Below are positions 1 through 64,000 of a stretch of 64,000 bases of DNA, in pieces. Below the pieces are notes generated by a model. The model did not search any database, was not told where the DNA came from, and was given only the letters and a program-made list of their open reading frames with translations. Each line of letters begins with the position of its first letter. Position 1 is the stretch's first letter. The position numbers were made by a program, and so were the translations under genes. Origin of the DNA: Paracoccus zhejiangensis (GTDB lineage: Bacteria; Pseudomonadota; Alphaproteobacteria; Rhodobacterales; Rhodobacteraceae); NCBI RefSeq assembly GCF_002847445.1, contig NZ_CP025430.1, positions 2,956,001 through 3,020,000 of the forward strand, read 5' to 3'.

Positions 1-1682
1 AGATGCCGCCGACGTCCCGCAGGATCGGCCAGCGCCGCGCAGACCCGGTGCGCAGCGGCGACCATGCGGGCGCAGGCGCGCGGGTTCTCGCGCGCCCAGT
101 CCAGCTTGTCGGCCAGATCGCCGGCGCCGTAGTCCAGCGGAATGTAATGCTCCCACGGACGGATCACCCCGGAATGGTAAAGCTGCCAGCCATCCTCTTC
201 CTTCAGCACCACTCCCCCCGCGTTCAGCGCGGGCAGGAATTCCTCGGCCAGCGGCGCGCCGCCGAGGCAGATGGTGAAGCGGTGGCTGTGCAATGCATCC
301 CCCGCCGCGTCGGTAAAGATCAGCGACCCCAGCCCGGCCTTGCGCAGCGCCTGCGCCGCGCGCGCCTCGGGGATAAGTCGCACATCGACATCCCCCGACC
401 CCTGCCAGCGCCGCACGAAGGCGATGCGGCTGTTTTCCTGCAGATCGGCCAGCGCCGCCTGATGGCGCGGACTGCCCTCCTCGCTTCTCAGGATCAGGTC
501 AACGGCGCGGTGGGCCGGGCGCATCAGCCCCGGACCGTTCGCACCAGGCGCATAGCCCGATAGTCCGCCCTGCCAGATCGCCCGGTCAAGCCGCTGGTCC
601 AGCTGCGTCACCGCATTGGGGTCCGGGCCAAGGAAGGCGTTGTTCCCCAGCCGGTGAAAGCGTGGCATCGGCCAGAGAAACACATTCGCCGCCCCTTCGC
701 GCCGGCTGGGGGTGAGGACCGGGCCGCCGCTGGCGGTGCGGGGCGAGGTGCCGATCAGGCAGTCATCGCGCATGTCGAGGTGATAGACCCCTCGATCCAC
801 CAGTTCCGCGATGTCATTCGCCGCCGCCGCGATCAGCAGATGGCCGGGTTGCAGCGGGTCGGCGAGGTAGCGCCCCGTCTCCATGCGCCGGATCGGCAGC
901 AGATCGCCGGCCGCATTGCGCAGCTCGCCAAGGGCGGCGTCAAAGCGGGTGATGCCGGGCAGATCGCGCGGTCCGGTTTCGATCCGGGCGGGGACGGCAA
1001 AGCGGGCCAGCGAGGTGGCCATGCGCTCGCGCGCCTCTTCGTCGATCCCCGAACCCGGCTGCCGCGCGGCCAGCATGGCCGTGACCTCGGCGGCATAGGC
1101 CTTGCGGCTTTCCACCCGGCCCACGCCGGGCAGGTCGGGAATCTTTGGCAGGTCGAACCAGCGCGACAGCGCGCGGCGGTAATCCTCGGGTTCGGCGGCG
1201 TCGATGTCGATCTCGATGAATTCGGGCCGGTCCCCGAAATGGGCGCGACAGGCGGCCAGATGCGCGTCCCAGTCCGCCCGCCACAGATCGCCCAGATCCG
1301 CCAGTGCGACCCCCCGGTTCATCGCATGGGCGCGGGCATAGCTGCCGCCCTGATGGCGATAGCGGCTGGCGATCCAGTCCTCGACCCGCCGGGTGTTCAA
1401 CAGGAAGACCGCGCCCGGAAAGCAGCGGTCAAGATAGGCGAAATCGCGGAACGCCTCGATCACCGGAGCGTGGACGAAGCGCACCGATTCCATGTCGGTG
1501 AAGGCAACCGTGTCGGCCCATCGCCGCAGCGGCGCGCGCCCGGTCAGTTTCGAATAGGCGATATCCTCGGCCAGCGCGCCCTTTTCCCAATGGCGGACCG
1601 GGATGCCGTTCAAGCGGAACAACCGCTCGATGAAGGTGGTGCCGCATTTGTTGAAGCCGATCTGGAAGAATTTTCGGGTCAA
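1..1682 (-). CDS. Sulfotransferase-glycosyltransferase (GT90/CAP10-like) fusion protein, 3' end outside the window
   Basis: The minus strand is open from 1682 to the window edge, giving at least 560 residues with no stop. The N-terminus is a PAPS-dependent sulfotransferase: FQIGFNKCGTTFIERL at residues 6-21 is the 5'-phosphosulfate loop, and TRRVEDWIASRYR looks like the 3'-phosphate site. From roughly residue 270 the reading resembles the CAP10/LPS-A family (GT90), with AIWQGGLSG, SHRFTICLGG and LYHSGVIRPWEHYIPLDY followed by a D-L-x-D-K-L-x-W stretch. I checked that codons near 1322, 899 and 242 share one frame, so the fusion is not a frame artefact. It probably sulfates and glycosylates a surface polysaccharide; that is inference. 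The start is uncertain: TTG at 1682 with GAGG-like bases upstream fits the protein best. It is divergent from the glycine riboswitch. Confidence 0.75.
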   Translation of the reverse strand, partial: MTRKFFQIGFNKCGTTFIERLFRLNGIPVRHWEKGALAEDIAYSKLTGRAPLRRWADTVAFTDMESVRFVHAPVIEAFRDFAYLDRCFPGAVFLLNTRRVEDWIASRYRHQGGSYARAHAMNRGVALADLGDLWRADWDAHLAACRAHFGDRPEFIEIDIDAAEPEDYRRALSRWFDLPKIPDLPGVGRVESRKAYAAEVTAMLAARQPGSGIDEEARERMATSLARFAVPARIETGPRDLPGITRFDAALGELRNAAGDLLPIRRMETGRYLADPLQPGHLLIAAAANDIAELVDRGVYHLDMRDDCLIGTSPRTASGGPVLTPSRREGAANVFLWPMPRFHRLGNNAFLGPDPNAVTQLDQRLDRAIWQGGLSGYAPGANGPGLMRPAHRAVDLILRSEEGSPRHQAALADLQENSRIAFVRRWQGSGDVDVRLIPEARAAQALRKAGLGSLIFTDAAGDALHSHRFTICLGGAPLAEEFLPALNAGGVVLKEEDGWQLYHSGVIRPWEHYIPLDYGAGDLADKLDWARENPRACARMVAAAHRVCAALADPAGRRRH

Positions 1683-1838
1683 GCCGGCCTCGTCGCGTTG
1701 CCGCCTATGTCGCGCGGCGGGGTGGCAGCTGTCAATCTTCCGGGGTTTCGGCAAGGTGGTCAAAAGCGTCGCATCCCGTGCCGTCTGCGACAAAGGTCTT
1801 GCCTTGCGGCAAGGCAGCGGCTACCTCTCAGCAGCAGG

Positions 1839-2007
1839 AACTCGGGAGAATCCGGCCTCGTGCCGGTGCCGAAGGAGCAGCCGCCCCGGCGAACTCTCAG
1901 GCAAAAGGACCGTCTTCCTGACTGAACTCTGGAGAGTGGCCGCAAGGCCCGCCGAAGGGATAACGATCTCAGGCGCCTGCATCGCGGGCAAGGACAGAGG
2001 GGGCATC
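1839..2007 (+). ncRNA. Tandem glycine riboswitch upstream of gcvT
   Basis: Two consecutive copies of the glycine aptamer pattern are visible. The first opens with actcgggagaatcc near 1840 and closes with gaactctcaggcaaaaggac near 1890-1911. The second opens with aactctggagagt near 1925 and closes with gatctcaggc...ggacagaggggg near 1966-2006. The conserved ctcaggcaaaaggac and ctcaggc/aaggacagaggg blocks are the ligand-binding cores of this class. It lies about 60 bp before gcvT, where glycine binding usually switches the cleavage operon on. A possible expression-platform stem (gccggt at 2023, accggc at 2046) precedes the gcvT ribosome site. Confidence 0.93.
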
Positions 2008-2069
2008 TAGGGCTGGCAGCGTGCCGGTTGACAGATGCCGGACCACCGGCGCCATGTAAGGGAGGGCCG

Positions 2070-3194
2070 ATGGCCGAGGAACTGAATCGAACCGGTCTTT
2101 ATGACCTGCATGTCGCCGAAGGTGCCAAGATGGTGCCCTTTGCCGGTTGGGAAATGCCCGTGCAATTCCCGACCGGGGTGCTGACCGAGCATCTGCATAC
2201 GCGCGCCCATGCCGGCCTCTTCGACGTGTCGCATATGGGCCAGGTGAAGATCCTGCCGAAGGATGGCGATCTGGCCTCTGCGGCGCTGGCGCTGGAAACG
2301 TTGATCCCGGCCGATGTGCTGGGCCTACCCGAGGGGCGGCAGCGTTACGGCCTCTTCACCAACGCGGAAGGCGGTATCCTGGATGACCTGATGTTCGCCA
2401 ATCGCGGCGATCACTATATTCTGGTGGTGAACGCCGCCCGCGCCGATCACGACATTCCGCATCTGCAGACGCTGGCGGGCGTCGAGGTGCAGCCGATCAC
2501 CGATCGCGGCCTCATCGCCCTGCAGGGACCGAAGGCGGTCGAGGTGCTGGAACGGCAATTGCCCGGCGTCTCGGCCATGGCCTTCATGGACGTGGCGAGT
2601 TTCGACTGGCAGGGGGCCGAGCTCTGGGTCTCGCGTTCGGGCTATACCGGTGAGGACGGGTTCGAGATCTCGATCCCCGAGGCCAGCCTGACCGCTTTCG
2701 TCGAGACGCTGATGGATTATCCCGAAGTGCTGCCCATCGGCCTTGCCGCCCGCGACAGCCTGCGGCTCGAGGCCGGGATGCCGCTTTACGGCCATGACCT
2801 GACCGAAGAGACGACGCCGGTCGAGGCCGGGCTGGCCTGGTCCATCGGCAAGGCCCGCCGTTCGGGCGGTGCGCGCGCCGGCGGCTTTCCGGGCGCGGAC
2901 AAGGTGCTGGGCCAGGTGCAGGACGGCGCGGCCAGCCGCCGCGTGGGCTTGACGCCCGAAGGCCGGGCGCCGATCCGCGAGGGCGTGACCATCTTCGACG
3001 CCGAGATCGGTGGCGTCGAGATCGGCGAGGTCTGCTCGGGCGGCTTCGGCCCCTCGGTCGGCGGTCCGGTCGCCATGGCCTACCTGCCTGCCGCGCTCTC
3101 CACTGGCAGCCTTGTCTGGGCCGAGGTCCGGGGCAAGCGGATGCCGGTGCGCGTGACCGCCCTGCCCTTCATCACTCCTTCCTACAAACGCTGA
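2070..3194 (+). CDS. gcvT: Glycine cleavage system T protein (aminomethyltransferase)
   Basis: This cytoplasmic enzyme transfers the aminomethyl carbon from the lipoylated H protein to tetrahydrofolate, releasing ammonia. The 374 residues show the family N-terminus ([25 protein letters not shown]), the central [14 protein letters not shown] motif near residues 185-200 and the C-terminal barrel with a [20 protein letters not shown] stretch. The start is ATG at 2070 rather than the longer frame from 2028, because ggagg lies at 2061-2065 and the protein then starts like its relatives. It is the first gene of gcvTHP behind a glycine riboswitch, so glycine-induced expression is expected. Confidence 0.96.
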
Positions 3195-3205
3195 GGACGC
3201 TTCCC

Positions 3206-3565
3206 ATGCTGAAATTTACCGAAGACCACGAATGGCTGCGCGCCGAGGGCGGCGAGATCGTCGTGGGCATCACCGCCCATGCCAGCGAGCAACTGGGCGA
3301 CGTGGTGTTCATCGAACTGCCCGAGGAAGGCCGCGAGGTGGCGGCGGGCGAAGAGGTCGTGGTGATCGAATCGGTCAAGGCCGCCTCGGACATCACCGCC
3401 CCGGTCGCGGGCAAGATCACCGCCGTGAACAGCGCCCTTGCCGACGCGCCAGGCGATGTGAACGGCGATCCGATGGGCGCCTGGTTCTTCAAGATCGCGC
3501 CGACGGATGCCGGCGCCATGGACGGGTTCATGGACGAAGCCGCCTACCAGGCGCTGATCGGCTGA
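3206..3565 (+). CDS. gcvH: Glycine cleavage system H protein (lipoyl carrier)
   Basis: H protein shuttles the aminomethyl intermediate between P, T and L proteins on a lipoyl arm. The 119-residue length is typical. The lipoylated lysine is K58 in the motif VVIESVKAASDI, and the usual acidic surface and hybrid-barrel repeats (PVAGKITAVNSAL) follow. It begins 11 bp after gcvT with a GAGGA ribosome site inside the end of that gene, so the two are co-transcribed. Nothing is unusual in the protein. Confidence 0.97.
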   Translation: MLKFTEDHEWLRAEGGEIVVGITAHASEQLGDVVFIELPEEGREVAAGEEVVVIESVKAASDITAPVAGKITAVNSALADAPGDVNGDPMGAWFFKIAPTDAGAMDGFMDEAAYQALIG

Positions 3566-3583
3566 TCGGCTTAGCCAAAGGCC

Positions 3584-3630
3584 CCGGGGGCTGTCTGCCC
3601 CCGGACCACCACGGATAATTTTTGCACGGA
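3584..3630 (+). repeat. GC-rich palindromic repeat, copy 1 (gcvH-gcvP gap)
   Basis: CCGGGGGC (3584-3591) and GCCCCCGG (3597-3604) form a perfect 8-bp hairpin with a 5-nt loop. It is followed by ggaccaccacggataattttt, a decayed version of the tail seen in the copy at 33917-33968. It occupies most of the otherwise empty gap between gcvH and gcvP. There is an AT stretch after the tail but no clean run of T directly behind the stem, so I read it as a dispersed repeat rather than a classical terminator. It could still damp read-through into gcvP. Confidence 0.65.
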
Positions 3631-3676
3631 TGATGGGGCCCGTTTCGCGGCCTTGCTGATGGATTGGATGCTGCCG

Positions 3677-6517
3677 ATGACCCGCTGGAATCCCACCGAC
3701 TACAACCCCGATGATTTCGCCAACCGCCGCCATATCGGCCCCTCGCCCGCCGAGATGGCCGAGATGCTGAAGGCCGTCGGCGCCGACAGTCTGAACGCGC
3801 TGATCGACCAGACTGTGCCACAGGCGATCCGGCAGGCCACGCCGCTGACCTGGCCGGCGCTCTCTGAAGCTGCGCTGCTGGCGCGGATGGAAGAGGTCGC
3901 CAAGAAGAACAAGGTGATGAACAGCCTGATCGGTCAGGGCTATTACGGCACCGTCACGCCGCCCGCGATCCAGCGCAACATCTTCGAGAACCCGGCCTGG
4001 TACACGGCCTACACGCCCTATCAGCCCGAGATCGCGCAGGGCCGGCTCGAGGCGCTGCTGAACTACCAGACCATGGTCGCCGACCTGACCGGGCTGCCGG
4101 TGGCGAATGCCAGCCTTCTGGACGAAGCGACGGCGGCGGCGGAGGCTATGGCCATGGCGCAGCGCCAGTCCAAGGCGAAAACCGATGCCTTCTTCGTCGC
4201 CCATGACCTGCATCCGCAGACCATCTCGGTGATCGAGACCCGCGCCGCGCCCCTGGGCATCCGCATCGTCAAGGGCTCGATCGACGATCTGAAGCCCGCC
4301 GAGGTCTTCGGCGCGATCTTCCAGTATCCCGGCACCTACGGCCATGTCCGCGACGTGACCCCCGAGATCGAGGCGCTGCATGCCGCAGGCGCGCTGGCGA
4401 TCCTCGCCACCGACCTCCTGGCGCTGTGCCTGCTGAAATCGCCGGGCGAGATGGGGGCGGATATCGCCGTCGGCTCGGCGCAGCGGTTCGGCGTGCCGAT
4501 GGGCTATGGCGGCCCGCATGCCGCCTTCATGTCCTGCCGCGACGCGCTGAAGCGTACCATGCCGGGCCGGATCGTGGGCGTCAGCATCGACGCCTCGGGC
4601 AACAAGGCCTATCGCCTGTCTCTGCAGACCCGCGAACAGCATATCCGCCGCGAGAAGGCGACCAGCAATGTCTGCACCGCGCAGGCGCTGCTGGCGGTCA
4701 TGGCCAGCTTCTATGCCGTCTTCCACGGCCCGGTGGGCCTGCGCGCCATTGCGCAGCGGGTGCACCTGACCGCCGTGACCATCGCCAATGCGCTGCGCGC
4801 CGCCGGGGCCGATGTGGCGCCCGAGGTGTTTTTTGACACCATCACCGTCAAGGTCGGCGTCGGTCAGGCCGGCATCCTAGCCGCCGCCGAACAGCGCGGC
4901 ATCAACCTGCGCCAGGTCGGCCGCGACCGCGTTGGCATTTCGGTTGACGAGACCACCGATGCCGGCGTCATCGCGCGTCTGCTGGACGCCTTCGGCATCG
5001 ACGAGGCAGCCGAGCCGGCCACAACCCCGATCCTGCCCGATGCGCTCTTGCGCGAGACCGATTACCTGACCCACCCGGTCTTCCACATGAACCGGGCCGA
5101 ATCCGAGATGATGCGCTATATGCGCCGGCTCTCGGACCGCGATCTGGCGCTGGACCGGGCGATGATCCCGCTTGGCTCCTGCACCATGAAGCTGAACGCA
5201 GCCGCCGAGATGATGCCGATCACCTGGCCCGAATTTGGCGCGCTGCACCCCTTTGCGCCGCGCCATCAGACGCTTGGCTATGTCGAGGCGATCGCCGACC
5301 TCGAGGAAAAGCTCTGCGAGATCACCGGCTATGACGCCTTCTCGATGCAGCCGAACAGCGGCGCGCAGGGCGAATATGCCGGCCTTCTGACCATTCAGGC
5401 CTTCCACCGCGCCAACGGCGATGACCAGCGCGATATCTGCCTGATCCCGGTTTCGGCCCATGGCACCAACCCGGCCTCGGCGCAGATGTGCGGGATGAAG
5501 GTCGTGGTGGTGAAATCCGCCCCCAATGGCGATATCGATCTGGAAGATTTCGCCGACAAGGCGAAACAGGCCGGCGACAAGCTGGCGGCGGTGATGATCA
5601 CCTATCCCAGCACCCATGGCGTCTTCGAGGATACCGTGCGGCAGGTCTGCGAGATCACCCATGATCATGGCGGGCAGGTCTATATCGACGGCGCCAACAT
5701 GAACGCGCTGGTCGGGCTGGTGAAGCCGGGCGAGATCGGCGGCGATGTCAGCCACCTGAACCTGCACAAGACCTTTGCCATCCCCCATGGCGGCGGCGGC
5801 CCGGGCATGGGCCCCATCGGGGTCAAGGGCCATCTGGCCCCCTACCTGCCCGGCGACCCGCGCAAGGAAGAGTCCGGCGCGGTCTCGGCCGCCCCCTATG
5901 GCTCGGCCTCGATCCTGCTCATTTCCTGGGCGTATATCCTGATGATGGGCGGCGAGGGGCTGACGCAGGCGACGCGGGTGGCGATCCTGAACGCCAATTA
6001 CATCGCCAGCCGGCTGGCCGGGGCCTATCCGATCCTGTTCATGGGCAATCGCGGACGGGTGGCGCATGAATGCATCCTCGACACCCGCCCCTTTGCCGAG
6101 CATGGGGTGACCGTGGATGACATAGCCAAGCGGCTGATCGATAACGGCTTCCACGCGCCCACGATGAGTTGGCCGGTCGCCGGCACGCTGATGGTGGAAC
6201 CGACCGAGTCCGAGACCAAGGCCGAGATCGACCGCTTCATCACCGCGCTGATGGCGATCCGGGACGAGATCACCGAGGTCGCCGAGGGCCGGATGAAGGC
6301 GGAAGACAGCCCGCTGCGCCACGCCCCGCACACGGTCGAGGATCTGGTCGCCGACTGGGACCGCGCCTATAGCCGCGAGCAGGGCTGCTTCCCCGCAGGC
6401 GCCTTCCGCGTCGACAAATACTGGCCGCCGGTCGGCCGCGTCGACAATGCCTATGGCGACCGGAACCTGATCTGCACCTGCCCGCCGCTGGAGAGCTATG
6501 CCGAGGCGGCGGAGTAG
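3677..6517 (+). CDS. gcvP: Glycine dehydrogenase (decarboxylating), P protein
   Basis: P protein is the PLP enzyme that decarboxylates glycine and loads the aminomethyl group on GcvH. The single long chain (946 residues) carries both halves: the N-terminal half starts [15 protein letters not shown], and the C-terminal half holds the PLP lysine K698 in [21 protein letters not shown]. The frame is open back to TTG at 3653 and ATG codons stand at 3659, 3668 and 3677. I prefer 3677 because [18 protein letters not shown] matches the usual N-terminus, though no ribosome site clearly decides it. It is the last gene of the gcvTHP operon, separated from gcvH by a repeat-bearing 111-bp gap. Confidence 0.95.
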
Positions 6518-6544
6518 TCAGCCGCGACAATCGCCGAAATCATT

Positions 6545-6568
6545 TGCCCGGCTGGCAACGGCCGGGCA
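6545..6568 (+). terminator. Hairpin behind gcvP, possible terminator
   Basis: TGCCCGGC (6545-6552) pairs perfectly with GCCGGGCA (6561-6568) across an 8-nt loop, 28 bp after the gcvP stop. The downstream bases tattcgc do not make a proper U-tract, so it may only stabilise the 3' end or attenuate transcription into the VOC gene. Confidence 0.45.
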
Positions 6569-6580
6569 TATTCGCATGCG

Positions 6581-6964
6581 ATGGCATACAATATTAGTTT
6601 CATCCGCGACCTGCACCACGTCCAGCTGGCAATGCCCGCAGGTGGCGAGGATCTGGCACGCGGTTTCTATGGCGGCGTGCTGGGCCTGACCGAGGTTCCA
6701 AAGCCCGAGGCCCTGCAGGGACGCGGTGGGGTCTGGTTCGAGACCGGAGCCGTGCGCCTGCATCTTGGCGTGGAACACCCCTTTGCCCCGGCCCGGAAGG
6801 CGCATCCGGCCTTGCGGGTTAGCTCGCTGGAAGAGGCAAAAACTGCCTTGCGGGCGCAGGGGCTGGAGTTTCGCAGCGAAATCGACCTTCCGGGCATCAG
6901 CCGGATCTATGTCGATGATCCCTTTGGCAACCGGATCGAGCTTCTGGAACTGCTGGAGGGGTAA
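6581..6964 (+). CDS. VOC-family (glyoxalase/bleomycin-resistance-like) protein
   Basis: A 127-residue protein with one vicinal-oxygen-chelate fold. LHHVQLAMPAG near the N-terminus provides the usual first-strand histidine, VRLHLGVEHPF the mid-chain histidines, and the C-terminus DDPFGNRIELLELL contains the glutamate that completes the metal site in this superfamily. The substrate cannot be told from sequence. It starts 63 bp after gcvP on the same strand, with a hairpin between, and ends convergent with the FAH-family gene. Many relatives are annotated simply as glyoxalase; a link with glycine metabolism is not shown. Confidence 0.8.
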   Translation: MAYNISFIRDLHHVQLAMPAGGEDLARGFYGGVLGLTEVPKPEALQGRGGVWFETGAVRLHLGVEHPFAPARKAHPALRVSSLEEAKTALRAQGLEFRSEIDLPGISRIYVDDPFGNRIELLELLEG

Positions 6965-6965
6965 C

Positions 6966-6996
6966 GCTCCGGCCGCAGGTCGAGTGCGGCCGGAGC
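6966..6996. terminator. Strong inverted repeat between convergent genes
   Basis: GCTCCGGCCGC (6966-6976) and GCGGCCGGAGC (6986-6996) form a perfect 11-bp stem with a 9-nt loop, placed between the ends of the VOC gene (+) and the FAH-family gene (-). No T-run flanks it on either strand. Its location suggests a bidirectional transcript end or 3'-end stabiliser. Confidence 0.55.
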
Positions 6997-7014
6997 GCAG
7001 CATGTCGCGCCGGC

Positions 7015-7869
7015 TCAGCCGCCGGTGGTGCGCTGGGTCTGTTCGCCCAGACCATCAATCCCAAGACGGATGGTTTGGCCGGGACGCAGGTAGACCGGCG
7101 GTTTCTGCCCCAGCCCGACGCCCGGCGGGGTGCCGGTGGTGATGACATCGCCCGGCATCAGCCGCATGAAGCGCGAGCAATAGGCGACCAGCGCGGCCAC
7201 GCCGAACACCATCGTCGCGGTATTGCCGTTCTGATAGCGGTGTCCATCGACCTCGAGCCAGAGGCCCAGTTTCTGCGGATCGGCGATCTCGTCGCGGGTG
7301 ACGAGCCAGGGGCCGATCGGGCCGAAGGTGTCGAAGCCCTTACCCTTGTCCCAGGTGGCGCCGCGCTCGATCTGCCATTCGCGCTCGCTCACGTCGTTGA
7401 TGACGCAATAGCCGGCGACATGGTTCAGCGCATCGGCCTCGGCAATATCGGTGCCGCCCTGACCGATGACCACGCCCAGCTCGACCTCCCAGTCGGTCTT
7501 GGTCGAGCCTTTGGGGATGACGACATCATCATCCGGGCCGCAGATGCAGGTGATCCACTTGTTGAAGACCACCGGCTCGTCAGGCACGGCGAGGCCGCTT
7601 TCGGCGGCATGGTCGGCATAGTTCAGCCCGATGGCGATGAATTTCCCCACCCCGCCGACGCAGGCACCAAGGCGCAGGTCCTGTTGCGGCTTGCCCGGCA
7701 CCACCGGCAGCGAGGCCGGATCGATGGCGGCCAGTTTCGCCAGCCCGGCGGGGGTCAGCACCTCGCTCGCCAGATCAGCCACATGGCCCGACAGGTCGCG
7801 CACCTGTCCCTGATCGTCCAGCAGTCCCGGCTTTTCCGCCCCGGCGGGGCCATAGCGCAGCAGTTTCAT
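7015..7869 (-). CDS. Fumarylacetoacetate hydrolase-family protein, probable 2,4-diketo-3-deoxy-L-fuconate hydrolase type
   Basis: This 284-residue protein has the FAH fold. Visible marks are the KFIAIGLNYADHAAESG segment, the metal-binding acids around TDWEVELGVVIG, the GYCVINDVSERE motif and the C-terminal PGDVITTGTPPGVG. This subgroup covers ureidoglycolate lyase-like and 2,4-diketo-3-deoxy-L-fuconate hydrolase enzymes. It directly follows an SDR gene on the same strand (21-bp gap); the pair looks like the last two steps of the non-phosphorylated L-fucose/L-rhamnose type pathway. That assignment is inference from pairing. A GntR-type palindrome sits before the SDR gene. Confidence 0.8.
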   Translation of the reverse strand: MKLLRYGPAGAEKPGLLDDQGQVRDLSGHVADLASEVLTPAGLAKLAAIDPASLPVVPGKPQQDLRLGACVGGVGKFIAIGLNYADHAAESGLAVPDEPVVFNKWITCICGPDDDVVIPKGSTKTDWEVELGVVIGQGGTDIAEADALNHVAGYCVINDVSEREWQIERGATWDKGKGFDTFGPIGPWLVTRDEIADPQKLGLWLEVDGHRYQNGNTATMVFGVAALVAYCSRFMRLMPGDVITTGTPPGVGLGQKPPVYLRPGQTIRLGIDGLGEQTQRTTGG

Positions 7870-7890
7870 CGCTTCCTCCTCGAATCTCGC

Positions 7891-8634
7891 TCAGATCGTC
7901 ACGCCGCCATCGACCAGAATGGCCTGACCGGTCACGAACCGGCTTTCATCGGACAGCAGATAGACGACAATGGGCGTCATATCCTCGACCGTGGCAAGGC
8001 GCCCCATGGGCTGGCGGGCGATAAAGTCTTTCTCCGCCTGCACCGGGTCAGCCGCCGATGCGATGCGGCCGCGCAGGCTGGGCGTGTCGACCGTGCCGGG
8101 GCAGATCGCATTGGCGCGGACGCCTCGGGTGACGTAATCGGCGGCGATGGACTTGGTCAGCCCGATCACCGCCGCCTTCGAGGTGCCATAGGCGCAGCGG
8201 TTCACGAAGCCTTTGATCGAGGAACACATCGAGGCCATGTTCACGATCGACACGCTGCCGGTTTCCCCGGCGCGCTGCAGCATCCCCGGCAGCACGGCGC
8301 GCGTCAGGTGGAACATGCCGTCGACGTTCAGGATGAAGCTGAGATCCCAGTCCTCGACCGTGGTTGTCTCGATGGTGCCGTTCACCACGATGCCGGCGCA
8401 GTTGAAGATCCCGTCCAGCGGCGGCAGTTCCGCGGCCAGCGCGGCAATGGCGCTGCGGTCGGTCACGTCCAGAGCGGCGATGCGGATGCCGTGCTCCTCG
8501 AGCCCCTCAAGCAGCCCCGGATCGCGGTCGGTCGCCCAGACCGTCGCCCCCTCGGCCGCGCAGGCGATGGCCGAGGCGCGCCCCATGCCCTGCCCCGCCG
8601 CCGTGATCAGAATCGTCTTGCCCTGCAGCCGCAT
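7891..8634 (-). CDS. Short-chain dehydrogenase, probable 2-keto-3-deoxy-L-fuconate dehydrogenase type
   Basis: A 247-residue classical SDR. The nucleotide site is TAAGQGMG (residues 11-18), NCAG is at 78-81, and the catalytic residues are S135, Y149 and K153 (YGTSK). The unusual MASMCSSIKGFVNRCAYGTSKAAV stretch and the neighbouring FAH-family hydrolase resemble 2-keto-3-deoxy-L-fuconate dehydrogenases; the substrate is inferred. Two adjacent ATG codons exist at 8637 and 8634. GGGAGGG lies just upstream, and the second ATG has the better spacing. A TGGTATACCA palindrome 30 bp upstream suggests its own regulated promoter separate from the polyol operon. Confidence 0.82.
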   Translation of the reverse strand: MRLQGKTILITAAGQGMGRASAIACAAEGATVWATDRDPGLLEGLEEHGIRIAALDVTDRSAIAALAAELPPLDGIFNCAGIVVNGTIETTTVEDWDLSFILNVDGMFHLTRAVLPGMLQRAGETGSVSIVNMASMCSSIKGFVNRCAYGTSKAAVIGLTKSIAADYVTRGVRANAICPGTVDTPSLRGRIASAADPVQAEKDFIARQPMGRLATVEDMTPIVVYLLSDESRFVTGQAILVDGGVTI

Positions 8635-8663
8635 CATCCGCCCTCCCAGCCAGTCTGCAATTC

Positions 8664-8673
8664 TGGTATACCA
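8664..8673. promoter_or_regulatory. GntR-type operator palindrome
   Basis: TGGTATACCA is a perfect 10-bp palindrome, in the context tttGGTATACCaga on the minus strand. Operators of FCD-subfamily GntR regulators such as UxuR/ExuR have this TTGGTATACCAA shape. It sits in the 61-bp gap between the FGGY kinase end and the SDR start, where a promoter for the SDR-FAH pair should be. No GntR gene is present in the window. Confidence 0.65.
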
Positions 8674-8695
8674 AATTTACAGGTGAGGCCAGCGC

Positions 8696-10162
8696 CTATT
8701 GCGGAGATCCGGCCTCGATCGCGTCGATTTCGGCGCGGTGCTGCTGCAGTCGCCGGAAAATCTGCCAGTCCCGTTCGCGCCGGGCCTGTGCCGCCGGATC
8801 GGGGCGGGTGATCTGCGCGGGCAGGGCGAACACCTCGCGCGCGGCGCGGATGCCGCCCAGATGCGGGGCGGCGGCGGCGATGGCGGCGCCCCGCAGCACC
8901 GCATCCTCGGGCTGCCAGTGGATCTCGGCCCCGGTCACATCGGCATAAAGCTGGCGCATCAGCGGCGAGCGGGCCTGACCGCCGGCCATGGCCAGACGGG
9001 AGGGCTGCCCCAGCCCCATATGCTCGATCACCTGCCGCGTCCCCAGCGCGATCCCCACCGCCGCCCGCCAGTAAAGCGCGTCCAGCGCCGCCTCGCTGCG
9101 ATCCAGCGTGGCGCCGTGGATCACGCCCCGCACCAGCGGATCGGCAAAGGGCGTGCGGCTGCCCTTGATATCGGGCAGGACATGCAGGCCCGCGCCCGGC
9201 TCCTGCCGCTCGGGATGCAGGCGGGCGAGAATCTGGCCGTGGCTTTGCGGTTCGGGGTAACACTGGCGGACGCGGTCCAGAAGCGCGCCGGTGGCGGATT
9301 GCCCGCCCTCGCTGACCGCCTCGCCGGGCAGGATCGCATCGGGATAGGGACCCCAGATCGCCGGTTTCTGCGGCACATCCGCCGCCATCACGCAATTCGA
9401 GGTGCCGGCGATCAGCACCGGCATATCCGAGGCTGCCCCCAGCGCCCCGGCGAAGGCATCGATCAGCCCGGCGGCGACCCGGCATCCGGTGGTCAGCCCC
9501 AGCCGGTCCGCCGCATCGGCCTGCAGCGCCCCGATCGGCGCGCCCGGCGCCAGAACCGCCCCGCCCCGTGGCAGGTCCACCAGCCCCAGCCCCGCCATCA
9601 GCCCCTGCTGCCAGCCACCGGCCTCGGCGATATAGGGCCATTTCGCCACCATGGTGCAGAGCGACCTGTTGTCCTGCCCGGTCGCGGCATAGGCCAGCTG
9701 GTCCCCAAGATCGCGCACGGCGGTCAGCCCGGCCCAGGCCTCGGGGCGGTGGCGCGCCAGCCACATCAGCTTGGGCGTCTGCATCTCGGGCGAGACCTGC
9801 CCCCCGGCCCGAGCGGCCAGCGGATGGCCGGTGGCGCTCAACTCCTCGGCCTCGACGGTGGCGCGGTGGTCATGCCAGGCGATCACGTCGGGGGCAAAGC
9901 CCGGCGCATCGACATAGAGCGAACAGGTCGCGTCGAAGGCCAGCGCCGAGATGTCCTCTGCCGACACCCCGGCCATGTTCTGCGCCTCGCGCAGCGCATC
10001 CGCGACGGCCTGCCAAATCTCGGCAAACTCGTATCCGGCGCGCCCGTCCGGGTCGGTTCTGGTGGAAAATCCGTGGCTTGCCCGGGCCAGCAGCCGGCCA
10101 TCCGGCCCAAAGATCGCCGCCCGCGCGCGGGCGCTGCCTACGTCAACGGCGCTGAACAGCAA
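8696..10162 (-). CDS. FGGY-family pentulose kinase, D-ribulokinase-like
   Basis: This 488-residue protein has the FGGY sugar-kinase fold: an N-terminal phosphate-binding loop (FSAVDVGSARARAAIF), the ALAFDATCSL and WHDHRA motifs, and the C-terminal MAGGQARSPLMRQLYADV adenosine-site segment. FDATCS with DHR is characteristic of the FGGY/YDR109C group of D-ribulose kinases rather than xylulokinase. It would phosphorylate the ketopentose made by the polyol dehydrogenases encoded upstream. The frame is open further up to 10318, but that overlaps the HAD gene; TTG at 10162 with GGGGGACGG just before it gives a sensible start. It is the last gene of the polyol block. Confidence 0.82.
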   Translation of the reverse strand: MLFSAVDVGSARARAAIFGPDGRLLARASHGFSTRTDPDGRAGYEFAEIWQAVADALREAQNMAGVSAEDISALAFDATCSLYVDAPGFAPDVIAWHDHRATVEAEELSATGHPLAARAGGQVSPEMQTPKLMWLARHRPEAWAGLTAVRDLGDQLAYAATGQDNRSLCTMVAKWPYIAEAGGWQQGLMAGLGLVDLPRGGAVLAPGAPIGALQADAADRLGLTTGCRVAAGLIDAFAGALGAASDMPVLIAGTSNCVMAADVPQKPAIWGPYPDAILPGEAVSEGGQSATGALLDRVRQCYPEPQSHGQILARLHPERQEPGAGLHVLPDIKGSRTPFADPLVRGVIHGATLDRSEAALDALYWRAAVGIALGTRQVIEHMGLGQPSRLAMAGGQARSPLMRQLYADVTGAEIHWQPEDAVLRGAAIAAAAPHLGGIRAAREVFALPAQITRPDPAAQARRERDWQIFRRLQQHRAEIDAIEAGSPQ

Positions 10163-10172
10163 TTCCGTCCCC

Positions 10173-10832
10173 CTAGCCCATCCGGCTGAGAGTTTCGGGC
10201 AGATCGGCTGCATGTTCAACCAGCGCGTTGGGCTCCAGCGCCGCCAGCTTCTCGGCCAGCCGCGCCGGACGGGCATGGGCGCCGCCCAGAAAGCCCACGA
10301 CGCGCATTCCGGCGGCACGGGCGGCGCGGATGCCGGCCGGACTGTCCTCGATCACCACGCAATCCTCGGGCGCGGCGCCAAGCCGCTCGGCGGCCATCAG
10401 GAACAGGTCGGGCGCCGGCTTGCCGTGCTTGACCATGGTCGCGGAATAGACATGCGGGGCAAAATGATCCCAGAGCCCGGTCAGCCCCAGCGACAGGCGC
10501 AGCCGGTCCGGGTTGCTGGATGAGGCGACGGCACGCGGCCCGCCAAGCCGGCTGAGCGCCTGTTCGATGCCGGGGATGGCCAGCAGGTCCACCCGGAAGC
10601 GGTCGGCCAGCCGGTCGCGCAGCGCCGACAGGTCCTCGGTGATGTCGATGCCGAAACGCTCGCGCAGATAGCTGATCTCGTGGCTGGTCGAGGTGCCGAG
10701 GAACAGGTCATAGGCCTCGCGTTCCGAGATGGGCAGGTCGCGGTTGCGGATCAGCCGCATCAGCTCGCCCATCGACAGCACCTCGCTGTCCACCAGCACG
10801 CCGTCGCAATCGAAGATCAGCGCCCGGCCCAT
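10173..10832 (-). CDS. HAD-superfamily sugar phosphatase (beta-phosphoglucomutase-like)
   Basis: A 219-residue HAD hydrolase of the capped beta-phosphoglucomutase/GPH group. Motif I is FDCDGVLVDSE (residues 7-17) with the aspartate nucleophile, motif II is VASSSNPDRL, motif III contains the lysine in KHGKPAPDLF, and motif IV is VIEDSPAGI. The alpha-helical cap lies between motifs I and II. It starts 7 bp after the mtlK stop and ends 10 bp before the kinase start, so it belongs to the polyol operon. It may dephosphorylate excess sugar phosphates; the exact substrate is unknown. Confidence 0.82.
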   Translation of the reverse strand: MGRALIFDCDGVLVDSEVLSMGELMRLIRNRDLPISEREAYDLFLGTSTSHEISYLRERFGIDITEDLSALRDRLADRFRVDLLAIPGIEQALSRLGGPRAVASSSNPDRLRLSLGLTGLWDHFAPHVYSATMVKHGKPAPDLFLMAAERLGAAPEDCVVIEDSPAGIRAARAAGMRVVGFLGGAHARPARLAEKLAALEPNALVEHAADLPETLSRMG

Positions 10833-10839
10833 CCGCCGC

Positions 10840-12306
10840 TTACCCGCCGAGATAGCGGCGCAGCGTCGCCGCGGTGCCGTCGCGCCACAATGCGTTCAAC
10901 CAGTTGCCGAAAGCCTCGGCAAAGCGCGGATCGCGGCCCGTAGCGCCATAGATGTCGGCCATGCCGAGCCAGACGGACGGGTCATCCTTCGCCGCCTTCG
11001 CGGTCTCGGTCAGCCGGTCCCAGCTGGGATCATTGGGCTCGATCACCGCGCCGCTGTCGGTCGTCCCGGCGCAGTAGCGGCACCACAAGGCCGATTCCAG
11101 CGCCAGCCCCTCGACCGGCAGATCGCGAGCCAGCCGGTCGGCAATGGTCGGGATGATGAACTTCGGCTGCCGGTTCGAGCCATCGAGGCAGAGCCGCCGC
11201 ACGGTATCGCCGATCTTCGGGTTGGCGCAGCGCTCCTTGACCTTGGCGAAATAGGCATTGAGGTCGGTGCCCGGCACCGGCGGCACGGCGGGGATGATCT
11301 CGTCGGTTTCGACCTTCTCGAGGAAGGCTGCCACCAAATCGTTTTGCATCGCCTCGTGGACGAAATGAACATCCATCAGGCCGGCGGGATAGGCGATGAC
11401 CGCATGACCTCCGTTCAGGATGCGGATCTTCATCAATTCCCAAGGGGTCACATCGGCGACGAACTCGACCCCGGCCTCTTCCAGCGGCGGGCGGCCGGCG
11501 GGGAAATTGTCTTCCAGCACCCATTGCATGAAGTCCTCGCAGAAGACCGGGGCGTCGTCGGCGATGCCGAACTCGTCGCGCACCATCGCTCGCTCGCGGT
11601 CGCTGGTGGCCGGGGTGATGCGATCAACCATGCCATTGGGGAAGGCGACATCGCCCTTGATCCAAAGCGCCAGTTCAGGGTCCGAGAGCCGCGCGGTCTC
11701 GACCACCGCCTCGCGGGTAACCGAGCCGTTATGCGGGATGTTGTCGCAGCACATGACGGTGAAAGGCTGATGACCGGCGGCGCGGCGGGCCTTCAGCCCG
11801 GCAACCAGCAGGCCGAACACGGTTTTCGGTGCATCGGGATTGGCGCCATCGGCGGCAATGGCCGGGTGGGTCGGGTCGAAATGGCCGGTATTGGCGTCGA
11901 TGAAATAGCCGCCTTCGGTGATGGTCAGGCTGGCGATGCGGATGGCCGGATCGGCCAGCTGCGCGATCACCTGCGCCGAATTGCCCGGCGCGATATAGTC
12001 GATCATCGGGCCGATGACGCGCGGCTGCGAGGTCTCGGCCGATTGCTCGACCACGGTATAGAGGTTGTCCTGCCCGGCCAGCGTGTCGCGCATCCGCTGG
12101 TCGCCGGGCATGACGCCGGCGCCGATGATGGCGAAATCAAGACCCAGCCCGGCATTCATCAGCCGGTCCAGATAGACGGCCTGATGGGCGCGGTGGAAAT
12201 TGCCGACGCCGAAATGCAGCATCCCGCCGCTCAGGCTCTGGCGGTCATAGGCCGGAACCGCGCAGTCGAGTTGGGAAAGGGTCGCGTCAGAAAGGTTTTG
12301 CGCCAT
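10840..12306 (-). CDS. mtlK: Mannitol 2-dehydrogenase (polyol dehydrogenase, long-chain)
   Basis: MtlK oxidises D-mannitol to D-fructose with NAD and in Rhodobacter also accepts D-arabitol and sorbitol. The 488-residue length fits the long-chain mannitol dehydrogenase family. Visible marks are LHFGVGNFHRAHQAVYLD near the N-terminus, TITEGGYFID, the VMCCDNIPHNG segment, and the catalytic lysine region WELMKIRILNGGHAVIAY. It is the gene after smoS, exactly as in the R. sphaeroides polyol operon, with a 57-bp gap that contains no obvious signal. Confidence 0.93.
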   Translation of the reverse strand: MAQNLSDATLSQLDCAVPAYDRQSLSGGMLHFGVGNFHRAHQAVYLDRLMNAGLGLDFAIIGAGVMPGDQRMRDTLAGQDNLYTVVEQSAETSQPRVIGPMIDYIAPGNSAQVIAQLADPAIRIASLTITEGGYFIDANTGHFDPTHPAIAADGANPDAPKTVFGLLVAGLKARRAAGHQPFTVMCCDNIPHNGSVTREAVVETARLSDPELALWIKGDVAFPNGMVDRITPATSDRERAMVRDEFGIADDAPVFCEDFMQWVLEDNFPAGRPPLEEAGVEFVADVTPWELMKIRILNGGHAVIAYPAGLMDVHFVHEAMQNDLVAAFLEKVETDEIIPAVPPVPGTDLNAYFAKVKERCANPKIGDTVRRLCLDGSNRQPKFIIPTIADRLARDLPVEGLALESALWCRYCAGTTDSGAVIEPNDPSWDRLTETAKAAKDDPSVWLGMADIYGATGRDPRFAEAFGNWLNALWRDGTAATLRRYLGG

Positions 12307-12363
12307 CAGGTCACCTGTGGTCTGGGATGGAGGGGAAGCAGGATGCCGATGCCCGTCAGGGCC

Positions 12364-13133
12364 TCAGCTCATCCACTGCCCGCCATCGACGTTGTAGCAT
12401 TGCGAGACGATGTAATTGGCCTCGTCCGAGGCGAGGAAAACGGCCATGCCGGTCAAATCGTCGGGGGTGGCAAAGCGGCCTGCGGGTACGCCGGCGGCAA
12501 CTTCGGCCTTCTTCTGGCCGGGCTTCTTCCCTTCCAGCTTGGCGAACATCGAGTCCACATGGACCCAGTGATCGCCATCGACGACGCCCGGGGCGATGGC
12601 ATTGACGTTGATGCCATGCTTGATGAGGTTCAGCCCCGCCGACTGGGTCATGCTGATGACCGCCGCCTTGGTCGAGCAATAGACCAGCACCAGCGGCTCA
12701 CCCCGCCGCCCGGCCTGGCTCGCCATGTTGATGATCTTGCCGCCATGGCCCTGCGCGATCATCTGCCGTGCCGCCGCCTGCATGGTGAACAAGGTTCCCG
12801 CGACGTTGACGGCATAGAGCTTGTCATAGCTCGCCCGGGTGATGTCCACCGTCTCGGCCGCATCGAACAGCGCGGCATTGTTGATGAGGATATCGAGCTT
12901 GCCGGTCTTCTCGACCACTGCCGCAATGGCCGCGTCGATGCTGTCCTGCTGGCTCACGTCCAGCCGGACGGCATAGGCACCATCGCCGATCTCAGCCGCC
13001 GCCGCTTCCGCGGCTTCGAGGTTGATATCGGCGATGGCGACCTGCGCCCCCTCACGCAGGTAGGCTGCGGCAAAGCCAAGGCCGATGCCGCGGGCCGCGC
13101 CGGTGATCAGCGCGGATTTTCCATCCAAGCGTT

Positions 13134-13137
<4 letters not shown>
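12364..13137 (-). CDS. smoS: Sorbitol dehydrogenase, short-chain type
   Basis: This enzyme converts D-sorbitol to D-fructose (and galactitol to tagatose) with NAD. The 257-residue SDR has the cofactor site TGAARGIG (residues 12-19), NNAA near 86-89, and the catalytic S140, Y153 and K157. The chain ends with NVDGGQWMS. Its place directly after the ABC ATPase gene (4-bp overlap) and before mtlK matches SmoS of Rhodobacter. The sequence also carries the family-specific [20 protein letters not shown] loop over the active site. Confidence 0.93.
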
Positions 13138-14132
<995 letters not shown>

Positions 14133-14144
14133 CGTAAGGTCTCC

Positions 14145-14969
14145 TTATTTCACCGCGCCGAAGGTCAGGCCGCGGACAAGTTGTTTCTGGCTGAACCAGC
14201 CCATGATCAGGATCGGCGCGATGGCCAGCGTCGAGGCCGCCGAGAGCTTGGCCCAGAACAGGCCCTGCGGGCTGGAGAAGGAGGCGATGAAGGCCGAGAG
14301 CGGCGCGGCATTCGTCGTGGTCAGCTGGATGGTCCAGAAAGCCTCGTTCCAGGCCAGGATGATGTTCAGAAGCAGCGTCGAGGCAATGCCCGGCACCGCC
14401 ATCGGCGCCAGCACATGCATGATCTCCTGCCCCAGCGTCGCCCCATCCATCCGCGCGGCCTCGAGGATCTCGCCCGGGATCTCGCGGAAATAGGTGTAGA
14501 GCATCCAGACCACGATCGGCAGGTTCATCAGCATCAGCACGATGACCAGCCCGGTGCGGGTGTCGAGCAGGCCGGTCCGAAGGAAGATCAGGTAGATCGG
14601 CACCAGCACGGCCACGGCGGGCATCATCTTGGTCGACAGCATCCACATCAGGATGTCTTTCGTCCGCTTGGTGGGCGAGAAGGCCATGGCCCAGGCCGCC
14701 GGGATGGCGACCAGCAGCGCCAGCACGGTCGAGCCCACGGCGATGATCACCGAGTTCATGAACGGCCGGAAGTAGTTATACTGCGACTGCACCTCGCGAT
14801 AGCTCTCCAGCGTGAAGCTGGGGATCAGGTCGAAGCCGGCAATCGCCTCCTGCTCGGACTTGAAGCTGGTGATGATGGCATAGAGGATCGGGAAGAAGAT
14901 CAGCAGGGCCACGAACCATGCGGCGATGGTCCAGCCGATCCGGGTGTTGCGGGAAACTGCGCGTGCCAT
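14145..14969 (-). CDS. smoG: Polyol ABC transporter permease (MalG-type)
   Basis: An inner-membrane permease of 274 residues with about six hydrophobic segments; the first follows a short basic N-terminus (RNTRIGWTIAAWF). The cytoplasmic coupling loop is EAARMDGATLGQEIMHVLAPMAVPG, the EAA motif that docks on SmoK. It ends in FSQKQLVRGLTFGAVK, the usual MalG-like tail. It lies 10 bp downstream of smoF and 12 bp upstream of smoK, within one transcription unit. Confidence 0.94.
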   Translation of the reverse strand: MARAVSRNTRIGWTIAAWFVALLIFFPILYAIITSFKSEQEAIAGFDLIPSFTLESYREVQSQYNYFRPFMNSVIIAVGSTVLALLVAIPAAWAMAFSPTKRTKDILMWMLSTKMMPAVAVLVPIYLIFLRTGLLDTRTGLVIVLMLMNLPIVVWMLYTYFREIPGEILEAARMDGATLGQEIMHVLAPMAVPGIASTLLLNIILAWNEAFWTIQLTTTNAAPLSAFIASFSSPQGLFWAKLSAASTLAIAPILIMGWFSQKQLVRGLTFGAVK

Positions 14970-14979
14970 GTCTCTCTCC

Positions 14980-15849
14980 TCAGTCCAGGTTCTTGCCGAC
15001 GGCGCGCATCAGGAAGATGGCGCAGACATTGGCCAGCACGACCGCGATGATGCCCCCGGCCGCAGCCCCGCCGATGTCGAAGTTCAGACGTGCGGCGCGA
15101 TAGATCAGGTAGGTCAGGTTGGTCGAGGCATTGCCCGGCCCGCCATTGGTGGTCACCAGGATCTCGGCATAGACGCCCAGAAGGAAGATCGTCTGGATCA
15201 GGATCACCACGGTGATCGCACGGGCCATGTGCGGCAGGGTCAGATAGATGAAGCGCTGCAGCGCCGGGGCGCCGTCCATTTCCGCGGCCTCCATCTGCTC
15301 GCCATCCAGCGATTGCAGCGAAGTAAGCAGGATCAGCGTGGCGAAGGGCAGCCATTGCCAGGCCACGATCAGGATGATCGAGAACAGCGGATATTGCGCG
15401 AACCAGTCGACGGGCTGGGCGCCGAAGAACTTGGCGATATCGGCAAACACCCCGTAACTTGGGTGCATGATCATGTTCTTCCAGATCAGCGCCGCCACCG
15501 GCGGCATGACGAAGAAGGGCGAGATCACCAGGATCCGCACGATCCCCTGTCCGAAGATCGGCTTGTCGATCAGCATGGCGATCAGGATGCCGCCGACCAC
15601 GGTGATGGCCAGAACGCCCACCACCAGCACCAGCGTGTTCCAGATCGACTCCCAGAAGGCCGGATCGGTGTAGAAATACTGGTAATTGAAGAAGCCGGCC
15701 CAGCTGGTATTCGCGGGGTTCAGCAGGTTGTAGTTCAGGAATGAATAGTAAAGCGTCATCGCCAGCGGCACGATCATCCAGATCAGAAGCAGGACAATCG
15801 CAGGTGCGCGCATGAGGCGGGCGAGGCTCTGGGTCTGGCGCGTGGCCAT
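14980..15849 (-). CDS. smoF: Polyol ABC transporter permease (MalF-type)
   Basis: A 289-residue inner-membrane permease, partner of SmoG. It begins with a short cytoplasmic tail (MATRQTQSLARLMRAPA) and then about six membrane segments. The EAA loop reads EAAEMDGAPALQRFIYLTLPHMARA. The gene is separated from the binding-protein gene smoE by about 100 bp that hold a strong hairpin (15905-15933), the common arrangement that lets the binding protein be made in excess. Confidence 0.94.
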   Translation of the reverse strand: MATRQTQSLARLMRAPAIVLLLIWMIVPLAMTLYYSFLNYNLLNPANTSWAGFFNYQYFYTDPAFWESIWNTLVLVVGVLAITVVGGILIAMLIDKPIFGQGIVRILVISPFFVMPPVAALIWKNMIMHPSYGVFADIAKFFGAQPVDWFAQYPLFSIILIVAWQWLPFATLILLTSLQSLDGEQMEAAEMDGAPALQRFIYLTLPHMARAITVVILIQTIFLLGVYAEILVTTNGGPGNASTNLTYLIYRAARLNFDIGGAAAGGIIAVVLANVCAIFLMRAVGKNLD

Positions 15850-15904
15850 GGCGTGACTCCTCCGGCAAGCGCGAGGCGGGGGCCTTGCGCAGTCTCACGG
15901 GCTT

Positions 15905-15933
15905 GGCGCCGACCGGAGAAACCGGACGGCGCC
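15905..15933 (-). terminator. smoE-smoF intercistronic stem-loop
   Basis: GGCGCCG-A-CCGG (15905-15916) pairs with CCGG-A-CGGCGCC (15922-15933) around a 5-nt loop, 15 bp after the smoE stop. There is no T-run. Stems like this behind binding-protein genes protect the upstream mRNA and reduce read-through, so more binding protein than permease is made. Confidence 0.7.
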
Positions 15934-15947
15934 TTATGCTTGGGTGT

Positions 15948-17264
15948 TTACTTGATGTAACCGGCGCGGGTCATTTCGCGCGTGGTATTGGCTTGCGCCC
16001 CGGCCAGCGCGTCGGCGGCCGACATCTGCCCGGCCAAGGCGGCCGAGAATTGCTGGCCCACCGCCGTGCCGATGCCCTGGAATTCCGGGATGGCGACGAA
16101 CTGGCCGCCGCTATAGGGAATGTCCTGCACCGAGGATTTGGTGGTGTTGGCGGCGTTCATCGAGGTCAGGGTCATGGCCGCGAAGGGGGCAGCCGCCTGA
16201 TACTCGGCATTCTCGTAAAGCGAGGTGCGCGTGCCCGGAGGGGCCGAGCGCCAGCCATCGGTCGCGGCGACCTGGGCGGTGTAGTCCTTGCTGGTTGCCC
16301 AGGCGACGAACTTCTTGGCCGCGTCAGGCGCGTCCGAGGAGGCCGGGATCGCCAGGCTCCAGGCCCAGAGCCAGTTGCCGTGGTTGTCGACGCCTTCCTT
16401 GTTCGGGAACTGCGCGAAACCCACCTTGTCGGCGACGGTCGAATTGGCCGGGTCGGTGACGAAGCTGGCGGCGACGGTGGCGTCGATCCAGATGCCGCAC
16501 TTGCCCTGCTGGAACAGCGACAGGTTCTCGTTGAAGCCGTTCGACGAGGCGCCCGGAGGGCCGTAATTGGTCATCAGCGCCAGGTAGTCGTTCAGCGCCT
16601 CGCTCCATTCCGCGCTTTCGAACTGGGGTTTCCAGTCCATGTCGAACCAGCGCCCGCCATAGCTGTTGGCCATGGCCGTCAGGAAGGCCATGTTCTCGCC
16701 CCAGCCCGGCTTGCCGCGCAGGCAGATGCCATAGACTTCGCCATCCTTGTTGGTCATCTTCTCGGCGGCGGTCTTGATGTCGGCCCAGGTCGGGCTGTCC
16801 GGAATGGTCACGCCGGCGGCCTCGGCCAGGTCGGTGCGATACATCACCATGGCAGATTCGCCATAGAAGGGCACCGCGTACAGCGTGTCATCGACCGACA
16901 GCGCGGCGCTGATCGAGGGCAGGATGTCGGCGGCGTCATATTCGGCCGGCAGGTCGTTCAGCGGCACCAGCCAGTCCTGCTTGGCCCAGATCGGAACCTC
17001 GTAGGTGCCGATGGTCAGCACGTCATACTGCCCGCCCTTGGTGGCGATGTCGGTGGTGACGCGCTCGCGCAGGATGTTCTCTTCCAGCGTGACCCATTCC
17101 AGCGTGATGTCCGGGTTCGCCTCGGTAAAGGGCGCGGTCATCTTCTGCATGCGGATCATGTCGCCATTGTTCACCGTGGCGATGGTCAGGGTCTCGGCCT
17201 GTGCCGCAATCCCCATAACCGTCAATGCGCTGGCCCCCAGAAGGGCGCGCTTCAGATAGCTCAT
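15948..17264 (-). CDS. smoE: Polyol ABC transporter substrate-binding protein
   Basis: The periplasmic receptor that delivers sorbitol/mannitol to SmoFG. The 438-residue protein opens with a Sec signal peptide (MSYLKRALLGASALTVMGIAAQA, cleaved after AQA). The mature chain is a two-lobe family-1 type binding protein: TLTIATVNNGDMIRMQKM starts lobe 1, and the tryptophan-rich GGRWFDMDW and WLWAWSLAIPASS stretches lie at the cleft. GGAGG precedes the ATG. A 9-bp inverted repeat lies 16-42 bp upstream of the start, a likely SmoC operator. Confidence 0.94.
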   Translation of the reverse strand: MSYLKRALLGASALTVMGIAAQAETLTIATVNNGDMIRMQKMTAPFTEANPDITLEWVTLEENILRERVTTDIATKGGQYDVLTIGTYEVPIWAKQDWLVPLNDLPAEYDAADILPSISAALSVDDTLYAVPFYGESAMVMYRTDLAEAAGVTIPDSPTWADIKTAAEKMTNKDGEVYGICLRGKPGWGENMAFLTAMANSYGGRWFDMDWKPQFESAEWSEALNDYLALMTNYGPPGASSNGFNENLSLFQQGKCGIWIDATVAASFVTDPANSTVADKVGFAQFPNKEGVDNHGNWLWAWSLAIPASSDAPDAAKKFVAWATSKDYTAQVAATDGWRSAPPGTRTSLYENAEYQAAAPFAAMTLTSMNAANTTKSSVQDIPYSGGQFVAIPEFQGIGTAVGQQFSAALAGQMSAADALAGAQANTTREMTRAGYIK

Positions 17265-17279
17265 AGTCTTCCTCCCTTG

Positions 17280-17306
17280 GCATTTGCCATTCCCATGGGC
17301 AAATGC
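17280..17306. promoter_or_regulatory. Inverted repeat upstream of smoE, candidate SmoC operator
   Basis: GCATTTGCC (17280-17288) and GGCAAATGC (17298-17306) are perfect 9-bp arms with a 9-bp spacer. On the minus strand a TTGACA element (17332-17327) lies just upstream, so the repeat overlaps or immediately follows the predicted promoter region. SmoC is encoded next door and is a sugar-binding regulator; that it binds here is inference. Confidence 0.6.
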
Positions 17307-17369
17307 TCATCGATCGGCATGTTTTTGTCAACTGAAATTCTTGACCGAACGTCAATCAGCGAGGCGGGA

Positions 17370-18302
17370 TTATGATTTCAAAAGAAATTCTGCGGTCTCG
17401 GTATCGGTGATCAGGCCGTTCACCAGCCCGCCGCGCAGCGCACCACGGATCGCCTGATGCTTCGCAGCCCCCATTGCAGCGGCGATGACCAGGGTTGATT
17501 CCCGAGACGGGATCGGCGGCGAGGCGACGCGCTGCATCAGCTCGCTGTCGATCAGCCGGCCCTCAGCATCATAAGCCCAGCCCACGATCTCGCCCACCGC
17601 ACCGGCGCTGCGCAGGGTCTCGATTTCCGCACTGGTCAGGAAGCCGTCCAGCACCAGCGGGGCATCGGGACCGATGGTGCCGATGCCGACAAAGGCCACG
17701 GACGCGGCCTGGGTCATCTCGATCACCCGGGCGATGCCTGCCTGCCCGTTTAGCGCCTCGCGCTCGGCGGCGCTGCTGGCGATGACCGGAACCACCAGTG
17801 GATAGCTGCGCGCCGTCACCCGCTCGGACAGCGAGAAAAGCACGTTGTAATAGGCGGTCGAGCCGTCGGTGGCGATATTGCCGGTCAGCGAGACGATCCG
17901 GTGCTGGGCGCAATCGACCCGCGACATCTGCTCGACCCCCGATCGCAGGGTGCGACCGGTGCCGAAGGCGGCGATCAGCGGATCGGACCGGCGCAGCCAG
18001 GTCTCGATGCAATCGGCCACGGCAATGGCCATGCCGGCGCCGCGCGCATCCGCCGGCACCACCTCGCAGAATTGCAGCCCCGCCTGCCGCCGCAACCGCG
18101 CGGCCAGATCGAGGCAATCGGCAAAGGGGTGGTCGATGCGCACCTTGACCAGCCCGGCCGCCTGCGCCTGCGCCACCATGCGCTGCACGCTCTGGCGCGA
18201 AATGCCCATCTGCGCGGCGATCTCGTCCTGGGTCTGGCCGGCGACAAAGGACAGCCAGGCGGCGCGGGCCATCTGTTCCTGCTTGCGGTCCTCGACACTC
18301 AT
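17370..18302 (-). CDS. smoC: SorC-family sugar-responsive transcriptional regulator of the polyol operon
   Basis: A 310-residue regulator with an N-terminal helix-turn-helix (TQDEIAAQMGISRQSVQRMVAQA, residues about 24-46) and a long C-terminal sugar-isomerase-like binding domain of the SorC/DeoR type (ADCIETWLRRSDPLIAAFGTGRT, FVGIGTIG, GEIVGWAYDAEGR). It is first in the polyol cluster and lies upstream of smoE on the same strand with a 105-bp promoter-like gap, as in R. sphaeroides. It most likely senses a polyol or its phosphorylated product and controls smoEFGKS-mtlK. Confidence 0.9.
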   Translation of the reverse strand: MSVEDRKQEQMARAAWLSFVAGQTQDEIAAQMGISRQSVQRMVAQAQAAGLVKVRIDHPFADCLDLAARLRRQAGLQFCEVVPADARGAGMAIAVADCIETWLRRSDPLIAAFGTGRTLRSGVEQMSRVDCAQHRIVSLTGNIATDGSTAYYNVLFSLSERVTARSYPLVVPVIASSAAEREALNGQAGIARVIEMTQAASVAFVGIGTIGPDAPLVLDGFLTSAEIETLRSAGAVGEIVGWAYDAEGRLIDSELMQRVASPPIPSRESTLVIAAAMGAAKHQAIRGALRGGLVNGLITDTETAEFLLKS

Positions 18303-18522
18303 TCCCTGCGGCCCCTCGTGACGTCTGATGCGGGATTAACAGAGATTGGTCTGCGCGCCTATGCGCTTTGTCCGGGTGCGTCGAAAGGGCCGGGGCCGCT
18401 GATCATCCGCCAAAGGAAAAGCCCATGTCTTGAAACCGTGCTGGTCCGCAATGCGCGTCAAAACCACGCGTTGAACAGCGGGAAGCCTTGCGAGTATCTG
18501 ATCGGAACAAAAAGAGAACTTC

Positions 18523-18882
18523 ATGACCCGTCTCATCGAAATATTGCTCTATCGGCTCAAGCCGGGAACCGGGGGAGTGTTCTTTGATATCATGCAGAAT
18601 ATCAGCGTCCCGCTGCATGTGCAGAACGGAATCGATGTGATCTGGCACGGACAATCCCTGCATGATCCCGATGCCTATGGTTTGATCCGTGGCTTTGCAG
18701 ACATGACGACACTGGATGCTGTGCAGTCTGCATTTTACGCCAGCACAGCATGGAGGTCCGGACCGCGCGAGGCCATCATTGCCCGGATCGAGACGGCAAC
18801 GAAAATCATCATTCCCATGAACGCTGATGCGGTGAAGGGGTTGCGGGAACAAGGATACCACGCCTTCCCGACCGAAAGGTAA
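18523..18882 (+). CDS. NIPSNAP-like small protein
   Basis: A 119-residue soluble protein resembling the NIPSNAP ferredoxin-like fold: an N-terminal strand (TRLIEILLYRLKPG), a central GIDVIWHGQSLHDPDAYGLIRGF segment typical of dimeric alpha-beta barrels, and an SAFYASTAWRSGPREAI stretch. GAGAA lies just before the ATG. It is divergent from smoC (220-bp gap) and convergent with katG. No catalytic residues can be named and the function is unknown. Confidence 0.65.
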   Translation: MTRLIEILLYRLKPGTGGVFFDIMQNISVPLHVQNGIDVIWHGQSLHDPDAYGLIRGFADMTTLDAVQSAFYASTAWRSGPREAIIARIETATKIIIPMNADAVKGLREQGYHAFPTER

Positions 18883-18923
18883 GGACCCTAGGCGGCACAA
18901 CACGGGTTAGCGACATAGCCATG

Positions 18924-18960
18924 AAAAACCCCGCGCCATCCGGTCAGGACGGCGCGGGGT
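18924..18960 (-). terminator. Rho-independent terminator of katG
   Basis: ACCCCGCGCC (18928-18937) and GGCGCGGGGT (18951-18960) form a perfect 10-bp stem. On the minus strand it is followed directly by TTTT (18927-18924). It lies 18 bp after the katG stop. Confidence 0.9.
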
Positions 18961-18977
18961 CGGGATCAGGTTACGGA

Positions 18978-21328
<2,351 letters not shown>

Positions 21329-22255
21329 ATGAAACGCTTGACCCTGAAACATCTGCGCTATTTCGAGGCGCTGGCCCGCTGGAACCATTTCGGACGCGCC
21401 GCCGAAAGCCTTGCCTTGTCGCAGCCGGCCTTGTCCGTGCAGATGAAGGAGCTGGAGGAGATCCTGGGCGCGCCACTGCTGGAACGGGGCGCACGGCAGG
21501 TGACGCTGACCAGCCTGGGCGAGGATTTTGCCCTGCGCGCGCGCAAGATCCTGCAATCGGTCGAGGAACTGGGCGAGCTGGCCCGCGCCACCGACGGTCC
21601 GCTGACCGGCACCCTGCGGCTGGGAGTGATCCCGACTATAGCGCCCTACCTGCTGCCTGCGACCATCAAGCTTCTGACCCTGCGCCATCCGGCGCTGGAC
21701 GTGCGCCCGCGCGAGGCGGTGACGCAGAAGCTGATCGATGATCTGCTCGAGGGGCGGCTCGACACGGCCATCGTTGCCCTGCCGATCTCGGAGAACGCGC
21801 TGCACGAGGAGCCGCTGTTCCACGAGGATTTCCTGCTGGTGCGGCCGCTGGAGGATGCGCAAAAACCCGTGCCCCGGCCCGAGAACCTGCGCGAGATGCG
21901 GCTTTTGCTGCTGGAAGAGGGGCATTGCTTCCGCGATCAGGCGCTGTCCTATTGCAGCCCCTCGCCCTCGCAGCCGCGCGACCTGATGGAGGGCAGTTCG
22001 CTGTCCACGCTGGTGCAGATGGTCGGCGCGGGAATCGGCGTCACCCTGATCCCGGAAATGGCGATAGCGCTGGAAACCCGCACGGCGCCGGTCTGCGTGG
22101 CCGACCTGCCCGAGCCGCGCCCCTCAAGGCGGATCGGGATGGTCTGGCGCAAGACCTCGCCGCTATTCGGCCAGATGCAGCAGATCGCCCATCTGGTGCG
22201 CGACGCGGCGCAGGGGCAGGAGGCGGCGCGAGTGCCTGCGCCCGTTTCCGGCTGA
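21329..22255 (+). CDS. oxyR: Hydrogen peroxide-inducible LysR-family activator
   Basis: OxyR senses peroxide by forming a disulfide and then activates katG. The 308-residue protein has the LysR winged helix-turn-helix at residues 1-60 (KHLRYFEALARWNHFGRAAESL, LSVQMKELEE) and the sensor cysteines C200 and C209 in GHCFRDQALSYC, the diagnostic spacing. It is transcribed away from katG. Its position and the preserved cysteine pair make the assignment firm. Confidence 0.95.
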   Translation: MKRLTLKHLRYFEALARWNHFGRAAESLALSQPALSVQMKELEEILGAPLLERGARQVTLTSLGEDFALRARKILQSVEELGELARATDGPLTGTLRLGVIPTIAPYLLPATIKLLTLRHPALDVRPREAVTQKLIDDLLEGRLDTAIVALPISENALHEEPLFHEDFLLVRPLEDAQKPVPRPENLREMRLLLLEEGHCFRDQALSYCSPSPSQPRDLMEGSSLSTLVQMVGAGIGVTLIPEMAIALETRTAPVCVADLPEPRPSRRIGMVWRKTSPLFGQMQQIAHLVRDAAQGQEAARVPAPVSG

Positions 22256-22340
22256 CCTGCCCAAACGCACAGAGCAGCTTGCAAATCCCGTCGGCGCGCG
22301 GTCAGGTCAGGCGGTATTCGCCGTCACGAGGATTGCTTTG

Positions 22341-23897
22341 ATGAAGTTGCGCCCCGCCCACCTTGCCACCACCGTCGCCCTGAGCTTCGCCCTCGCCGCA
22401 CCGGCGACGGCGCAGACCGCCCCCCAGCGCGCCAGTGCCTTCTCCGCCGAGGGATTGATCGGCGGCATCACTCGGCTGATGGTCTCTTACGGTCGGATGG
22501 TCGCCGATCTGCGCTATGGCGCGCTGGCGGTGGATGGGCCGCGCGGCACGCTGGTCATGCGCGACCTCGAGATCGCGGGCATCGGCAAATACGAGACCTG
22601 CCGCGTTTTGCTGGACCGTCTGCAGGTTTCGGGGCTGAGCCTCTGGGCGCAGGAGGAGGCCGCGACCCGGCTTGACCTCTCGGGCCTCGACATTGCCACG
22701 CAATGCTTCGGCATGAACGGCGCGATGATCGCGGCGGTCATCGATGATGACATGATCCGGCTGGATACGGTTGCCCTCGACGCGCGCCAAAGTGCCGGCA
22801 GCGGTGCGCTGGCCATGGATGTCGAGGCGATCGCGCCGGGCCTCGCCCGGATCGAGGGCAGCGCCGATTTCGACTATGTCACGATGTTCATCCCCGAATT
22901 CTTCGAGCGGATCACTGAGGGCAATTCCGACCCCGCAGATTTCAGCGACGAAACCGCGCCCGAGATGGCGGACGGCCCGCCCGAGATGGGGGTCCGGGGC
23001 ACGCTGCGCGCGGCGCATCTGTCGCTTGAGGATCTCGGCGGTTGGGAAAAGCTGCGCCCGATCCTGCCGCCCGAAGCGACCAGCCCCGAAGGCTTGCAGG
23101 CCTTGGTGACGGCCGAACCCGGCACGCCGCAGCAGGCCTTCCAGCAGGCTGTCGCCGACGCATTGAAAGCCTTCGTGGCCGAGCCCGGTCGCCTGACTGC
23201 AGAGATCAGGCCCGCCACCCCGGTCGCCTTCGAGTCCAGCGACTGGACCGGCCCCGAAGAGGCGCTGACCCTCTTCGCTCCGGTCTTCACCAATGCCTTG
23301 CCGACGCCCCCGCTGGCGCTGGTCGCCAATCCTGACGATGCCAGCGATCCCCGCGCGCTCGGGCTGGCGCTGGCCGAGGGCAAGGGCCTACCCCGGAACC
23401 CGCGCCGTGCCATCGAGCTGCTGACCCCCTTGCAGAAAGAGGGCGAGGTTGCGTTGGCGCTGGCCGGGCTGAAGGCGGCCAGCGACCCGCGCGCCGCCTA
23501 TGCCCATGCCATGACTGCCGCCGGGCAGGGTGTGGAAGGTGCCATGGCCGAACTGGACCGGATCGAGGCGCGGCTGAAGACCGATCAACTGATCGCCGCC
23601 CAGCCCGGTGTTACCACGGCCCTGCCCGACGCGGCTTTCGGCTCGGTGGTCTCGCTGCGCGATGCGGCGTTGGCGCAGGAGCAGGGCGATGGCACACCCC
23701 GCAGCTATGCCCTGGCGCTGCGCTTGGCCGGTTCCGCCGCCGCTGCCGGCGACGGCCCGTCGCAGTCGCTGCTGGCGCGGCTCGAGGGGCGCTTTGCCGG
23801 CGACCCGGCTTGGGAGGAATTGCGCGCCGCCGCCGCCGATCAGGCGCTGGCCGACTGGCGCGGCATGGGGCTGGCCGCGCGCTTTTCCGGCGAGTAG
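22341..23897 (+). CDS. Exported protein of unknown function with C-terminal helical repeats
   Basis: A 518-residue protein I do not recognise. It begins with a Sec signal peptide (LATTVALSFALAAPATAQ). The N-terminal part (about residues 40-200) is rich in alternating strands (GALAVDGPRGTLVMRDLEIAG, VQVSGL-like) that recall AsmA-type envelope proteins. The last 200 residues look like Sel1/TPR-type helical repeats (GLALAEGKGLPRNPRRAIELL, AYAHAMTAAGQGVEGAM, SYALALRLAGSAAAAGDGPS). ATG at 22341 follows a GAGG at about 22329; the preceding TTG is unlikely. It is probably periplasmic. Confidence 0.75.
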   Translation: MKLRPAHLATTVALSFALAAPATAQTAPQRASAFSAEGLIGGITRLMVSYGRMVADLRYGALAVDGPRGTLVMRDLEIAGIGKYETCRVLLDRLQVSGLSLWAQEEAATRLDLSGLDIATQCFGMNGAMIAAVIDDDMIRLDTVALDARQSAGSGALAMDVEAIAPGLARIEGSADFDYVTMFIPEFFERITEGNSDPADFSDETAPEMADGPPEMGVRGTLRAAHLSLEDLGGWEKLRPILPPEATSPEGLQALVTAEPGTPQQAFQQAVADALKAFVAEPGRLTAEIRPATPVAFESSDWTGPEEALTLFAPVFTNALPTPPLALVANPDDASDPRALGLALAEGKGLPRNPRRAIELLTPLQKEGEVALALAGLKAASDPRAAYAHAMTAAGQGVEGAMAELDRIEARLKTDQLIAAQPGVTTALPDAAFGSVVSLRDAALAQEQGDGTPRSYALALRLAGSAAAAGDGPSQSLLARLEGRFAGDPAWEELRAAAADQALADWRGMGLAARFSGE

Positions 23898-23997
23898 GCG
23901 GGGCGGCCCCAACGCGGCAGTTGTCGTCCTGCGCCTGCCTTTGCTATGGATCGCATCAAAACAGGCACGGCCGGGAACAGGCCGGAAAGGACAGTGA

Positions 23998-24504
23998 ATG
24001 ACCTCCCCCTTCTCGACCTGGCAGATCACCCTGTCGCTGCTGGCCGCACTGCTGATCCTCAGCGGCTGCGGCATGGGGCGTCGGCATTCGGACCTCGAAT
24101 GCATGGAACGGGCGATGTTCTTCGAATCCAACCGCTCGAGCCGCGACGGCATGATCGCGGTCGGCAGCGTGGTGATGAACCGCGTCGCCTCGCCGCAATT
24201 CCCCAATACCGTTTGCGGCGTTGTCGGCCAAAAGAACCAGTTCGCCCCCGGTGTCATGACTCGCAAGATGAACTCGAAGGCCATGCCCGACGTGCGCGCC
24301 GCCGCCCGCGCCGTGCTGCGCGGCGAGCGTCACCCGCTGGTCGGCAATGCCCAGTTCTTCCACGCCGCGACGCACCGGTTCTCCTATGACAACATGCATT
24401 ACGTCGTGACCGCCGGCGGCAATGCCTTTTACGAGAAGCGCAAGAGCCACCTGGTGACCAACCCGGTGCCGCTGCGCCCGCTGGAAGGGATCACCGGGCG
24501 GTAG
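23998..24504 (+). CDS. SleB-like cell wall hydrolase lipoprotein
   Basis: A 168-residue protein with an N-terminal membrane segment ending in the lipobox LSGC (cysteine near residue 24), so it is probably lipid-anchored. The rest is the cell-wall hydrolase domain of the SleB/Hydrolase_2 family, with the catalytic glutamate in ECMERAMFFESNR, followed by GMIAVGSVVMNRV and the GNAQFFHAATHRF motif. It would cleave peptidoglycan during envelope remodelling. A strong hairpin terminator follows 18 bp downstream. Confidence 0.88.
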   Translation: MTSPFSTWQITLSLLAALLILSGCGMGRRHSDLECMERAMFFESNRSSRDGMIAVGSVVMNRVASPQFPNTVCGVVGQKNQFAPGVMTRKMNSKAMPDVRAAARAVLRGERHPLVGNAQFFHAATHRFSYDNMHYVVTAGGNAFYEKRKSHLVTNPVPLRPLEGITGR

Positions 24505-24522
24505 GGCTGCCCAAAAAACCGA

Positions 24523-24553
24523 AAGACCCCGGCGGGGATCGCGCCGGGGTCTT
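24523..24553. terminator. Bidirectional-looking terminator hairpin
   Basis: AAGACCCCGGCG (24523-24534) pairs with CGCCGGGGTCTT (24542-24553) across a 7-nt loop, just behind the SleB-like gene. A run of A (aaaaaa, 24513-24518) lies a few bases to the left, which would be a T-tract for leftward transcripts. The response-regulator gene ends 110 bp to the right. Confidence 0.75.
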
Positions 24554-24662
24554 CGAACTTTGGTGTGGCCGCATCCACCGACCACTGGGCTTCGGGGGGT
24601 GAACGCCTGCCGGAGGGACGGGTTCCGGCAGTTCACAAACGTTTATTCAAGCCGTGATCGGC

Positions 24663-25349
24663 TCAGGCGACCAGCCGATAGCCGCCCGATTCCGTGACCA
24701 GAAGCCGCGCGTTCGAGGGGTCGGGTTCGATCTTCTGGCGCAGGCGATAGATATGGGTTTCCAGCGTGTGCGTGGTGACGCCCGCGTTATAGCCCCAGAC
24801 CTCGTGCAGCAGGATATCCCGCGGCACCACGCCATCCTGTGCGCGGTAGAGGAACTTGAGGATATTGGTTTCCTTCTCGGTCAGACGGATCTTGCGGTCC
24901 TTCTGGTCGATCAGCATCTTCATCGCCGGCTTGAACGTGTACGGCCCAAGCTGGAAGATCGCGTCTTCCGATTGTTCATGCGTGCGCAGCTGCGCCCGCA
25001 GGCGCGCCAGCAGCACCGGGAACTTGAACGGCTTGGTGATGTAATCATTGGCGCCGCTGTCGAGGCCGAGGATGGTATCGGCATCGGTGTCATGGCCGGT
25101 CAGCATCACGATCGGGCATTTGACATTGTGCTTGCGCAGCTTCTTGCACAGCTCGCGCCCGTCGGTATCGGGCAGGCCGACATCGAGGATCACCAGATCG
25201 AAGATGTTGCCCTTGCTGGCCTCCATCGCCTCGGCGCCGCTGCCGGCCTCGAGCACGTCGAAATCATCGGTGGCCACCAGCTGCTCGGCCAGGGCTTCGC
25301 GCAGGTCCTCTTCGTCATCGACCAGCAGGATCTTTTTAAGTCCAGGCAT
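24663..25349 (-). CDS. OmpR-family response regulator, CenR-like
   Basis: A 228-residue two-domain response regulator. The receiver holds D11, D12 and phosphoacceptor D56 (LVILDVGLP), plus the switch lysine in GANDYITKPF. The C-terminal winged helix includes RLTEKETNILKFL and THTLETHIYRLRQKI. The frame is open up to 25442, but GGAGG directly before the ATG at 25349 and the normal N-terminus decide the start. No histidine kinase is adjacent, so it is an orphan here. Overall it resembles the alphaproteobacterial envelope regulator CenR; I hold that name loosely. It is divergent from ribA. Confidence 0.88.
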   Translation of the reverse strand: MPGLKKILLVDDEEDLREALAEQLVATDDFDVLEAGSGAEAMEASKGNIFDLVILDVGLPDTDGRELCKKLRKHNVKCPIVMLTGHDTDADTILGLDSGANDYITKPFKFPVLLARLRAQLRTHEQSEDAIFQLGPYTFKPAMKMLIDQKDRKIRLTEKETNILKFLYRAQDGVVPRDILLHEVWGYNAGVTTHTLETHIYRLRQKIEPDPSNARLLVTESGGYRLVA

Positions 25350-25483
25350 GCTTGCCTCCTTTGCCTCATTGAGGGATGGATGGGGTCGCGCGCGCCTTGC
25401 GTCCAGCTTCATGTCGGAAATCTCACATGGAGTTGTCGGCACGGGGCGTTATGTTTCAGATTGTTTCAGAATCCGCGGAGCCG

Positions 25484-26542
25484 ATGAGCCTGATCCCCAC
25501 CCTCGCCGAGACCGTCTCGCGCGCCCGCACCGACCTTCGGATGGGCCTGCCGGTGATGATCGGTGGCCATCTGGCGGCGGCGGTCGAGACGCTGTCGCCC
25601 GCCCGGATGGCGGCGATGCAGGCGCTGGGGCGGCCGGTTCTGGCGATCACCGAGCGGCGGGCCGAGACGCTGAAGGCGCGGGCCTATGATGCGGGGTTGG
25701 CGCGGGTCAAGGTGCCGGGTGATGCCGACCTGCGCTGGCTGCGCGCCATTGCCGATCCCTCGGGGGATCTGATGACCCCGATGAAGGGGCCGCTGTTCAC
25801 CGATCGCGGCGGCGAGACCGCGCCGCATCTGGCGGCGCTGGCGCTGGCCAAGGCGGCGCAGCTTCTGCCGGCGGTGCTGGTGGTGCCGGCCCCGCTGCAA
25901 CCCGGCCTGACCAGCGTGGAGCCCGGCCCGCTGATGGCGCAGCTGGCCAGCGAAGCCGCCCTGAACCCCGTTGCTTGTGCGCGCCTGCCGCTTGGCGCCG
26001 CCGAGCGGTCGCGGCTGCATATCTTCCGCCCCGATGATGGCGGCGAGGAGCATTACGCCGTCGAGATCGGCGATCCGCCCCGCGACCAGCCGGTGCTGGC
26101 GCGGCTGCATTCGGCCTGCTTCACCGGCGATGTGCTGGGCAGCCTGAAATGCGATTGCGGCCCGCAGCTGCATTCGGCGCTGAATCTGATGGGCAGTCAG
26201 GGGCAGGGGGTGCTGCTCTATCTCAATCAGGAGGGCCGGGGGATCGGGCTGGCGAACAAGATGCGCGCCTATGCCCTGCAGAACCAGGGCTTCGATACGG
26301 TCGAGGCCAATCACCGGCTGGGGTTCGAGGATGACGAGCGCGATTTCCGCATTGGTGCGGAATTGCTGCGCCGCCTCGGCTTTGACCGGGTGCGGCTCTT
26401 GACCAACAACCCGCGCAAGGTGGCGATGTTGCAGGGGCATGGCATCGAGGTGAAAGAGCGGGTGCCGCTGATCGTGGCGCGGAACCGCCACAACACCGAT
26501 TACCTGGACGTGAAGGCCGAGAAATCGGGGCATCTGCTGTGA
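25484..26542 (+). CDS. ribA: GTP cyclohydrolase II
   Basis: RibA opens GTP to start riboflavin synthesis. The C-terminal 200 residues are the catalytic domain: the zinc cysteines in [14 protein letters not shown] (C-x10-C-x-C), [15 protein letters not shown] with the catalytic arginine region, and LLTNNPRKV. The first 150 residues form an extra domain seen in many alphaproteobacterial RibA proteins, with no clear RibB active site. ATG at 25484 follows GGAG; the longer upstream frame to 25376 lacks a ribosome site. The stop overlaps the next gene (GTGA). Confidence 0.92.
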
Positions 26543-27042
26543 GCCCCTTCGATCTGGTCCTGACCCCGCTTGGCATCCGCTTCCAGGGCCGGCTGTTCCC
26601 CTGCAGCATCGGCAAGCGCGGCGTTACTGACGCCAAGCGCGAGGGCGACGGCGCCACACCGGCCGGGCATCACCGCATCACCGGTCTCTGGTATCGTCCC
26701 GACCGGCTGGCATGCCCTGCCCCATGGGCGCGGCCGATCCTGCCCGGCGATCTCTGGTGCGATGCGCCGGATCATCGGGATTACAATCACCACGCCCGCG
26801 CACCGCTGAAGGCCAGTCACGAGCGTCTGCGCCGCGCCGATCCGCTGTATGATCTGGTCCTGACGACAGACTGGAACTGGCCGGAGGCCGTTCCCGGCCG
26901 TGGCAGCGCGATCTTCCTGCACCAGTGGCGGCGACCGCATTTCGGCAGCGAGGGCTGCATCGCCTTCGCGCGACCTGACCTGATCTGGATTGTCAGCCGC
27001 GCCGCGCCCGGCACGCGCCTGATCGTGCCGCTGCTCGGCTGA
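26539..27042 (+). CDS. L,D-transpeptidase (YkuD) family protein
   Basis: A 167-residue protein with the YkuD catalytic pattern: H128 in IFLHQW and C140 in [10 protein letters not shown], plus the upstream [19 protein letters not shown] segment typical of the fold. Such enzymes cross-link peptidoglycan peptides or attach envelope proteins. No clear signal peptide is present, which is common in this short subgroup. The GTG start overlaps the ribA stop by 4 bp, so the two are translationally coupled. Confidence 0.85.
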
Positions 27043-27055
27043 TCGACTTGCGGCC

Positions 27056-27709
27056 TCAGCCGTAATCCCGCGCGCCGAAAATGGCGGAACCGACGCGTAC
27101 ATGCGTCGCGCCCTCGGCGATCGCCGCTTCGAAATCGGCGCTCATGCCCATCGACAGGAAGGGCAGGTCGTTCTCGCCAGCCAGCTTCCGCAGCAGGCGG
27201 AAATGCGACACCGGGTCCTGATCCTCGGGCGGGATGCACATCAGGCCCTGCGGCGCGAGGCCTAGGTCACGGCAGGCGGCGAGGAAGCCCGGCAGCTCAT
27301 CGGCAAGGATGCCCGCCTTCTGCGGCTCGTCGCCGGTATTCACCTGGATGAACAGCTGCGGCGCGCGGCCTTGGTCGGCGATCTGCTGGGCCAGCTTCTT
27401 CGCCAGCGACATGCGGTCCAGCGTATGGATCGCGTCGAACAGCCCGACGGCGGCCTTGGCCTTGTTCGACTGCACCGGCCCGATCATGTGCAGCTCGACC
27501 CCCGGAAAGCGGTCGCGCCAGCCAGGCCATTTGCCCTGCGCCTCCTGCACGTAATTCTCGCCAAAGATCCGCTGGCCGGCGTCCAGCACGTGAAGCACCC
27601 GGTCCTCGGGCTGCACCTTGCTGACAGCGATCAGGGTGATGCTGTCTGCATTGCGCCCGGCCTTTTCGGCGGCGGCGGCGATGCGCGTCTTGATATCGTT
27701 CAGTCCCAT
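27056..27709 (-). CDS. yggS: YggS/PROSC-family pyridoxal phosphate homeostasis protein
   Basis: A 217-residue single-domain PLP-binding protein with the alanine-racemase-like barrel fold but no racemase partner domain. The PLP lysine is K31 in LIAVSKVQPED; HMIGPVQSNKAK, FIQVNTGDEPQKAG and LSMGMSADFEAAIAEG-type motifs complete the family pattern. It buffers free PLP. ATG at 27709 is preferred; ATG at 27721 is possible. The frame runs on antisense to the porin gene, which is an artefact. It starts only about 20 bp behind the porin terminator. Confidence 0.92.
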   Translation of the reverse strand: MGLNDIKTRIAAAAEKAGRNADSITLIAVSKVQPEDRVLHVLDAGQRIFGENYVQEAQGKWPGWRDRFPGVELHMIGPVQSNKAKAAVGLFDAIHTLDRMSLAKKLAQQIADQGRAPQLFIQVNTGDEPQKAGILADELPGFLAACRDLGLAPQGLMCIPPEDQDPVSHFRLLRKLAGENDLPFLSMGMSADFEAAIAEGATHVRVGSAIFGARDYG

Positions 27710-27720
27710 GGAAGCGACCA

Positions 27721-27757
27721 TCCAAAAAGAAAAGAGCGGGCGCAAGGCCCGCTCTTT
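27721..27757 (-). terminator. Rho-independent terminator of the porin gene
   Basis: AAAGAGCGGGC (27731-27741) and GCCCGCTCTTT (27747-27757) form an 11-bp stem with a 5-nt loop. On the minus strand it is followed by TTTTCTTTTTGG. It lies 22 bp after the porin stop and immediately before yggS. Confidence 0.92.
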
Positions 27758-27779
27758 CCGAAGTGTGTTTCCGATCAGA

Positions 27780-28787
27780 TCAGAACGCGAAGCGGATACC
27801 CACGTCGGCAACGGTGTCCGAGAACCAGTCGCTGTCTGCGATACCGGCCGCAACGGTCGCGCCGCCGCCCAGATCGTAGTCAACGCCGATACCCCAGCTG
27901 TCGTATTCCACGTCCGACAGACCGGCGACAACGGCTTCGCCTTCGTCGCGGCGCCAGAAGCCTTTGAACAGCATGTTGTTGTACTCGTAGCCGAGCGACA
28001 GGCCATAGGCGCGGTCGTACTCGATGCCGGTGTTGTCGATGGTGATCGACTCATCGTCGCTGATGGCGAAGTTGATGTCCGGACGGTTCTTGTAGTCAGC
28101 GTAGAAGGCTTTGGCCATGAACGCACCCGAGGTGACTTCACCGCCGACAACGATCTCTTTCTGATCGCCGTGCTTGCCGTAGCCGAGGCCGACATTGTAG
28201 GTGCCGTTCGAGAAGGTGCCTTCGTAGCTGGCACCCAGCGACCAAGCCAGGTCGGAGTCGGTCGAGTTGTCACCTTCGCCGTAGGCCGGACCCCAGGGGT
28301 CGTCGCTGCCGTCGGTGGCCGACGCGAACACGTTCACGCCCGAGATGCTGTATTCGTACAGGATGTTCGGACCCTGGTCGAGGTTGTTGCCATCGGCGGT
28401 CAGGTAGGACGGCTCGTTCAGGTTGCCGTAGAAGTCGCCACCGGTGTAGCCGACGCCATACAGGTCGCCAACGGCCATTTCCGAAGCCGAAGCAACGTCA
28501 CCCATCGACAGTTTGCCGTAGGTGCCCGAAACGTAGACGGCACCACGGGTACCGTTGCCGGCGCGCTGTGCGGCACGCTCGTGGTCGACGCGGAACGAAG
28601 CGCCATACGACAGGCCGCTGTCGGTTTCGCCGGTCGCGGTGAAGCGGACGCGGGCACGGCTTGCGAACTGGGCGTCGTTGCCATCATAAACCAGACCCAT
28701 GCGAGCGTCGCCGCTCAGCGCGATCTCGGCCGATGCAACACCGGCGGTCATGACCAGCGCGGTGGTTGCGAAAAGAACCTTTTTCAT
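27780..28787 (-). CDS. General porin, outer membrane
   Basis: A 335-residue outer-membrane beta-barrel of the alphaproteobacterial porin type. It has a signal peptide (MKKVLFATTALVMTAGVASA), a first strand AEIALSGDARMGLVYDG, alternating aromatic strands, and the C-terminal VGIRFAF with the terminal phenylalanine needed for barrel assembly. Acidic loops (ATDGSDDPWG, GEGDNSTDSD) probably line the pore. ATG at 28787 with AGAGGG upstream is chosen over the longer frame. It has its own terminator and a 261-bp divergent promoter region. Confidence 0.93.
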   Translation of the reverse strand: MKKVLFATTALVMTAGVASAEIALSGDARMGLVYDGNDAQFASRARVRFTATGETDSGLSYGASFRVDHERAAQRAGNGTRGAVYVSGTYGKLSMGDVASASEMAVGDLYGVGYTGGDFYGNLNEPSYLTADGNNLDQGPNILYEYSISGVNVFASATDGSDDPWGPAYGEGDNSTDSDLAWSLGASYEGTFSNGTYNVGLGYGKHGDQKEIVVGGEVTSGAFMAKAFYADYKNRPDINFAISDDESITIDNTGIEYDRAYGLSLGYEYNNMLFKGFWRRDEGEAVVAGLSDVEYDSWGIGVDYDLGGGATVAAGIADSDWFSDTVADVGIRFAF

Positions 28788-29048
28788 GGTTGTGATCCCT
28801 CTTGTCTCTCTCATGCCCAAACCGGATCGCCCGCCTTGGGGATGCATCTGTCATCCTTCTTTCGGTCCCGCGATGCAACGGAATCGCCCACCCGCTCAAT
28901 TCTTTGCTCTTTTCTGTGATGCACATGCGCCACAGTCGGGTTGAGGGACCGCCGCGGCGCGGCCTTTGCCCAAGACGCTTGTCGCCACCGGCAGTTCCGC
29001 GCTAAAGCTGCGACAACCAAGAATGCCCAGTTGACGGGGGACCGGATT

Positions 29049-29570
29049 ATGATCGCACGCGCCGCGCGCCTGACATTCGCCACGACGCTTTGCGCGGCCC
29101 TCGCCGCCTGCGGAGGAGATTCGTTCAGTTTCGGGGGCGGCGGTGGCGGTGGAGCCACGGGGCGCGGCACCGATGACCAGATCGCGCTGGAGGGGGATGA
29201 CCGGCAGCCGGGCGGGCGGACGGAATCGACCATCTGGGACCTGTTCAGCAATAACGAGAACCCGAACAACACCGTCGCGGTGAACAAGTACCTGTGGAAT
29301 GCCAGCCTCGATGTGCTCAACTTCCTGCCGATCCAGTCGGTCGATCCCTATACCGGGGTGATCGTCACCGGCTATGGCACCCCGCCCGGCGGTGGCCGCT
29401 CCTACCGCGCGGCGATCAAGATCAGCGATCCGGCGCTGGATGCACGCTCGCTGAAGGTGGCGCTGCAGGGTGCCGGTGGGTCCGCGGTCGAGCCGGGCAC
29501 GGTCCGGGCGGTCGAGGACGCGATCCTGACCCGTGCGCGGCAACTGCGCATCCAGGACGGCAAGTTGTAA
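29049..29570 (+). CDS. DUF3576-like outer-membrane lipoprotein
   Basis: A 173-residue lipoprotein: the N-terminal signal ends in the lipobox LAAC with the cysteine near residue 21, then a glycine-rich linker (SFGGGGGGGATG). The body includes ESTIWDLF, VNKYLWNASLDVLNFLPI and the SVDPYTGVIVTGYGTPPGGGRSYR stretch typical of the alphaproteobacterial DUF3576 family. ATG at 29049 follows GGGGGACC. It precedes leuS by 102 bp, an order I associate with Rhodobacteraceae. The function is unknown but likely concerns envelope assembly. Confidence 0.82.
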   Translation: MIARAARLTFATTLCAALAACGGDSFSFGGGGGGGATGRGTDDQIALEGDDRQPGGRTESTIWDLFSNNENPNNTVAVNKYLWNASLDVLNFLPIQSVDPYTGVIVTGYGTPPGGGRSYRAAIKISDPALDARSLKVALQGAGGSAVEPGTVRAVEDAILTRARQLRIQDGKL

Positions 29571-29672
29571 TCCACACGAGAAGTCACGGCCCGGTGAACG
29601 GCCGGGCCACTGGACCTGATCTGCGGCGGCGTATAAACCCGGCGGGCAATCCTGAACGGCCCGAGGTGTCCC

Positions 29673-32213
29673 ATGCCCTATGATCCCGCCCAAAGCGAAG
29701 CGCGCTGGCAGCAAGCCTGGGCCGAGGCCGGCACCTTCACCGCCACCCGCGACGAGCGGCCGAAATACTACGTGCTCGAGATGTTCCCCTATCCGTCGGG
29801 GCGCATCCATATGGGGCATGTGCGCAATTACACGATGGGCGACGTGGTGGCGCGGTTCAAACGCGCGCAAGGATTCAGCGTGCTGCACCCGATGGGCTGG
29901 GATGCCTTCGGCATGCCGGCCGAGAATGCGGCGATGGAGCAGGGCGGCCATCCGCGCGACTGGACCTATGCCAATATCGCCACCATGCGCGACCAATTGC
30001 GCCCGCTTGGCCTGTCGATCGACTGGAGCCGCGAATTTGCCACCTGCGACGACGATTACGTCGCCCAGCAGCAGGCATTGTTCCTGGATTTCCTCGAGGC
30101 CGGGTTGATCACCCGCAAATCGGCGCAGGTGAACTGGGACCCGGTCGACATGACCGTCCTGGCGAACGAGCAGGTGATCGACGGCAAGGGCTGGCGCTCG
30201 GGCGCCGCGGTCGAGCGCAAGGAACTGACCCAGTGGTTCTTCCGCATCTCGGATTATTCCGACGAACTGTTGTCGGCGCTGGATGGCTTGACCGGCTGGC
30301 CCGACAAGGTGCGGCTGATGCAGGCCAACTGGATCGGCAAGTCGCGCGGGCTGCAATTCGGCTTTGCCACCGTCGATGCGCCCTCGGGCTTCGAGCGGAT
30401 CGAGGTCTATACCACCCGTCCAGACACGCTGATGGGGGCCTCGTTCCTCGCGCTGTCGCCGGATCATCCGCTGGTGAAACTGCTGGCCGAGACCCGGCCC
30501 GAAGTTGCGGCCTTCGTCGAGGAATGCCGCCGCATCGGCACCACCGAAGAGGCGATCGAGACCGCGCCGAAGTTGGGCTTTGACACCGGGCTGACCGTGC
30601 GGCACCCGCTGGACCCGAACTGGCATCTGCCGATCTGGGTCGCCAATTTCGTGCTGATGGATTACGGCACCGGCGCCATCTTCGGCTCGCCGGCACATGA
30701 CGAGCGCGACCATGAATTCGCCACGAAATACGGCCTGCCGATCCGCGCCACCTTTGGCGAGCGCGGCATGGATCTGGCTGAGGCCGATGCGCTGGTGGCC
30801 AAGGTGGCCTATGTGCCGCTGAAATCTGAGACCGTCACCTTTGTCCGCGGCTTTGCCGGCGAGAGCGACCAGACCGGCGAGGCGGCGGTGGATGCGGCCA
30901 TCGCCCATGCCGAGGCGCAGGGCTATGGCGAGGGCGTGACCAAGTTCCGCCTGCGCGACTGGGGCATCTCGCGCCAGCGTTATTGGGGTTGTCCGATCCC
31001 TGTCGTGCATTGCAGTCAATGCGGCACCGTGCCCGAGGCCAAGAAGAACCTGCCGGTGCTGCTGCCGCAGGATGTCAGCTTCGACGTGCCGGGCAACCCG
31101 CTGGACCGCCATCCAAGCTGGCGCCAGACCAACTGCCCGGTCTGCGGTGGCGCGGCCCTGCGCGAAACCGATACGATGGACACCTTTGTCGATTCGTCCT
31201 GGTATTACGCCCGCTTCACCGCGCCCCATGCCGACACGCCGACAGTGCGCGCCGATGCCGATTACTGGATGAATGTCGACCAGTATATCGGCGGCATCGA
31301 GCACGCGATCCTGCATCTCCTCTATTCCCGCTTCTTCGCCCGCGCGATGGTGAAGACCGGGCATCTACCGGAAACCGCCAGCGAGCCCTTCGATGCGCTG
31401 TTCACGCAGGGCATGGTGACGCATGAGATCTACATGACCCGCGACGAGCGGGGCCGGCCGGTCTATCACCTGCCCGAGGATGTGGTGGACGGCAAGCTGG
31501 CCGACGGCACGCCGGTCGAGATCATCCCCTCGGCCAAGATGTCGAAGTCCAAGAAGAACGTGGTCGATCCGGTGAACATCGTCGCCAGCTTTGGCGCCGA
31601 CACGGCGCGCTGGTTCATGCTGTCGGACAGCCCGCCCGAGCGGGACGTGGAATGGACCGCCGCCGGGGCCGAGGCCGCGAACAAGTTCCTCGCCCGGGTC
31701 TGGCGTCTGGCCGACGAGGCGCCGGTGGAGGGTGGCGACGATCCCGATCTGACCCGCGCCGCGCATCGCGCCATTGCCGATGTCACCAGGGCGATCGAGG
31801 GCTTTGCCTTCAACAAGGCGGTGGCGAAGCTTTATGAGCTGGCCAATGCCATTGGCAAGTCGAAGGCCGGGGGGGACAGCCGCCGTGCCGTCCTGCGCAC
31901 CATGGCGCAGCTGATGGCTCCGATGGTGCCGCATCTGGCCGAGGATGTCTGGGCGATGGCCGGCGGTCAGGGCATGGCGGTCGATGCGCCCTGGCCCGTT
32001 GCCGATCCGGCGATGCTGGTCGATGACACCGTTACGCTGCCGATCCAGATCAACGGCAAGCGCCGGGCCGAGATCTCGGTGCCGAAGGATATGGCGAAGG
32101 ACGAGATCGAAGCGCTGGTCATGGCCGATGAAACCGTGCAACGTTTCCTCGAAGGGGCGGCGCCGAAGAAGCTGATCGTGGTGCCGGGTCGGATCGTCAA
32201 TGTGGTTGCCTAG
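29673..32213 (+). CDS. leuS: Leucyl-tRNA synthetase
   Basis: Charges tRNA-Leu with leucine. The 846-residue class I enzyme has the HIGH element as [15 protein letters not shown] (residues 35-49), the CP1 editing domain with [11 protein letters not shown] and [20 protein letters not shown], the zinc knuckles (HCSQCG, CPVCGG), the KMSKS loop [13 protein letters not shown], and the anticodon domain. GAGG-like bases (gcccgaggtgtcccatg) precede the ATG. It heads a unit leuS-lptE-holA-flavoprotein with overlapping ends. Confidence 0.98.
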
Positions 32214-32697
32214 CGTTCTTTCTGTGTCGACCATGCCGCGCCGGGCGCTGCTGGCGGGTTTGCTGGCGCTGTCGGCCTGCGGATTGCAGCCGGTCTATGG
32301 GCCTGGCGGTGCGGCGACGAAATTGTTCGGTCAGGTCTCGCCGGCTGATCCCGACACGCCCGACGAGTTCCTGTTCAACCGCCGTATCGCCGAGCGGCTG
32401 GGTCCGGCGGGCGGGGCCTATGCGCTGGACTATACGCTGCGCATCGGCGTCGTGGCACAGGGGATCACGCCCGACGAGATCACCACGCGCTATTCGCTGA
32501 ACGGCAGCGCCGATTTCCGGCTGACCGACAGCGCGAGCGGTGCGGTCGTGACCGAGGGGCAGGTGAGCACCTTCACCTCCTACTCGACCACCGGCACCAC
32601 CGTCGCGACCCTGACCGCCGAATATGACGCGCGCCAGCGGCTGGCGCGGATGCTGGCCGATCAGGTCGTCACGCGGCTGTTGGCTGCGGCCCCATGA
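32200..32697 (+). CDS. lptE: LPS-assembly lipoprotein LptE
   Basis: LptE plugs the LptD barrel that inserts lipopolysaccharide in the outer membrane. The 165-residue protein has a signal peptide ending in the lipobox LSAC, then [10 protein letters not shown], a hallmark at the mature N-terminus. [11 protein letters not shown] and [21 protein letters not shown] are its central strands. GTG at 32200 overlaps leuS by 14 bp; ATG at 32233 is the alternative start and would give a shorter signal peptide. The stop overlaps holA by 4 bp, an order conserved widely. Confidence 0.9.
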
Positions 32698-33722
32698 TCC
32701 TGAAGGGCGGCGAGATCGCCCGCTATCTGGCGCGGCCCGATCCGTCGCGCCCGGCGCTGCTGATCTATGGTCAGGATCCGATGCGGGTCTCGATGAAGCG
32801 GGTCGAGGCGGTGGCCGCGCTGGCTGGACCGGATGCCGAGACGGACATGCGCCTGACCCGGATGGCCGGCGGCGATCTGCGCAAGGATCCGGCGCAGCTT
32901 CTGGATGCGATCAAGGAGGTCGGCTTCTTCCCCGGTCAGCGCGTGGTGCTGGTCGAGGACACGCCCGACAGCGCGGCGCCGGCCATCGGCACGGCCATTG
33001 GCGACTGGCAGGCGGGCGATGCCGCCATCGTGGTGACGGCCGGGGCGCTGGCGAAATCCTCGGCTTTGCGAAAACTGTTCGAGGGCCACAAGGCCGCCGT
33101 GACTGCGCCGATCTATGACGACCCGCCGGGCGAGGAGGAAATCGCCCGCTGGCTGGCCGATGCCGGGCTGCGCGAGGTGCCGCGCGATGCGATGGCCGAC
33201 CTGCTGGTGCTGGCCCGCGCGCTCGATCCGGGCGATCTGCGCCAGACCATCGAGAAGATCGGGCTCTACAAGCATGGCGACCCCGCGCCGCTGACGCCCG
33301 CCGAGATCGCGCTGATGGCGCCGGCCAGCATCGAGGCCGATCTGGATGATCTGATCCATGCCGTGGCCGAGGGCAAACCCGCCGAGTTCGGTGCGCTGAT
33401 GCGGCGGATCGAGGGGCAGGGCACCTCGCCGGTGACGCTGTGCATTTCCGCCCTGCGCCATTTCCGTGCCCTGCACGCCGCCGCCGCCGATCCCGGCGGG
33501 CCGGTTGCCGGGTTGATGCGCCAGCGGCCGCCGGTCTTCGGCCCGCGCCGCGACCGCATGGCGCGGCAGGCGCAGACCTGGGGGATGCGGCCGCTGGAAG
33601 AGGCGGTGCATCACCTGCTGGAGACCGACCTGACGCTGCGCTCGTCAAGCAGGGCGCCGCAGATGCCGCTGATCGAGCGGGCGCTGATCCGGCTCGCCAT
33701 GATGCCGCGGGGCCGGCGGTGA
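32694..33722 (+). CDS. holA: DNA polymerase III subunit delta
   Basis: The delta subunit opens the sliding clamp within the clamp loader. The 342-residue protein begins [32 protein letters not shown], the N-terminal AAA-like domain, followed by the FFPGQRVVLVEDTPD segment and the C-terminal collar domain with VHHLLETDLTLRSS near the end. Position between lptE and a flavoprotein, with 4-bp overlaps on both sides, supports the call and coupled translation. Confidence 0.95.
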   Translation: MILKGGEIARYLARPDPSRPALLIYGQDPMRVSMKRVEAVAALAGPDAETDMRLTRMAGGDLRKDPAQLLDAIKEVGFFPGQRVVLVEDTPDSAAPAIGTAIGDWQAGDAAIVVTAGALAKSSALRKLFEGHKAAVTAPIYDDPPGEEEIARWLADAGLREVPRDAMADLLVLARALDPGDLRQTIEKIGLYKHGDPAPLTPAEIALMAPASIEADLDDLIHAVAEGKPAEFGALMRRIEGQGTSPVTLCISALRHFRALHAAAADPGGPVAGLMRQRPPVFGPRRDRMARQAQTWGMRPLEEAVHHLLETDLTLRSSSRAPQMPLIERALIRLAMMPRGRR

Positions 33723-34918
33723 GCGAGGCGGTCGACGCGCTGGTGATCGGCGCGGGACCGGCAGGGCTGATGGCGGCGGAAGAACTGGCCGCGCCGGGAC
33801 GGCGGGTCGTGGTTGCCGAGGCGATGCCGACTGCGGCGCGCAAATTCCTGATGGCGGGAAAGTCGGGGCTGAACCTGACCAAGGACGAGCCTGTCGCGGA
33901 TTTTGCGGCACGGATCACCGGGGGCTGCCTGCCCCCGGACCCCCGGGGATATTTGAGCCAAGATGAAAGCCAGTTCGGGCCTGAAGAGGTGATTAAATGG
34001 GCGCGTGGTTTGGGAATCGAGCTGTTCACCGGTTCGACCGGGCGCGTCTTTCCCAAGGGTATGAAGGCCTCGCCGCTGCTGCGCGCCTGGCTGGCGCGGC
34101 TGGTGGCTGGCGGAGTCGAGGTCAGGACGCGCTGGCGCTGGACCGGCTTCGAGGATGGTTTCCGGTTCGCGACGCCTGACGGGCCGCGAGTGATCCGGCC
34201 CAAGGTCACAGTGCTGGCGCTTGGCGGGGCCAGCTGGCCGAGGCTTGGGTCGGATGCGGCATGGGTGCCGTGGCTGCGGGCTGCGGGCGTCGAGGTTTCG
34301 GAGTTCCAGCCAGCGAATATGGGCTTTCGGGTCGACTGGTCCGCACCGATGCAGCGCCATCTGGGCGCGGCGGTGAAGGGCGTGGCGATCCGGGCCGGCG
34401 ATGCGGTCAGTCGCGGCGAATGGGTGATCGGGCGGCAGGGGATCGAGGGCGGCGGGGTCTACGAGATCGCGGCGGCGCTGCGTGACGGCGCACCGGGCGA
34501 GGTCGATCTGGCGCCGGACCTGTCGGAAGATGCCTTGGCGGGGCGGCTCGCGAAACCGCGCGGCAAGCTGTCGCTGGGGAACTGGCTGCGGCGCGCCCTG
34601 GGTGATCCGGTCAAGGTCGCTCTGCTGATGGAATGGGGGCGACCCTTGCCGGATGATCCACTGGCGCTGGCGCGGCTCGCGAAAGCCCTGCCGCTGCGCC
34701 ATGCCGGCCCGATGGGGCTTGAGCGGGCGATCTCCTCGGCGGGCGGCATTCGGGGCGATGCGCTGGACGGGGAGCTGCAGCTCAAGGCGCTGCCCGGCGT
34801 CTTCGCGGCGGGCGAGATGCTGGACTGGGAGGCGCCGACAGGGGGCTACCTGCTGACCACCTGCCTTGCCACCGGGCGCCGGGCCGGTCAGGCGGCGGCG
34901 CGGTTGCTGGATCGTTGA
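33719..34918 (+). CDS. BaiN/YhiN-type NAD(P)/FAD-dependent flavoprotein with an embedded repeat
   Basis: A 399-residue flavoprotein of the HI0933/YhiN group. The FAD loop is VIGAGPAGLMAAEEL at residues 8-22, followed by ARKFLMAGKSGLNLTKDEP, FTGSTGRVFPKGMKASPLLRAWL, ALGGASWP and the C-terminal GEMLDWEAPTGGYLLTTCLATGR. GTG at 33719 overlaps the holA stop; the longer frame inside holA is rejected. Around residues 67-84 the chain reads GGCLPPDPRGYLSQDES, which is the translation of a GC-rich palindromic repeat and breaks the family alignment between DFAAR and FGPEEV. The activity is unknown. Confidence 0.9.
   Translation: MSEAVDALVIGAGPAGLMAAEELAAPGRRVVVAEAMPTAARKFLMAGKSGLNLTKDEPVADFAARITGGCLPPDPRGYLSQDESQFGPEEVIKWARGLGIELFTGSTGRVFPKGMKASPLLRAWLARLVAGGVEVRTRWRWTGFEDGFRFATPDGPRVIRPKVTVLALGGASWPRLGSDAAWVPWLRAAGVEVSEFQPANMGFRVDWSAPMQRHLGAAVKGVAIRAGDAVSRGEWVIGRQGIEGGGVYEIAAALRDGAPGEVDLAPDLSEDALAGRLAKPRGKLSLGNWLRRALGDPVKVALLMEWGRPLPDDPLALARLAKALPLRHAGPMGLERAISSAGGIRGDALDGELQLKALPGVFAAGEMLDWEAPTGGYLLTTCLATGRRAGQAAARLLDR
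33917..33968 (+). repeat. GC-rich palindromic repeat, copy 2, inside a coding sequence
   Basis: CCGGGGGC (33918-33925) pairs with GCCCCCGG (33931-33938), then accCCCGGGG and the tail gatatttgagccaagatgaaa. The same hairpin-plus-tail layout recurs at 3584, 58218 and (rearranged) 39035. Here the flavoprotein reading frame passes through without a stop. Confidence 0.75.
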
Positions 34919-34993
34919 GCGGCGCAAGAATCCCTTTGGCGGCGCGAGGAGGTCATGTCAGGCTTTACCTCGACCCAGCCAGAGGAGGTCCCC

Positions 34994-35809
34994 ATGTGCA
35001 ATGCCTGCGTGATCGAAAATGTGAAGCAATCCATGATGAGCCGCCGCCAGCTGTTCAGCGGCGCGGCGGCAACCGGGGCGGCGGCCATCGCTGCCGGTGC
35101 CCTTGCTGCCCGGCCCGCATTGGCGCAAGCGAGCGGCAAGGTGGTCGATCTGACCCATGTGCTCGATGAGAATTTCCCCACCTTCGACGGGGTGCCGGGC
35201 ATCGCCTATGAGGAGGCGGTGAATTTCGACAGCTCCGGCTATCAGCTGTGGAAACTGACCATCTTCGAGCATTCCGGCACCCATATCGACGCGCCGCTGC
35301 ATTTCTCGAAGGATGGCACCTCGGTCGCCGAACTGGCACCAGAGACGCTGATCTGCCCGCTTTGCGTCATCGACATCAGCGCCAAGGCCGCCGAGGACGC
35401 CAATGCCATGGTCGAGGCGGCGGATGTCGAGGCCTGGATCGCCGCCCATGGCGAGATCCCGGAGGGGGCCTGCGTGGCGATGCATTCGGGCTGGGCGGCC
35501 AAGGTCGGCACGCCGGAGTTCCGCAACACGCCCGACGGCAGCTTTGCCTTTCCGGGATTCGGGAAATCCGCGACCGATCTGCTGGCCGGGATGAATGTCG
35601 CGGCAATCGGGGTCGATTCCCTGTCGCTCGATCCCGGCAATTCGGCCGATTTCGCGGTGCATAACTCGTGGCTGCCGGGCGGGCGCTATGGCATCGAGAA
35701 CCTCGCCAACCTGGACCAGATGCCGGCCACCGGGGCGACGCTGTTCGTGGGCGCGCCCAAGCACGCGCGCGGCACCGGCGGCCCGGCCCGCATTCTGGCG
35801 GTGATCTGA
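34994..35809 (+). CDS. Tat-exported cyclase-family (kynurenine formamidase-like) metal hydrolase
   Basis: A 271-residue protein. After a short leader with a cysteine pair (MCNACVIENVKQ) comes a twin-arginine signal (SRRQLFSGAAATGAAAIAAG, cleaved after ALA). The mature part is a cyclase/formamidase fold: VVDLTHVLDENFPTFDG, the metal motif HSGTHIDAPLHF, then MHSGWAAK and VHNSWLPGGRYGIENLANL. GAGGAGG with good spacing decides the ATG at 34994 over 34955. Its stop overlaps the next gene. It probably hydrolyses a cyclic or formylated substrate in the periplasm; the substrate is unknown. Confidence 0.85.
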   Translation: MCNACVIENVKQSMMSRRQLFSGAAATGAAAIAAGALAARPALAQASGKVVDLTHVLDENFPTFDGVPGIAYEEAVNFDSSGYQLWKLTIFEHSGTHIDAPLHFSKDGTSVAELAPETLICPLCVIDISAKAAEDANAMVEAADVEAWIAAHGEIPEGACVAMHSGWAAKVGTPEFRNTPDGSFAFPGFGKSATDLLAGMNVAAIGVDSLSLDPGNSADFAVHNSWLPGGRYGIENLANLDQMPATGATLFVGAPKHARGTGGPARILAVI

Positions 35810-36210
35810 TGGCGACGGTTGCGCTGCTGTCGGACGAGGCCGCACCGGCGGAAAGCCGGGCGGTCTTCGAGGCGATCCGCACGGCGCGGCAGACCGACTA
35901 TGTCAACAACTTCTGGCGCGCGCTGGCCCATGATCCGGCGCTGCTCAGGGTGACATGGGAGCGGGCGTCAGAGGTCATGGCGCCCGGCGCGCTGGACCCG
36001 CTGGTGAAGGAACTGGTCTACCTGGCGGTTTCGACTGCCAATGGCTGTGCCTATTGCGTCCACTCCCATACCGCCGCCGCCCGCGCCAAGGGGATGACGC
36101 CCGAGCAGCATGGCGAATTGCTGGCGGTCATCGCCATGGCCAGCCAGACCAATGCGCTGGCCACCGCGCTTGGCGTGCCGGTGGATGAGCGGTTTCAGGA
36201 GGGGCCGTAG
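35809..36210 (+). CDS. AhpD-like carboxymuconolactone decarboxylase-family protein
   Basis: A 133-residue all-helical protein of the AhpD/CMD family. The redox motif is C80-x2-C83-x3-H87 in GCAYCVHSHTAAA, with the usual preceding KELVYLAVS and following EQHGELLAVIAMASQTN. It may act as a disulfide-active peroxidase helper. The ATG shares a base with the stop of the exported cyclase gene, so the two are coupled, although this protein has no export signal. It ends 3 bp from the convergent GST gene. Confidence 0.88.
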   Translation: MATVALLSDEAAPAESRAVFEAIRTARQTDYVNNFWRALAHDPALLRVTWERASEVMAPGALDPLVKELVYLAVSTANGCAYCVHSHTAAARAKGMTPEQHGELLAVIAMASQTNALATALGVPVDERFQEGP

Positions 36211-36213
36211 ACC

Positions 36214-36801
36214 CTATCTCGCCGCCGCCCGTTGGAAGGCCGGGCGGGCGCGCATCCGGTCGAGATAGTCCGACAGCCGCGCCTCGACGATGGGGAACTT
36301 GGCCGCCAGCGCCCAGGTGAGGCAATGGCTCAGGATGATGTCGGGCACGGTCATCCGCTCGCCCAGCAGGAACTCGCCCTCGGCCATGCGGTGATTCAGG
36401 GTCTTCTGGCTGCGCTCGAATTCCCAACGCAGGGTGTTCTTGATCCCCGACATGCGCAGTTCCTCGGGCAGGATGAAGCTGTGCCGGGCTGCAGTCCACA
36501 GCGCCGCGTCGAATTCATCGAGAATGAACTGGGTCAGGCTGTCCTGCCGCGCCCGCTCGATCGAGCCGGCATCATAGGTCAGGGCGCCGTGATGGTCGGC
36601 CAGAAAGGTCAGGATCGCGGTCGAATCGGTGATCGGCGTGCCGTCGGCCACCAGGATCGGCACCTTGCCCGCCGGGTTGAACTCGACCACGTCATCGCTG
36701 CGCGGATTGGCCGGGACATGCTGATAGGGCAGGCCAAGTTCTTCCAGCATCCACAACACCCGCAGGGTGCGGCTGCCGACGGTGCCGATGACGGTATACA
36801 T
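36214..36801 (-). CDS. Glutathione S-transferase family protein
   Basis: A 195-residue GST. The thioredoxin-like N-terminal domain (MYTVIGTVGSRTLRVLWMLEELGLPY, GKVPILVADGTPITDSTAIL) carries the SRTLRV segment where the catalytic serine of bacterial GSTs lies and the D-S-x-A glutathione-binding turn. The helical C-terminal domain includes LGERMTVPDIILSHCLTWA. GAGGATCAGC before ATG at 36801 gives the start; the longer frame is not supported. The substrate is unknown. Confidence 0.9.
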   Translation of the reverse strand: MYTVIGTVGSRTLRVLWMLEELGLPYQHVPANPRSDDVVEFNPAGKVPILVADGTPITDSTAILTFLADHHGALTYDAGSIERARQDSLTQFILDEFDAALWTAARHSFILPEELRMSGIKNTLRWEFERSQKTLNHRMAEGEFLLGERMTVPDIILSHCLTWALAAKFPIVEARLSDYLDRMRARPAFQRAAAR

Positions 36802-36888
36802 GCTGATCCTCGTGCTGGGGCTGAGGCCCATCAGGCCGCAGCCGGCACGGATCGTCAACCGGCGAAAAGGTGCTGCGCGCGCGGACCC

Positions 36889-37467
36889 TTACTTGCGGCA
36901 GGAGGCCAGTTGCGCACGGTACATGTTGGCGCGCTGGCCGACCTGCCCGGCGACGCGCACCAGCCAGCTTTTGTTCAGGTAGGATTGGCGGGCGAAGCCC
37001 GACCGGCCCTCGTGATAGGCGAGGTATTGCGAGGTAGCGTCCTGTTTCGAGATGCCGAGGATCCGGGTCGAGTTGTGCATGTACCAGCCCATGAAATCGG
37101 TGGCATCGCGGATATCGTCGCGCTGCGCCCGGCGCTTGCCGGTCTCGCGCAGATATTCCTCCCAGGTGCCGTCCAGCGCCTGCGAATAGCCATAGGCGCT
37201 GCTTTGCCGCCCGATCGGGATGACCCCAAGCGCATATTGATGCGGCGTCCGTGCATCGCCGATGAATTTCGATTCCTGATGGATCGCGGCCATCTGCACG
37301 GCCACCGGCACGCCCCATTTCCGCTCGGTCGATTTCATCGCCCGGTAATAGGCCGGCCGCTCGGCCACGATGGCGCAGGCATTGTCGAGATTGCGCGGCG
37401 CCTTGTAATTGCCGCCGCCGCATGACGCGACCAGCCCGACGATCGCCAGTTTCAGAAGCCTGTTCAT
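36889..37467 (-). CDS. Lytic transglycosylase-like lipoprotein
   Basis: A 192-residue envelope protein with a short signal and lipobox VASC (C16). The remaining chain has the SLT lysozyme-like fold, with the probable catalytic E65 in MAAIHQESKFIG, then SSAYGYSQALDGTWEEY (the usual G-Y-x-Q motif) and AYHEGRSGFARQSYLNKSWL. It would cleave glycan strands in peptidoglycan. It stands alone between the GST gene and the glycerol operon. Confidence 0.88.
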   Translation of the reverse strand: MNRLLKLAIVGLVASCGGGNYKAPRNLDNACAIVAERPAYYRAMKSTERKWGVPVAVQMAAIHQESKFIGDARTPHQYALGVIPIGRQSSAYGYSQALDGTWEEYLRETGKRRAQRDDIRDATDFMGWYMHNSTRILGISKQDATSQYLAYHEGRSGFARQSYLNKSWLVRVAGQVGQRANMYRAQLASCRK

Positions 37468-37539
37468 GTCACTCGCCCCGGTTTCTTTGTTTTCTGGCGA
37501 TCATAAGGGAAATCACGCCGGGGTGAAATCACGAATGGC

Positions 37540-39015
<1,476 letters not shown>

Positions 39016-39034
39016 GGTTTCCCTCCCAAGGCGC

Positions 39035-39122
39035 CTGCTTCTTCTTCATCGAAATATCCCCGCCGGAGGCATCCGGAGCGGATATTCGGAGGAAGAAGAA
39101 AGGGGGCAGGCTGCGCCCGCCC
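39035..39122 (-). repeat. Inverted double copy of the palindromic repeat (copy 4), between the binding-protein gene and glpK
   Basis: On the plus strand ttcttcttcatcgaaatatcc begins near 39039, and the inverse tail gatattcggaggaagaagaaa lies at about 39081-39101. The following agggggcaggctgcgcccgccccc (about 39101-39124) is a second stem. The tail matches copies 2 and 3 (gatattt...gatgaagaagaa), so two tails face each other. It lies in the mRNA between a highly needed binding protein and the kinase and may limit glpK expression. Confidence 0.6.
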
Positions 39123-39140
39123 CCGATCCTTGCCAGCGGC

Positions 39141-40853
<1,713 letters not shown>

Positions 40854-40896
40854 TTGGGTTAATCCCTCCCGTTGTGCCGGCCCTTGCCGGCGGTTG

Positions 40897-41295
40897 TCAC
40901 ACCCAGCGGAATACCGCTGCGGCGTAAATCAGCGCGACGGCCAGCCCGCCCCAGACCGGAACCCCCATCACCCCAAGCCAGATGAGGCAGATGAAGGCCG
41001 AACCGAGCAGGCTGATGAACAGCCGGTCGCCGCGCGTAGTCATGATCCCGAGGACGCCCTTGCGCGGCGTTTCGGGGAAGCGGATGGCGAGCCAGGTGAA
41101 GAGGATCAACAGGCCCGCGATGATGGTGAAGAAGAGGGCGGTCGGAAAGGTCCATGCCATCCAGCCGCCGGGGTCGAGGCTGCCGAACCAGTCTTTCACA
41201 TCGTCCTCCATCGGGACGAGCGTGGTCAGCCAGAAGAGGAAGCCGAGCCAGACGAGGCCCGCGAGGGCGAAGCCGGTGGAGACGGATTTACGCAT
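40897..41295 (-). CDS. DUF2160-like small membrane protein of the glycerol transport operon
   Basis: A 132-residue inner-membrane protein with about four hydrophobic helices (FALAGLVWLGFLFWLTTLV, WTFPTALFFTIIAGLLILF, LFISLLGSAFICLIWLGV, VWGGLAVALIYAAAV). The connecting FPETPRKGVLGIMTTRGDRLFI loop is characteristic of the DUF2160 family, which I know mainly from glycerol-type ABC operons. It is likely an accessory subunit of the importer. It lies between the 78-residue protein and the binding protein; no enzymatic motif is visible. Confidence 0.8.
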   Translation of the reverse strand: MRKSVSTGFALAGLVWLGFLFWLTTLVPMEDDVKDWFGSLDPGGWMAWTFPTALFFTIIAGLLILFTWLAIRFPETPRKGVLGIMTTRGDRLFISLLGSAFICLIWLGVMGVPVWGGLAVALIYAAAVFRWV

Positions 41296-41342
41296 GACGA
41301 CCTCGGGACATGATCAGGGCGAAGAAGGTGCAGGGCGTCATC

Positions 41343-41579
41343 TCAGAAATCCCCGGGTTCATAGGTTTCGATCAACTCGCCCCACTGATCTTCCGGGGCA
41401 TGGGGATTGCGCTTGTAGAGCTCGATCAGCGCGTAATCCCCCTGCGGCGCGATGCGGTCGATCTCGGCCTCCGCATCGGCATATTCGGTCGCGCCGGTGG
41501 CGCTGATCAGCTTGCGTCCCTCACCATAGACGAAGATGGCGAAAACGGCGTTCTCCTGATTGGGATCGAGAAGCGGCAT
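41343..41579 (-). CDS. Small acidic protein of the glycerol operon, unknown function
   Basis: A 78-residue soluble, acidic protein (MPLLDPNQENAVFAIFVYGEGRK at the start, YEPGDF at the end). I do not recognise a characterised family. Its start codon shares a base with the stop of the upstream permease (TGATG), which makes it a real coupled gene rather than a chance frame. Having no signal peptide it should stay in the cytoplasm, next to the ATPases. Confidence 0.7.
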   Translation of the reverse strand: MPLLDPNQENAVFAIFVYGEGRKLISATGATEYADAEAEIDRIAPQGDYALIELYKRNPHAPEDQWGELIETYEPGDF

Positions 41580-42400
41580 CAGACCCTCCCCAGGGCAAAG
41601 CCCTTGGCGATGTAGTTGCGGACGAACCAGATGACCAAGGCACCCGGAATGATGGTCAGGATCCCTGCCGCTGCCAGCACACCCCAGTCCATACCGGAGG
41701 CCGAGACCGTGCGGGTCATGGTGGCCGCGATGGGCTTGGCGTTGACCGAGGTCAGCGTGCGCGAGAGCAGCAGTTCAACCCAAGAGAACATGAAGCAGAA
41801 GAAGGCGGCGACACCAATGCCGCTCGCGATCATCGGCATGAAGATCTTCACGAAGAAGCGCGGAAAGGAATAGCCGTCGATATAGGCGGTCTCGTCGATC
41901 TCGCGCGGGACACCGGACATGAAACCTTCGAGGATCCAGACCGCGAGGGGCACGTTGAAGAGGCAGTGGGCCAGAGCGACGGCGATATGGGTGTCGAAAA
42001 GGCCGATCGAGGAATAGAGCTGGAAGAAGGGCAGGGCGAAAACAGCGGCCGGCGCCATGCGGTTGGTCAGAAGCCAGAAGAACAGGTGCTTGTCGCCCAG
42101 AAACCGATAGCGCGAGAAGGCATAGGCGGCCGGCAGCGCCACGGTGATCGAGATGACCGTGTTCATCACCACATAGGTCAGGCTGTTCACATAGCCCATG
42201 TACCAGGACGGATCGGTCAGGATCGTGCGGTAATTGGCCAGCGTCGGGCTTTGCGGCCAGAGGCTGAAGGTGCCCAAGATCTCCTGGTTGGTCTTCAGGC
42301 TCATGTTCAGGAGCCAGTAGATCGGCAGGAGCAGGAACAGCAGGTAGAGCGCCATGACGATGGCGGCGCCCCGGCCCTTGGATTCGGCGACAGCAGCCAT
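41579..42400 (-). CDS. glpQ: Glycerol ABC transporter permease (MalG-type)
   Basis: A 273-residue inner-membrane permease with about six helices. The EAA loop reads ETAYIDGYSFPRFFVKIFMPMIASG, contacting the ATPases. The N-terminal MAAVAESKGRGAAIVMALYLLFLLLPIYWLLNMSLK and C-terminal IWFVRNYIAKGFALGRV ends fit MalG-like permeases. It directly abuts the partner permease (0-bp gap) and overlaps the next small gene by one base. The symbol follows the Rhizobium leguminosarum glycerol system. Confidence 0.9.
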   Translation of the reverse strand: MAAVAESKGRGAAIVMALYLLFLLLPIYWLLNMSLKTNQEILGTFSLWPQSPTLANYRTILTDPSWYMGYVNSLTYVVMNTVISITVALPAAYAFSRYRFLGDKHLFFWLLTNRMAPAAVFALPFFQLYSSIGLFDTHIAVALAHCLFNVPLAVWILEGFMSGVPREIDETAYIDGYSFPRFFVKIFMPMIASGIGVAAFFCFMFSWVELLLSRTLTSVNAKPIAATMTRTVSASGMDWGVLAAAGILTIIPGALVIWFVRNYIAKGFALGRV

Positions 42401-43266
<866 letters not shown>

Positions 43267-43267
<1 letters not shown>

Positions 43268-44358
43268 CAGGCAGCCCTTTCCGAGGCGCGGGGCGCGACG
43301 CGCCAGTCATCGACATAGACATGGGTATGGGCGGGATCGGGGATCACCCGGTTGGCGCCCTCGGGGATCGGCTGGCCCTCGGGAACGATCACGTTCACCT
43401 CGGTGTCGCCGACCCTGCCGCGCAGGATGCGGTGATGGCCGACATCCTCGATGCGGCGGATGGTGAAGGGCAGGCCCTCGTCGCCGGCGGCGATGCGCAG
43501 GAACTCGGGGCGGATGCCCAGCTGCACCTTGCCCGGATGGGCGTCATAGCCATGGGCCAGCCGCACCTGCCCGCCCACGACATGGGCGGTGGCGCCCTCG
43601 ATCCGGGCATCGATCACGTTCATGCCGGGCGAGCCGATGAAATAGCCTACGAAGGTATGTTCGGGCGCATCGAACAGTGCCTGCGGCGTGCCGGCCTGGA
43701 CCACGCGGCCGTCATACATGACCACGACCTGGTCGGCGAAGGTCAGCGCCTCGGTCTGGTCATGGGTGACATAAATCATCGTATGGCCGAACTGACGGTG
43801 CAGATCCTTCAGCTGGGTGCGCAGCTCCCATTTCATATGCGGATCGATGACCGTCAGCGGCTCGTCGAAGAGGATCGCGTTCACGTCCTGACGGACCATG
43901 CCGCGGCCGAGGCTGATCTTCTGCTTGGCGTCGGCGGTCAGGCCACGGGCGCGGCGGTCCAGCGTATCGGCCATGCCGATCATCTCGGCCACCTGCGCCA
44001 CGCGCTGCGCCACCTCGGTTTCGGTCATGCCGCGATTGCGCAGCGGGAAGGCCAGGTTGTCGCGCACTGACATGGTATCGTAGACGACGGGGAACTGGAA
44101 CACCTGGGCGATGTTGCGGTCCGCCGTCGGCAGGCTGGTCACGTCACGGTCTCCGAACAGGATACGGCCCTGCGACGGCACCAGCAGGCCCGAGATGATG
44201 TTGAGCAGCGTCGATTTTCCGCAACCGGACGAACCCAACAGCGCATAGGCGCCGCCATCCTGCCAGGTCATGGTCATCGGCTTCAGCGCATAGTCCGAAT
44301 CCTTGGTCGGATTGGGCAGATAGCTGTGGGCCAGGTTTTCCAGTGTGATCTTGGTCAT
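43267..44358 (-). CDS. glpT: Glycerol ABC transporter ATPase with degenerate signature motif
   Basis: A 363-residue UgpC-like ATPase. Walker A is GSSGCGKST (42-50), the Q-loop glutamine is Q88, Walker B is ILFDEP (162-167), and the switch histidine H199 is present in VTHDQTEA. The signature, normally LSGGQ, reads LTADA (140-144), followed by KQKISLGRGM. So the catalytic half-site is intact but the composite signature is degenerate. The upstream ATPase shows the opposite pattern. A C-terminal regulatory OB domain follows. It starts 23 bp after the first ATPase gene. Confidence 0.9.
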
Positions 44359-44381
44359 GTTTCTCCTCCCTCGTCGCGCTG

Positions 44382-45452
44382 TCAGGCCGCCGCCGCATAG
44401 GGCGCGGACCGGGCAAGTGCGCCGTCGGGTCTGAACAGATAGATATGCGCGGGATCGAGCCAGACGGTCAGCTGCTGGCCGTGATCGCGGTCATGGACGC
44501 CGTTCACCAGGCCGACCCAGCGGTCGCCCTCGTGATGCAGATGCAGGAAGGTCTGCGCGCCGGTGATCTCGGTCGTGTCGAGCACCGCCGAAAGCGGCAG
44601 CGCGTTGGGCGTCTGGTGCAGCGACAGGTGCGAGGGGCGGAAGCCGGCCAGATAGCTGCCATTCGGCAGATCACCCGCCGACCAGACCGCATCGCGGATG
44701 CCGGCGCGGCCGTTCGAGACGGTGACGGTGGTGAAATTCATCGGCGGATCGCTGAACACCCGCGCGGTGGTGGCGTCGCGGGGGGCGCGGTAGACGCTGG
44801 GCGTCGGGCCGAATTGCGTGACCCGGCCTTCCCACAGCGTCGCGGTATTGCCACCCAGCAGCAGCGCCTCTTCGGGCTCGGTGGTGGCATAGACGAAGAT
44901 CGCGCCCGATTCCTCGAAGATGCGCGGGATCTCGGCGCGCAATTCCTCGCGCAGCTTGTAGTCGAGGTTGGCCAGCGGCTCGTCGAGCAACACCAGGCCG
45001 GCACCCTTGACCAGCGCGCGGGCCAATGCGCAGCGCTGCTGCTGGCCGCCTGACAGTTCCAGCGGCTTGCGGCCCAGCATCGGGGTCAGGCGCATCATCT
45101 CGGCCGTGGCCTTCACCCGGCGGTCGATCTCGTCCCGGCTGACGCCCATCAGGCGCAGCGGCGAGGCGACGTTGTCATAGACGCTCATCGACGGGTAGTT
45201 GATGAACTGCTGGTAGACCATGGCGACCTTGCGGTCCTGCACGCGCTGGTCGGTCACGTCCTGACCGTTCCAGATGACGCGCCCGGTCGAGGGCTTGTCG
45301 AGGCCCGCCATCAGCCGCATCAGCGTGGTCTTGCCCGCAAGCGTCGGGCCGAGAAGCACGTTCATGCTGCCCGGCTGCAGCGTCAGGTCGGTCGGGTAGA
45401 TCTGCATCCGCCCGCCCACCGATTTCGAGATGTCTTTCAGCTCAAGGCTCAT
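44382..45452 (-). CDS. glpS: Glycerol ABC transporter ATPase lacking the switch histidine
   Basis: A 356-residue ATPase. Walker A is GPTLAGKTT (35-43), the signature LSGGQ is intact (133-137), and Walker B is VLLDEP (154-159). In the switch loop the usual T-H-D is T-T-E: T191 stands where the catalytic histidine should be (YATTEPEEA). It therefore probably forms a heterodimer with the following ATPase, which has the histidine but a degenerate signature. ATG at 45452 overlaps the glpD stop (ATGA); the longer frame from 45479 lacks support. Confidence 0.9.
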   Translation of the reverse strand: MSLELKDISKSVGGRMQIYPTDLTLQPGSMNVLLGPTLAGKTTLMRLMAGLDKPSTGRVIWNGQDVTDQRVQDRKVAMVYQQFINYPSMSVYDNVASPLRLMGVSRDEIDRRVKATAEMMRLTPMLGRKPLELSGGQQQRCALARALVKGAGLVLLDEPLANLDYKLREELRAEIPRIFEESGAIFVYATTEPEEALLLGGNTATLWEGRVTQFGPTPSVYRAPRDATTARVFSDPPMNFTTVTVSNGRAGIRDAVWSAGDLPNGSYLAGFRPSHLSLHQTPNALPLSAVLDTTEITGAQTFLHLHHEGDRWVGLVNGVHDRDHGQQLTVWLDPAHIYLFRPDGALARSAPYAAAA

Positions 45453-46999
45453 GCGGCCGCCCTTTTCTCGGTCATCCACGCCTCAAGCGCGGCAATCTGA
45501 TCGGGCTGCATCCGCAGGCCCAGCTTGCTGCGCCGCCAGACGACATCATCGGCATGGCGGGCGAATTCATGGTCCATCAGCCAGTGGACCTCGGCCTCGG
45601 TCAACGTGCCGCCGAAGTCGCGGCCGAGATCGGCCGCCGTGCGCGCATCGCCCAGCAGGGTGCGGGCATCGATGCCATAGGCGCGGATCAGGCGATGCGC
45701 CCAATCGGGCGACAGGAAGGGATAATCGCGCTGCAGCGTGGCGATCAGGCTGTCGACGCCGTCCACCGGGAAATTCCCGCCGGGCAGGGGCACGCCGGCC
45801 GTCCAGTCGCCGCTGGCCTGCGGGAAATGCGGCGCCAGTTTCTGCAGCGCGTGCTCGGCCAGCTTGCGATAGGTGGTGATCTTGCCGCCGAAGACGTTCA
45901 GGCAGGCCGCGCCATTGGCATCCAGCGACAGAACATATTCGCGCGTCGCCGCCGTGGCCGATTTCGCGCCATCGTCATACAGCGGCCGCACCCCGGAATA
46001 GGTCCAGACGATCTGGTCGCGGGTCACCGGCTGCTTGAAATACTGTGAGGCGAAATCGCACAGGTATTGCTGTTCCGCCGGCGTGCATTCGGCATCCAGC
46101 GGGCTGCCCTGATGGTCCTGATCGGTAGTGCCGATCAAGGTGAAGTCGCGCTCGTAGGGGATGGCGAAGATGATCCGCCCATCCGAACCCTGGAAGAAAT
46201 AGGCTTTGCCGTGGTCATAGAGCTTGGGCACGACGATATGGCTGCCGCGCACCAGCCGCACCGATTCCGTGCTGGGCAGGTGGATCACGTCATGGATCAC
46301 GTGTCCGACCCAGGGCCCGCCGGCATTGACCAGTGCGCGGGCATGGAAGATGCGCCCGTCCGACAGGGTGATCTTCCACAGCTTGCCCTCGCGCCGGGCA
46401 TCGCTGACCTCGGCGCCGACAAGGATATCCGCCCCGCGCTCGGCCGCGTCGCGGGCATTCAGCGCGACAAGGCGCGCGTCATCGACCCAGCAATCGCTGT
46501 ATTCATAGGCTTTCGCCAGCCGGTCCTGCAGCGGGCGACCCTCGGGTCCGGTGGTCAGATCGACCGAGGTCGTTGCCGGCAGAATCTTGCGCCCGCCAAG
46601 GCTGTCATACATCGCCAACCCGGCGCGGATCAGGAAACCAGGGCGGCGGCCTTTCTGCCAGGGCATCAACTTGGACAGCATCCGCGAGACCGGCGTGTCC
46701 GATTCGAAAGTCATCTTCGGGTCAAGCGGCAGCACGAAGCGCAGCGGCCAGCTGATATGGGGCATGGCCCGCAGCAGAACCTCGCGTTCGCGCAGCGCCT
46801 CGCGCACCAGCCGGATCTCGAGATATTCCAGGTAGCGCAACCCGCCATGGAACAGCTTGGTCGACTTCGAGCTGGTGGCCTGCGCCAGATCGCCCATCTC
46901 GGCCAGACGCACCGACAGCCCGCGGCCCACGGCATCGCGGGCAATGCCGCAGCCGTTGATCCCACCGCCAATGATGAACAGATCGGTCGTTTCCGACAT
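45449..46999 (-). CDS. glpD: Aerobic glycerol-3-phosphate dehydrogenase
   Basis: Membrane-associated flavoenzyme that oxidises glycerol-3-phosphate to dihydroxyacetone phosphate and passes electrons to quinone. The 516-residue protein starts with the FAD loop LFIIGGGINGCGIARDAVGRG, then SSKSTKLFHGGLRYLE, the GGPWVGHVI segment and VFGGKITTYRKLAEHAL. It is the first gene of the leftward glycerol operon, although it encodes the second catabolic step. Expression should be under the divergent glpR product. Confidence 0.97.
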   Translation of the reverse strand: MSETTDLFIIGGGINGCGIARDAVGRGLSVRLAEMGDLAQATSSKSTKLFHGGLRYLEYLEIRLVREALREREVLLRAMPHISWPLRFVLPLDPKMTFESDTPVSRMLSKLMPWQKGRRPGFLIRAGLAMYDSLGGRKILPATTSVDLTTGPEGRPLQDRLAKAYEYSDCWVDDARLVALNARDAAERGADILVGAEVSDARREGKLWKITLSDGRIFHARALVNAGGPWVGHVIHDVIHLPSTESVRLVRGSHIVVPKLYDHGKAYFFQGSDGRIIFAIPYERDFTLIGTTDQDHQGSPLDAECTPAEQQYLCDFASQYFKQPVTRDQIVWTYSGVRPLYDDGAKSATAATREYVLSLDANGAACLNVFGGKITTYRKLAEHALQKLAPHFPQASGDWTAGVPLPGGNFPVDGVDSLIATLQRDYPFLSPDWAHRLIRAYGIDARTLLGDARTAADLGRDFGGTLTEAEVHWLMDHEFARHADDVVWRRSKLGLRMQPDQIAALEAWMTEKRAAA

Positions 47000-47047
47000 G
47001 GTTCCCCTCTCCCATTGCGCTGCATCCGATCACGGTGGCGTGCGTTC

Positions 47048-47104
47048 TGTCAATCAGAATTATTCGTTTTGGTTCGTTTATGTTCGTATTGACAGAAAAC
47101 GAAC
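47048..47104. promoter_or_regulatory. glpD-glpR divergent promoters with phased TTCG operator repeats
   Basis: TTCG occurs at 47063, 47073 and 47083, exactly one helical turn apart, within TTCGTTTTGG-TTCGTTTATG-TTCGTATT. An inverted CGAAC stands at 47100. A TTGACA on the minus strand (47053-47048) faces glpD and one on the plus strand (47089-47094) faces glpR. The TTCG/CGAA words match known GlpR operators (TGTTCG...CGAACA), so one array could repress both promoters. Confidence 0.75.
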
Positions 47105-47137
47105 ATCGATCTTACCTAGCGGCATGGGAGAGTGAAT

Positions 47138-47896
47138 ATGGCTTTGAACATCCGGCAGGTAGAGATTCTGGAGCTGGCCAAGGCCAGTGGCCGGGTTTCC
47201 GTCGACGATCTGGCGACCCGATTCGAGGTCGCGGCGCAGACGATTCGGCGCGATCTCAGCGAATTGGCCGATCAGGGGATGCTGGACCGCGTGCATGGCG
47301 GTGCGGTCATGCCGGTCGGCGTCAGCAATATCGGCTATGAGGAGCGCCGGCGGATGAACGAGGAGGCCAAGGCCGCCGTCGCCCGCGCCTGCGCCGCCGA
47401 GATCCCCGACAATTCCTCGCTGATCATCAATATCGGCACCACGACCGAGGCGGTGGCGCGCGAATTGCTGAACCATCGCAACCTGACGGTCATCACCAAC
47501 AACATGAACGTCGCCAATATCCTGGTCGCCAACGAGACCTGCGAGGTGGTCGTGGCCGGCGGCGCGCTGCGGCGTTCGGATGGCGGGTTGGTGGGCGATC
47601 TGACGACCGAGTTCATGGCCCAGTTCAAGCCCGATTTCGCCGTCATCGGCACCTCGGCGCTGGATGCGGATGGCGATCTTCTGGATTTCGACATGGCCGA
47701 GGTGCGGGTCAGCCGCGCCATCGTGGCGCAGGCGCGGAAGGCGTTCCTGGTGACCGACCTCTCGAAGCTCGATCGTTCGGCCCCGGTTCGGATCATCTCG
47801 ATTCGCGATCTGGACGCGGTGTTCGTCGATCGCCCCCTGCCCGCCGAGTTGATGCGGCGCTGCAAGGAGTGGGAGACACGGGTGGTGATCGCCTGA
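47138..47896 (+). CDS. glpR: DeoR-family glycerol-3-phosphate regulon repressor
   Basis: A 252-residue DeoR-family repressor. The N-terminal helix-turn-helix is RQVEILELAKASGRVSVDDLATRFEVAAQTIRRDL, with the family R-x5-D-L pattern. The C-terminal sugar-phosphate domain includes NIGTTTEAVARELL, VAGGALRRSDGGLVGDLT and DFAVIGTSALDADG. GGGAG before ATG at 47138 decides against the GTG at 47132. It is divergent from glpD over phased TTCG repeats, so autoregulation and control of the glycerol operon, released by glycerol-3-phosphate, are expected. Confidence 0.93.
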   Translation: MALNIRQVEILELAKASGRVSVDDLATRFEVAAQTIRRDLSELADQGMLDRVHGGAVMPVGVSNIGYEERRRMNEEAKAAVARACAAEIPDNSSLIINIGTTTEAVARELLNHRNLTVITNNMNVANILVANETCEVVVAGGALRRSDGGLVGDLTTEFMAQFKPDFAVIGTSALDADGDLLDFDMAEVRVSRAIVAQARKAFLVTDLSKLDRSAPVRIISIRDLDAVFVDRPLPAELMRRCKEWETRVVIA

Positions 47897-47902
47897 GGCG
47901 CG

Positions 47903-48970
47903 TCAGCCGGTCTGGATCAGCGCCACGGTTTTCAGAATCGCAAAGCACGGCGCTCCGGGTGCCAGCGCCAAAGCCTGCGCCGAACGTGCGGTGATCGCCG
48001 ACAGCAGCCGCGCCTGACCGACTTGCAGTTGCACCAGCACCTTGTCGGCCCCTGATGAGACCTGCACCACCTGAGCCGGCAGCACGTTCAGGGCCGACAG
48101 GCCCTGCGGATGGTCGCCGGACAGCATCACCTCATGCGCAAGGATTCGCAGCCGCACCTGTTCGCCCAAGGCCAGCGGCGCGCGCGGCAGCCACAGCGCG
48201 CCCGCCGGCGTGTCCAGCCGGGTCAGGTCATCGGCGCTGTGTTCGGCGATGGTGGCAGGCAGTAGTGCGCCGCCCTCGGACCCACCGATCAGCCGCGCGG
48301 CCACGGGATCGGCCAAGGCCCCGGCAAGCGGCCCGGCATGGGTGACGCGGCCCTCGGCCATGAGGATCAGATGATCTGCCAGCGCCGCGATCTCGGACAT
48401 CGCATGGCTGACATAGAGGATCGGCGGCCCGCCTGCCGCGCGAAGTCGGGTCAGATAGGGCAGAATCTCGGCCTTGCGCGCCGGGTCCAGCGAGGCCAGC
48501 GGCTCGTCCATGATCAGCAGCTGCGGCGAGGACAAGAGCGCCCGGCCGATGGCGACCCGCTGACGCTCACCCCCCGAAAGTCCGGCAGGGCGGCGGGTCA
48601 GCAACTCGCCAAGGCCCAGCATGTCGATCACCCGCGCCCTTGTGGCCGGATCGGGGGGATCAGGCGCGAAGCGGGCACCGTAGTCGAGGTTCTTCGCCAC
48701 GTTCATATGCGGAAACAGCCGCGCGTCCTGAAAGACATAGCCGATGCGCCGCCGGTTCGGCGGCAGGTTCACCCCAGCGTCGAAGAGGGTCTGCCCGTTC
48801 AGCTCGATCCGGCCCGCATCGGGCGTCAGCAGGCCAGCCACGGCATTGACGCTGGAGGTCTTGCCGCAGCCCGAGGGGCCATAGATCGCCGTCACGCCGC
48901 CCGGCGCGTCGAAATCCACATCCAGCGACAGGCCGGCAAAGCGGCGGCGAAAGGCGACCTGCAGGCTCAT
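47903..48970 (-). CDS. modC: Molybdate ABC transporter ATP-binding protein
   Basis: A 355-residue ATPase that drives molybdate import. Walker A is GPSGCGKTS (31-39), the signature is [15 protein letters not shown], Walker B is LLIMDEP, and the switch histidine stands in ILYVSHAMSEIAALAD. The C-terminal part contains a Mop/TOBE domain (LSALNVLPAQVVQVSSGADKVLVQLQVGQARLL), the ModC hallmark that binds molybdate. It overlaps modB by 4 bp. It ends 6 bp from the convergent glpR stop. Confidence 0.95.
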   Translation of the reverse strand: MSLQVAFRRRFAGLSLDVDFDAPGGVTAIYGPSGCGKTSSVNAVAGLLTPDAGRIELNGQTLFDAGVNLPPNRRRIGYVFQDARLFPHMNVAKNLDYGARFAPDPPDPATRARVIDMLGLGELLTRRPAGLSGGERQRVAIGRALLSSPQLLIMDEPLASLDPARKAEILPYLTRLRAAGGPPILYVSHAMSEIAALADHLILMAEGRVTHAGPLAGALADPVAARLIGGSEGGALLPATIAEHSADDLTRLDTPAGALWLPRAPLALGEQVRLRILAHEVMLSGDHPQGLSALNVLPAQVVQVSSGADKVLVQLQVGQARLLSAITARSAQALALAPGAPCFAILKTVALIQTG

Positions 48971-49656
48971 GCGGCCCTGCGCTGCCCGGCGCGGCGGGCC
49001 ATGACTTCGGACAGGACCACCGCCAACACCGCAATGGTAATCGAGATCGCCACCAGCCGCAGCGCCGCGCCCTCGCCTCCGGGCACCTGCAGGAAGGCAT
49101 AGATGGCCGAGGGCACGGTCTGGGTCTGGCCGGGGATATTGGCGACAAAGGTGATGGTGGCGCCGAATTCACCCATCGCCTTGGCAAAACCCAGGACCAG
49201 CCCGGCAAGAACAGCGGGCAGGATCAGCGGCAGGGTGACGGTCAGGAATACGGCGGCGCGGCCCGCGCCAAGCGTCCCCGCCGCCTGTTCCAGCCTGGGA
49301 TCGACGGCCTCGAACCCCAGCCGGATGGCGCGGACCATCAGCGGAAAGCCCATGATCCCGGCGGCCAGCGCCGCACCTGTCCAGTGAAAGGCCGGAGACA
49401 AGCCGATGCGGTCCAGAAAGCCACCAAGGGCTGAGTTGCGGCTGAAACTCATTAACAGCAGGTAGCCGGTGACGACAGGCGGCATGACCAGCGGCAGGTG
49501 GATCACTGCGCTGAGGAGCGCGTGACCGGGAAAGCGTCGCCGCGCCAGAAGCCAGGCCATGGCGATGGCAATGGGCAGCGAGGCCAACGTCGCCGTGGTC
49601 GCGACCCGCAAGGACAGCGCAACCGCCTGCCATTCTTGCGGGCCAAGCCAACTCAT
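48967..49656 (-). CDS. modB: Molybdate ABC transporter permease
   Basis: A 229-residue inner-membrane permease with about five helices. It starts MSWLGPQEWQAVALSLRVATTATLASLPIAIAMAWLLARRRFPG; the coupling loop is LEQAAGTLGAGRAAVFLTVTLPLILPAVLAG. VPSAIYAFLQVPGGEGAALRL is typical of ModB. It overlaps both modA and modC by 4 bp (ATGA), giving a compact modABC operon. Confidence 0.95.
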   Translation of the reverse strand: MSWLGPQEWQAVALSLRVATTATLASLPIAIAMAWLLARRRFPGHALLSAVIHLPLVMPPVVTGYLLLMSFSRNSALGGFLDRIGLSPAFHWTGAALAAGIMGFPLMVRAIRLGFEAVDPRLEQAAGTLGAGRAAVFLTVTLPLILPAVLAGLVLGFAKAMGEFGATITFVANIPGQTQTVPSAIYAFLQVPGGEGAALRLVAISITIAVLAVVLSEVMARRAGQRRAA

Positions 49657-50390
49657 GTCAGCGGGTCAAAGCCGTTGGCGGTGAAGATCGCGGTGGCCTC
49701 GGGCGAGAACAGGCCGTCGAGGAAGGCCTTGGCCGCCGGCTTTTCCGAGGTCAGCGCCGCCGGGTAGGTGATCGGGTCATGGCTGTCCGCCGGGAAGGTA
49801 TAGACCGCCGTGACCTTGGGCTCGGCAATGGCGTCGCTGGCATAGGTGACGCCATAGGGCGCCGCGCCGGTGGCGACCAGCGCCAGTGCGGCGCGCACAT
49901 TGTCGGATTGCGCAACATGCGGTTCCAACGCGGTCCAGAGACCCAGCGAGTCCAGCGCCTGCTTGCCATATTGGCCGGCGGGCACCGAATCGACCAGCGC
50001 CATCGCCAGCTTGCCACCGTCCAGCATGGCAACCGGATCGGCGGGCAGCTCCGTCATCGGCTCGGCCGCGCCATGGGCGATGAGGATCAGGGTATTGCCC
50101 AACAGATCCTTGCGGCTCTCCGCCTGCACGAGCCCGGCCTTTTCGACCTCGTCCATCCACGGGATCGAGGCCGAGATGAACAGGTCCGACGGTGCGCCCT
50201 CGACAATCTGCCGGGCCAAGGCCGAGGAGCCGCCATAGGAGACCAGCACCTCGTCGCCGGTCTCGGCCTGCCAGTCGGCGGTGATCTGGTCCAGCGCGGT
50301 CTTGAGGCTGGCGGCGGCGAAGACATTGATCTGCTCAGCCTGTGCCGGAAGGGCGAAAAGGAGAGCAAGGGCGAGGGATGTCAGGCGCAT
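49653..50390 (-). CDS. modA: Molybdate-binding periplasmic protein
   Basis: A 245-residue binding protein with signal peptide MRLTSLALALLFALPAQA. Mature features are EQINVFAAASLKTALDQI, the oxyanion-binding SYGGSSALARQIVEGAPSDLFISA, and the C-terminal TAIFTANGFDPLT, all characteristic of ModA. It is the first gene of modABC. A short palindromic element lies between it and the ModE-type gene upstream on the same strand. Confidence 0.95.
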   Translation of the reverse strand: MRLTSLALALLFALPAQAEQINVFAAASLKTALDQITADWQAETGDEVLVSYGGSSALARQIVEGAPSDLFISASIPWMDEVEKAGLVQAESRKDLLGNTLILIAHGAAEPMTELPADPVAMLDGGKLAMALVDSVPAGQYGKQALDSLGLWTALEPHVAQSDNVRAALALVATGAAPYGVTYASDAIAEPKVTAVYTFPADSHDPITYPAALTSEKPAAKAFLDGLFSPEATAIFTANGFDPLT

Positions 50391-50399
50391 GGCAAACTC

Positions 50400-50424
50400 C
50401 GATATATCTCAACGGACATAACCG
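50400..50424. promoter_or_regulatory. Candidate Mo-box upstream of modA
   Basis: cgatatatc (50400-50408) and the imperfect inverted half acataaccg (50416-50424) resemble the CG-x-TATAT...ATA-x-CG layout of molybdate-regulator sites. It lies 10-34 bp before the modA start, in a gap of 57 bp that follows a ModE-type gene. The match is imperfect. Confidence 0.4.
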
Positions 50425-50447
50425 GCTGCCGCGCGGCGGAGCAAGGG

Positions 50448-50819
50448 TTATTTTCCATCGGACATATCGGCCAGCAGCGCGCTGATTCCGGCGATGTCGC
50501 CCCGGCCATCCTCGGCCAGCATCGCCTCGAGCCCGCGAAAACGCGCCAGCACCGCCTGCCCGGCGGGGGTCAGCGTCGCGCCGCCACCGCCCGAGCCGCC
50601 ACGGCTGCTGTCGACCAGCGGATCGGCGAAGGCGGCGTTCATCTCTTCCACCAGCGACCAGGCGCGCTTGTAGCTCATCTTCATCCGCCGCCCGGCCGCC
50701 GAGATCGAACCCAGCTCGGCGATCCCCTCCAGAAGATCGGCCTTGCCCGGCCCAAGCACCAGCCCGCCGCCGAAATCGAGGCGCAGTCTGATCCGGGGAA
50801 AGCGGCTGTCGGTCGGCAT
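50448..50819 (-). CDS. ModE-type molybdate-dependent regulator, DNA-binding domain only
   Basis: A 123-residue winged helix-turn-helix protein of the LysR-like ModE N-terminal type: LLEGIAELGSISAAGRRMKMSYKRAWSLVEEMN, then the glycine-rich wing RGGSGGGGATLTPAGQAVL. It lacks the C-terminal di-Mop domain that binds molybdate in full ModE. ATG at 50819 is chosen; 50837 and 50828 are possible. It lies directly upstream of modABC on the same strand, so it most likely regulates it. Confidence 0.88.
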   Translation of the reverse strand: MPTDSRFPRIRLRLDFGGGLVLGPGKADLLEGIAELGSISAAGRRMKMSYKRAWSLVEEMNAAFADPLVDSSRGGSGGGGATLTPAGQAVLARFRGLEAMLAEDGRGDIAGISALLADMSDGK

Positions 50820-50921
50820 GGGGCGCATCTTCACCAAGCGTCACAACCGAAAGCAAGGGGTTTCCGCAGGGCAAAGTCGTGGTTAGGTTGCCGCCATCAT
50901 ATGTTGTTGGGGGAAATTCAC

Positions 50922-52097
50922 ATGAGCGATATCGTCATCCTGTCCGGTGCGCGCACCGCCATTGGCACCTTCGGGGGCAGCCTTGCCGCCACGCCGCCGA
51001 TCGATCTGGCCGCCACCGTCACCAAGGCCGCGATCGAGCGTGCCGGCCTGACCCCCGACCAGATCGGCAACGTGGTCTTTGGCCATGTCATCAACACCGA
51101 ACCCCGCGACATGTATCTGAGCCGCGTGGCCATGCTGGATGCCGGCGTTCCCGACACCACCCCGGCGATGAACGTGAACCGGCTCTGCGGTTCGGGCGCG
51201 CAAGCCATCGTCTCGGCGGTGCAGTCGCTGGAACTGGGCGATGCCGATTTCGCCGTGGCGGGTGGCGCCGAAAGCATGAGTCGCGCGCCCTATGCGGTGC
51301 CGTCGGCGCGCTTTGGCGCCAAGATGGGCGACCAGAAGATGCTGGACATGATGACCGGCGCGCTGACCTGCCCGATGGGCACCGGCCATATGGGCGTGAC
51401 GGCGGAAAACGTTGCCGCCGAGAACCAGATCACCCGCGAGATGCAGGACGAATTCGCGCTGGAATCGCAAAAGCGGGCGGCGGCGGCGATTGCCGGGGGC
51501 TATTTCAAGGAGCAGATCGTTGCGGTCGAGATCAAGGGCCGCAAGGGGCCGCAGGTGTTTGATACGGACGAGCATCCCAAGGAAACCAGCCTCGAGAAAC
51601 TGGCCGGGCTGAAGACCGTGTTCCAGAAGGACGGCACGGTGACCGCGGGCAATGCAAGCGGCATCAATGACGGCGCTGCCGCCATCGTGCTGGCGCGGGC
51701 GGAAGCCGCCGAGGCTGCCGGGCTGAAGCCGCGCGCGAAGGTGCTGGGTTATGCCGTGGCCGGGGTGCCGGCGCGGATCATGGGCATCGGGCCGATCCCG
51801 GCGGTGCAGAAGCTGATGGAGAAGACCGGCCTGAAGGTCGAGGATTTCGATGTCATTGAATCGAATGAAGCTTTTGCCTCGCAGGCGCTGGCGGTCAGCA
51901 AGGAGCTGGGCTTTGACGCGGCCAAGGTGAACCCCAATGGCGGCGCCATCGCGCTGGGCCATCCGGTCGGCGCGACCGGGGCGATCCTGACGGTCAAGGC
52001 GCTGTATGAGCTGGAGCGGACCGGCGGCAAGATCGGCCTGATCACCATGTGCATCGGCGGTGGTCAGGGCATCGCCGTGGCGATCGAGCGGGTCTGA
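50922..52097 (+). CDS. Acetyl-CoA C-acetyltransferase (beta-ketothiolase)
   Basis: A 391-residue thiolase that condenses or cleaves acetoacetyl-CoA type substrates. The nucleophile is C89 in VNRLCGSGAQAIVSA, the base lies in GGAIALGHPVGATGA, and the second cysteine in TMCIGGGQG. The overall reading is nearer to BktB/PhaA-type biosynthetic thiolases than to FadA. The frame is open much further upstream, but ATG at 50922 with GGGGGAAA before it is the natural start. It stands alone, without phaB or fad genes nearby. Confidence 0.92.
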   Translation: MSDIVILSGARTAIGTFGGSLAATPPIDLAATVTKAAIERAGLTPDQIGNVVFGHVINTEPRDMYLSRVAMLDAGVPDTTPAMNVNRLCGSGAQAIVSAVQSLELGDADFAVAGGAESMSRAPYAVPSARFGAKMGDQKMLDMMTGALTCPMGTGHMGVTAENVAAENQITREMQDEFALESQKRAAAAIAGGYFKEQIVAVEIKGRKGPQVFDTDEHPKETSLEKLAGLKTVFQKDGTVTAGNASGINDGAAAIVLARAEAAEAAGLKPRAKVLGYAVAGVPARIMGIGPIPAVQKLMEKTGLKVEDFDVIESNEAFASQALAVSKELGFDAAKVNPNGGAIALGHPVGATGAILTVKALYELERTGGKIGLITMCIGGGQGIAVAIERV

Positions 52098-52130
52098 TCG
52101 TTCGGCACCGCGCAATTTGCGGAACAAGCG

Positions 52131-52163
52131 AGCGCCGCGTGGGGGAATACCCTGCGCGGCGCT
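52131..52163 (+). terminator. Terminator behind the thiolase gene
   Basis: AGCGCCGCG (52131-52139) pairs with CGCGGCGCT (52155-52163) around a 15-nt loop, followed by tccgtttc. It lies between the thiolase stop and the convergent HxlR-family gene end at 52170. Confidence 0.65.
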
Positions 52164-52169
52164 TCCGTT

Positions 52170-52535
52170 TCAGGGATCCTCGCGCGCGGACAGGACATGT
52201 TCCTGCCCCCATTCCCTGAGCGCCAGCAGGATCGGGGCCAGCGCCTGCCCCTTGGCGGTCAGCTCGTATTCGACCTTCGGCGGCACGACGGCATGGACGG
52301 TGCGGGTCAGGATGCCGTCAGCCTCGAGCTCGCGCAGCTGGTTGGTCAGCGTCCGCTGGGTGATCGATCCGACCGCGCGGCGGATCTCGCCAAAGCGCAG
52401 CTTGCCACCCAAGAGGTGGAACAGGATCACGCCCTTCCACTTACCACCGATGATTTCCAGCGCACCCTCGACGGCGCAGCCGCGGGACTGGTCATAGCGT
52501 TCGAAGCGCCGGGCGCGGGTGGGTGTGGTATCCAT
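52170..52535 (-). CDS. HxlR-family transcriptional regulator
   Basis: A 121-residue winged helix-turn-helix protein. The family pattern is clear: CAVEGALEIIGGKWKGVILFHLLGGKLRFGEIRRAVGSITQRTLTNQLRELEADGI, then VPPKVEYELTAKGQAL. The single cysteine near the N-terminus (SRGCAVE) is the usual redox or aldehyde-sensing position in this family. It is divergent from the flavin-binding protein gene over 112 bp and probably controls it. Confidence 0.92.
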   Translation of the reverse strand: MDTTPTRARRFERYDQSRGCAVEGALEIIGGKWKGVILFHLLGGKLRFGEIRRAVGSITQRTLTNQLRELEADGILTRTVHAVVPPKVEYELTAKGQALAPILLALREWGQEHVLSAREDP

Positions 52536-52647
52536 CGGGATAGTATGTACCAGAAAGCTGCGTTCTTGCGAAATGGATACGGAGGGCGCAGATGAATCGC
52601 ATCACCGAAACACGCCCCTGCGCGACATGCCGCAGCCCGGAGGTCCC

Positions 52648-53286
52648 ATGTCCGATTTCGACCGCTCGCCCGATTGCCTAGCCTTCTCGCCCGCCGTGCA
52701 GGCGGCGCAAACGCGGCTGGGATCGCGCCGCCTGTTCGAGGCGGCGCAATGGCCGATCGACATTTCGCCCGAACTGGAAAGCTTCATCGCCGCGCAGCGC
52801 AGCGTGTTTCTGGCCACGGCCAGCGCCGAAGGGCGGCCCTATGTCCAGCATCGCGGCGGCCCGCCGGGTTTCATCAGGCTGCTGGACAGCCGCACCCTCG
52901 CCATGGCCGACCTGCGCGGCAACCGGCAATATATCTCGCTGGGGAACCTGCCGGAGAACGACCGGGTCGAACTTTTCCTGATCGACTACATGCGCCGGCA
53001 GCGGGTGAAGATCTGGGGCCGGGGCCGGATGGTCGAGGATGACCCGGCGCTGGTCGCGCGCCTTCTGCCCGAGGGGGGGCGGGCGGATCGGGCGCTGGTG
53101 ATTGCGGTCGAGGCCTGGGACGTGAACTGTTCGCAACATATCCCGCAACGGTTTGAGGCGGAGGATGTGGCGCGGGCACTGGCCGCGCGCGAGGCGCGGA
53201 TTGCGGAATTGGAGCGCGAGGTGGCGGTGTTGCAGCAGCAGCTAGCGGTGCGGGAGGTGTGCGGGGATGATTTGTGGGAGGGGTAG
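52648..53286 (+). CDS. Pyridoxamine 5'-phosphate oxidase-family flavin-binding protein
   Basis: A 212-residue split-barrel protein. FIAAQRSVFLATASAEGRPYVQHRGGPPGFIRLLD and TLAMADLRGNRQYISLGNLPENDRVELFLIDY form the FMN/F420-binding core. The last 40 residues (ARALAAREARIAELEREVAVLQQQ) are a predicted coiled coil, probably for oligomerisation. GGAGG just before ATG at 52648 decides the start over the long upstream frame. It is divergent from an HxlR regulator, a common pairing for small redox proteins. The substrate is unknown. Confidence 0.85.
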   Translation: MSDFDRSPDCLAFSPAVQAAQTRLGSRRLFEAAQWPIDISPELESFIAAQRSVFLATASAEGRPYVQHRGGPPGFIRLLDSRTLAMADLRGNRQYISLGNLPENDRVELFLIDYMRRQRVKIWGRGRMVEDDPALVARLLPEGGRADRALVIAVEAWDVNCSQHIPQRFEAEDVARALAAREARIAELEREVAVLQQQLAVREVCGDDLWEG

Positions 53287-53336
53287 GGGGTGGTTGAGGG
53301 AAGGTGCGTGCGAGCACGCAGCCTACGATTGCGCGA

Positions 53337-53627
53337 TCACCTAAATATCCTCTGCAAATCCCGTGATCCGTGCAGCACCCTGACAATCTGCACGTCCTCC
53401 CTGGCATCAAGGAAGAAGATCAGGTAGCGGCCGTGTCGAGCTGACCGCAGCCCTTTGCGCACATCGTCGCGCGCGGGGAAGCTTGCGGGGTGCTCGGCCG
53501 CTTGACGCATCTTGGCCTCGATCTCGGCCAGGAACGACAGGGCGCGCCCAGGATTGTCCTGGGCAATGAAATCACCGATCTCGATCATGTCAGCGCGCGC
53601 GGCGGGCAATATCACCAGGCGCGGCAC
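53337..53627 (-). CDS. parE: ParE-family toxin
   Basis: A 96-residue RelE/ParE-superfamily toxin: LVILPAARADMIEIGDFIAQDN at the start, PASFPARDDVRKGLRSARHGRYLIFF in the middle, and VQIVRVLHGSRDLQRIF at the end, the ParE layout with the R-V-L-H-G-x-R-D motif. ParE toxins inhibit DNA gyrase. It starts 3 bp after the antitoxin gene, so the two form an operon. It appears intact. Confidence 0.92.
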   Translation of the reverse strand: MPRLVILPAARADMIEIGDFIAQDNPGRALSFLAEIEAKMRQAAEHPASFPARDDVRKGLRSARHGRYLIFFLDAREDVQIVRVLHGSRDLQRIFR

Positions 53628-53630
53628 GGA

Positions 53631-53894
53631 TCAGGACTTCGCCCCATAGCGCGCGCGGAGTTCGGCAAACACCTGATCCGCCGGGATGCCCGGTCCACTG
53701 TCCAACCCTGCCTTGATCGCGGCCCGCAGGGCTTCCAACTCGCGCCGCTCCGTATCCCTGTTGCGAGTCCAGTCGCGCAGTGCTTCGCGGACAATCTCGC
53801 TGGCCGAAGCATATTCTCCGCCGGCAACGGTCTGGCGAAGGGTCTCGGCCATCTCGGAGGGCATCGTGATCGTCAGTCTTTCGACAGCACCCAT
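53631..53894 (-). CDS. parD: ParD-family antitoxin
   Basis: An 87-residue antitoxin. The N-terminal ribbon-helix-helix (ERLTITMPSEMAETLRQTVAGGEYASASEIVREALRDW) binds DNA, and the C-terminal half (LEALRAAIKAGLDSGPGIPADQVFAELRARY) wraps the toxin. It precedes parE in a two-gene operon. A perfect ATCATA/TATGAT palindrome lies 31 bp upstream, the expected autoregulatory operator. Confidence 0.92.
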   Translation of the reverse strand: MGAVERLTITMPSEMAETLRQTVAGGEYASASEIVREALRDWTRNRDTERRELEALRAAIKAGLDSGPGIPADQVFAELRARYGAKS

Positions 53895-53924
53895 AGCGGC
53901 ACCTCTTCAGTGGCAGCATACAAT

Positions 53925-53938
53925 ATCATACTTATGAT
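53925..53938. promoter_or_regulatory. parDE operator palindrome
   Basis: ATCATA-CT-TATGAT is a perfect 6-bp inverted repeat with a 2-bp spacer. A further catac/gtatg arm at about 53917-53922 extends the pattern. On the minus strand it overlaps AT-rich -10-like bases just upstream of parD, where ribbon-helix-helix antitoxins repress their operons. Confidence 0.65.
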
Positions 53939-54116
53939 GCGGCAATGTGCAAGAGTGGCGCCATCGGCTTTTGTTTCGTTGCAAGGTTGCGAGTCCACCT
54001 GGGTCATTTTTCGCGCGCCGATCACTTGCCCGGCGGTGGTATGGAATCTGGCAGGTCAGGAGCTGCGGGCTCTTTCGAAACTGGGGCGAAAGTCGAGAAG
54101 GACCAAATGCCCCCCC
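53939..54116. other. Intergenic stretch without a recognisable gene
   Basis: Between the parDE operator and the terminator of the small unit I find only short frames on either strand, none with a convincing ribosome site or codon pattern. No repeat or RNA gene was recognised here. It may include remains of an insertion point of the toxin-antitoxin module. Confidence 0.4.
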
Positions 54117-54312
54117 AAAAAATGAAACGGGCCGCCCGAAGCAAGCGGCCCGCGAGTTCCACGGAGATGGTCCGGTTAGGGATGGATAAGATCCGTCCGG
54201 TCCCAATCAGGGTTTACGACCTTTAGGGCTGCCCTCAGGCCACGGCCCCCCTGACTGTTCCGACACCTCTCTCCAATATCACTCTCGACACTGGACCACC
54301 TCCTTTCAATTG
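54117..54312 (-). ncRNA. Putative small structured transcript with its own terminator
   Basis: On the minus strand a TATAAC box (54324-54319) predicts a start near 54312. The unit then holds a near-perfect anti-16S sequence, an 18-codon ORF (54291-54235), a hairpin ATCC-G-TCC/GGATGGAT region (54198-54180), and a terminator of CGGGCCGC/GCGGCCCG (54128-54152) followed by TTTCATTTTTT. No -35 at ideal spacing is visible; a TTGACA at 54358-54353 is too far. It is about 195 nt and may be a small RNA, a peptide mRNA, or both. Confidence 0.5.
54235..54291 (-). CDS. Putative 18-residue peptide ORF with extreme Shine-Dalgarno
   Basis: GTG-TCG-AGA... to TGA encodes MSRVILERGVGTVRGAVA. The sequence GAAAGGAGGTG ends 6 bases before the GTG and complements 11 consecutive bases of the conserved 16S rRNA 3' end; GGAGG is 7 bases from the start, the ideal distance. 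After one mismatch, tcc continues the complementarity. I do not recognise the peptide. Such strong initiation signals on a tiny frame, with a private terminator downstream, argue that it is translated. It could also serve only as a regulatory ribosome-binding site. Confidence 0.5.
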   Translation of the reverse strand: MSRVILERGVGTVRGAVA

Positions 54313-54358
54313 GTTGCCGTTATACCTGAAAGGGTGCCACAGTTTCGAAATCTGTCAA

Positions 54359-54970
54359 TCAGATTTCTTGAGTCTTGCTCAACAAATTGTTGACGATGAC
54401 GCGATAGGGCACAAGGGCAAGTATGGCCTGCGCCAGCTTGACCAGCCAGTCGGCCGCCGCCAGCGACACCCAGAGCGGTGCCTGCGGGCCAATGCCCAGA
54501 AGCGGCAGGGACTCGTTGGCCCAGCTGACATCATCGCTGGGGCTGATGAAGCTGAGCCCGCCGGCAAAGGCGATCGAGAAGAAGATCAGCGTGTCGGTGG
54601 CCGATCCGACCAGCGTCGAGGCCAGGGGCGCGCGCCACCAACTGCCGTCGCGCAGCCGGTTGAAGATGGTCACGTCCAGAAGCTGCGCGGTCAGGAAGGC
54701 GAGGCCCGAGGCCAGTGCGATCCTTAGCGTCGTCGCGCCGGCGCCGGCGGCGACCAGCGAGCAGGCGACGCCGATGACGAAGCCCGACAGCACCACCCGG
54801 CGGGCGGCAGCGGCGCCATAGACGCGGTTCATGACATCGGTGACGAGGAAGGCGATGGGGTAGCTGATCGCGCCCCAGGTCAGCCAGTTGCCCAGCTGGT
54901 GCTGGACAAGGATATTCGAGGCCACGACGATCGCGGCCATGGCAAGGATGCCGGGGAAGTAACGGGTCAT
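54359..54970 (-). CDS. yhhQ: Queuosine precursor transporter (YhhQ/VUT family)
   Basis: A 203-residue inner-membrane protein with about six helices that imports queuine-pathway precursors for tRNA modification. The family core is ISYPIAFLVTDVMNRVYGAAAARRVVLSGF, followed by LDVTIFNRLRDGSWWRAPLASTLVGSATDTLIFFSIAF, where the L-D-x-x-F and G-S-x-x-D-T motifs are typical. It ends in LVPYRVIVNNLLSKTQ. A good promoter and a hairpin over its ribosome site lie upstream. Confidence 0.92.
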   Translation of the reverse strand: MTRYFPGILAMAAIVVASNILVQHQLGNWLTWGAISYPIAFLVTDVMNRVYGAAAARRVVLSGFVIGVACSLVAAGAGATTLRIALASGLAFLTAQLLDVTIFNRLRDGSWWRAPLASTLVGSATDTLIFFSIAFAGGLSFISPSDDVSWANESLPLLGIGPQAPLWVSLAAADWLVKLAQAILALVPYRVIVNNLLSKTQEI

Positions 54971-55055
54971 AGGGTTTCCGTTTTACAAGGTGGCGGAAGA
55001 ACTCGGCCCATCATCGGGCAGGGGGCGCATACGCCCTGGACCCGGCCCTTGTCAA
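54971..55055 (-). promoter_or_regulatory. Promoter and hairpin leader of the queuosine precursor transporter
   Basis: On the minus strand TTGACA (55055-55050) and TATGCG (55031-55026) are 18 bp apart. The roughly 50-nt leader contains GCCC-GATGAT-GGGC and then TTCCG...CGGAA (about 54995-54978), whose right arm includes the GGAA that serves as ribosome site before the ATG. The start could thus be masked. It does not match a known preQ1 riboswitch class that I can recognise. Confidence 0.5.
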
Positions 55056-55078
55056 TGAACTGCGCCAATGTCCGCGGG

Positions 55079-55987
55079 TCACTCGCGCAGGCGGTATTCC
55101 ACCAGTTCGGTGCGCTGGACGAACAGGAAGTTGTCGTCCGAGATCATGGTCAGCCGGATGCCCTGCCCGTCGGACCAAACCGAGAGCCCCTCGAGATTGT
55201 CATATTGCAGGGGCCGAGTGGTCAGCAGCACCTCGCCCGCGCTGATGCTGTCGGGGCCAAGGTCAAAGCGGCGGACGCGCGAGGCAAAGCCGAGGATGCC
55301 GTGAAAACTGCGCTCGAGCAGGTAAAGCCGCCCGTCGGGGCCGATATCGGCACCCACCGGCAGCCAGTCGCCATCGCGCGAGATCTCGAACGGCTGGTCC
55401 CACTGACCGTCACGATAGCGCAGCACCGGAAAGGGCCGCCCCTCGGCGCCCGAGCGTTCCGGCATGGTCAGCAGCGTGCCGTCGGGCTGGATGGCGAGTG
55501 CCTCCATCCCCGAATTCACCCGCAAACGCGCCTCGGGCGGGGGCTTGCGGATGCGCTTGGCCGGCTGATCGGGCGTGTCATAGCGGGCGAGGCGGTCCAG
55601 CCCCTCGAAGCTGACCCAGATGGTGCCGTCCTGCGCCAGTGCCAGGCCTTCGCTGTCGCCCGTGCGACCGGGCGGCAGGGGATTGCCCTTGCTGTCGGCC
55701 AGGTGGCTGCGCCCGGCGATGTTCATCCCGCGAATCCGTCCCGAGGCATCGCGGTCGATGCTGCCCCAATAAAGGAACGCACGGTCGGACAGGGCATGGA
55801 AACCCAAGCCGTCATCGCTGATCTCGAGGCCGGAAAAGCCTCCGAAATCCGGATCCTCCTGCGGCGAGGACCAGACATAGGTCGCGACATAGTCGAGACT
55901 GGCTGCGACCGCGGGCGATGCCGCGGCCATCAGGACAGTCAGGAACGTGCCGAGAAGACCTAGCGCGCTGTGCCGATAACCTGGCAT
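55079..55987 (-). CDS. Exported esterase-like phytase-family beta-propeller protein
   Basis: A 302-residue secreted protein with a signal peptide ([21 protein letters not shown]). The mature part is the phytase-like fold: [73 protein letters not shown] and [27 protein letters not shown], the repeated E-x-L/E-G-L motifs of the family. It overlaps the end of mepA by 28 bp. Substrate unknown; a phosphoester or calcium-dependent activity is possible. Confidence 0.85.
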
Positions 55988-56844
55988 TGCCTCGGCATTT
56001 CGCTCAGTCGGAAGCTGCGGGGATGGCGATAGTTCGGGTCGGCCTGGCCCTTCGGCCGGGTCGAGGGGTTGGCGCGATAGGCGAGCTCCTGCATCGCATC
56101 GCCGCAGCCATTGTCATTGCCCGACAGCTGCGCCACCGGCGTCGCCGGGTTGCTGCAGCCGGAATTGCCGCGCGGGCAGTGCAGCCGGACATGGAAGTGA
56201 TAGTCGTGGTTCGGTGTCGGGCGCAGCTTCTGCAGCCAGGCGCCACGATTGCCATTCGCCTTGCACATCGCCACCTTGATGGCCGCGTCAAGGAAGATAC
56301 GGTCGACGCGCGGGTCCATCGCCGCCGACTGGATCAGCGCACCATGCGCCGGCGTCCAGTAACGCGACAGGCCGAGGCCGTTCGGTGCGACGACCGAGAC
56401 CGAGGAAATGCTCTCCCGCTGCGAGGGCGAGAGGCGTAGACTTTGCGGCATCAGCATCCAGATATCGGCATCGAGGCCCAGCTGATGGCTGGCATGGCCG
56501 CTGATCATCGGGCCACCGCGCGGCTGGCTCATGTCGCCGATATAGAGGCCGCGCCAGCCCATCTTTGTGGCCGCTTGCGACAGGCCGACGAGGTAATTGA
56601 CCAACTCGGGATGGCCCCAGTTGCGGTTGCGCGACAGGCGCATCGCCTGCCAGGTCGGCCCGCTTTCGGGCAGGGCCATGCCGCCGTTGAAGCAACCCTT
56701 GCTGTAGCTGCCGATCGAGACGGGCTGGCCGCCGGTCGGGCCACCGACGCGGCCAAAGACATCCTTTGCCAGCGGCGATTGCGCCGCAGCAGGCAGGGCC
56801 ATGCCGATCAGAACGGCGGCCGTTGTCAGAATTTTGCGGATCAC
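55960..56844 (-). CDS. mepA: Penicillin-insensitive murein endopeptidase
   Basis: MepA cuts peptide cross-links in peptidoglycan. The 294-residue protein has a signal peptide ([22 protein letters not shown]), then [21 protein letters not shown], the zinc motifs [14 protein letters not shown] and [12 protein letters not shown], and the cysteine-rich [20 protein letters not shown] end that forms disulfides. GTG at 56844 with GGGAGAGGC upstream overlaps the stop of the MFS gene (GTGA), so the longer frame is rejected. Confidence 0.93.
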
Positions 56845-58199
56845 TGCTGTGCCTCTCCCTCTGCTTTGACCCAATGTAGCAGGACCAGTGACAGAAGGAA
56901 CATCACGATCAGCGGAGAGATGCCGATGCGCTGGTTGCCGGTGATCTCGGTGACCACGGCGACCAGGAAGGGGGCGAGGAAGGCCGTCGCCTTGCCGGAA
57001 AGGGCAAATAGGCCGAAAGCCTCGGTGGCCTTTTCCGGCGTGGTGTGGCGCACCATCATCGTCCGGCTAGCCGATTGCAGAACCCCACCGGCGCCGCCGA
57101 TCACCACGCCGCAGGCAAAGAAGATGGCATCGGGCAGACGCGAGCCCTCGGCCAGCGGAATGCCGAAGAGCGTGGTCCGGTCCATGCCGACGATCACCAC
57201 GCAGACCGCCATCAGCGCGAACGTGCAGGCGATGATGACGGGTTTCGGGCCAAAGGCCTTGTCGGCCCGGCCGCCCAGATGCGAGATTACCGCCGCCGCC
57301 AGCGCCGACACCACGCCGAAGACGCCCGACAGGAAGACCGGCCAGCCCAGCACCGTTCCGGCATAGATGCCGCCAAAGGCATAAATGGCATTCAGCGCAT
57401 CGCGCGAGAACATCGACGAGATGAGCCATGCGGTCAGCGATTGCCGCTGGCCGAGGCTGACCAGAAGCCGCCACAGGTCCGAGAGCGTCTGGCCCATGCT
57501 GAAGGACTGGCGGGGCAGTCGCGGCTCTTTCACCCAGAGGAAGAAGGGGATCATGAAGACCACATACCAGATCGCGGTGAAGGGCCCGGCAAAGCGGGTG
57601 CCCTCGCGCAGCTCTGGATCGAGGCCGAAAAGTGGTCTGATGCCGATCAGGGTGTGGCCGGTGCGCGGGTTCTCGGCGAAGAACAGCAGCATGATGACCA
57701 GCGCCACCAGCCCGCCGGCATAGCCAAACGCATAGCCGCTGCCCGAGATGCGGCCGATCTCGTCCTCGGGGGCCAGGGCGGGCAGAAGCGCATTGGTGAA
57801 GATGGTGGCGAATTCCATGCCGATCATGCCGATGCCGAACCAGATCAGCGCCATCACCAGGTCCGGCTGGACCGGGGCCAGGTACCATAGGCCAAGCGAG
57901 CCGATGATATAGAAGGCGGAGAAGATCCAGATCCACAGCATCCGCCGCCCGGTGGTGTCGGCAATGGCGCCGAGGATCGGGGCCAGAACGGCGATGATGA
58001 CCCCCGAGATCGAGAGACCCATGCCCCAGAGCGCCTGTGCCTCGGCCCCGGCGATGGTCGCGCTTTCGCCCATGGCGATGTAATGGGTCTTGGCGATCTC
58101 GCCGAAGTAGATCGAGAAGATGAAGGTCAGAAGCAGCGTCGAAAAGGGCTGACTGGCCCAGTCAAAGAACCACCAACCCCAGATGCGCTTGCGGTTCAT
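56841..58199 (-). CDS. UMF1/Atg22-type MFS transporter
   Basis: A 452-residue membrane protein with about twelve helices. It starts RKRIWGWWFFDWASQPFSTLLLTFIFSIYF, the signature of the UMF1 (Atg22-like) MFS group. MGLSISGVIIAVLAPILGAIADTTGRRMLWIW carries the usual G-x-x-x-D-x-x-G-R-R loop. Bacterial members are thought to export amino acids or related solutes, but the substrate is not known. It leads a leftward set with mepA and the phytase-like gene. A palindromic repeat copy lies just upstream. Confidence 0.85.
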   Translation of the reverse strand: MNRKRIWGWWFFDWASQPFSTLLLTFIFSIYFGEIAKTHYIAMGESATIAGAEAQALWGMGLSISGVIIAVLAPILGAIADTTGRRMLWIWIFSAFYIIGSLGLWYLAPVQPDLVMALIWFGIGMIGMEFATIFTNALLPALAPEDEIGRISGSGYAFGYAGGLVALVIMLLFFAENPRTGHTLIGIRPLFGLDPELREGTRFAGPFTAIWYVVFMIPFFLWVKEPRLPRQSFSMGQTLSDLWRLLVSLGQRQSLTAWLISSMFSRDALNAIYAFGGIYAGTVLGWPVFLSGVFGVVSALAAAVISHLGGRADKAFGPKPVIIACTFALMAVCVVIVGMDRTTLFGIPLAEGSRLPDAIFFACGVVIGGAGGVLQSASRTMMVRHTTPEKATEAFGLFALSGKATAFLAPFLVAVVTEITGNQRIGISPLIVMFLLSLVLLHWVKAEGEAQQ

Positions 58200-58217
58200 G
58201 ATGGCCCTTCTTGGTTC

Positions 58218-58266
58218 CGTTCTTCTTCACCGAAATCTTTCGGGGGTCCGGGGTCAGCCCCCCGGC
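58218..58266 (-). repeat. GC-rich palindromic repeat, copy 3
   Basis: On the minus strand the order is GGGGGGCTGACCCCGG, ACCCCCGAAAG, then ATTTCGGTGAAGAAGAACGG, the same hairpin-then-tail plan as the copy at 33917. It lies in the 107-bp gap between the thioesterase stop and the MFS start. Confidence 0.65.
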
Positions 58267-58306
58267 CTCTCCTTCGCTTCGGCGTCGCCATAAGGCCAAA
58301 TGCCGG

Positions 58307-58891
58307 TCAGGCTGGCAAGATGCCTTTCGTGACATCCTTTACGTCATCCCTGACGTCGGGGGGCAGGACCGGGGGCCAGGGGCGCAACGCGTCGGCTGCG
58401 ATCCAGGCCTGCACCCAGTCCGGCAGGGGCGGGCTTTCAGGATTGGCTCCGGTCGCGGCGAGCAGTTCAACGGGCGGGACGATGCCCTTGGCGCCGGTGA
58501 TGGCCGAACGGATCAGGATGTGGTTGCAGCATTCGCCCTTCCGCCACATCGACTGCTCCATATAGATGAAGCGGTCGTCCCACCCGATGGCGCGGCTGAG
58601 CATGGTGAACCGTTGGAACGCCTTGATGCGGCGGCGGTAGCGGACCGAATTGCCGGCGACGGTGATGCCCCAGCCGCGCGTCTTCAACGTGCCAATCAGC
58701 CCGGTGCGCGAGGCGAGCGGGATGCGGCCCAGATCGTAAAGCGTCAGGGTGCGGCCATTGTTCAGCTCGATCCAGGGATCGAGATCCCAGGGCCAGCACA
58801 TATGGGTTGAGACATGGGTGCCGGTGAAGTCGAGCGGCGGGGCCGAGCGGAACTTGACCATTTCCTTGACGAAGCGAATGAGGGGATACAT
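58307..58891 (-). CDS. Thioesterase-superfamily (hot-dog) protein
   Basis: A 194-residue hot-dog-fold protein. The reading MCWPWDLDPWIELNNGRTLTLYDLGRIPLASRTGLIGTL has the D-x-D-x-x-x-H/E-L-N-N-x-x-Y type pattern of acyl-CoA thioesterases; RWGITVAGNSVRYRRRIKAFQRF and FIYMEQSMWRKGECCNHILIRSAI supply the following strands. ATG at 58891 follows AAAGGG. Its role is likely acyl-CoA hydrolysis, but the chain length preference is unknown. The longer frame to 59131 is not supported. Confidence 0.82.
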   Translation of the reverse strand: MYPLIRFVKEMVKFRSAPPLDFTGTHVSTHMCWPWDLDPWIELNNGRTLTLYDLGRIPLASRTGLIGTLKTRGWGITVAGNSVRYRRRIKAFQRFTMLSRAIGWDDRFIYMEQSMWRKGECCNHILIRSAITGAKGIVPPVELLAATGANPESPPLPDWVQAWIAADALRPWPPVLPPDVRDDVKDVTKGILPA

Positions 58892-59065
58892 CGACCGGCC
58901 CTTTCCTGTCTCTCTGCCCCCTGACCTGACGCTGCCTGACGCGAAGGTCAATCGCGACCCTGCGGCAATCGGCCCCCTTGTGCCATGCCCGGCTTGCACG
59001 GCGGGCGCGGCGCGGCCATACAGGGCCAAATTCGCGAATGACCGAGCAGGAAGGAACGACACGGG

Positions 59066-59359
59066 ATGACGACGCTGTATCAGGCGCTGATGCTGATCCT
59101 CGATGTGATCTGGTTCATCATGATCGTCCATATCATCATGTCCTGGCTGATCAACTTCCAGGTGCTGAACCTGCGCCAGCCGCTGGTCGCGCAGCTTTGG
59201 GACGGGCTGAACCGCCTGCTCGAGCCGATCTATGGCCCGGTTCGCCGCATCCTGCCGAATACCGGCGCGCTGGACCTGGCGCCGCTGGTGGTCTTCATCA
59301 TCATCATCATCCTGCGTCAGGCCCTGGCCAATAATGCGGGCCTGTTCCTCGGCTACTGA
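59066..59359 (+). CDS. YggT-family membrane protein
   Basis: A 97-residue inner-membrane protein with two hydrophobic segments (LILDVIWFIMIVHIIMSWLINF and LDLAPLVVFIIIIILRQALA). The middle ILGPVRRILPNTGALDLAPL-like stretch is the family signature (PxRRxxPxxGxxDxxP). YggT proteins are linked with osmotic stress and cell division in other bacteria. Its stop overlaps the recQ start (TGATG). Confidence 0.9.
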   Translation: MTTLYQALMLILDVIWFIMIVHIIMSWLINFQVLNLRQPLVAQLWDGLNRLLEPIYGPVRRILPNTGALDLAPLVVFIIIIILRQALANNAGLFLGY

Positions 59360-61398
59360 TGCCCGCTGATCTGCTGAGACAGGTCTGGGGCTTCGACGAT
59401 TTCCGCCCCGGACAGAGGGAAATCGTCGAAGCCGTGGCCGACGGCCATGACGTGCTGGCGATCATGCCGACGGGCGGCGGCAAGTCGCTGTGCTTCCAGC
59501 TTCCGGCGCTGATGCGCGAGGGGGTGACGGTGGTCATCTCGCCGCTGATCGCCCTGATGCGCGATCAGGTGCGGGCGCTGCGCGAAGCCGGGGTGCCGGC
59601 CGGGGCGCTGACCAGCGGCAATACCGAGGTCGAGACCGAGGAGGTGTTTGCCGCCCTGCGGGCTGGCGAGCTGAAACTGCTCTACATGGCGCCGGAGCGG
59701 CTGGCGGGCGGCGGGACGCTTAATCTCCTGAAGCGCGCCGGCGTCACCGCGATTGCCGTGGACGAAGCGCATTGCGTCAGCCAGTGGGGCCATGACTTCC
59801 GCCCCGATTACCTGCGCATCGGCGATCTGAAGCGCGAGCTTGGCGTGCCGCTGGCGGCCTTTACCGCCACCGCCGATGCCGAGACCCGGGCCGAGATCGT
59901 CACGCGGCTGTTCGATGGCCGCGCGCCCGAGACCTTCCTGAGGGGCTTTGACCGGCCGAATATCCGGCTGGCCTTCCAGCCCAAGGACAGCCCGCGGCGG
60001 CAGATCCTCGATTTCGCGCGGGCGCGGCGCGGGCAGTCGGGGATCATCTACTGTGCCAGCCGGGCCAAGACCGAGACGCTGGCCGAGGCGCTGGAGCGCG
60101 AGGGCATGGCGGCGGTCGCCTATCACGGCGGGATGGAGGCGGATCTGCGCCGCAGCGTCGAGGGGCGGTTCCAGCAGGAGGACGGGCTGATCGTCTGCGC
60201 CACCATCGCCTTCGGTATGGGCATCGACAAGCCCGATATCCGCTGGGTCGCCCATGCCGACCTGTCGAAATCGATCGAGTCCTACTATCAGGAGATCGGC
60301 CGGGCGGGGCGGGATGGCGATCCGGCCGAGACGCTGACGCTATACGGTCCCGACGACATCCGCTTGCGCCGGATGCAGATCGACGAGGGGCAGGCCGAGA
60401 ATCCCCGGAAAGAGGCCGATCACGGGCGGCTGAATGCGCTGCTGGGTCTGGCCGAGGCGACGGGATGCCGGCGGCGGCAATTGCTCGGATATTTCGGCGA
60501 GGATCTGGCCGGGGATTGCGGCAATTGCGATATCTGCGCCGCGCCGCCGAAACTGTTCGACGCGACCAAGGCGGTGCAGAAGGCGCTGTCGGCAATGCTG
60601 CGCACCGGCGAGTGGTTCGGGGCGGGGCATCTGATCGACATCCTGACCGGCACTGCCACCGAGAAGGTGCAGGCGCGCGGCCATGACCGGCTGCCAACCT
60701 TCGGCGTGGGCGGCGAGTTCAACCGGGGGCAATGGCAGGCGATCTTCCGGCAGATGATGGGCCGCGACCTTTGCCGCCCTGATCCCGAGCGTCACGGCGC
60801 GCTGCACCTGACCGAGGCCGCCCATCCGGTGCTGAAGGGCGAGGTGCAGGTGACCTTGCGCCATGACATGACCCTGCGCGCCAAGCCGGCGACGGTGCTG
60901 CGCACGCAGGTCGCCGAAGAGGACGAGCCGCTGCTGTCGGCGCTGAAGGCCAAGCGGCGGGCGCTGGCCGAGGCGGCGCGGGTGCCGGCCTATGTCATCT
61001 TCCCCGACCGCACGCTGATCGAGATGGCCGAGCGGCGACCGCAAACGCTGGACGAGATGGCGCAGGTGAGCGGCGTGGGGGCGAAGAAACTGGACAGCTA
61101 TGGCCGCGAGTTCCTGAGCGTCATCGCCGGCGCGGCGCCCGAGATGCATCCCGCGCGGATGAAGCTGGCCGGGCGGCCCGAGGGCGCGCTGTTCGACCGG
61201 CTGGTCGAGGCGCAGGCGCTGCTGTCGCGCGGTGAGGACGGCACCGGCAAGCCCTTGTCCTGCACCAGCCGGACGCTGAAGCTGGTGGCGGAGCAGCGAC
61301 CGCGGACATTGGACGAGTTGGCCCGGGTCTCAGGCATGGGCGAACAGAAGGCCGAACGCTTTGGCGCGGCATTTCTGGACGCGATCGCGGCGGGTTAG
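59359..61398 (+). CDS. recQ: ATP-dependent DNA helicase RecQ
   Basis: A 679-residue 3'-5' helicase for recombination and fork repair. Walker A is PTGGGKSLC, the DEAH box is VDEAHCVSQWGHDFRPDY, and helicase domain 2 includes IYCASRAKTETLAE and GRAGRDGDP. The zinc domain is CRRRQLL...CGNCDIC. Two HRDC domains follow: LKAKRRALAEAARVPAYVIF and the divergent second LFDRLVEAQALLSRG...RTLDELARVSGMG, an extra copy that many RecQ proteins lack. It is coupled to yggT and convergent with nsrR (4-bp overlap). Confidence 0.95.
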   Translation: MPADLLRQVWGFDDFRPGQREIVEAVADGHDVLAIMPTGGGKSLCFQLPALMREGVTVVISPLIALMRDQVRALREAGVPAGALTSGNTEVETEEVFAALRAGELKLLYMAPERLAGGGTLNLLKRAGVTAIAVDEAHCVSQWGHDFRPDYLRIGDLKRELGVPLAAFTATADAETRAEIVTRLFDGRAPETFLRGFDRPNIRLAFQPKDSPRRQILDFARARRGQSGIIYCASRAKTETLAEALEREGMAAVAYHGGMEADLRRSVEGRFQQEDGLIVCATIAFGMGIDKPDIRWVAHADLSKSIESYYQEIGRAGRDGDPAETLTLYGPDDIRLRRMQIDEGQAENPRKEADHGRLNALLGLAEATGCRRRQLLGYFGEDLAGDCGNCDICAAPPKLFDATKAVQKALSAMLRTGEWFGAGHLIDILTGTATEKVQARGHDRLPTFGVGGEFNRGQWQAIFRQMMGRDLCRPDPERHGALHLTEAAHPVLKGEVQVTLRHDMTLRAKPATVLRTQVAEEDEPLLSALKAKRRALAEAARVPAYVIFPDRTLIEMAERRPQTLDEMAQVSGVGAKKLDSYGREFLSVIAGAAPEMHPARMKLAGRPEGALFDRLVEAQALLSRGEDGTGKPLSCTSRTLKLVAEQRPRTLDELARVSGMGEQKAERFGAAFLDAIAAG

Positions 61399-61820
61399 AC
61401 GCTTTCGCGGCTGAAGGAAGCTTCAGGCAGGATCATGTCGGCGATGGTGTAATCGCGCAGCGTATCCAGAAAGGCGCGCAGCGCCTTCTGCAGCGGGCTG
61501 ATCAGCCGACAATCCTTGGTGATGACGCATTGATTGCCGCTGCGCATGCACTCGACCAGTTGCAGATCCGGCTCGACATGCAGGATGACATCCGAGATGC
61601 GGATCTCGTCGGCCGGGCGACCCAGCCTGAGCCCGCCCGAACGCCCGCGTTGCGCGGTCAGGAACTGGCCGCGGGTCAGCGTGTTCACCACCTTCATCAC
61701 CGTGCCGCGCGGCTGCTTGTAGACGGTGACGATCTCGTCGATGGTGATCAGCCGATCGCCATGCGACGCGGCAAAGATCAGCACCCGCAGGGCGACGTCG
61801 CAGCTGTCTGTCAGGCGCAT
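61395..61820 (-). CDS. nsrR: Rrf2-family nitric oxide-sensing repressor
   Basis: A 141-residue Rrf2 regulator. The winged helix-turn-helix is TIDEIVTVYKQPRGTVMKVVNTLTRGQFLTAQRGRSGGLRLGRP. Three cysteines C91, C98 and C104 (C-x6-C-x5-C) can hold an Fe-S cluster that reacts with NO. The chain ends in the family RDYTIADMIL segment. It is divergent from the flavohaemoglobin gene, the classical NsrR target, so derepression of hmp by NO is expected. Its stop overlaps the recQ end. Confidence 0.9.
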   Translation of the reverse strand: MRLTDSCDVALRVLIFAASHGDRLITIDEIVTVYKQPRGTVMKVVNTLTRGQFLTAQRGRSGGLRLGRPADEIRISDVILHVEPDLQLVECMRSGNQCVITKDCRLISPLQKALRAFLDTLRDYTIADMILPEASFSRESV

Positions 61821-62018
61821 CTTGGTCTTCCGTCATGGGCAGTCATCACAGTTCAGCCCTAACCGAAACCGCCCCGGTTTGACAGCTATCCGCTTGGTCA
61901 TGTCCGCAGGTATCTTGCACATGCTGCAAAAAAGTCCCGGACAGGGCTTCCCGCCGATGCGCAATAGAAATACATAAAAGGAATCTTATACGAATCAATC
62001 ATAGCGCGAGCATTGCCC
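61821..62018. promoter_or_regulatory. nsrR-hmp divergent promoter region
   Basis: The 198-bp gap turns AT-rich towards hmp (about 61963-62002: caatagaaatacataaaaggaatcttatacgaatc). The imperfect dyad atacataa...cttatacg is the best candidate for the NsrR site. I see no clean textbook operator. The rest holds nothing I can name. Confidence 0.45.
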
Positions 62019-63206
62019 ATGCCTGAACCCCTCTCCCCCGAAGTGCTGGATCTGATCGAGGCCACCGCGCCCGCCGTCGCCGGCCATATCGATGATATCG
62101 TTGCCGGACTCTATCGCCGCCTGCTGGCCGATCCCGAGATCCAGAGCCTGTTCAATATGACCCACCAGGGCGGCAGCTCGCCCCAGCACAAGGCGCTGGC
62201 GACGGCGCTGGTCGCCTATGCCACGCATATTCGCAACCCGGCGGTGCTGGGCGGCGGGATCGAGCGGATCGCCCAGAAGCACGCCGGCTTGCAGATCCTG
62301 CCCGAACACTACCCCCATGTCGGTGTGGCGCTGATCGGCGCCGTCGCCGAAGTGCTGGGCGATTCGGTCACGCCCGAGATCGTTTCGGCCTGGACCAAGG
62401 CCTACTGGTTCCTTGCCGATCTGCTGATTGCGCGCGAGGAGCAGATCTATGCCGGCGCGGCCTCACTGGATGGCGGCTGGCGCGGCTGGCGGGCATTCGA
62501 GATCGCGGCGAAAGAGGACGAGACCGGCGAGATCGCCTCGTTCACCCTGCGCCCGGCTGATGGCGGCCCGGTGATGGCGCATCGCCCGGGCCAGTATCTC
62601 AGCTTCCGTTTTGATCTGGGCGAGGGGGAGGAAGCCCGGCGCAACTATTCCATCTCCTCGGCGCCGAATGGTCGCGACTATCGCATCACCGTCAAGCGCG
62701 AGCCGGGCGGCAAGGTGTCCGGTTGGCTGCACGAGCAGGCGGCGATCGGGACCAAGGTTCTGGTCTCACCGCCGGCCGGCGACTTCTTCCTCGACCCGCG
62801 GGGCAAGCGGCAAGTGGTGCTGCTGTCGGGCGGGGTCGGGCTGACGCCGATGATCTCGATGCTGGAGGCGCGCGAACGGGGCGATGCGCCGATGATCTAT
62901 GTCCATGCTGCCCGCGATGGCAGCCAGCACGCCATGCGCGCGCGCCACGAATCCCTCGCGGATGAAAGCTATGTCTTCTACGAGAGCCCGGCGGCCAATG
63001 ACGTGCAGGGGCGTGACTTCACCCGCCCGGGCCGGGTCGATACCGCCTGGCTGGCGCAAAAGACGCGCACCGATCTGGCCGACTATTACATCTGTGGTCC
63101 GACGGGCTTCATGGCCGAGATGGTCGCCGGGCTGAGGGCCGCCAATGTGCCAGATGACCGGATCCATTACGAGTTCTTCGGGCCGGCGGAAACGCAGCTC
63201 ACCTGA
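62019..63206 (+). CDS. hmp: Flavohaemoglobin, nitric oxide dioxygenase
   Basis: Hmp oxidises NO to nitrate with oxygen and NADPH. The 395-residue protein has an N-terminal globin (B10 tyrosine Y32 in LYRRLL, proximal H88 in QKHAGLQILPEHYPHVG), then a ferredoxin-reductase part with RNYSISSAPNGRDYRITVKRE for FAD and LLSGGVGLTPMISML plus YYICGPTGFMAEM for NAD(P)H. ATG at 62019 is chosen; TTG at 62013 is possible. It is divergent from nsrR and followed by a terminator. Confidence 0.96.
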   Translation: MPEPLSPEVLDLIEATAPAVAGHIDDIVAGLYRRLLADPEIQSLFNMTHQGGSSPQHKALATALVAYATHIRNPAVLGGGIERIAQKHAGLQILPEHYPHVGVALIGAVAEVLGDSVTPEIVSAWTKAYWFLADLLIAREEQIYAGAASLDGGWRGWRAFEIAAKEDETGEIASFTLRPADGGPVMAHRPGQYLSFRFDLGEGEEARRNYSISSAPNGRDYRITVKREPGGKVSGWLHEQAAIGTKVLVSPPAGDFFLDPRGKRQVVLLSGGVGLTPMISMLEARERGDAPMIYVHAARDGSQHAMRARHESLADESYVFYESPAANDVQGRDFTRPGRVDTAWLAQKTRTDLADYYICGPTGFMAEMVAGLRAANVPDDRIHYEFFGPAETQLT

Positions 63207-63227
63207 ACGGCGGAGACTAAGGATGCG

Positions 63228-63252
63228 CGGCCCGGATCATCCGGGCCGTTTT
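63228..63252 (+). terminator. Rho-independent terminator of hmp
   Basis: CGGCCCGG (63228-63235) pairs with CCGGGCCG (63241-63248), followed by TTTTGCGTTT. It lies 21 bp after the hmp stop. Confidence 0.9.
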
Positions 63253-63397
63253 GCGTTTCGGCCTGCACTGCAGGCTGCCGGCAAAAAAATCTTCCGGGTC
63301 AAAGGAATGTGATGCGCATTTTTGGGCGCTTTGCCGTGTCTGTGGCATGATGGGGCGCGCCCCAGCCAGCAGGCAGACTGCGAAGGAGACCCAAGCG

Positions 63398-64000
63398 ATG
63401 AAACTGAACTGGTCCGATGTGACACCCAAGGCCGATTTCCTGAACCGGCGCAGCTTCATGACGGCGGGCGCTGCCCTAGGCGCTTCGCTGATTGGCGGGC
63501 CCTCCCTGGCGCTGAGCGGCAAGGCCTCCGCGCTGTCCACCGACGAGAAGCCGAACAGCCTCGAGGAAATCACCAATTACAACAATTTCTACGAGTTCGG
63601 CACCGGCAAGGAAGATCCGGCCCGAAATGCCGGTTCGCTGACCACCGATCCCTGGTCGGTCGAGATCGGCGGGTTGGTTGACCGGCCGGGCAGCTATTCC
63701 GTCGCCGACCTCGCGCCCGAAAACGCGCTGGAGGAACGCATCTATCGCCTGCGCTGCGTCGAGGCCTGGTCGATGGTCATTCCCTGGATCGGGGTGCCGC
63801 TGGCCTCGGTGCTGCAGAAGGTGGGCGTGCAGCCGGGGGCGAAATTCGTGGCCTTCGAGACGCTGGTGCGCCCCGAAGAGATGCCGGGGCAGAAGCGGGC
63901 GATCCTCGACTGGCCCTATCGCGAGGGTCTGCGGATCGACGAGGCCATGCATCCTTTGGCGATTCTGGCGACCGGCCTCTATTCCGATCCGCTGCCCAAT
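63398..64000 (+). CDS. msrP: Protein-methionine-sulfoxide reductase catalytic subunit MsrP, 3' end outside the window
   Basis: MsrP is a periplasmic molybdoenzyme that repairs oxidised methionines in envelope proteins. The visible 201 residues include a twin-arginine signal (LNRRSFMTAGAALGAS, arginines 17-18), the family segment EITNYNNFYEFGTGKEDPA, and the molybdenum-ligand C120 in YRLRCVEAWSMVIPW. GGAG at about 63384 precedes the ATG. The C-terminus and the usual membrane partner msrQ lie beyond the window. modABC elsewhere in the window would supply its metal. Confidence 0.94.
   Translation, partial: MKLNWSDVTPKADFLNRRSFMTAGAALGASLIGGPSLALSGKASALSTDEKPNSLEEITNYNNFYEFGTGKEDPARNAGSLTTDPWSVEIGGLVDRPGSYSVADLAPENALEERIYRLRCVEAWSMVIPWIGVPLASVLQKVGVQPGAKFVAFETLVRPEEMPGQKRAILDWPYREGLRIDEAMHPLAILATGLYSDPLPN

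Follow-up and report, generated by a model that had tools for sequence, protein, structure and literature searches.

On the minus strand of the 64,000-nucleotide stretch of Paracoccus zhejiangensis DNA analysed here (NZ_CP025430.1, positions 2,956,001 to 3,020,000; hereafter the window) lies, at 54117–54323, a candidate small RNA of about 207 nt, the 5′ end of which is estimated from the promoter. The best explanation, to which we give a tentative preference a little short of even confidence, is a small RNA gene standing on its own, with an RNA that is translated, SD-gated, self-limiting and of dual-function type, the peptide probably being incidental. Sequence comparisons show conservation of the unit in relatives, together with the length and stop codon of its ORF, the pairing of the SD (SD1) with a 3′ box and the position of a second SD-like element (SD2). 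From these features we infer a transcribed and translated RNA, with a pause at the stop codon, an order of events and an output as follows. RNA polymerase would make the strong SD1 first, and therefore a ribosome could load on the nascent RNA; SD1 would be open on nascent RNA only, so that one or few ribosomes would load and read the 18-codon ORF. SD2 would delay the ribosome at the stop codon, and the 3′ box, once made, would pair with SD1, after which no further ribosome would load and the finished RNA would stay closed. The output would most likely be carried by the RNA and not by the peptide, either as a conformational switch or as an sRNA activity gated by ribosome occupancy; an RNA-level output is preferred because the peptides differ between lineages and the conserved codons are fixed to the letter.

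The promoter-like site directly follows an upstream gene: the −35-like TTGACA (54353–54358, minus) abuts the yhhQ stop codon, and the −10-like ACCCTT (54330–54335, minus), a degenerate hexamer that is only putatively assigned, is found 17 nt from it. TTGAC occupies the −35 position in 23 of 24 aligned same-genus loci and TTGAT in one. The complement of the 16S 3′ end, GAAAGGAGGTGGTCCAG (54291–54307, minus), contains the SD1 core GGAGGTG (54303–54297), and the 18-codon ORF VSRVILERGVGTVRGAVA (54235–54291, minus) has a GTG start (54291–54289) and a TGA stop. A start-codon hairpin with TCCA and TGGA arms around the GTG (54272–54295, minus) is a helix of the RNAalifold consensus; the best anti-SD match ahead of the stop, AGGGGGG (54246–54252, minus), constitutes SD2; the 3′ box GGACCATCTCC (54163–54173, minus) pairs with SD1 both in the predicted folding and as a consensus helix; an intrinsic terminator consisting of a 12-bp stem and a T tract (54117–54153, minus), also a helix of the 60-RNA consensus, ends the unit. 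The tiny 18-codon ORF at a GTG and the strong U-tract terminator had both been named in the original prediction, and both stand. Elsewhere in the window, a glycine riboswitch was detected (1833–1922, plus; 57.5 bits, cut-off 32).

The near-perfect anti-16S sequence of the same prediction was recovered as GAAAGGAGGTGGTCC at 54307–54293 of the minus strand, the best of five window sites with at most three mismatches from GAAAGGAGGTGATCC, where 1.63 are expected. The whole genome contains 31 sites within three mismatches of the 17-mer CTGGATCACCTCCTTTC, among which SD1 alone has at most one mismatch, the remainder having two (2 sites) or three (28 sites); the reversed control gave 5 sites. The 16S 3′ end, GCGGCTGGATCACCTCCTTTCT, was read from Paracoccus aminovorans, Cereibacter sphaeroides, Bosea and Sphingomonas plasmid records, and GAAAGGAGGTGGTCCAG is complementary to it at 16 of 17 positions, the odd base forming a G–U pair; since the host's own 16S was not found in the window genome, pairing with it is presumed from the tail of these four other alphaproteobacteria. 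The predicted duplex with the 16S end has an energy of −31.8 kcal/mol, compared with −6.6 to −10.7 kcal/mol for three ordinary SD cores, which agrees with the earlier view of a match far beyond an ordinary SD. A chance match to the 16S tail was rejected on the window and genome site counts, the reversed controls and the model hits in relatives.

BLASTN searches revealed homologs in 24 of 41 genomes, namely in 24 of the 25 of the genus (own counted) and in none of the 16 from other families. A covariance model, R1, built from 60 aligned RNAs and used with 95 bits or more as a strong match, found one strong match in 96 of 101 Rhodobacterales genomes, all of one family, a count in which 21 genomes (by handle) supplied model sequences and match by construction, and homolog counts of this kind are inflated by shared ancestry; only five Rhodobacterales genomes (G048, G078, G468, G476 and G501) showed no or weak R1 matches. 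Searches with the exact leader AAAGGAGGTGRTCCARTG located it in 38 of 385 alphaproteobacterial genomes, with no reversed-pattern control hit listed, and the species collection contains it in at least 117 stretches. The ORFs that follow it fall into several types: the Rhodobacteraceae type has 18 codons and the pattern VSRxxLERGVGT, VSHC and alike have 20–26 codons, MSS has 22–27 codons and the Bradyrhizobium group has 14 codons with the pattern VSxxKRCHLAGIAR (10 of 11). In the Bradyrhizobium-type loci L128, L136, L144 and L145, the ORF sequence CTCGCTGG has, by eye, a complementary copy, CCAGCGAG, ahead of the terminator, which may represent another masking arrangement. At four loci (L057; L070; L125, a Geminicoccaceae MAG; L156, Azospirillum), the same extreme leader is followed by ORFs of 56–59 residues with a hydrophobic signal-like start, and a Pfam search with three of these four proteins yielded no family above the cut-off. 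A plasmid or phage copy was rejected, blastn against both collections having given no match (near relatives of the window genome are possibly absent from them).

Among the matches listed, there are 192 distinct loci with the exact leader, and the ORF is no longer than 30 codons in 185 of them. The 94 loci of the window's type, chosen via the leader pattern and typed by peptide pattern, have exactly 18 codons in 91 cases; the exceptions are L092, cut by the locus end, one ORF of 20 codons and L199 (Devosia), which is outside the family. The stop codons of the 91 loci are TGA (43), TAG (36) and TAA (12), and TGG is absent, against the roughly 17 cases predicted for independent variation of the two stop columns. 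An ORF of 18 codons is present in all 30 top-scoring covariance-model hits and in 18 of the 20 lowest-scoring strong hits, the other two having 13 codons. This conserved length and stop would also suit an mRNA for a functional 18-residue peptide, in which folding only sets the amount made, a reading that we consider rather unlikely. It is favoured by the excess of synonymous changes in frame between close pairs (138 of 374, compared with 85 of 379 and 77 of 433 in the other frames), by the occurrence of 56–59 residue ORFs after the same leader at the four loci described above and by the near invariance of three residues among 77 ORFs, E7 (77 of 77), G11 (75) and T12 (76). The codons behind these residues, however, are fixed to the letter, with GAG in 77 of 77 at codon 7 and ACA in 76 of 77 at codon 12, which fits a constraint on the RNA. 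The arginine at codon 3 is likewise AGA in 62 of 62, and AGA and ACA are rare codons in GC-rich genomes. Codons are letter-conserved over the first two thirds of the ORF, whereas the last third, comprising the last six residues, varies freely, and the peptides of other lineages look unrelated by eye, both of which speak against a functional peptide. The letter-level conservation points to RNA constraint more than to peptide constraint. A further SD-like element, GAGAGGTGTC, is located mid-ORF at codons 7–10 in Rhodobacteraceae and exceeds synonymous recodings (0 of 200 as strong).

Returning to the preferred reading of a translated, self-limiting RNA, the pause at the stop codon would depend on SD2, defined as the best 7-nt match to the anti-SD within the ORF. 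SD2 ends 5–9 nt ahead of the stop in 73 of 79 distinct window-type ORFs, and its mean for the window type is −7.76, compared with −4.92 in codon shuffles (0 of 300 as strong) and −6.20 after synonymous recoding (none of 200 as strong). In the window itself, AGGGGGG (−7.9 kcal/mol) ends 8 nt before the TGA; its distance from the last sense codon, 5 nt, is equal to that between GGAGGTG and GTG; in most Rhodobacteraceae ORFs, the distance from the SD to the P-site is 5 nt at initiation and 2–6 nt at termination. In 15 of 17 non-alphaproteobacterial ORFs, the set tested after omission of two longer ones, the mean is −8.21, compared with −3.49 when shuffled (0 of 300) and −6.64 when recoded (0 of 200), and the element ends 7–8 nt before the stop in 10 of these 15. 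SD2 of the SHC type (37 ORFs) is above codon shuffles (0 of 300) and not above synonymous recodings (112 of 200 as strong); that of the Bradyrhizobium type (10 ORFs) is above shuffles (6 of 300 as strong) and not above recodings (196 of 200); that of the MSS type (16 ORFs) is above neither control (38 of 300 shuffles and 89 of 200 recodings as strong). For 9 other ORFs, 26 of 300 codon shuffles were as strong. The G-rich stretches near the stop may alternatively have a role in RNA pairing.

The original prediction knew of no annotated family that fits, which has to be revised, as Rfam CC2171 (RF01867) comes close: it is the only Rfam family with a convincing sub-threshold match to the window RNA, full-length and with 28.8 bits against a cut-off of 75. 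In 41 Rhodobacterales genomes, RF01867 gave a match at E ≤ 0.001 in 34 and above the cut-off in none. At eight other loci, it was above the cut-off at four (L154 Rhizobium, L132 Methylobacterium, L150 Brevundimonas and L135 Sphingomonas), all with ORFs of 21–25 codons after the same leader; L158 and L128 scored below it, and L101 and L162 gave no match. Conversely, R1, given 34 loci, scored 14.9–17.3 bits at the four RF01867-positive ones, which is no higher than its whole-genome secondary matches (24–34 bits). The window RNA has the CC2171 5′ box GAAAGGAGGUGRUCCAGUGUC, a similar length and a terminator in common with the family, but the model helix CAUUGUC/GACAAUG that encloses the middle of CC2171 is unformed in it, 5 of 7 pairs being non-standard, and in the Rhodobacteraceae RNAs the pairing of SD1 with the 3′ box stands in place of this main helix. 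Score and main helix both place the window RNA outside RF01867; because the 5′ box and the layout are common to both, it appears to be a relative or variant of CC2171. CC2171 is typed as an sRNA by Rfam, with no ORF mentioned in its description line. The Caulobacter sRNAs were reportedly first described by Landt and co-workers.

This kinship raises the reading of a base-pairing sRNA of the CC2171 group with an incidental ORF, which we regard as improbable. The full-length sub-threshold match, the U-tract terminator and the listing of relatives as sRNAs in Rfam and in PMC5596092, where a table row gives the Mesorhizobium huakuii RF01867 RNA as a 215-nt sequencing product, are consistent with it. 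An incidental ORF, however, does not suit the conserved stop codon and ORF length, nor the distance kept between SD2 and the stop, nor the two 13-codon variants, in which an SD-like element precedes the shifted stop by 10 nt, at the mid-ORF site of codons 7–10. As to translation, the Caulobacter map of Schrader et al. (PMC4117421) reports intergenic ncRNA regions as untranslated, CC2171 not being known to be among them in the text available, and some annotated sRNAs of S. meliloti are reported as translated (PMC10117765). In the text available for them, the Caulobacter Hfq-bound lists (PMC11005374, PMC12559287) use CCNA_R numbers that could not be linked to CC2171, nor could the entries of a Paracoccus denitrificans sRNA list (PMC5107571) be linked to the window locus. 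A literature search, with supplements outside its reach, found no description of the 18-codon ORF.

In structure predictions, the region 54117–54345 has an MFE of −93.5 kcal/mol (z = −2.72), and 2 of 200 shuffles fold as well. RNAalifold on 60 RNAs yielded four helices, i.e., SD1–3′ box, start-codon hairpin, a four-pair helix and terminator, in which 97.6%, 98.1%, 96.7% and 96.6% of the cells are paired, respectively, percentages that are favoured because the consensus structure was derived from the same alignment as was used to score it. When partners are slid by 1–3 columns, pairing in the whole consensus structure falls from 97.4% to 39–62%, and none of 500 shuffles attains the observed pairing percentage or covariation score, in line with the conserved structure that had been proposed. 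In the SD1 helix, the 3′ side varies almost only among pairing letters (C/U opposite G 32/26, A/G opposite U 43/13), and two-sided changes are absent because SD1 is invariant. The pentamer CUAAC just 5′ of the SD-masking box (54175–54179, minus) is nearly invariant, and the consensus pairs only its last C. The predicted paired probability of SD1 in the window type is 0.913, compared with 0.70 in shuffles (15 per locus), with 91 of 92 loci exceeding the mean of their shuffles. Masking in the remaining types shows no clear excess over shuffles (SHC 0.652 vs. 0.706, 35 loci; MSS 0.636 vs. 0.673, 17 loci; Bradyrhizobium 0.737 vs. 0.700, 11 loci; other 0.717 vs. 0.706, 28 loci), and for this reason the SD gate may be particular to the Rhodobacteraceae lineage. 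A 16S-tail mimic inside SHC-type ORFs was considered and is not claimed, since masking there is not above shuffles.

The extension of SD1 and the start hairpin behave alike among the 20 lowest-scoring strong relatives, being retained or lost together, so that 16S pairing and the hairpin are indistinguishable as the keeper of the extension. GGAGGTG is retained in all 20 and the extension in 6; since the other 14 have lost it, the extended 15–17 nt match to 16S is not essential. The exact-pattern leader searches require the extended match and therefore cannot test its conservation. In the alignment of 60 RNAs, four of the seven hairpin pairs never vary. In the 6 relatives with the extension, the hairpin is strong and always falls within the lowest 5% of shuffles; it is weak in the 14 without the extension, where it has a mean of −4.5 kcal/mol compared with −3.2 kcal/mol in shuffles, 10 of them being below their own shuffle mean; its presence in these relatives is weakly supported at best. 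Preservation of the hairpin in other letters after loss of the extension was rejected by the shuffle control (2 of 14 within the lowest 5%).

These results bear on the idea that the RNA is a decoy, titrating 30S subunits or ribosomes by holding the 16S 3′ end, which we judge quite improbable. The two SD-like sites and the predicted energy of pairing with the 16S tail, which exceeds the −19.9 kcal/mol of the internal helix, would suit a decoy, but SD1 is masked in the predicted fold and the extended match is lost in the same 14 relatives. The original prediction had likewise offered capture of ribosomes by the SD, but the predicted resting state is just the reverse, the SD being tied up in internal pairing. 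Since the unit, the tiny ORF and the structure are all conserved in relatives, that prediction otherwise survives as far as conservation is concerned.

The upstream neighbour yhhQ (Pfam Vut_1; 54359–54970, minus) lies outside the RNA unit and is a conserved neighbour: of 88 Rhodobacteraceae loci with sufficient flank (3 further loci had too little), 80 have a same-strand Vut_1 gene ending no more than 250 nt away, compared with only 1 of 88 other loci, L092, which is itself Rhodobacteraceae with its ORF cut by the locus end. Because of this distribution, the adjacency is taken as lineage synteny, and a functional tie to yhhQ or queuosine was set aside. Downstream of the RNA, a ParD/ParE-type toxin–antitoxin pair is encoded (53337–53894, minus). 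A role as leader or attenuator for a downstream gene is highly improbable and was rejected, for although a leader-peptide-like ORF, alternative helices and a terminator are attenuator parts, the unit has its own promoter-like site and terminator and no conserved regulated downstream gene was found, the biggest downstream gene cluster covering 21 of 85 loci.

Among the matches listed, at least 17 exact-leader loci come from records assigned by name to other phyla or classes or to bacteria without placement; these assignments are record names, including those of MAGs, and a search space of 257 Gb should yield some chance hits. The same leader with ORFs of 9–21 codons was observed at 14 loci (L095, L101, L102, L104, L112, L113, L114, L139, L162, L163, L177, L182, L187 and L192), named as Acidobacteria, Phycisphaerae and other Planctomycetes, Krumholzibacteriia, Gemmatimonadota, Lujinxingiaceae, Myxococcales, Nitrospirae, Spirochaetia or unplaced. 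Eight of these 14 loci have GAGGTGG shortly before the stop and a peptide that ends with EV and a few residues, and in six the distance from GAGGTG to the stop is 9 nt. A broader proposal, which we regard as unlikely, is that a device of this kind exists in several phyla, where a mini-ORF RNA would load one ribosome at an extreme SD and park it at the stop via a second SD placed about as far from the P-site as the first, SD1 being then masked and the RNA reporting or using the single occupancy.

Provided that ribosomes load on it and are then retained at the stop, the RNA would offer a natural system for SD strength, SD masking and SD-assisted termination pausing, in a class where, at least for Caulobacter, 75.4% of start sites reportedly have no SD (PMC4117421). 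If the preferred reading is true, an sRNA family of Rfam that is so far uncharacterised, together with Rhodobacterales relatives that had gone unrecognised, would become a testable class of translated self-masking small RNAs.

In prfB (RF2), an SD-like AGGGGG precedes the frameshift stop by a few nucleotides, after about 25 codons. The window RNA resembles prfB in having AGGGGG shortly before the stop, and a programmed frameshift was considered because of this; unlike in prfB, the last sense codon is not fixed in window-type ORFs, and the idea was set aside. The STAB-SD sites of Bacillus have a GAAAGGAGG core, and type I toxin mRNAs have long-range SD masking. The window RNA shares this core and, by prediction, such masking, but it differs from both in having no general downstream gene and a short peptide with charged residues. 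A small RNA with a small ORF is also found in Pos19 of Rhodobacter sphaeroides (PMC5036791) and rnTrpL of Sinorhizobium meliloti (PMC10117765), both reported as translated. Pos19, 219 nt long with a 150-nt frame, is reported as found in R. sphaeroides only, and the leaderless rnTrpL is the attenuator RNA of trpE. Unlike the window RNA, neither is described with a masked SD and an SD-like element at the stop in the text available for these two reports. To the parts named in the original prediction, the present analysis adds the promoter-like site after the yhhQ stop, the 3′ box complementary to SD1 and the second SD-like element before the stop codon.
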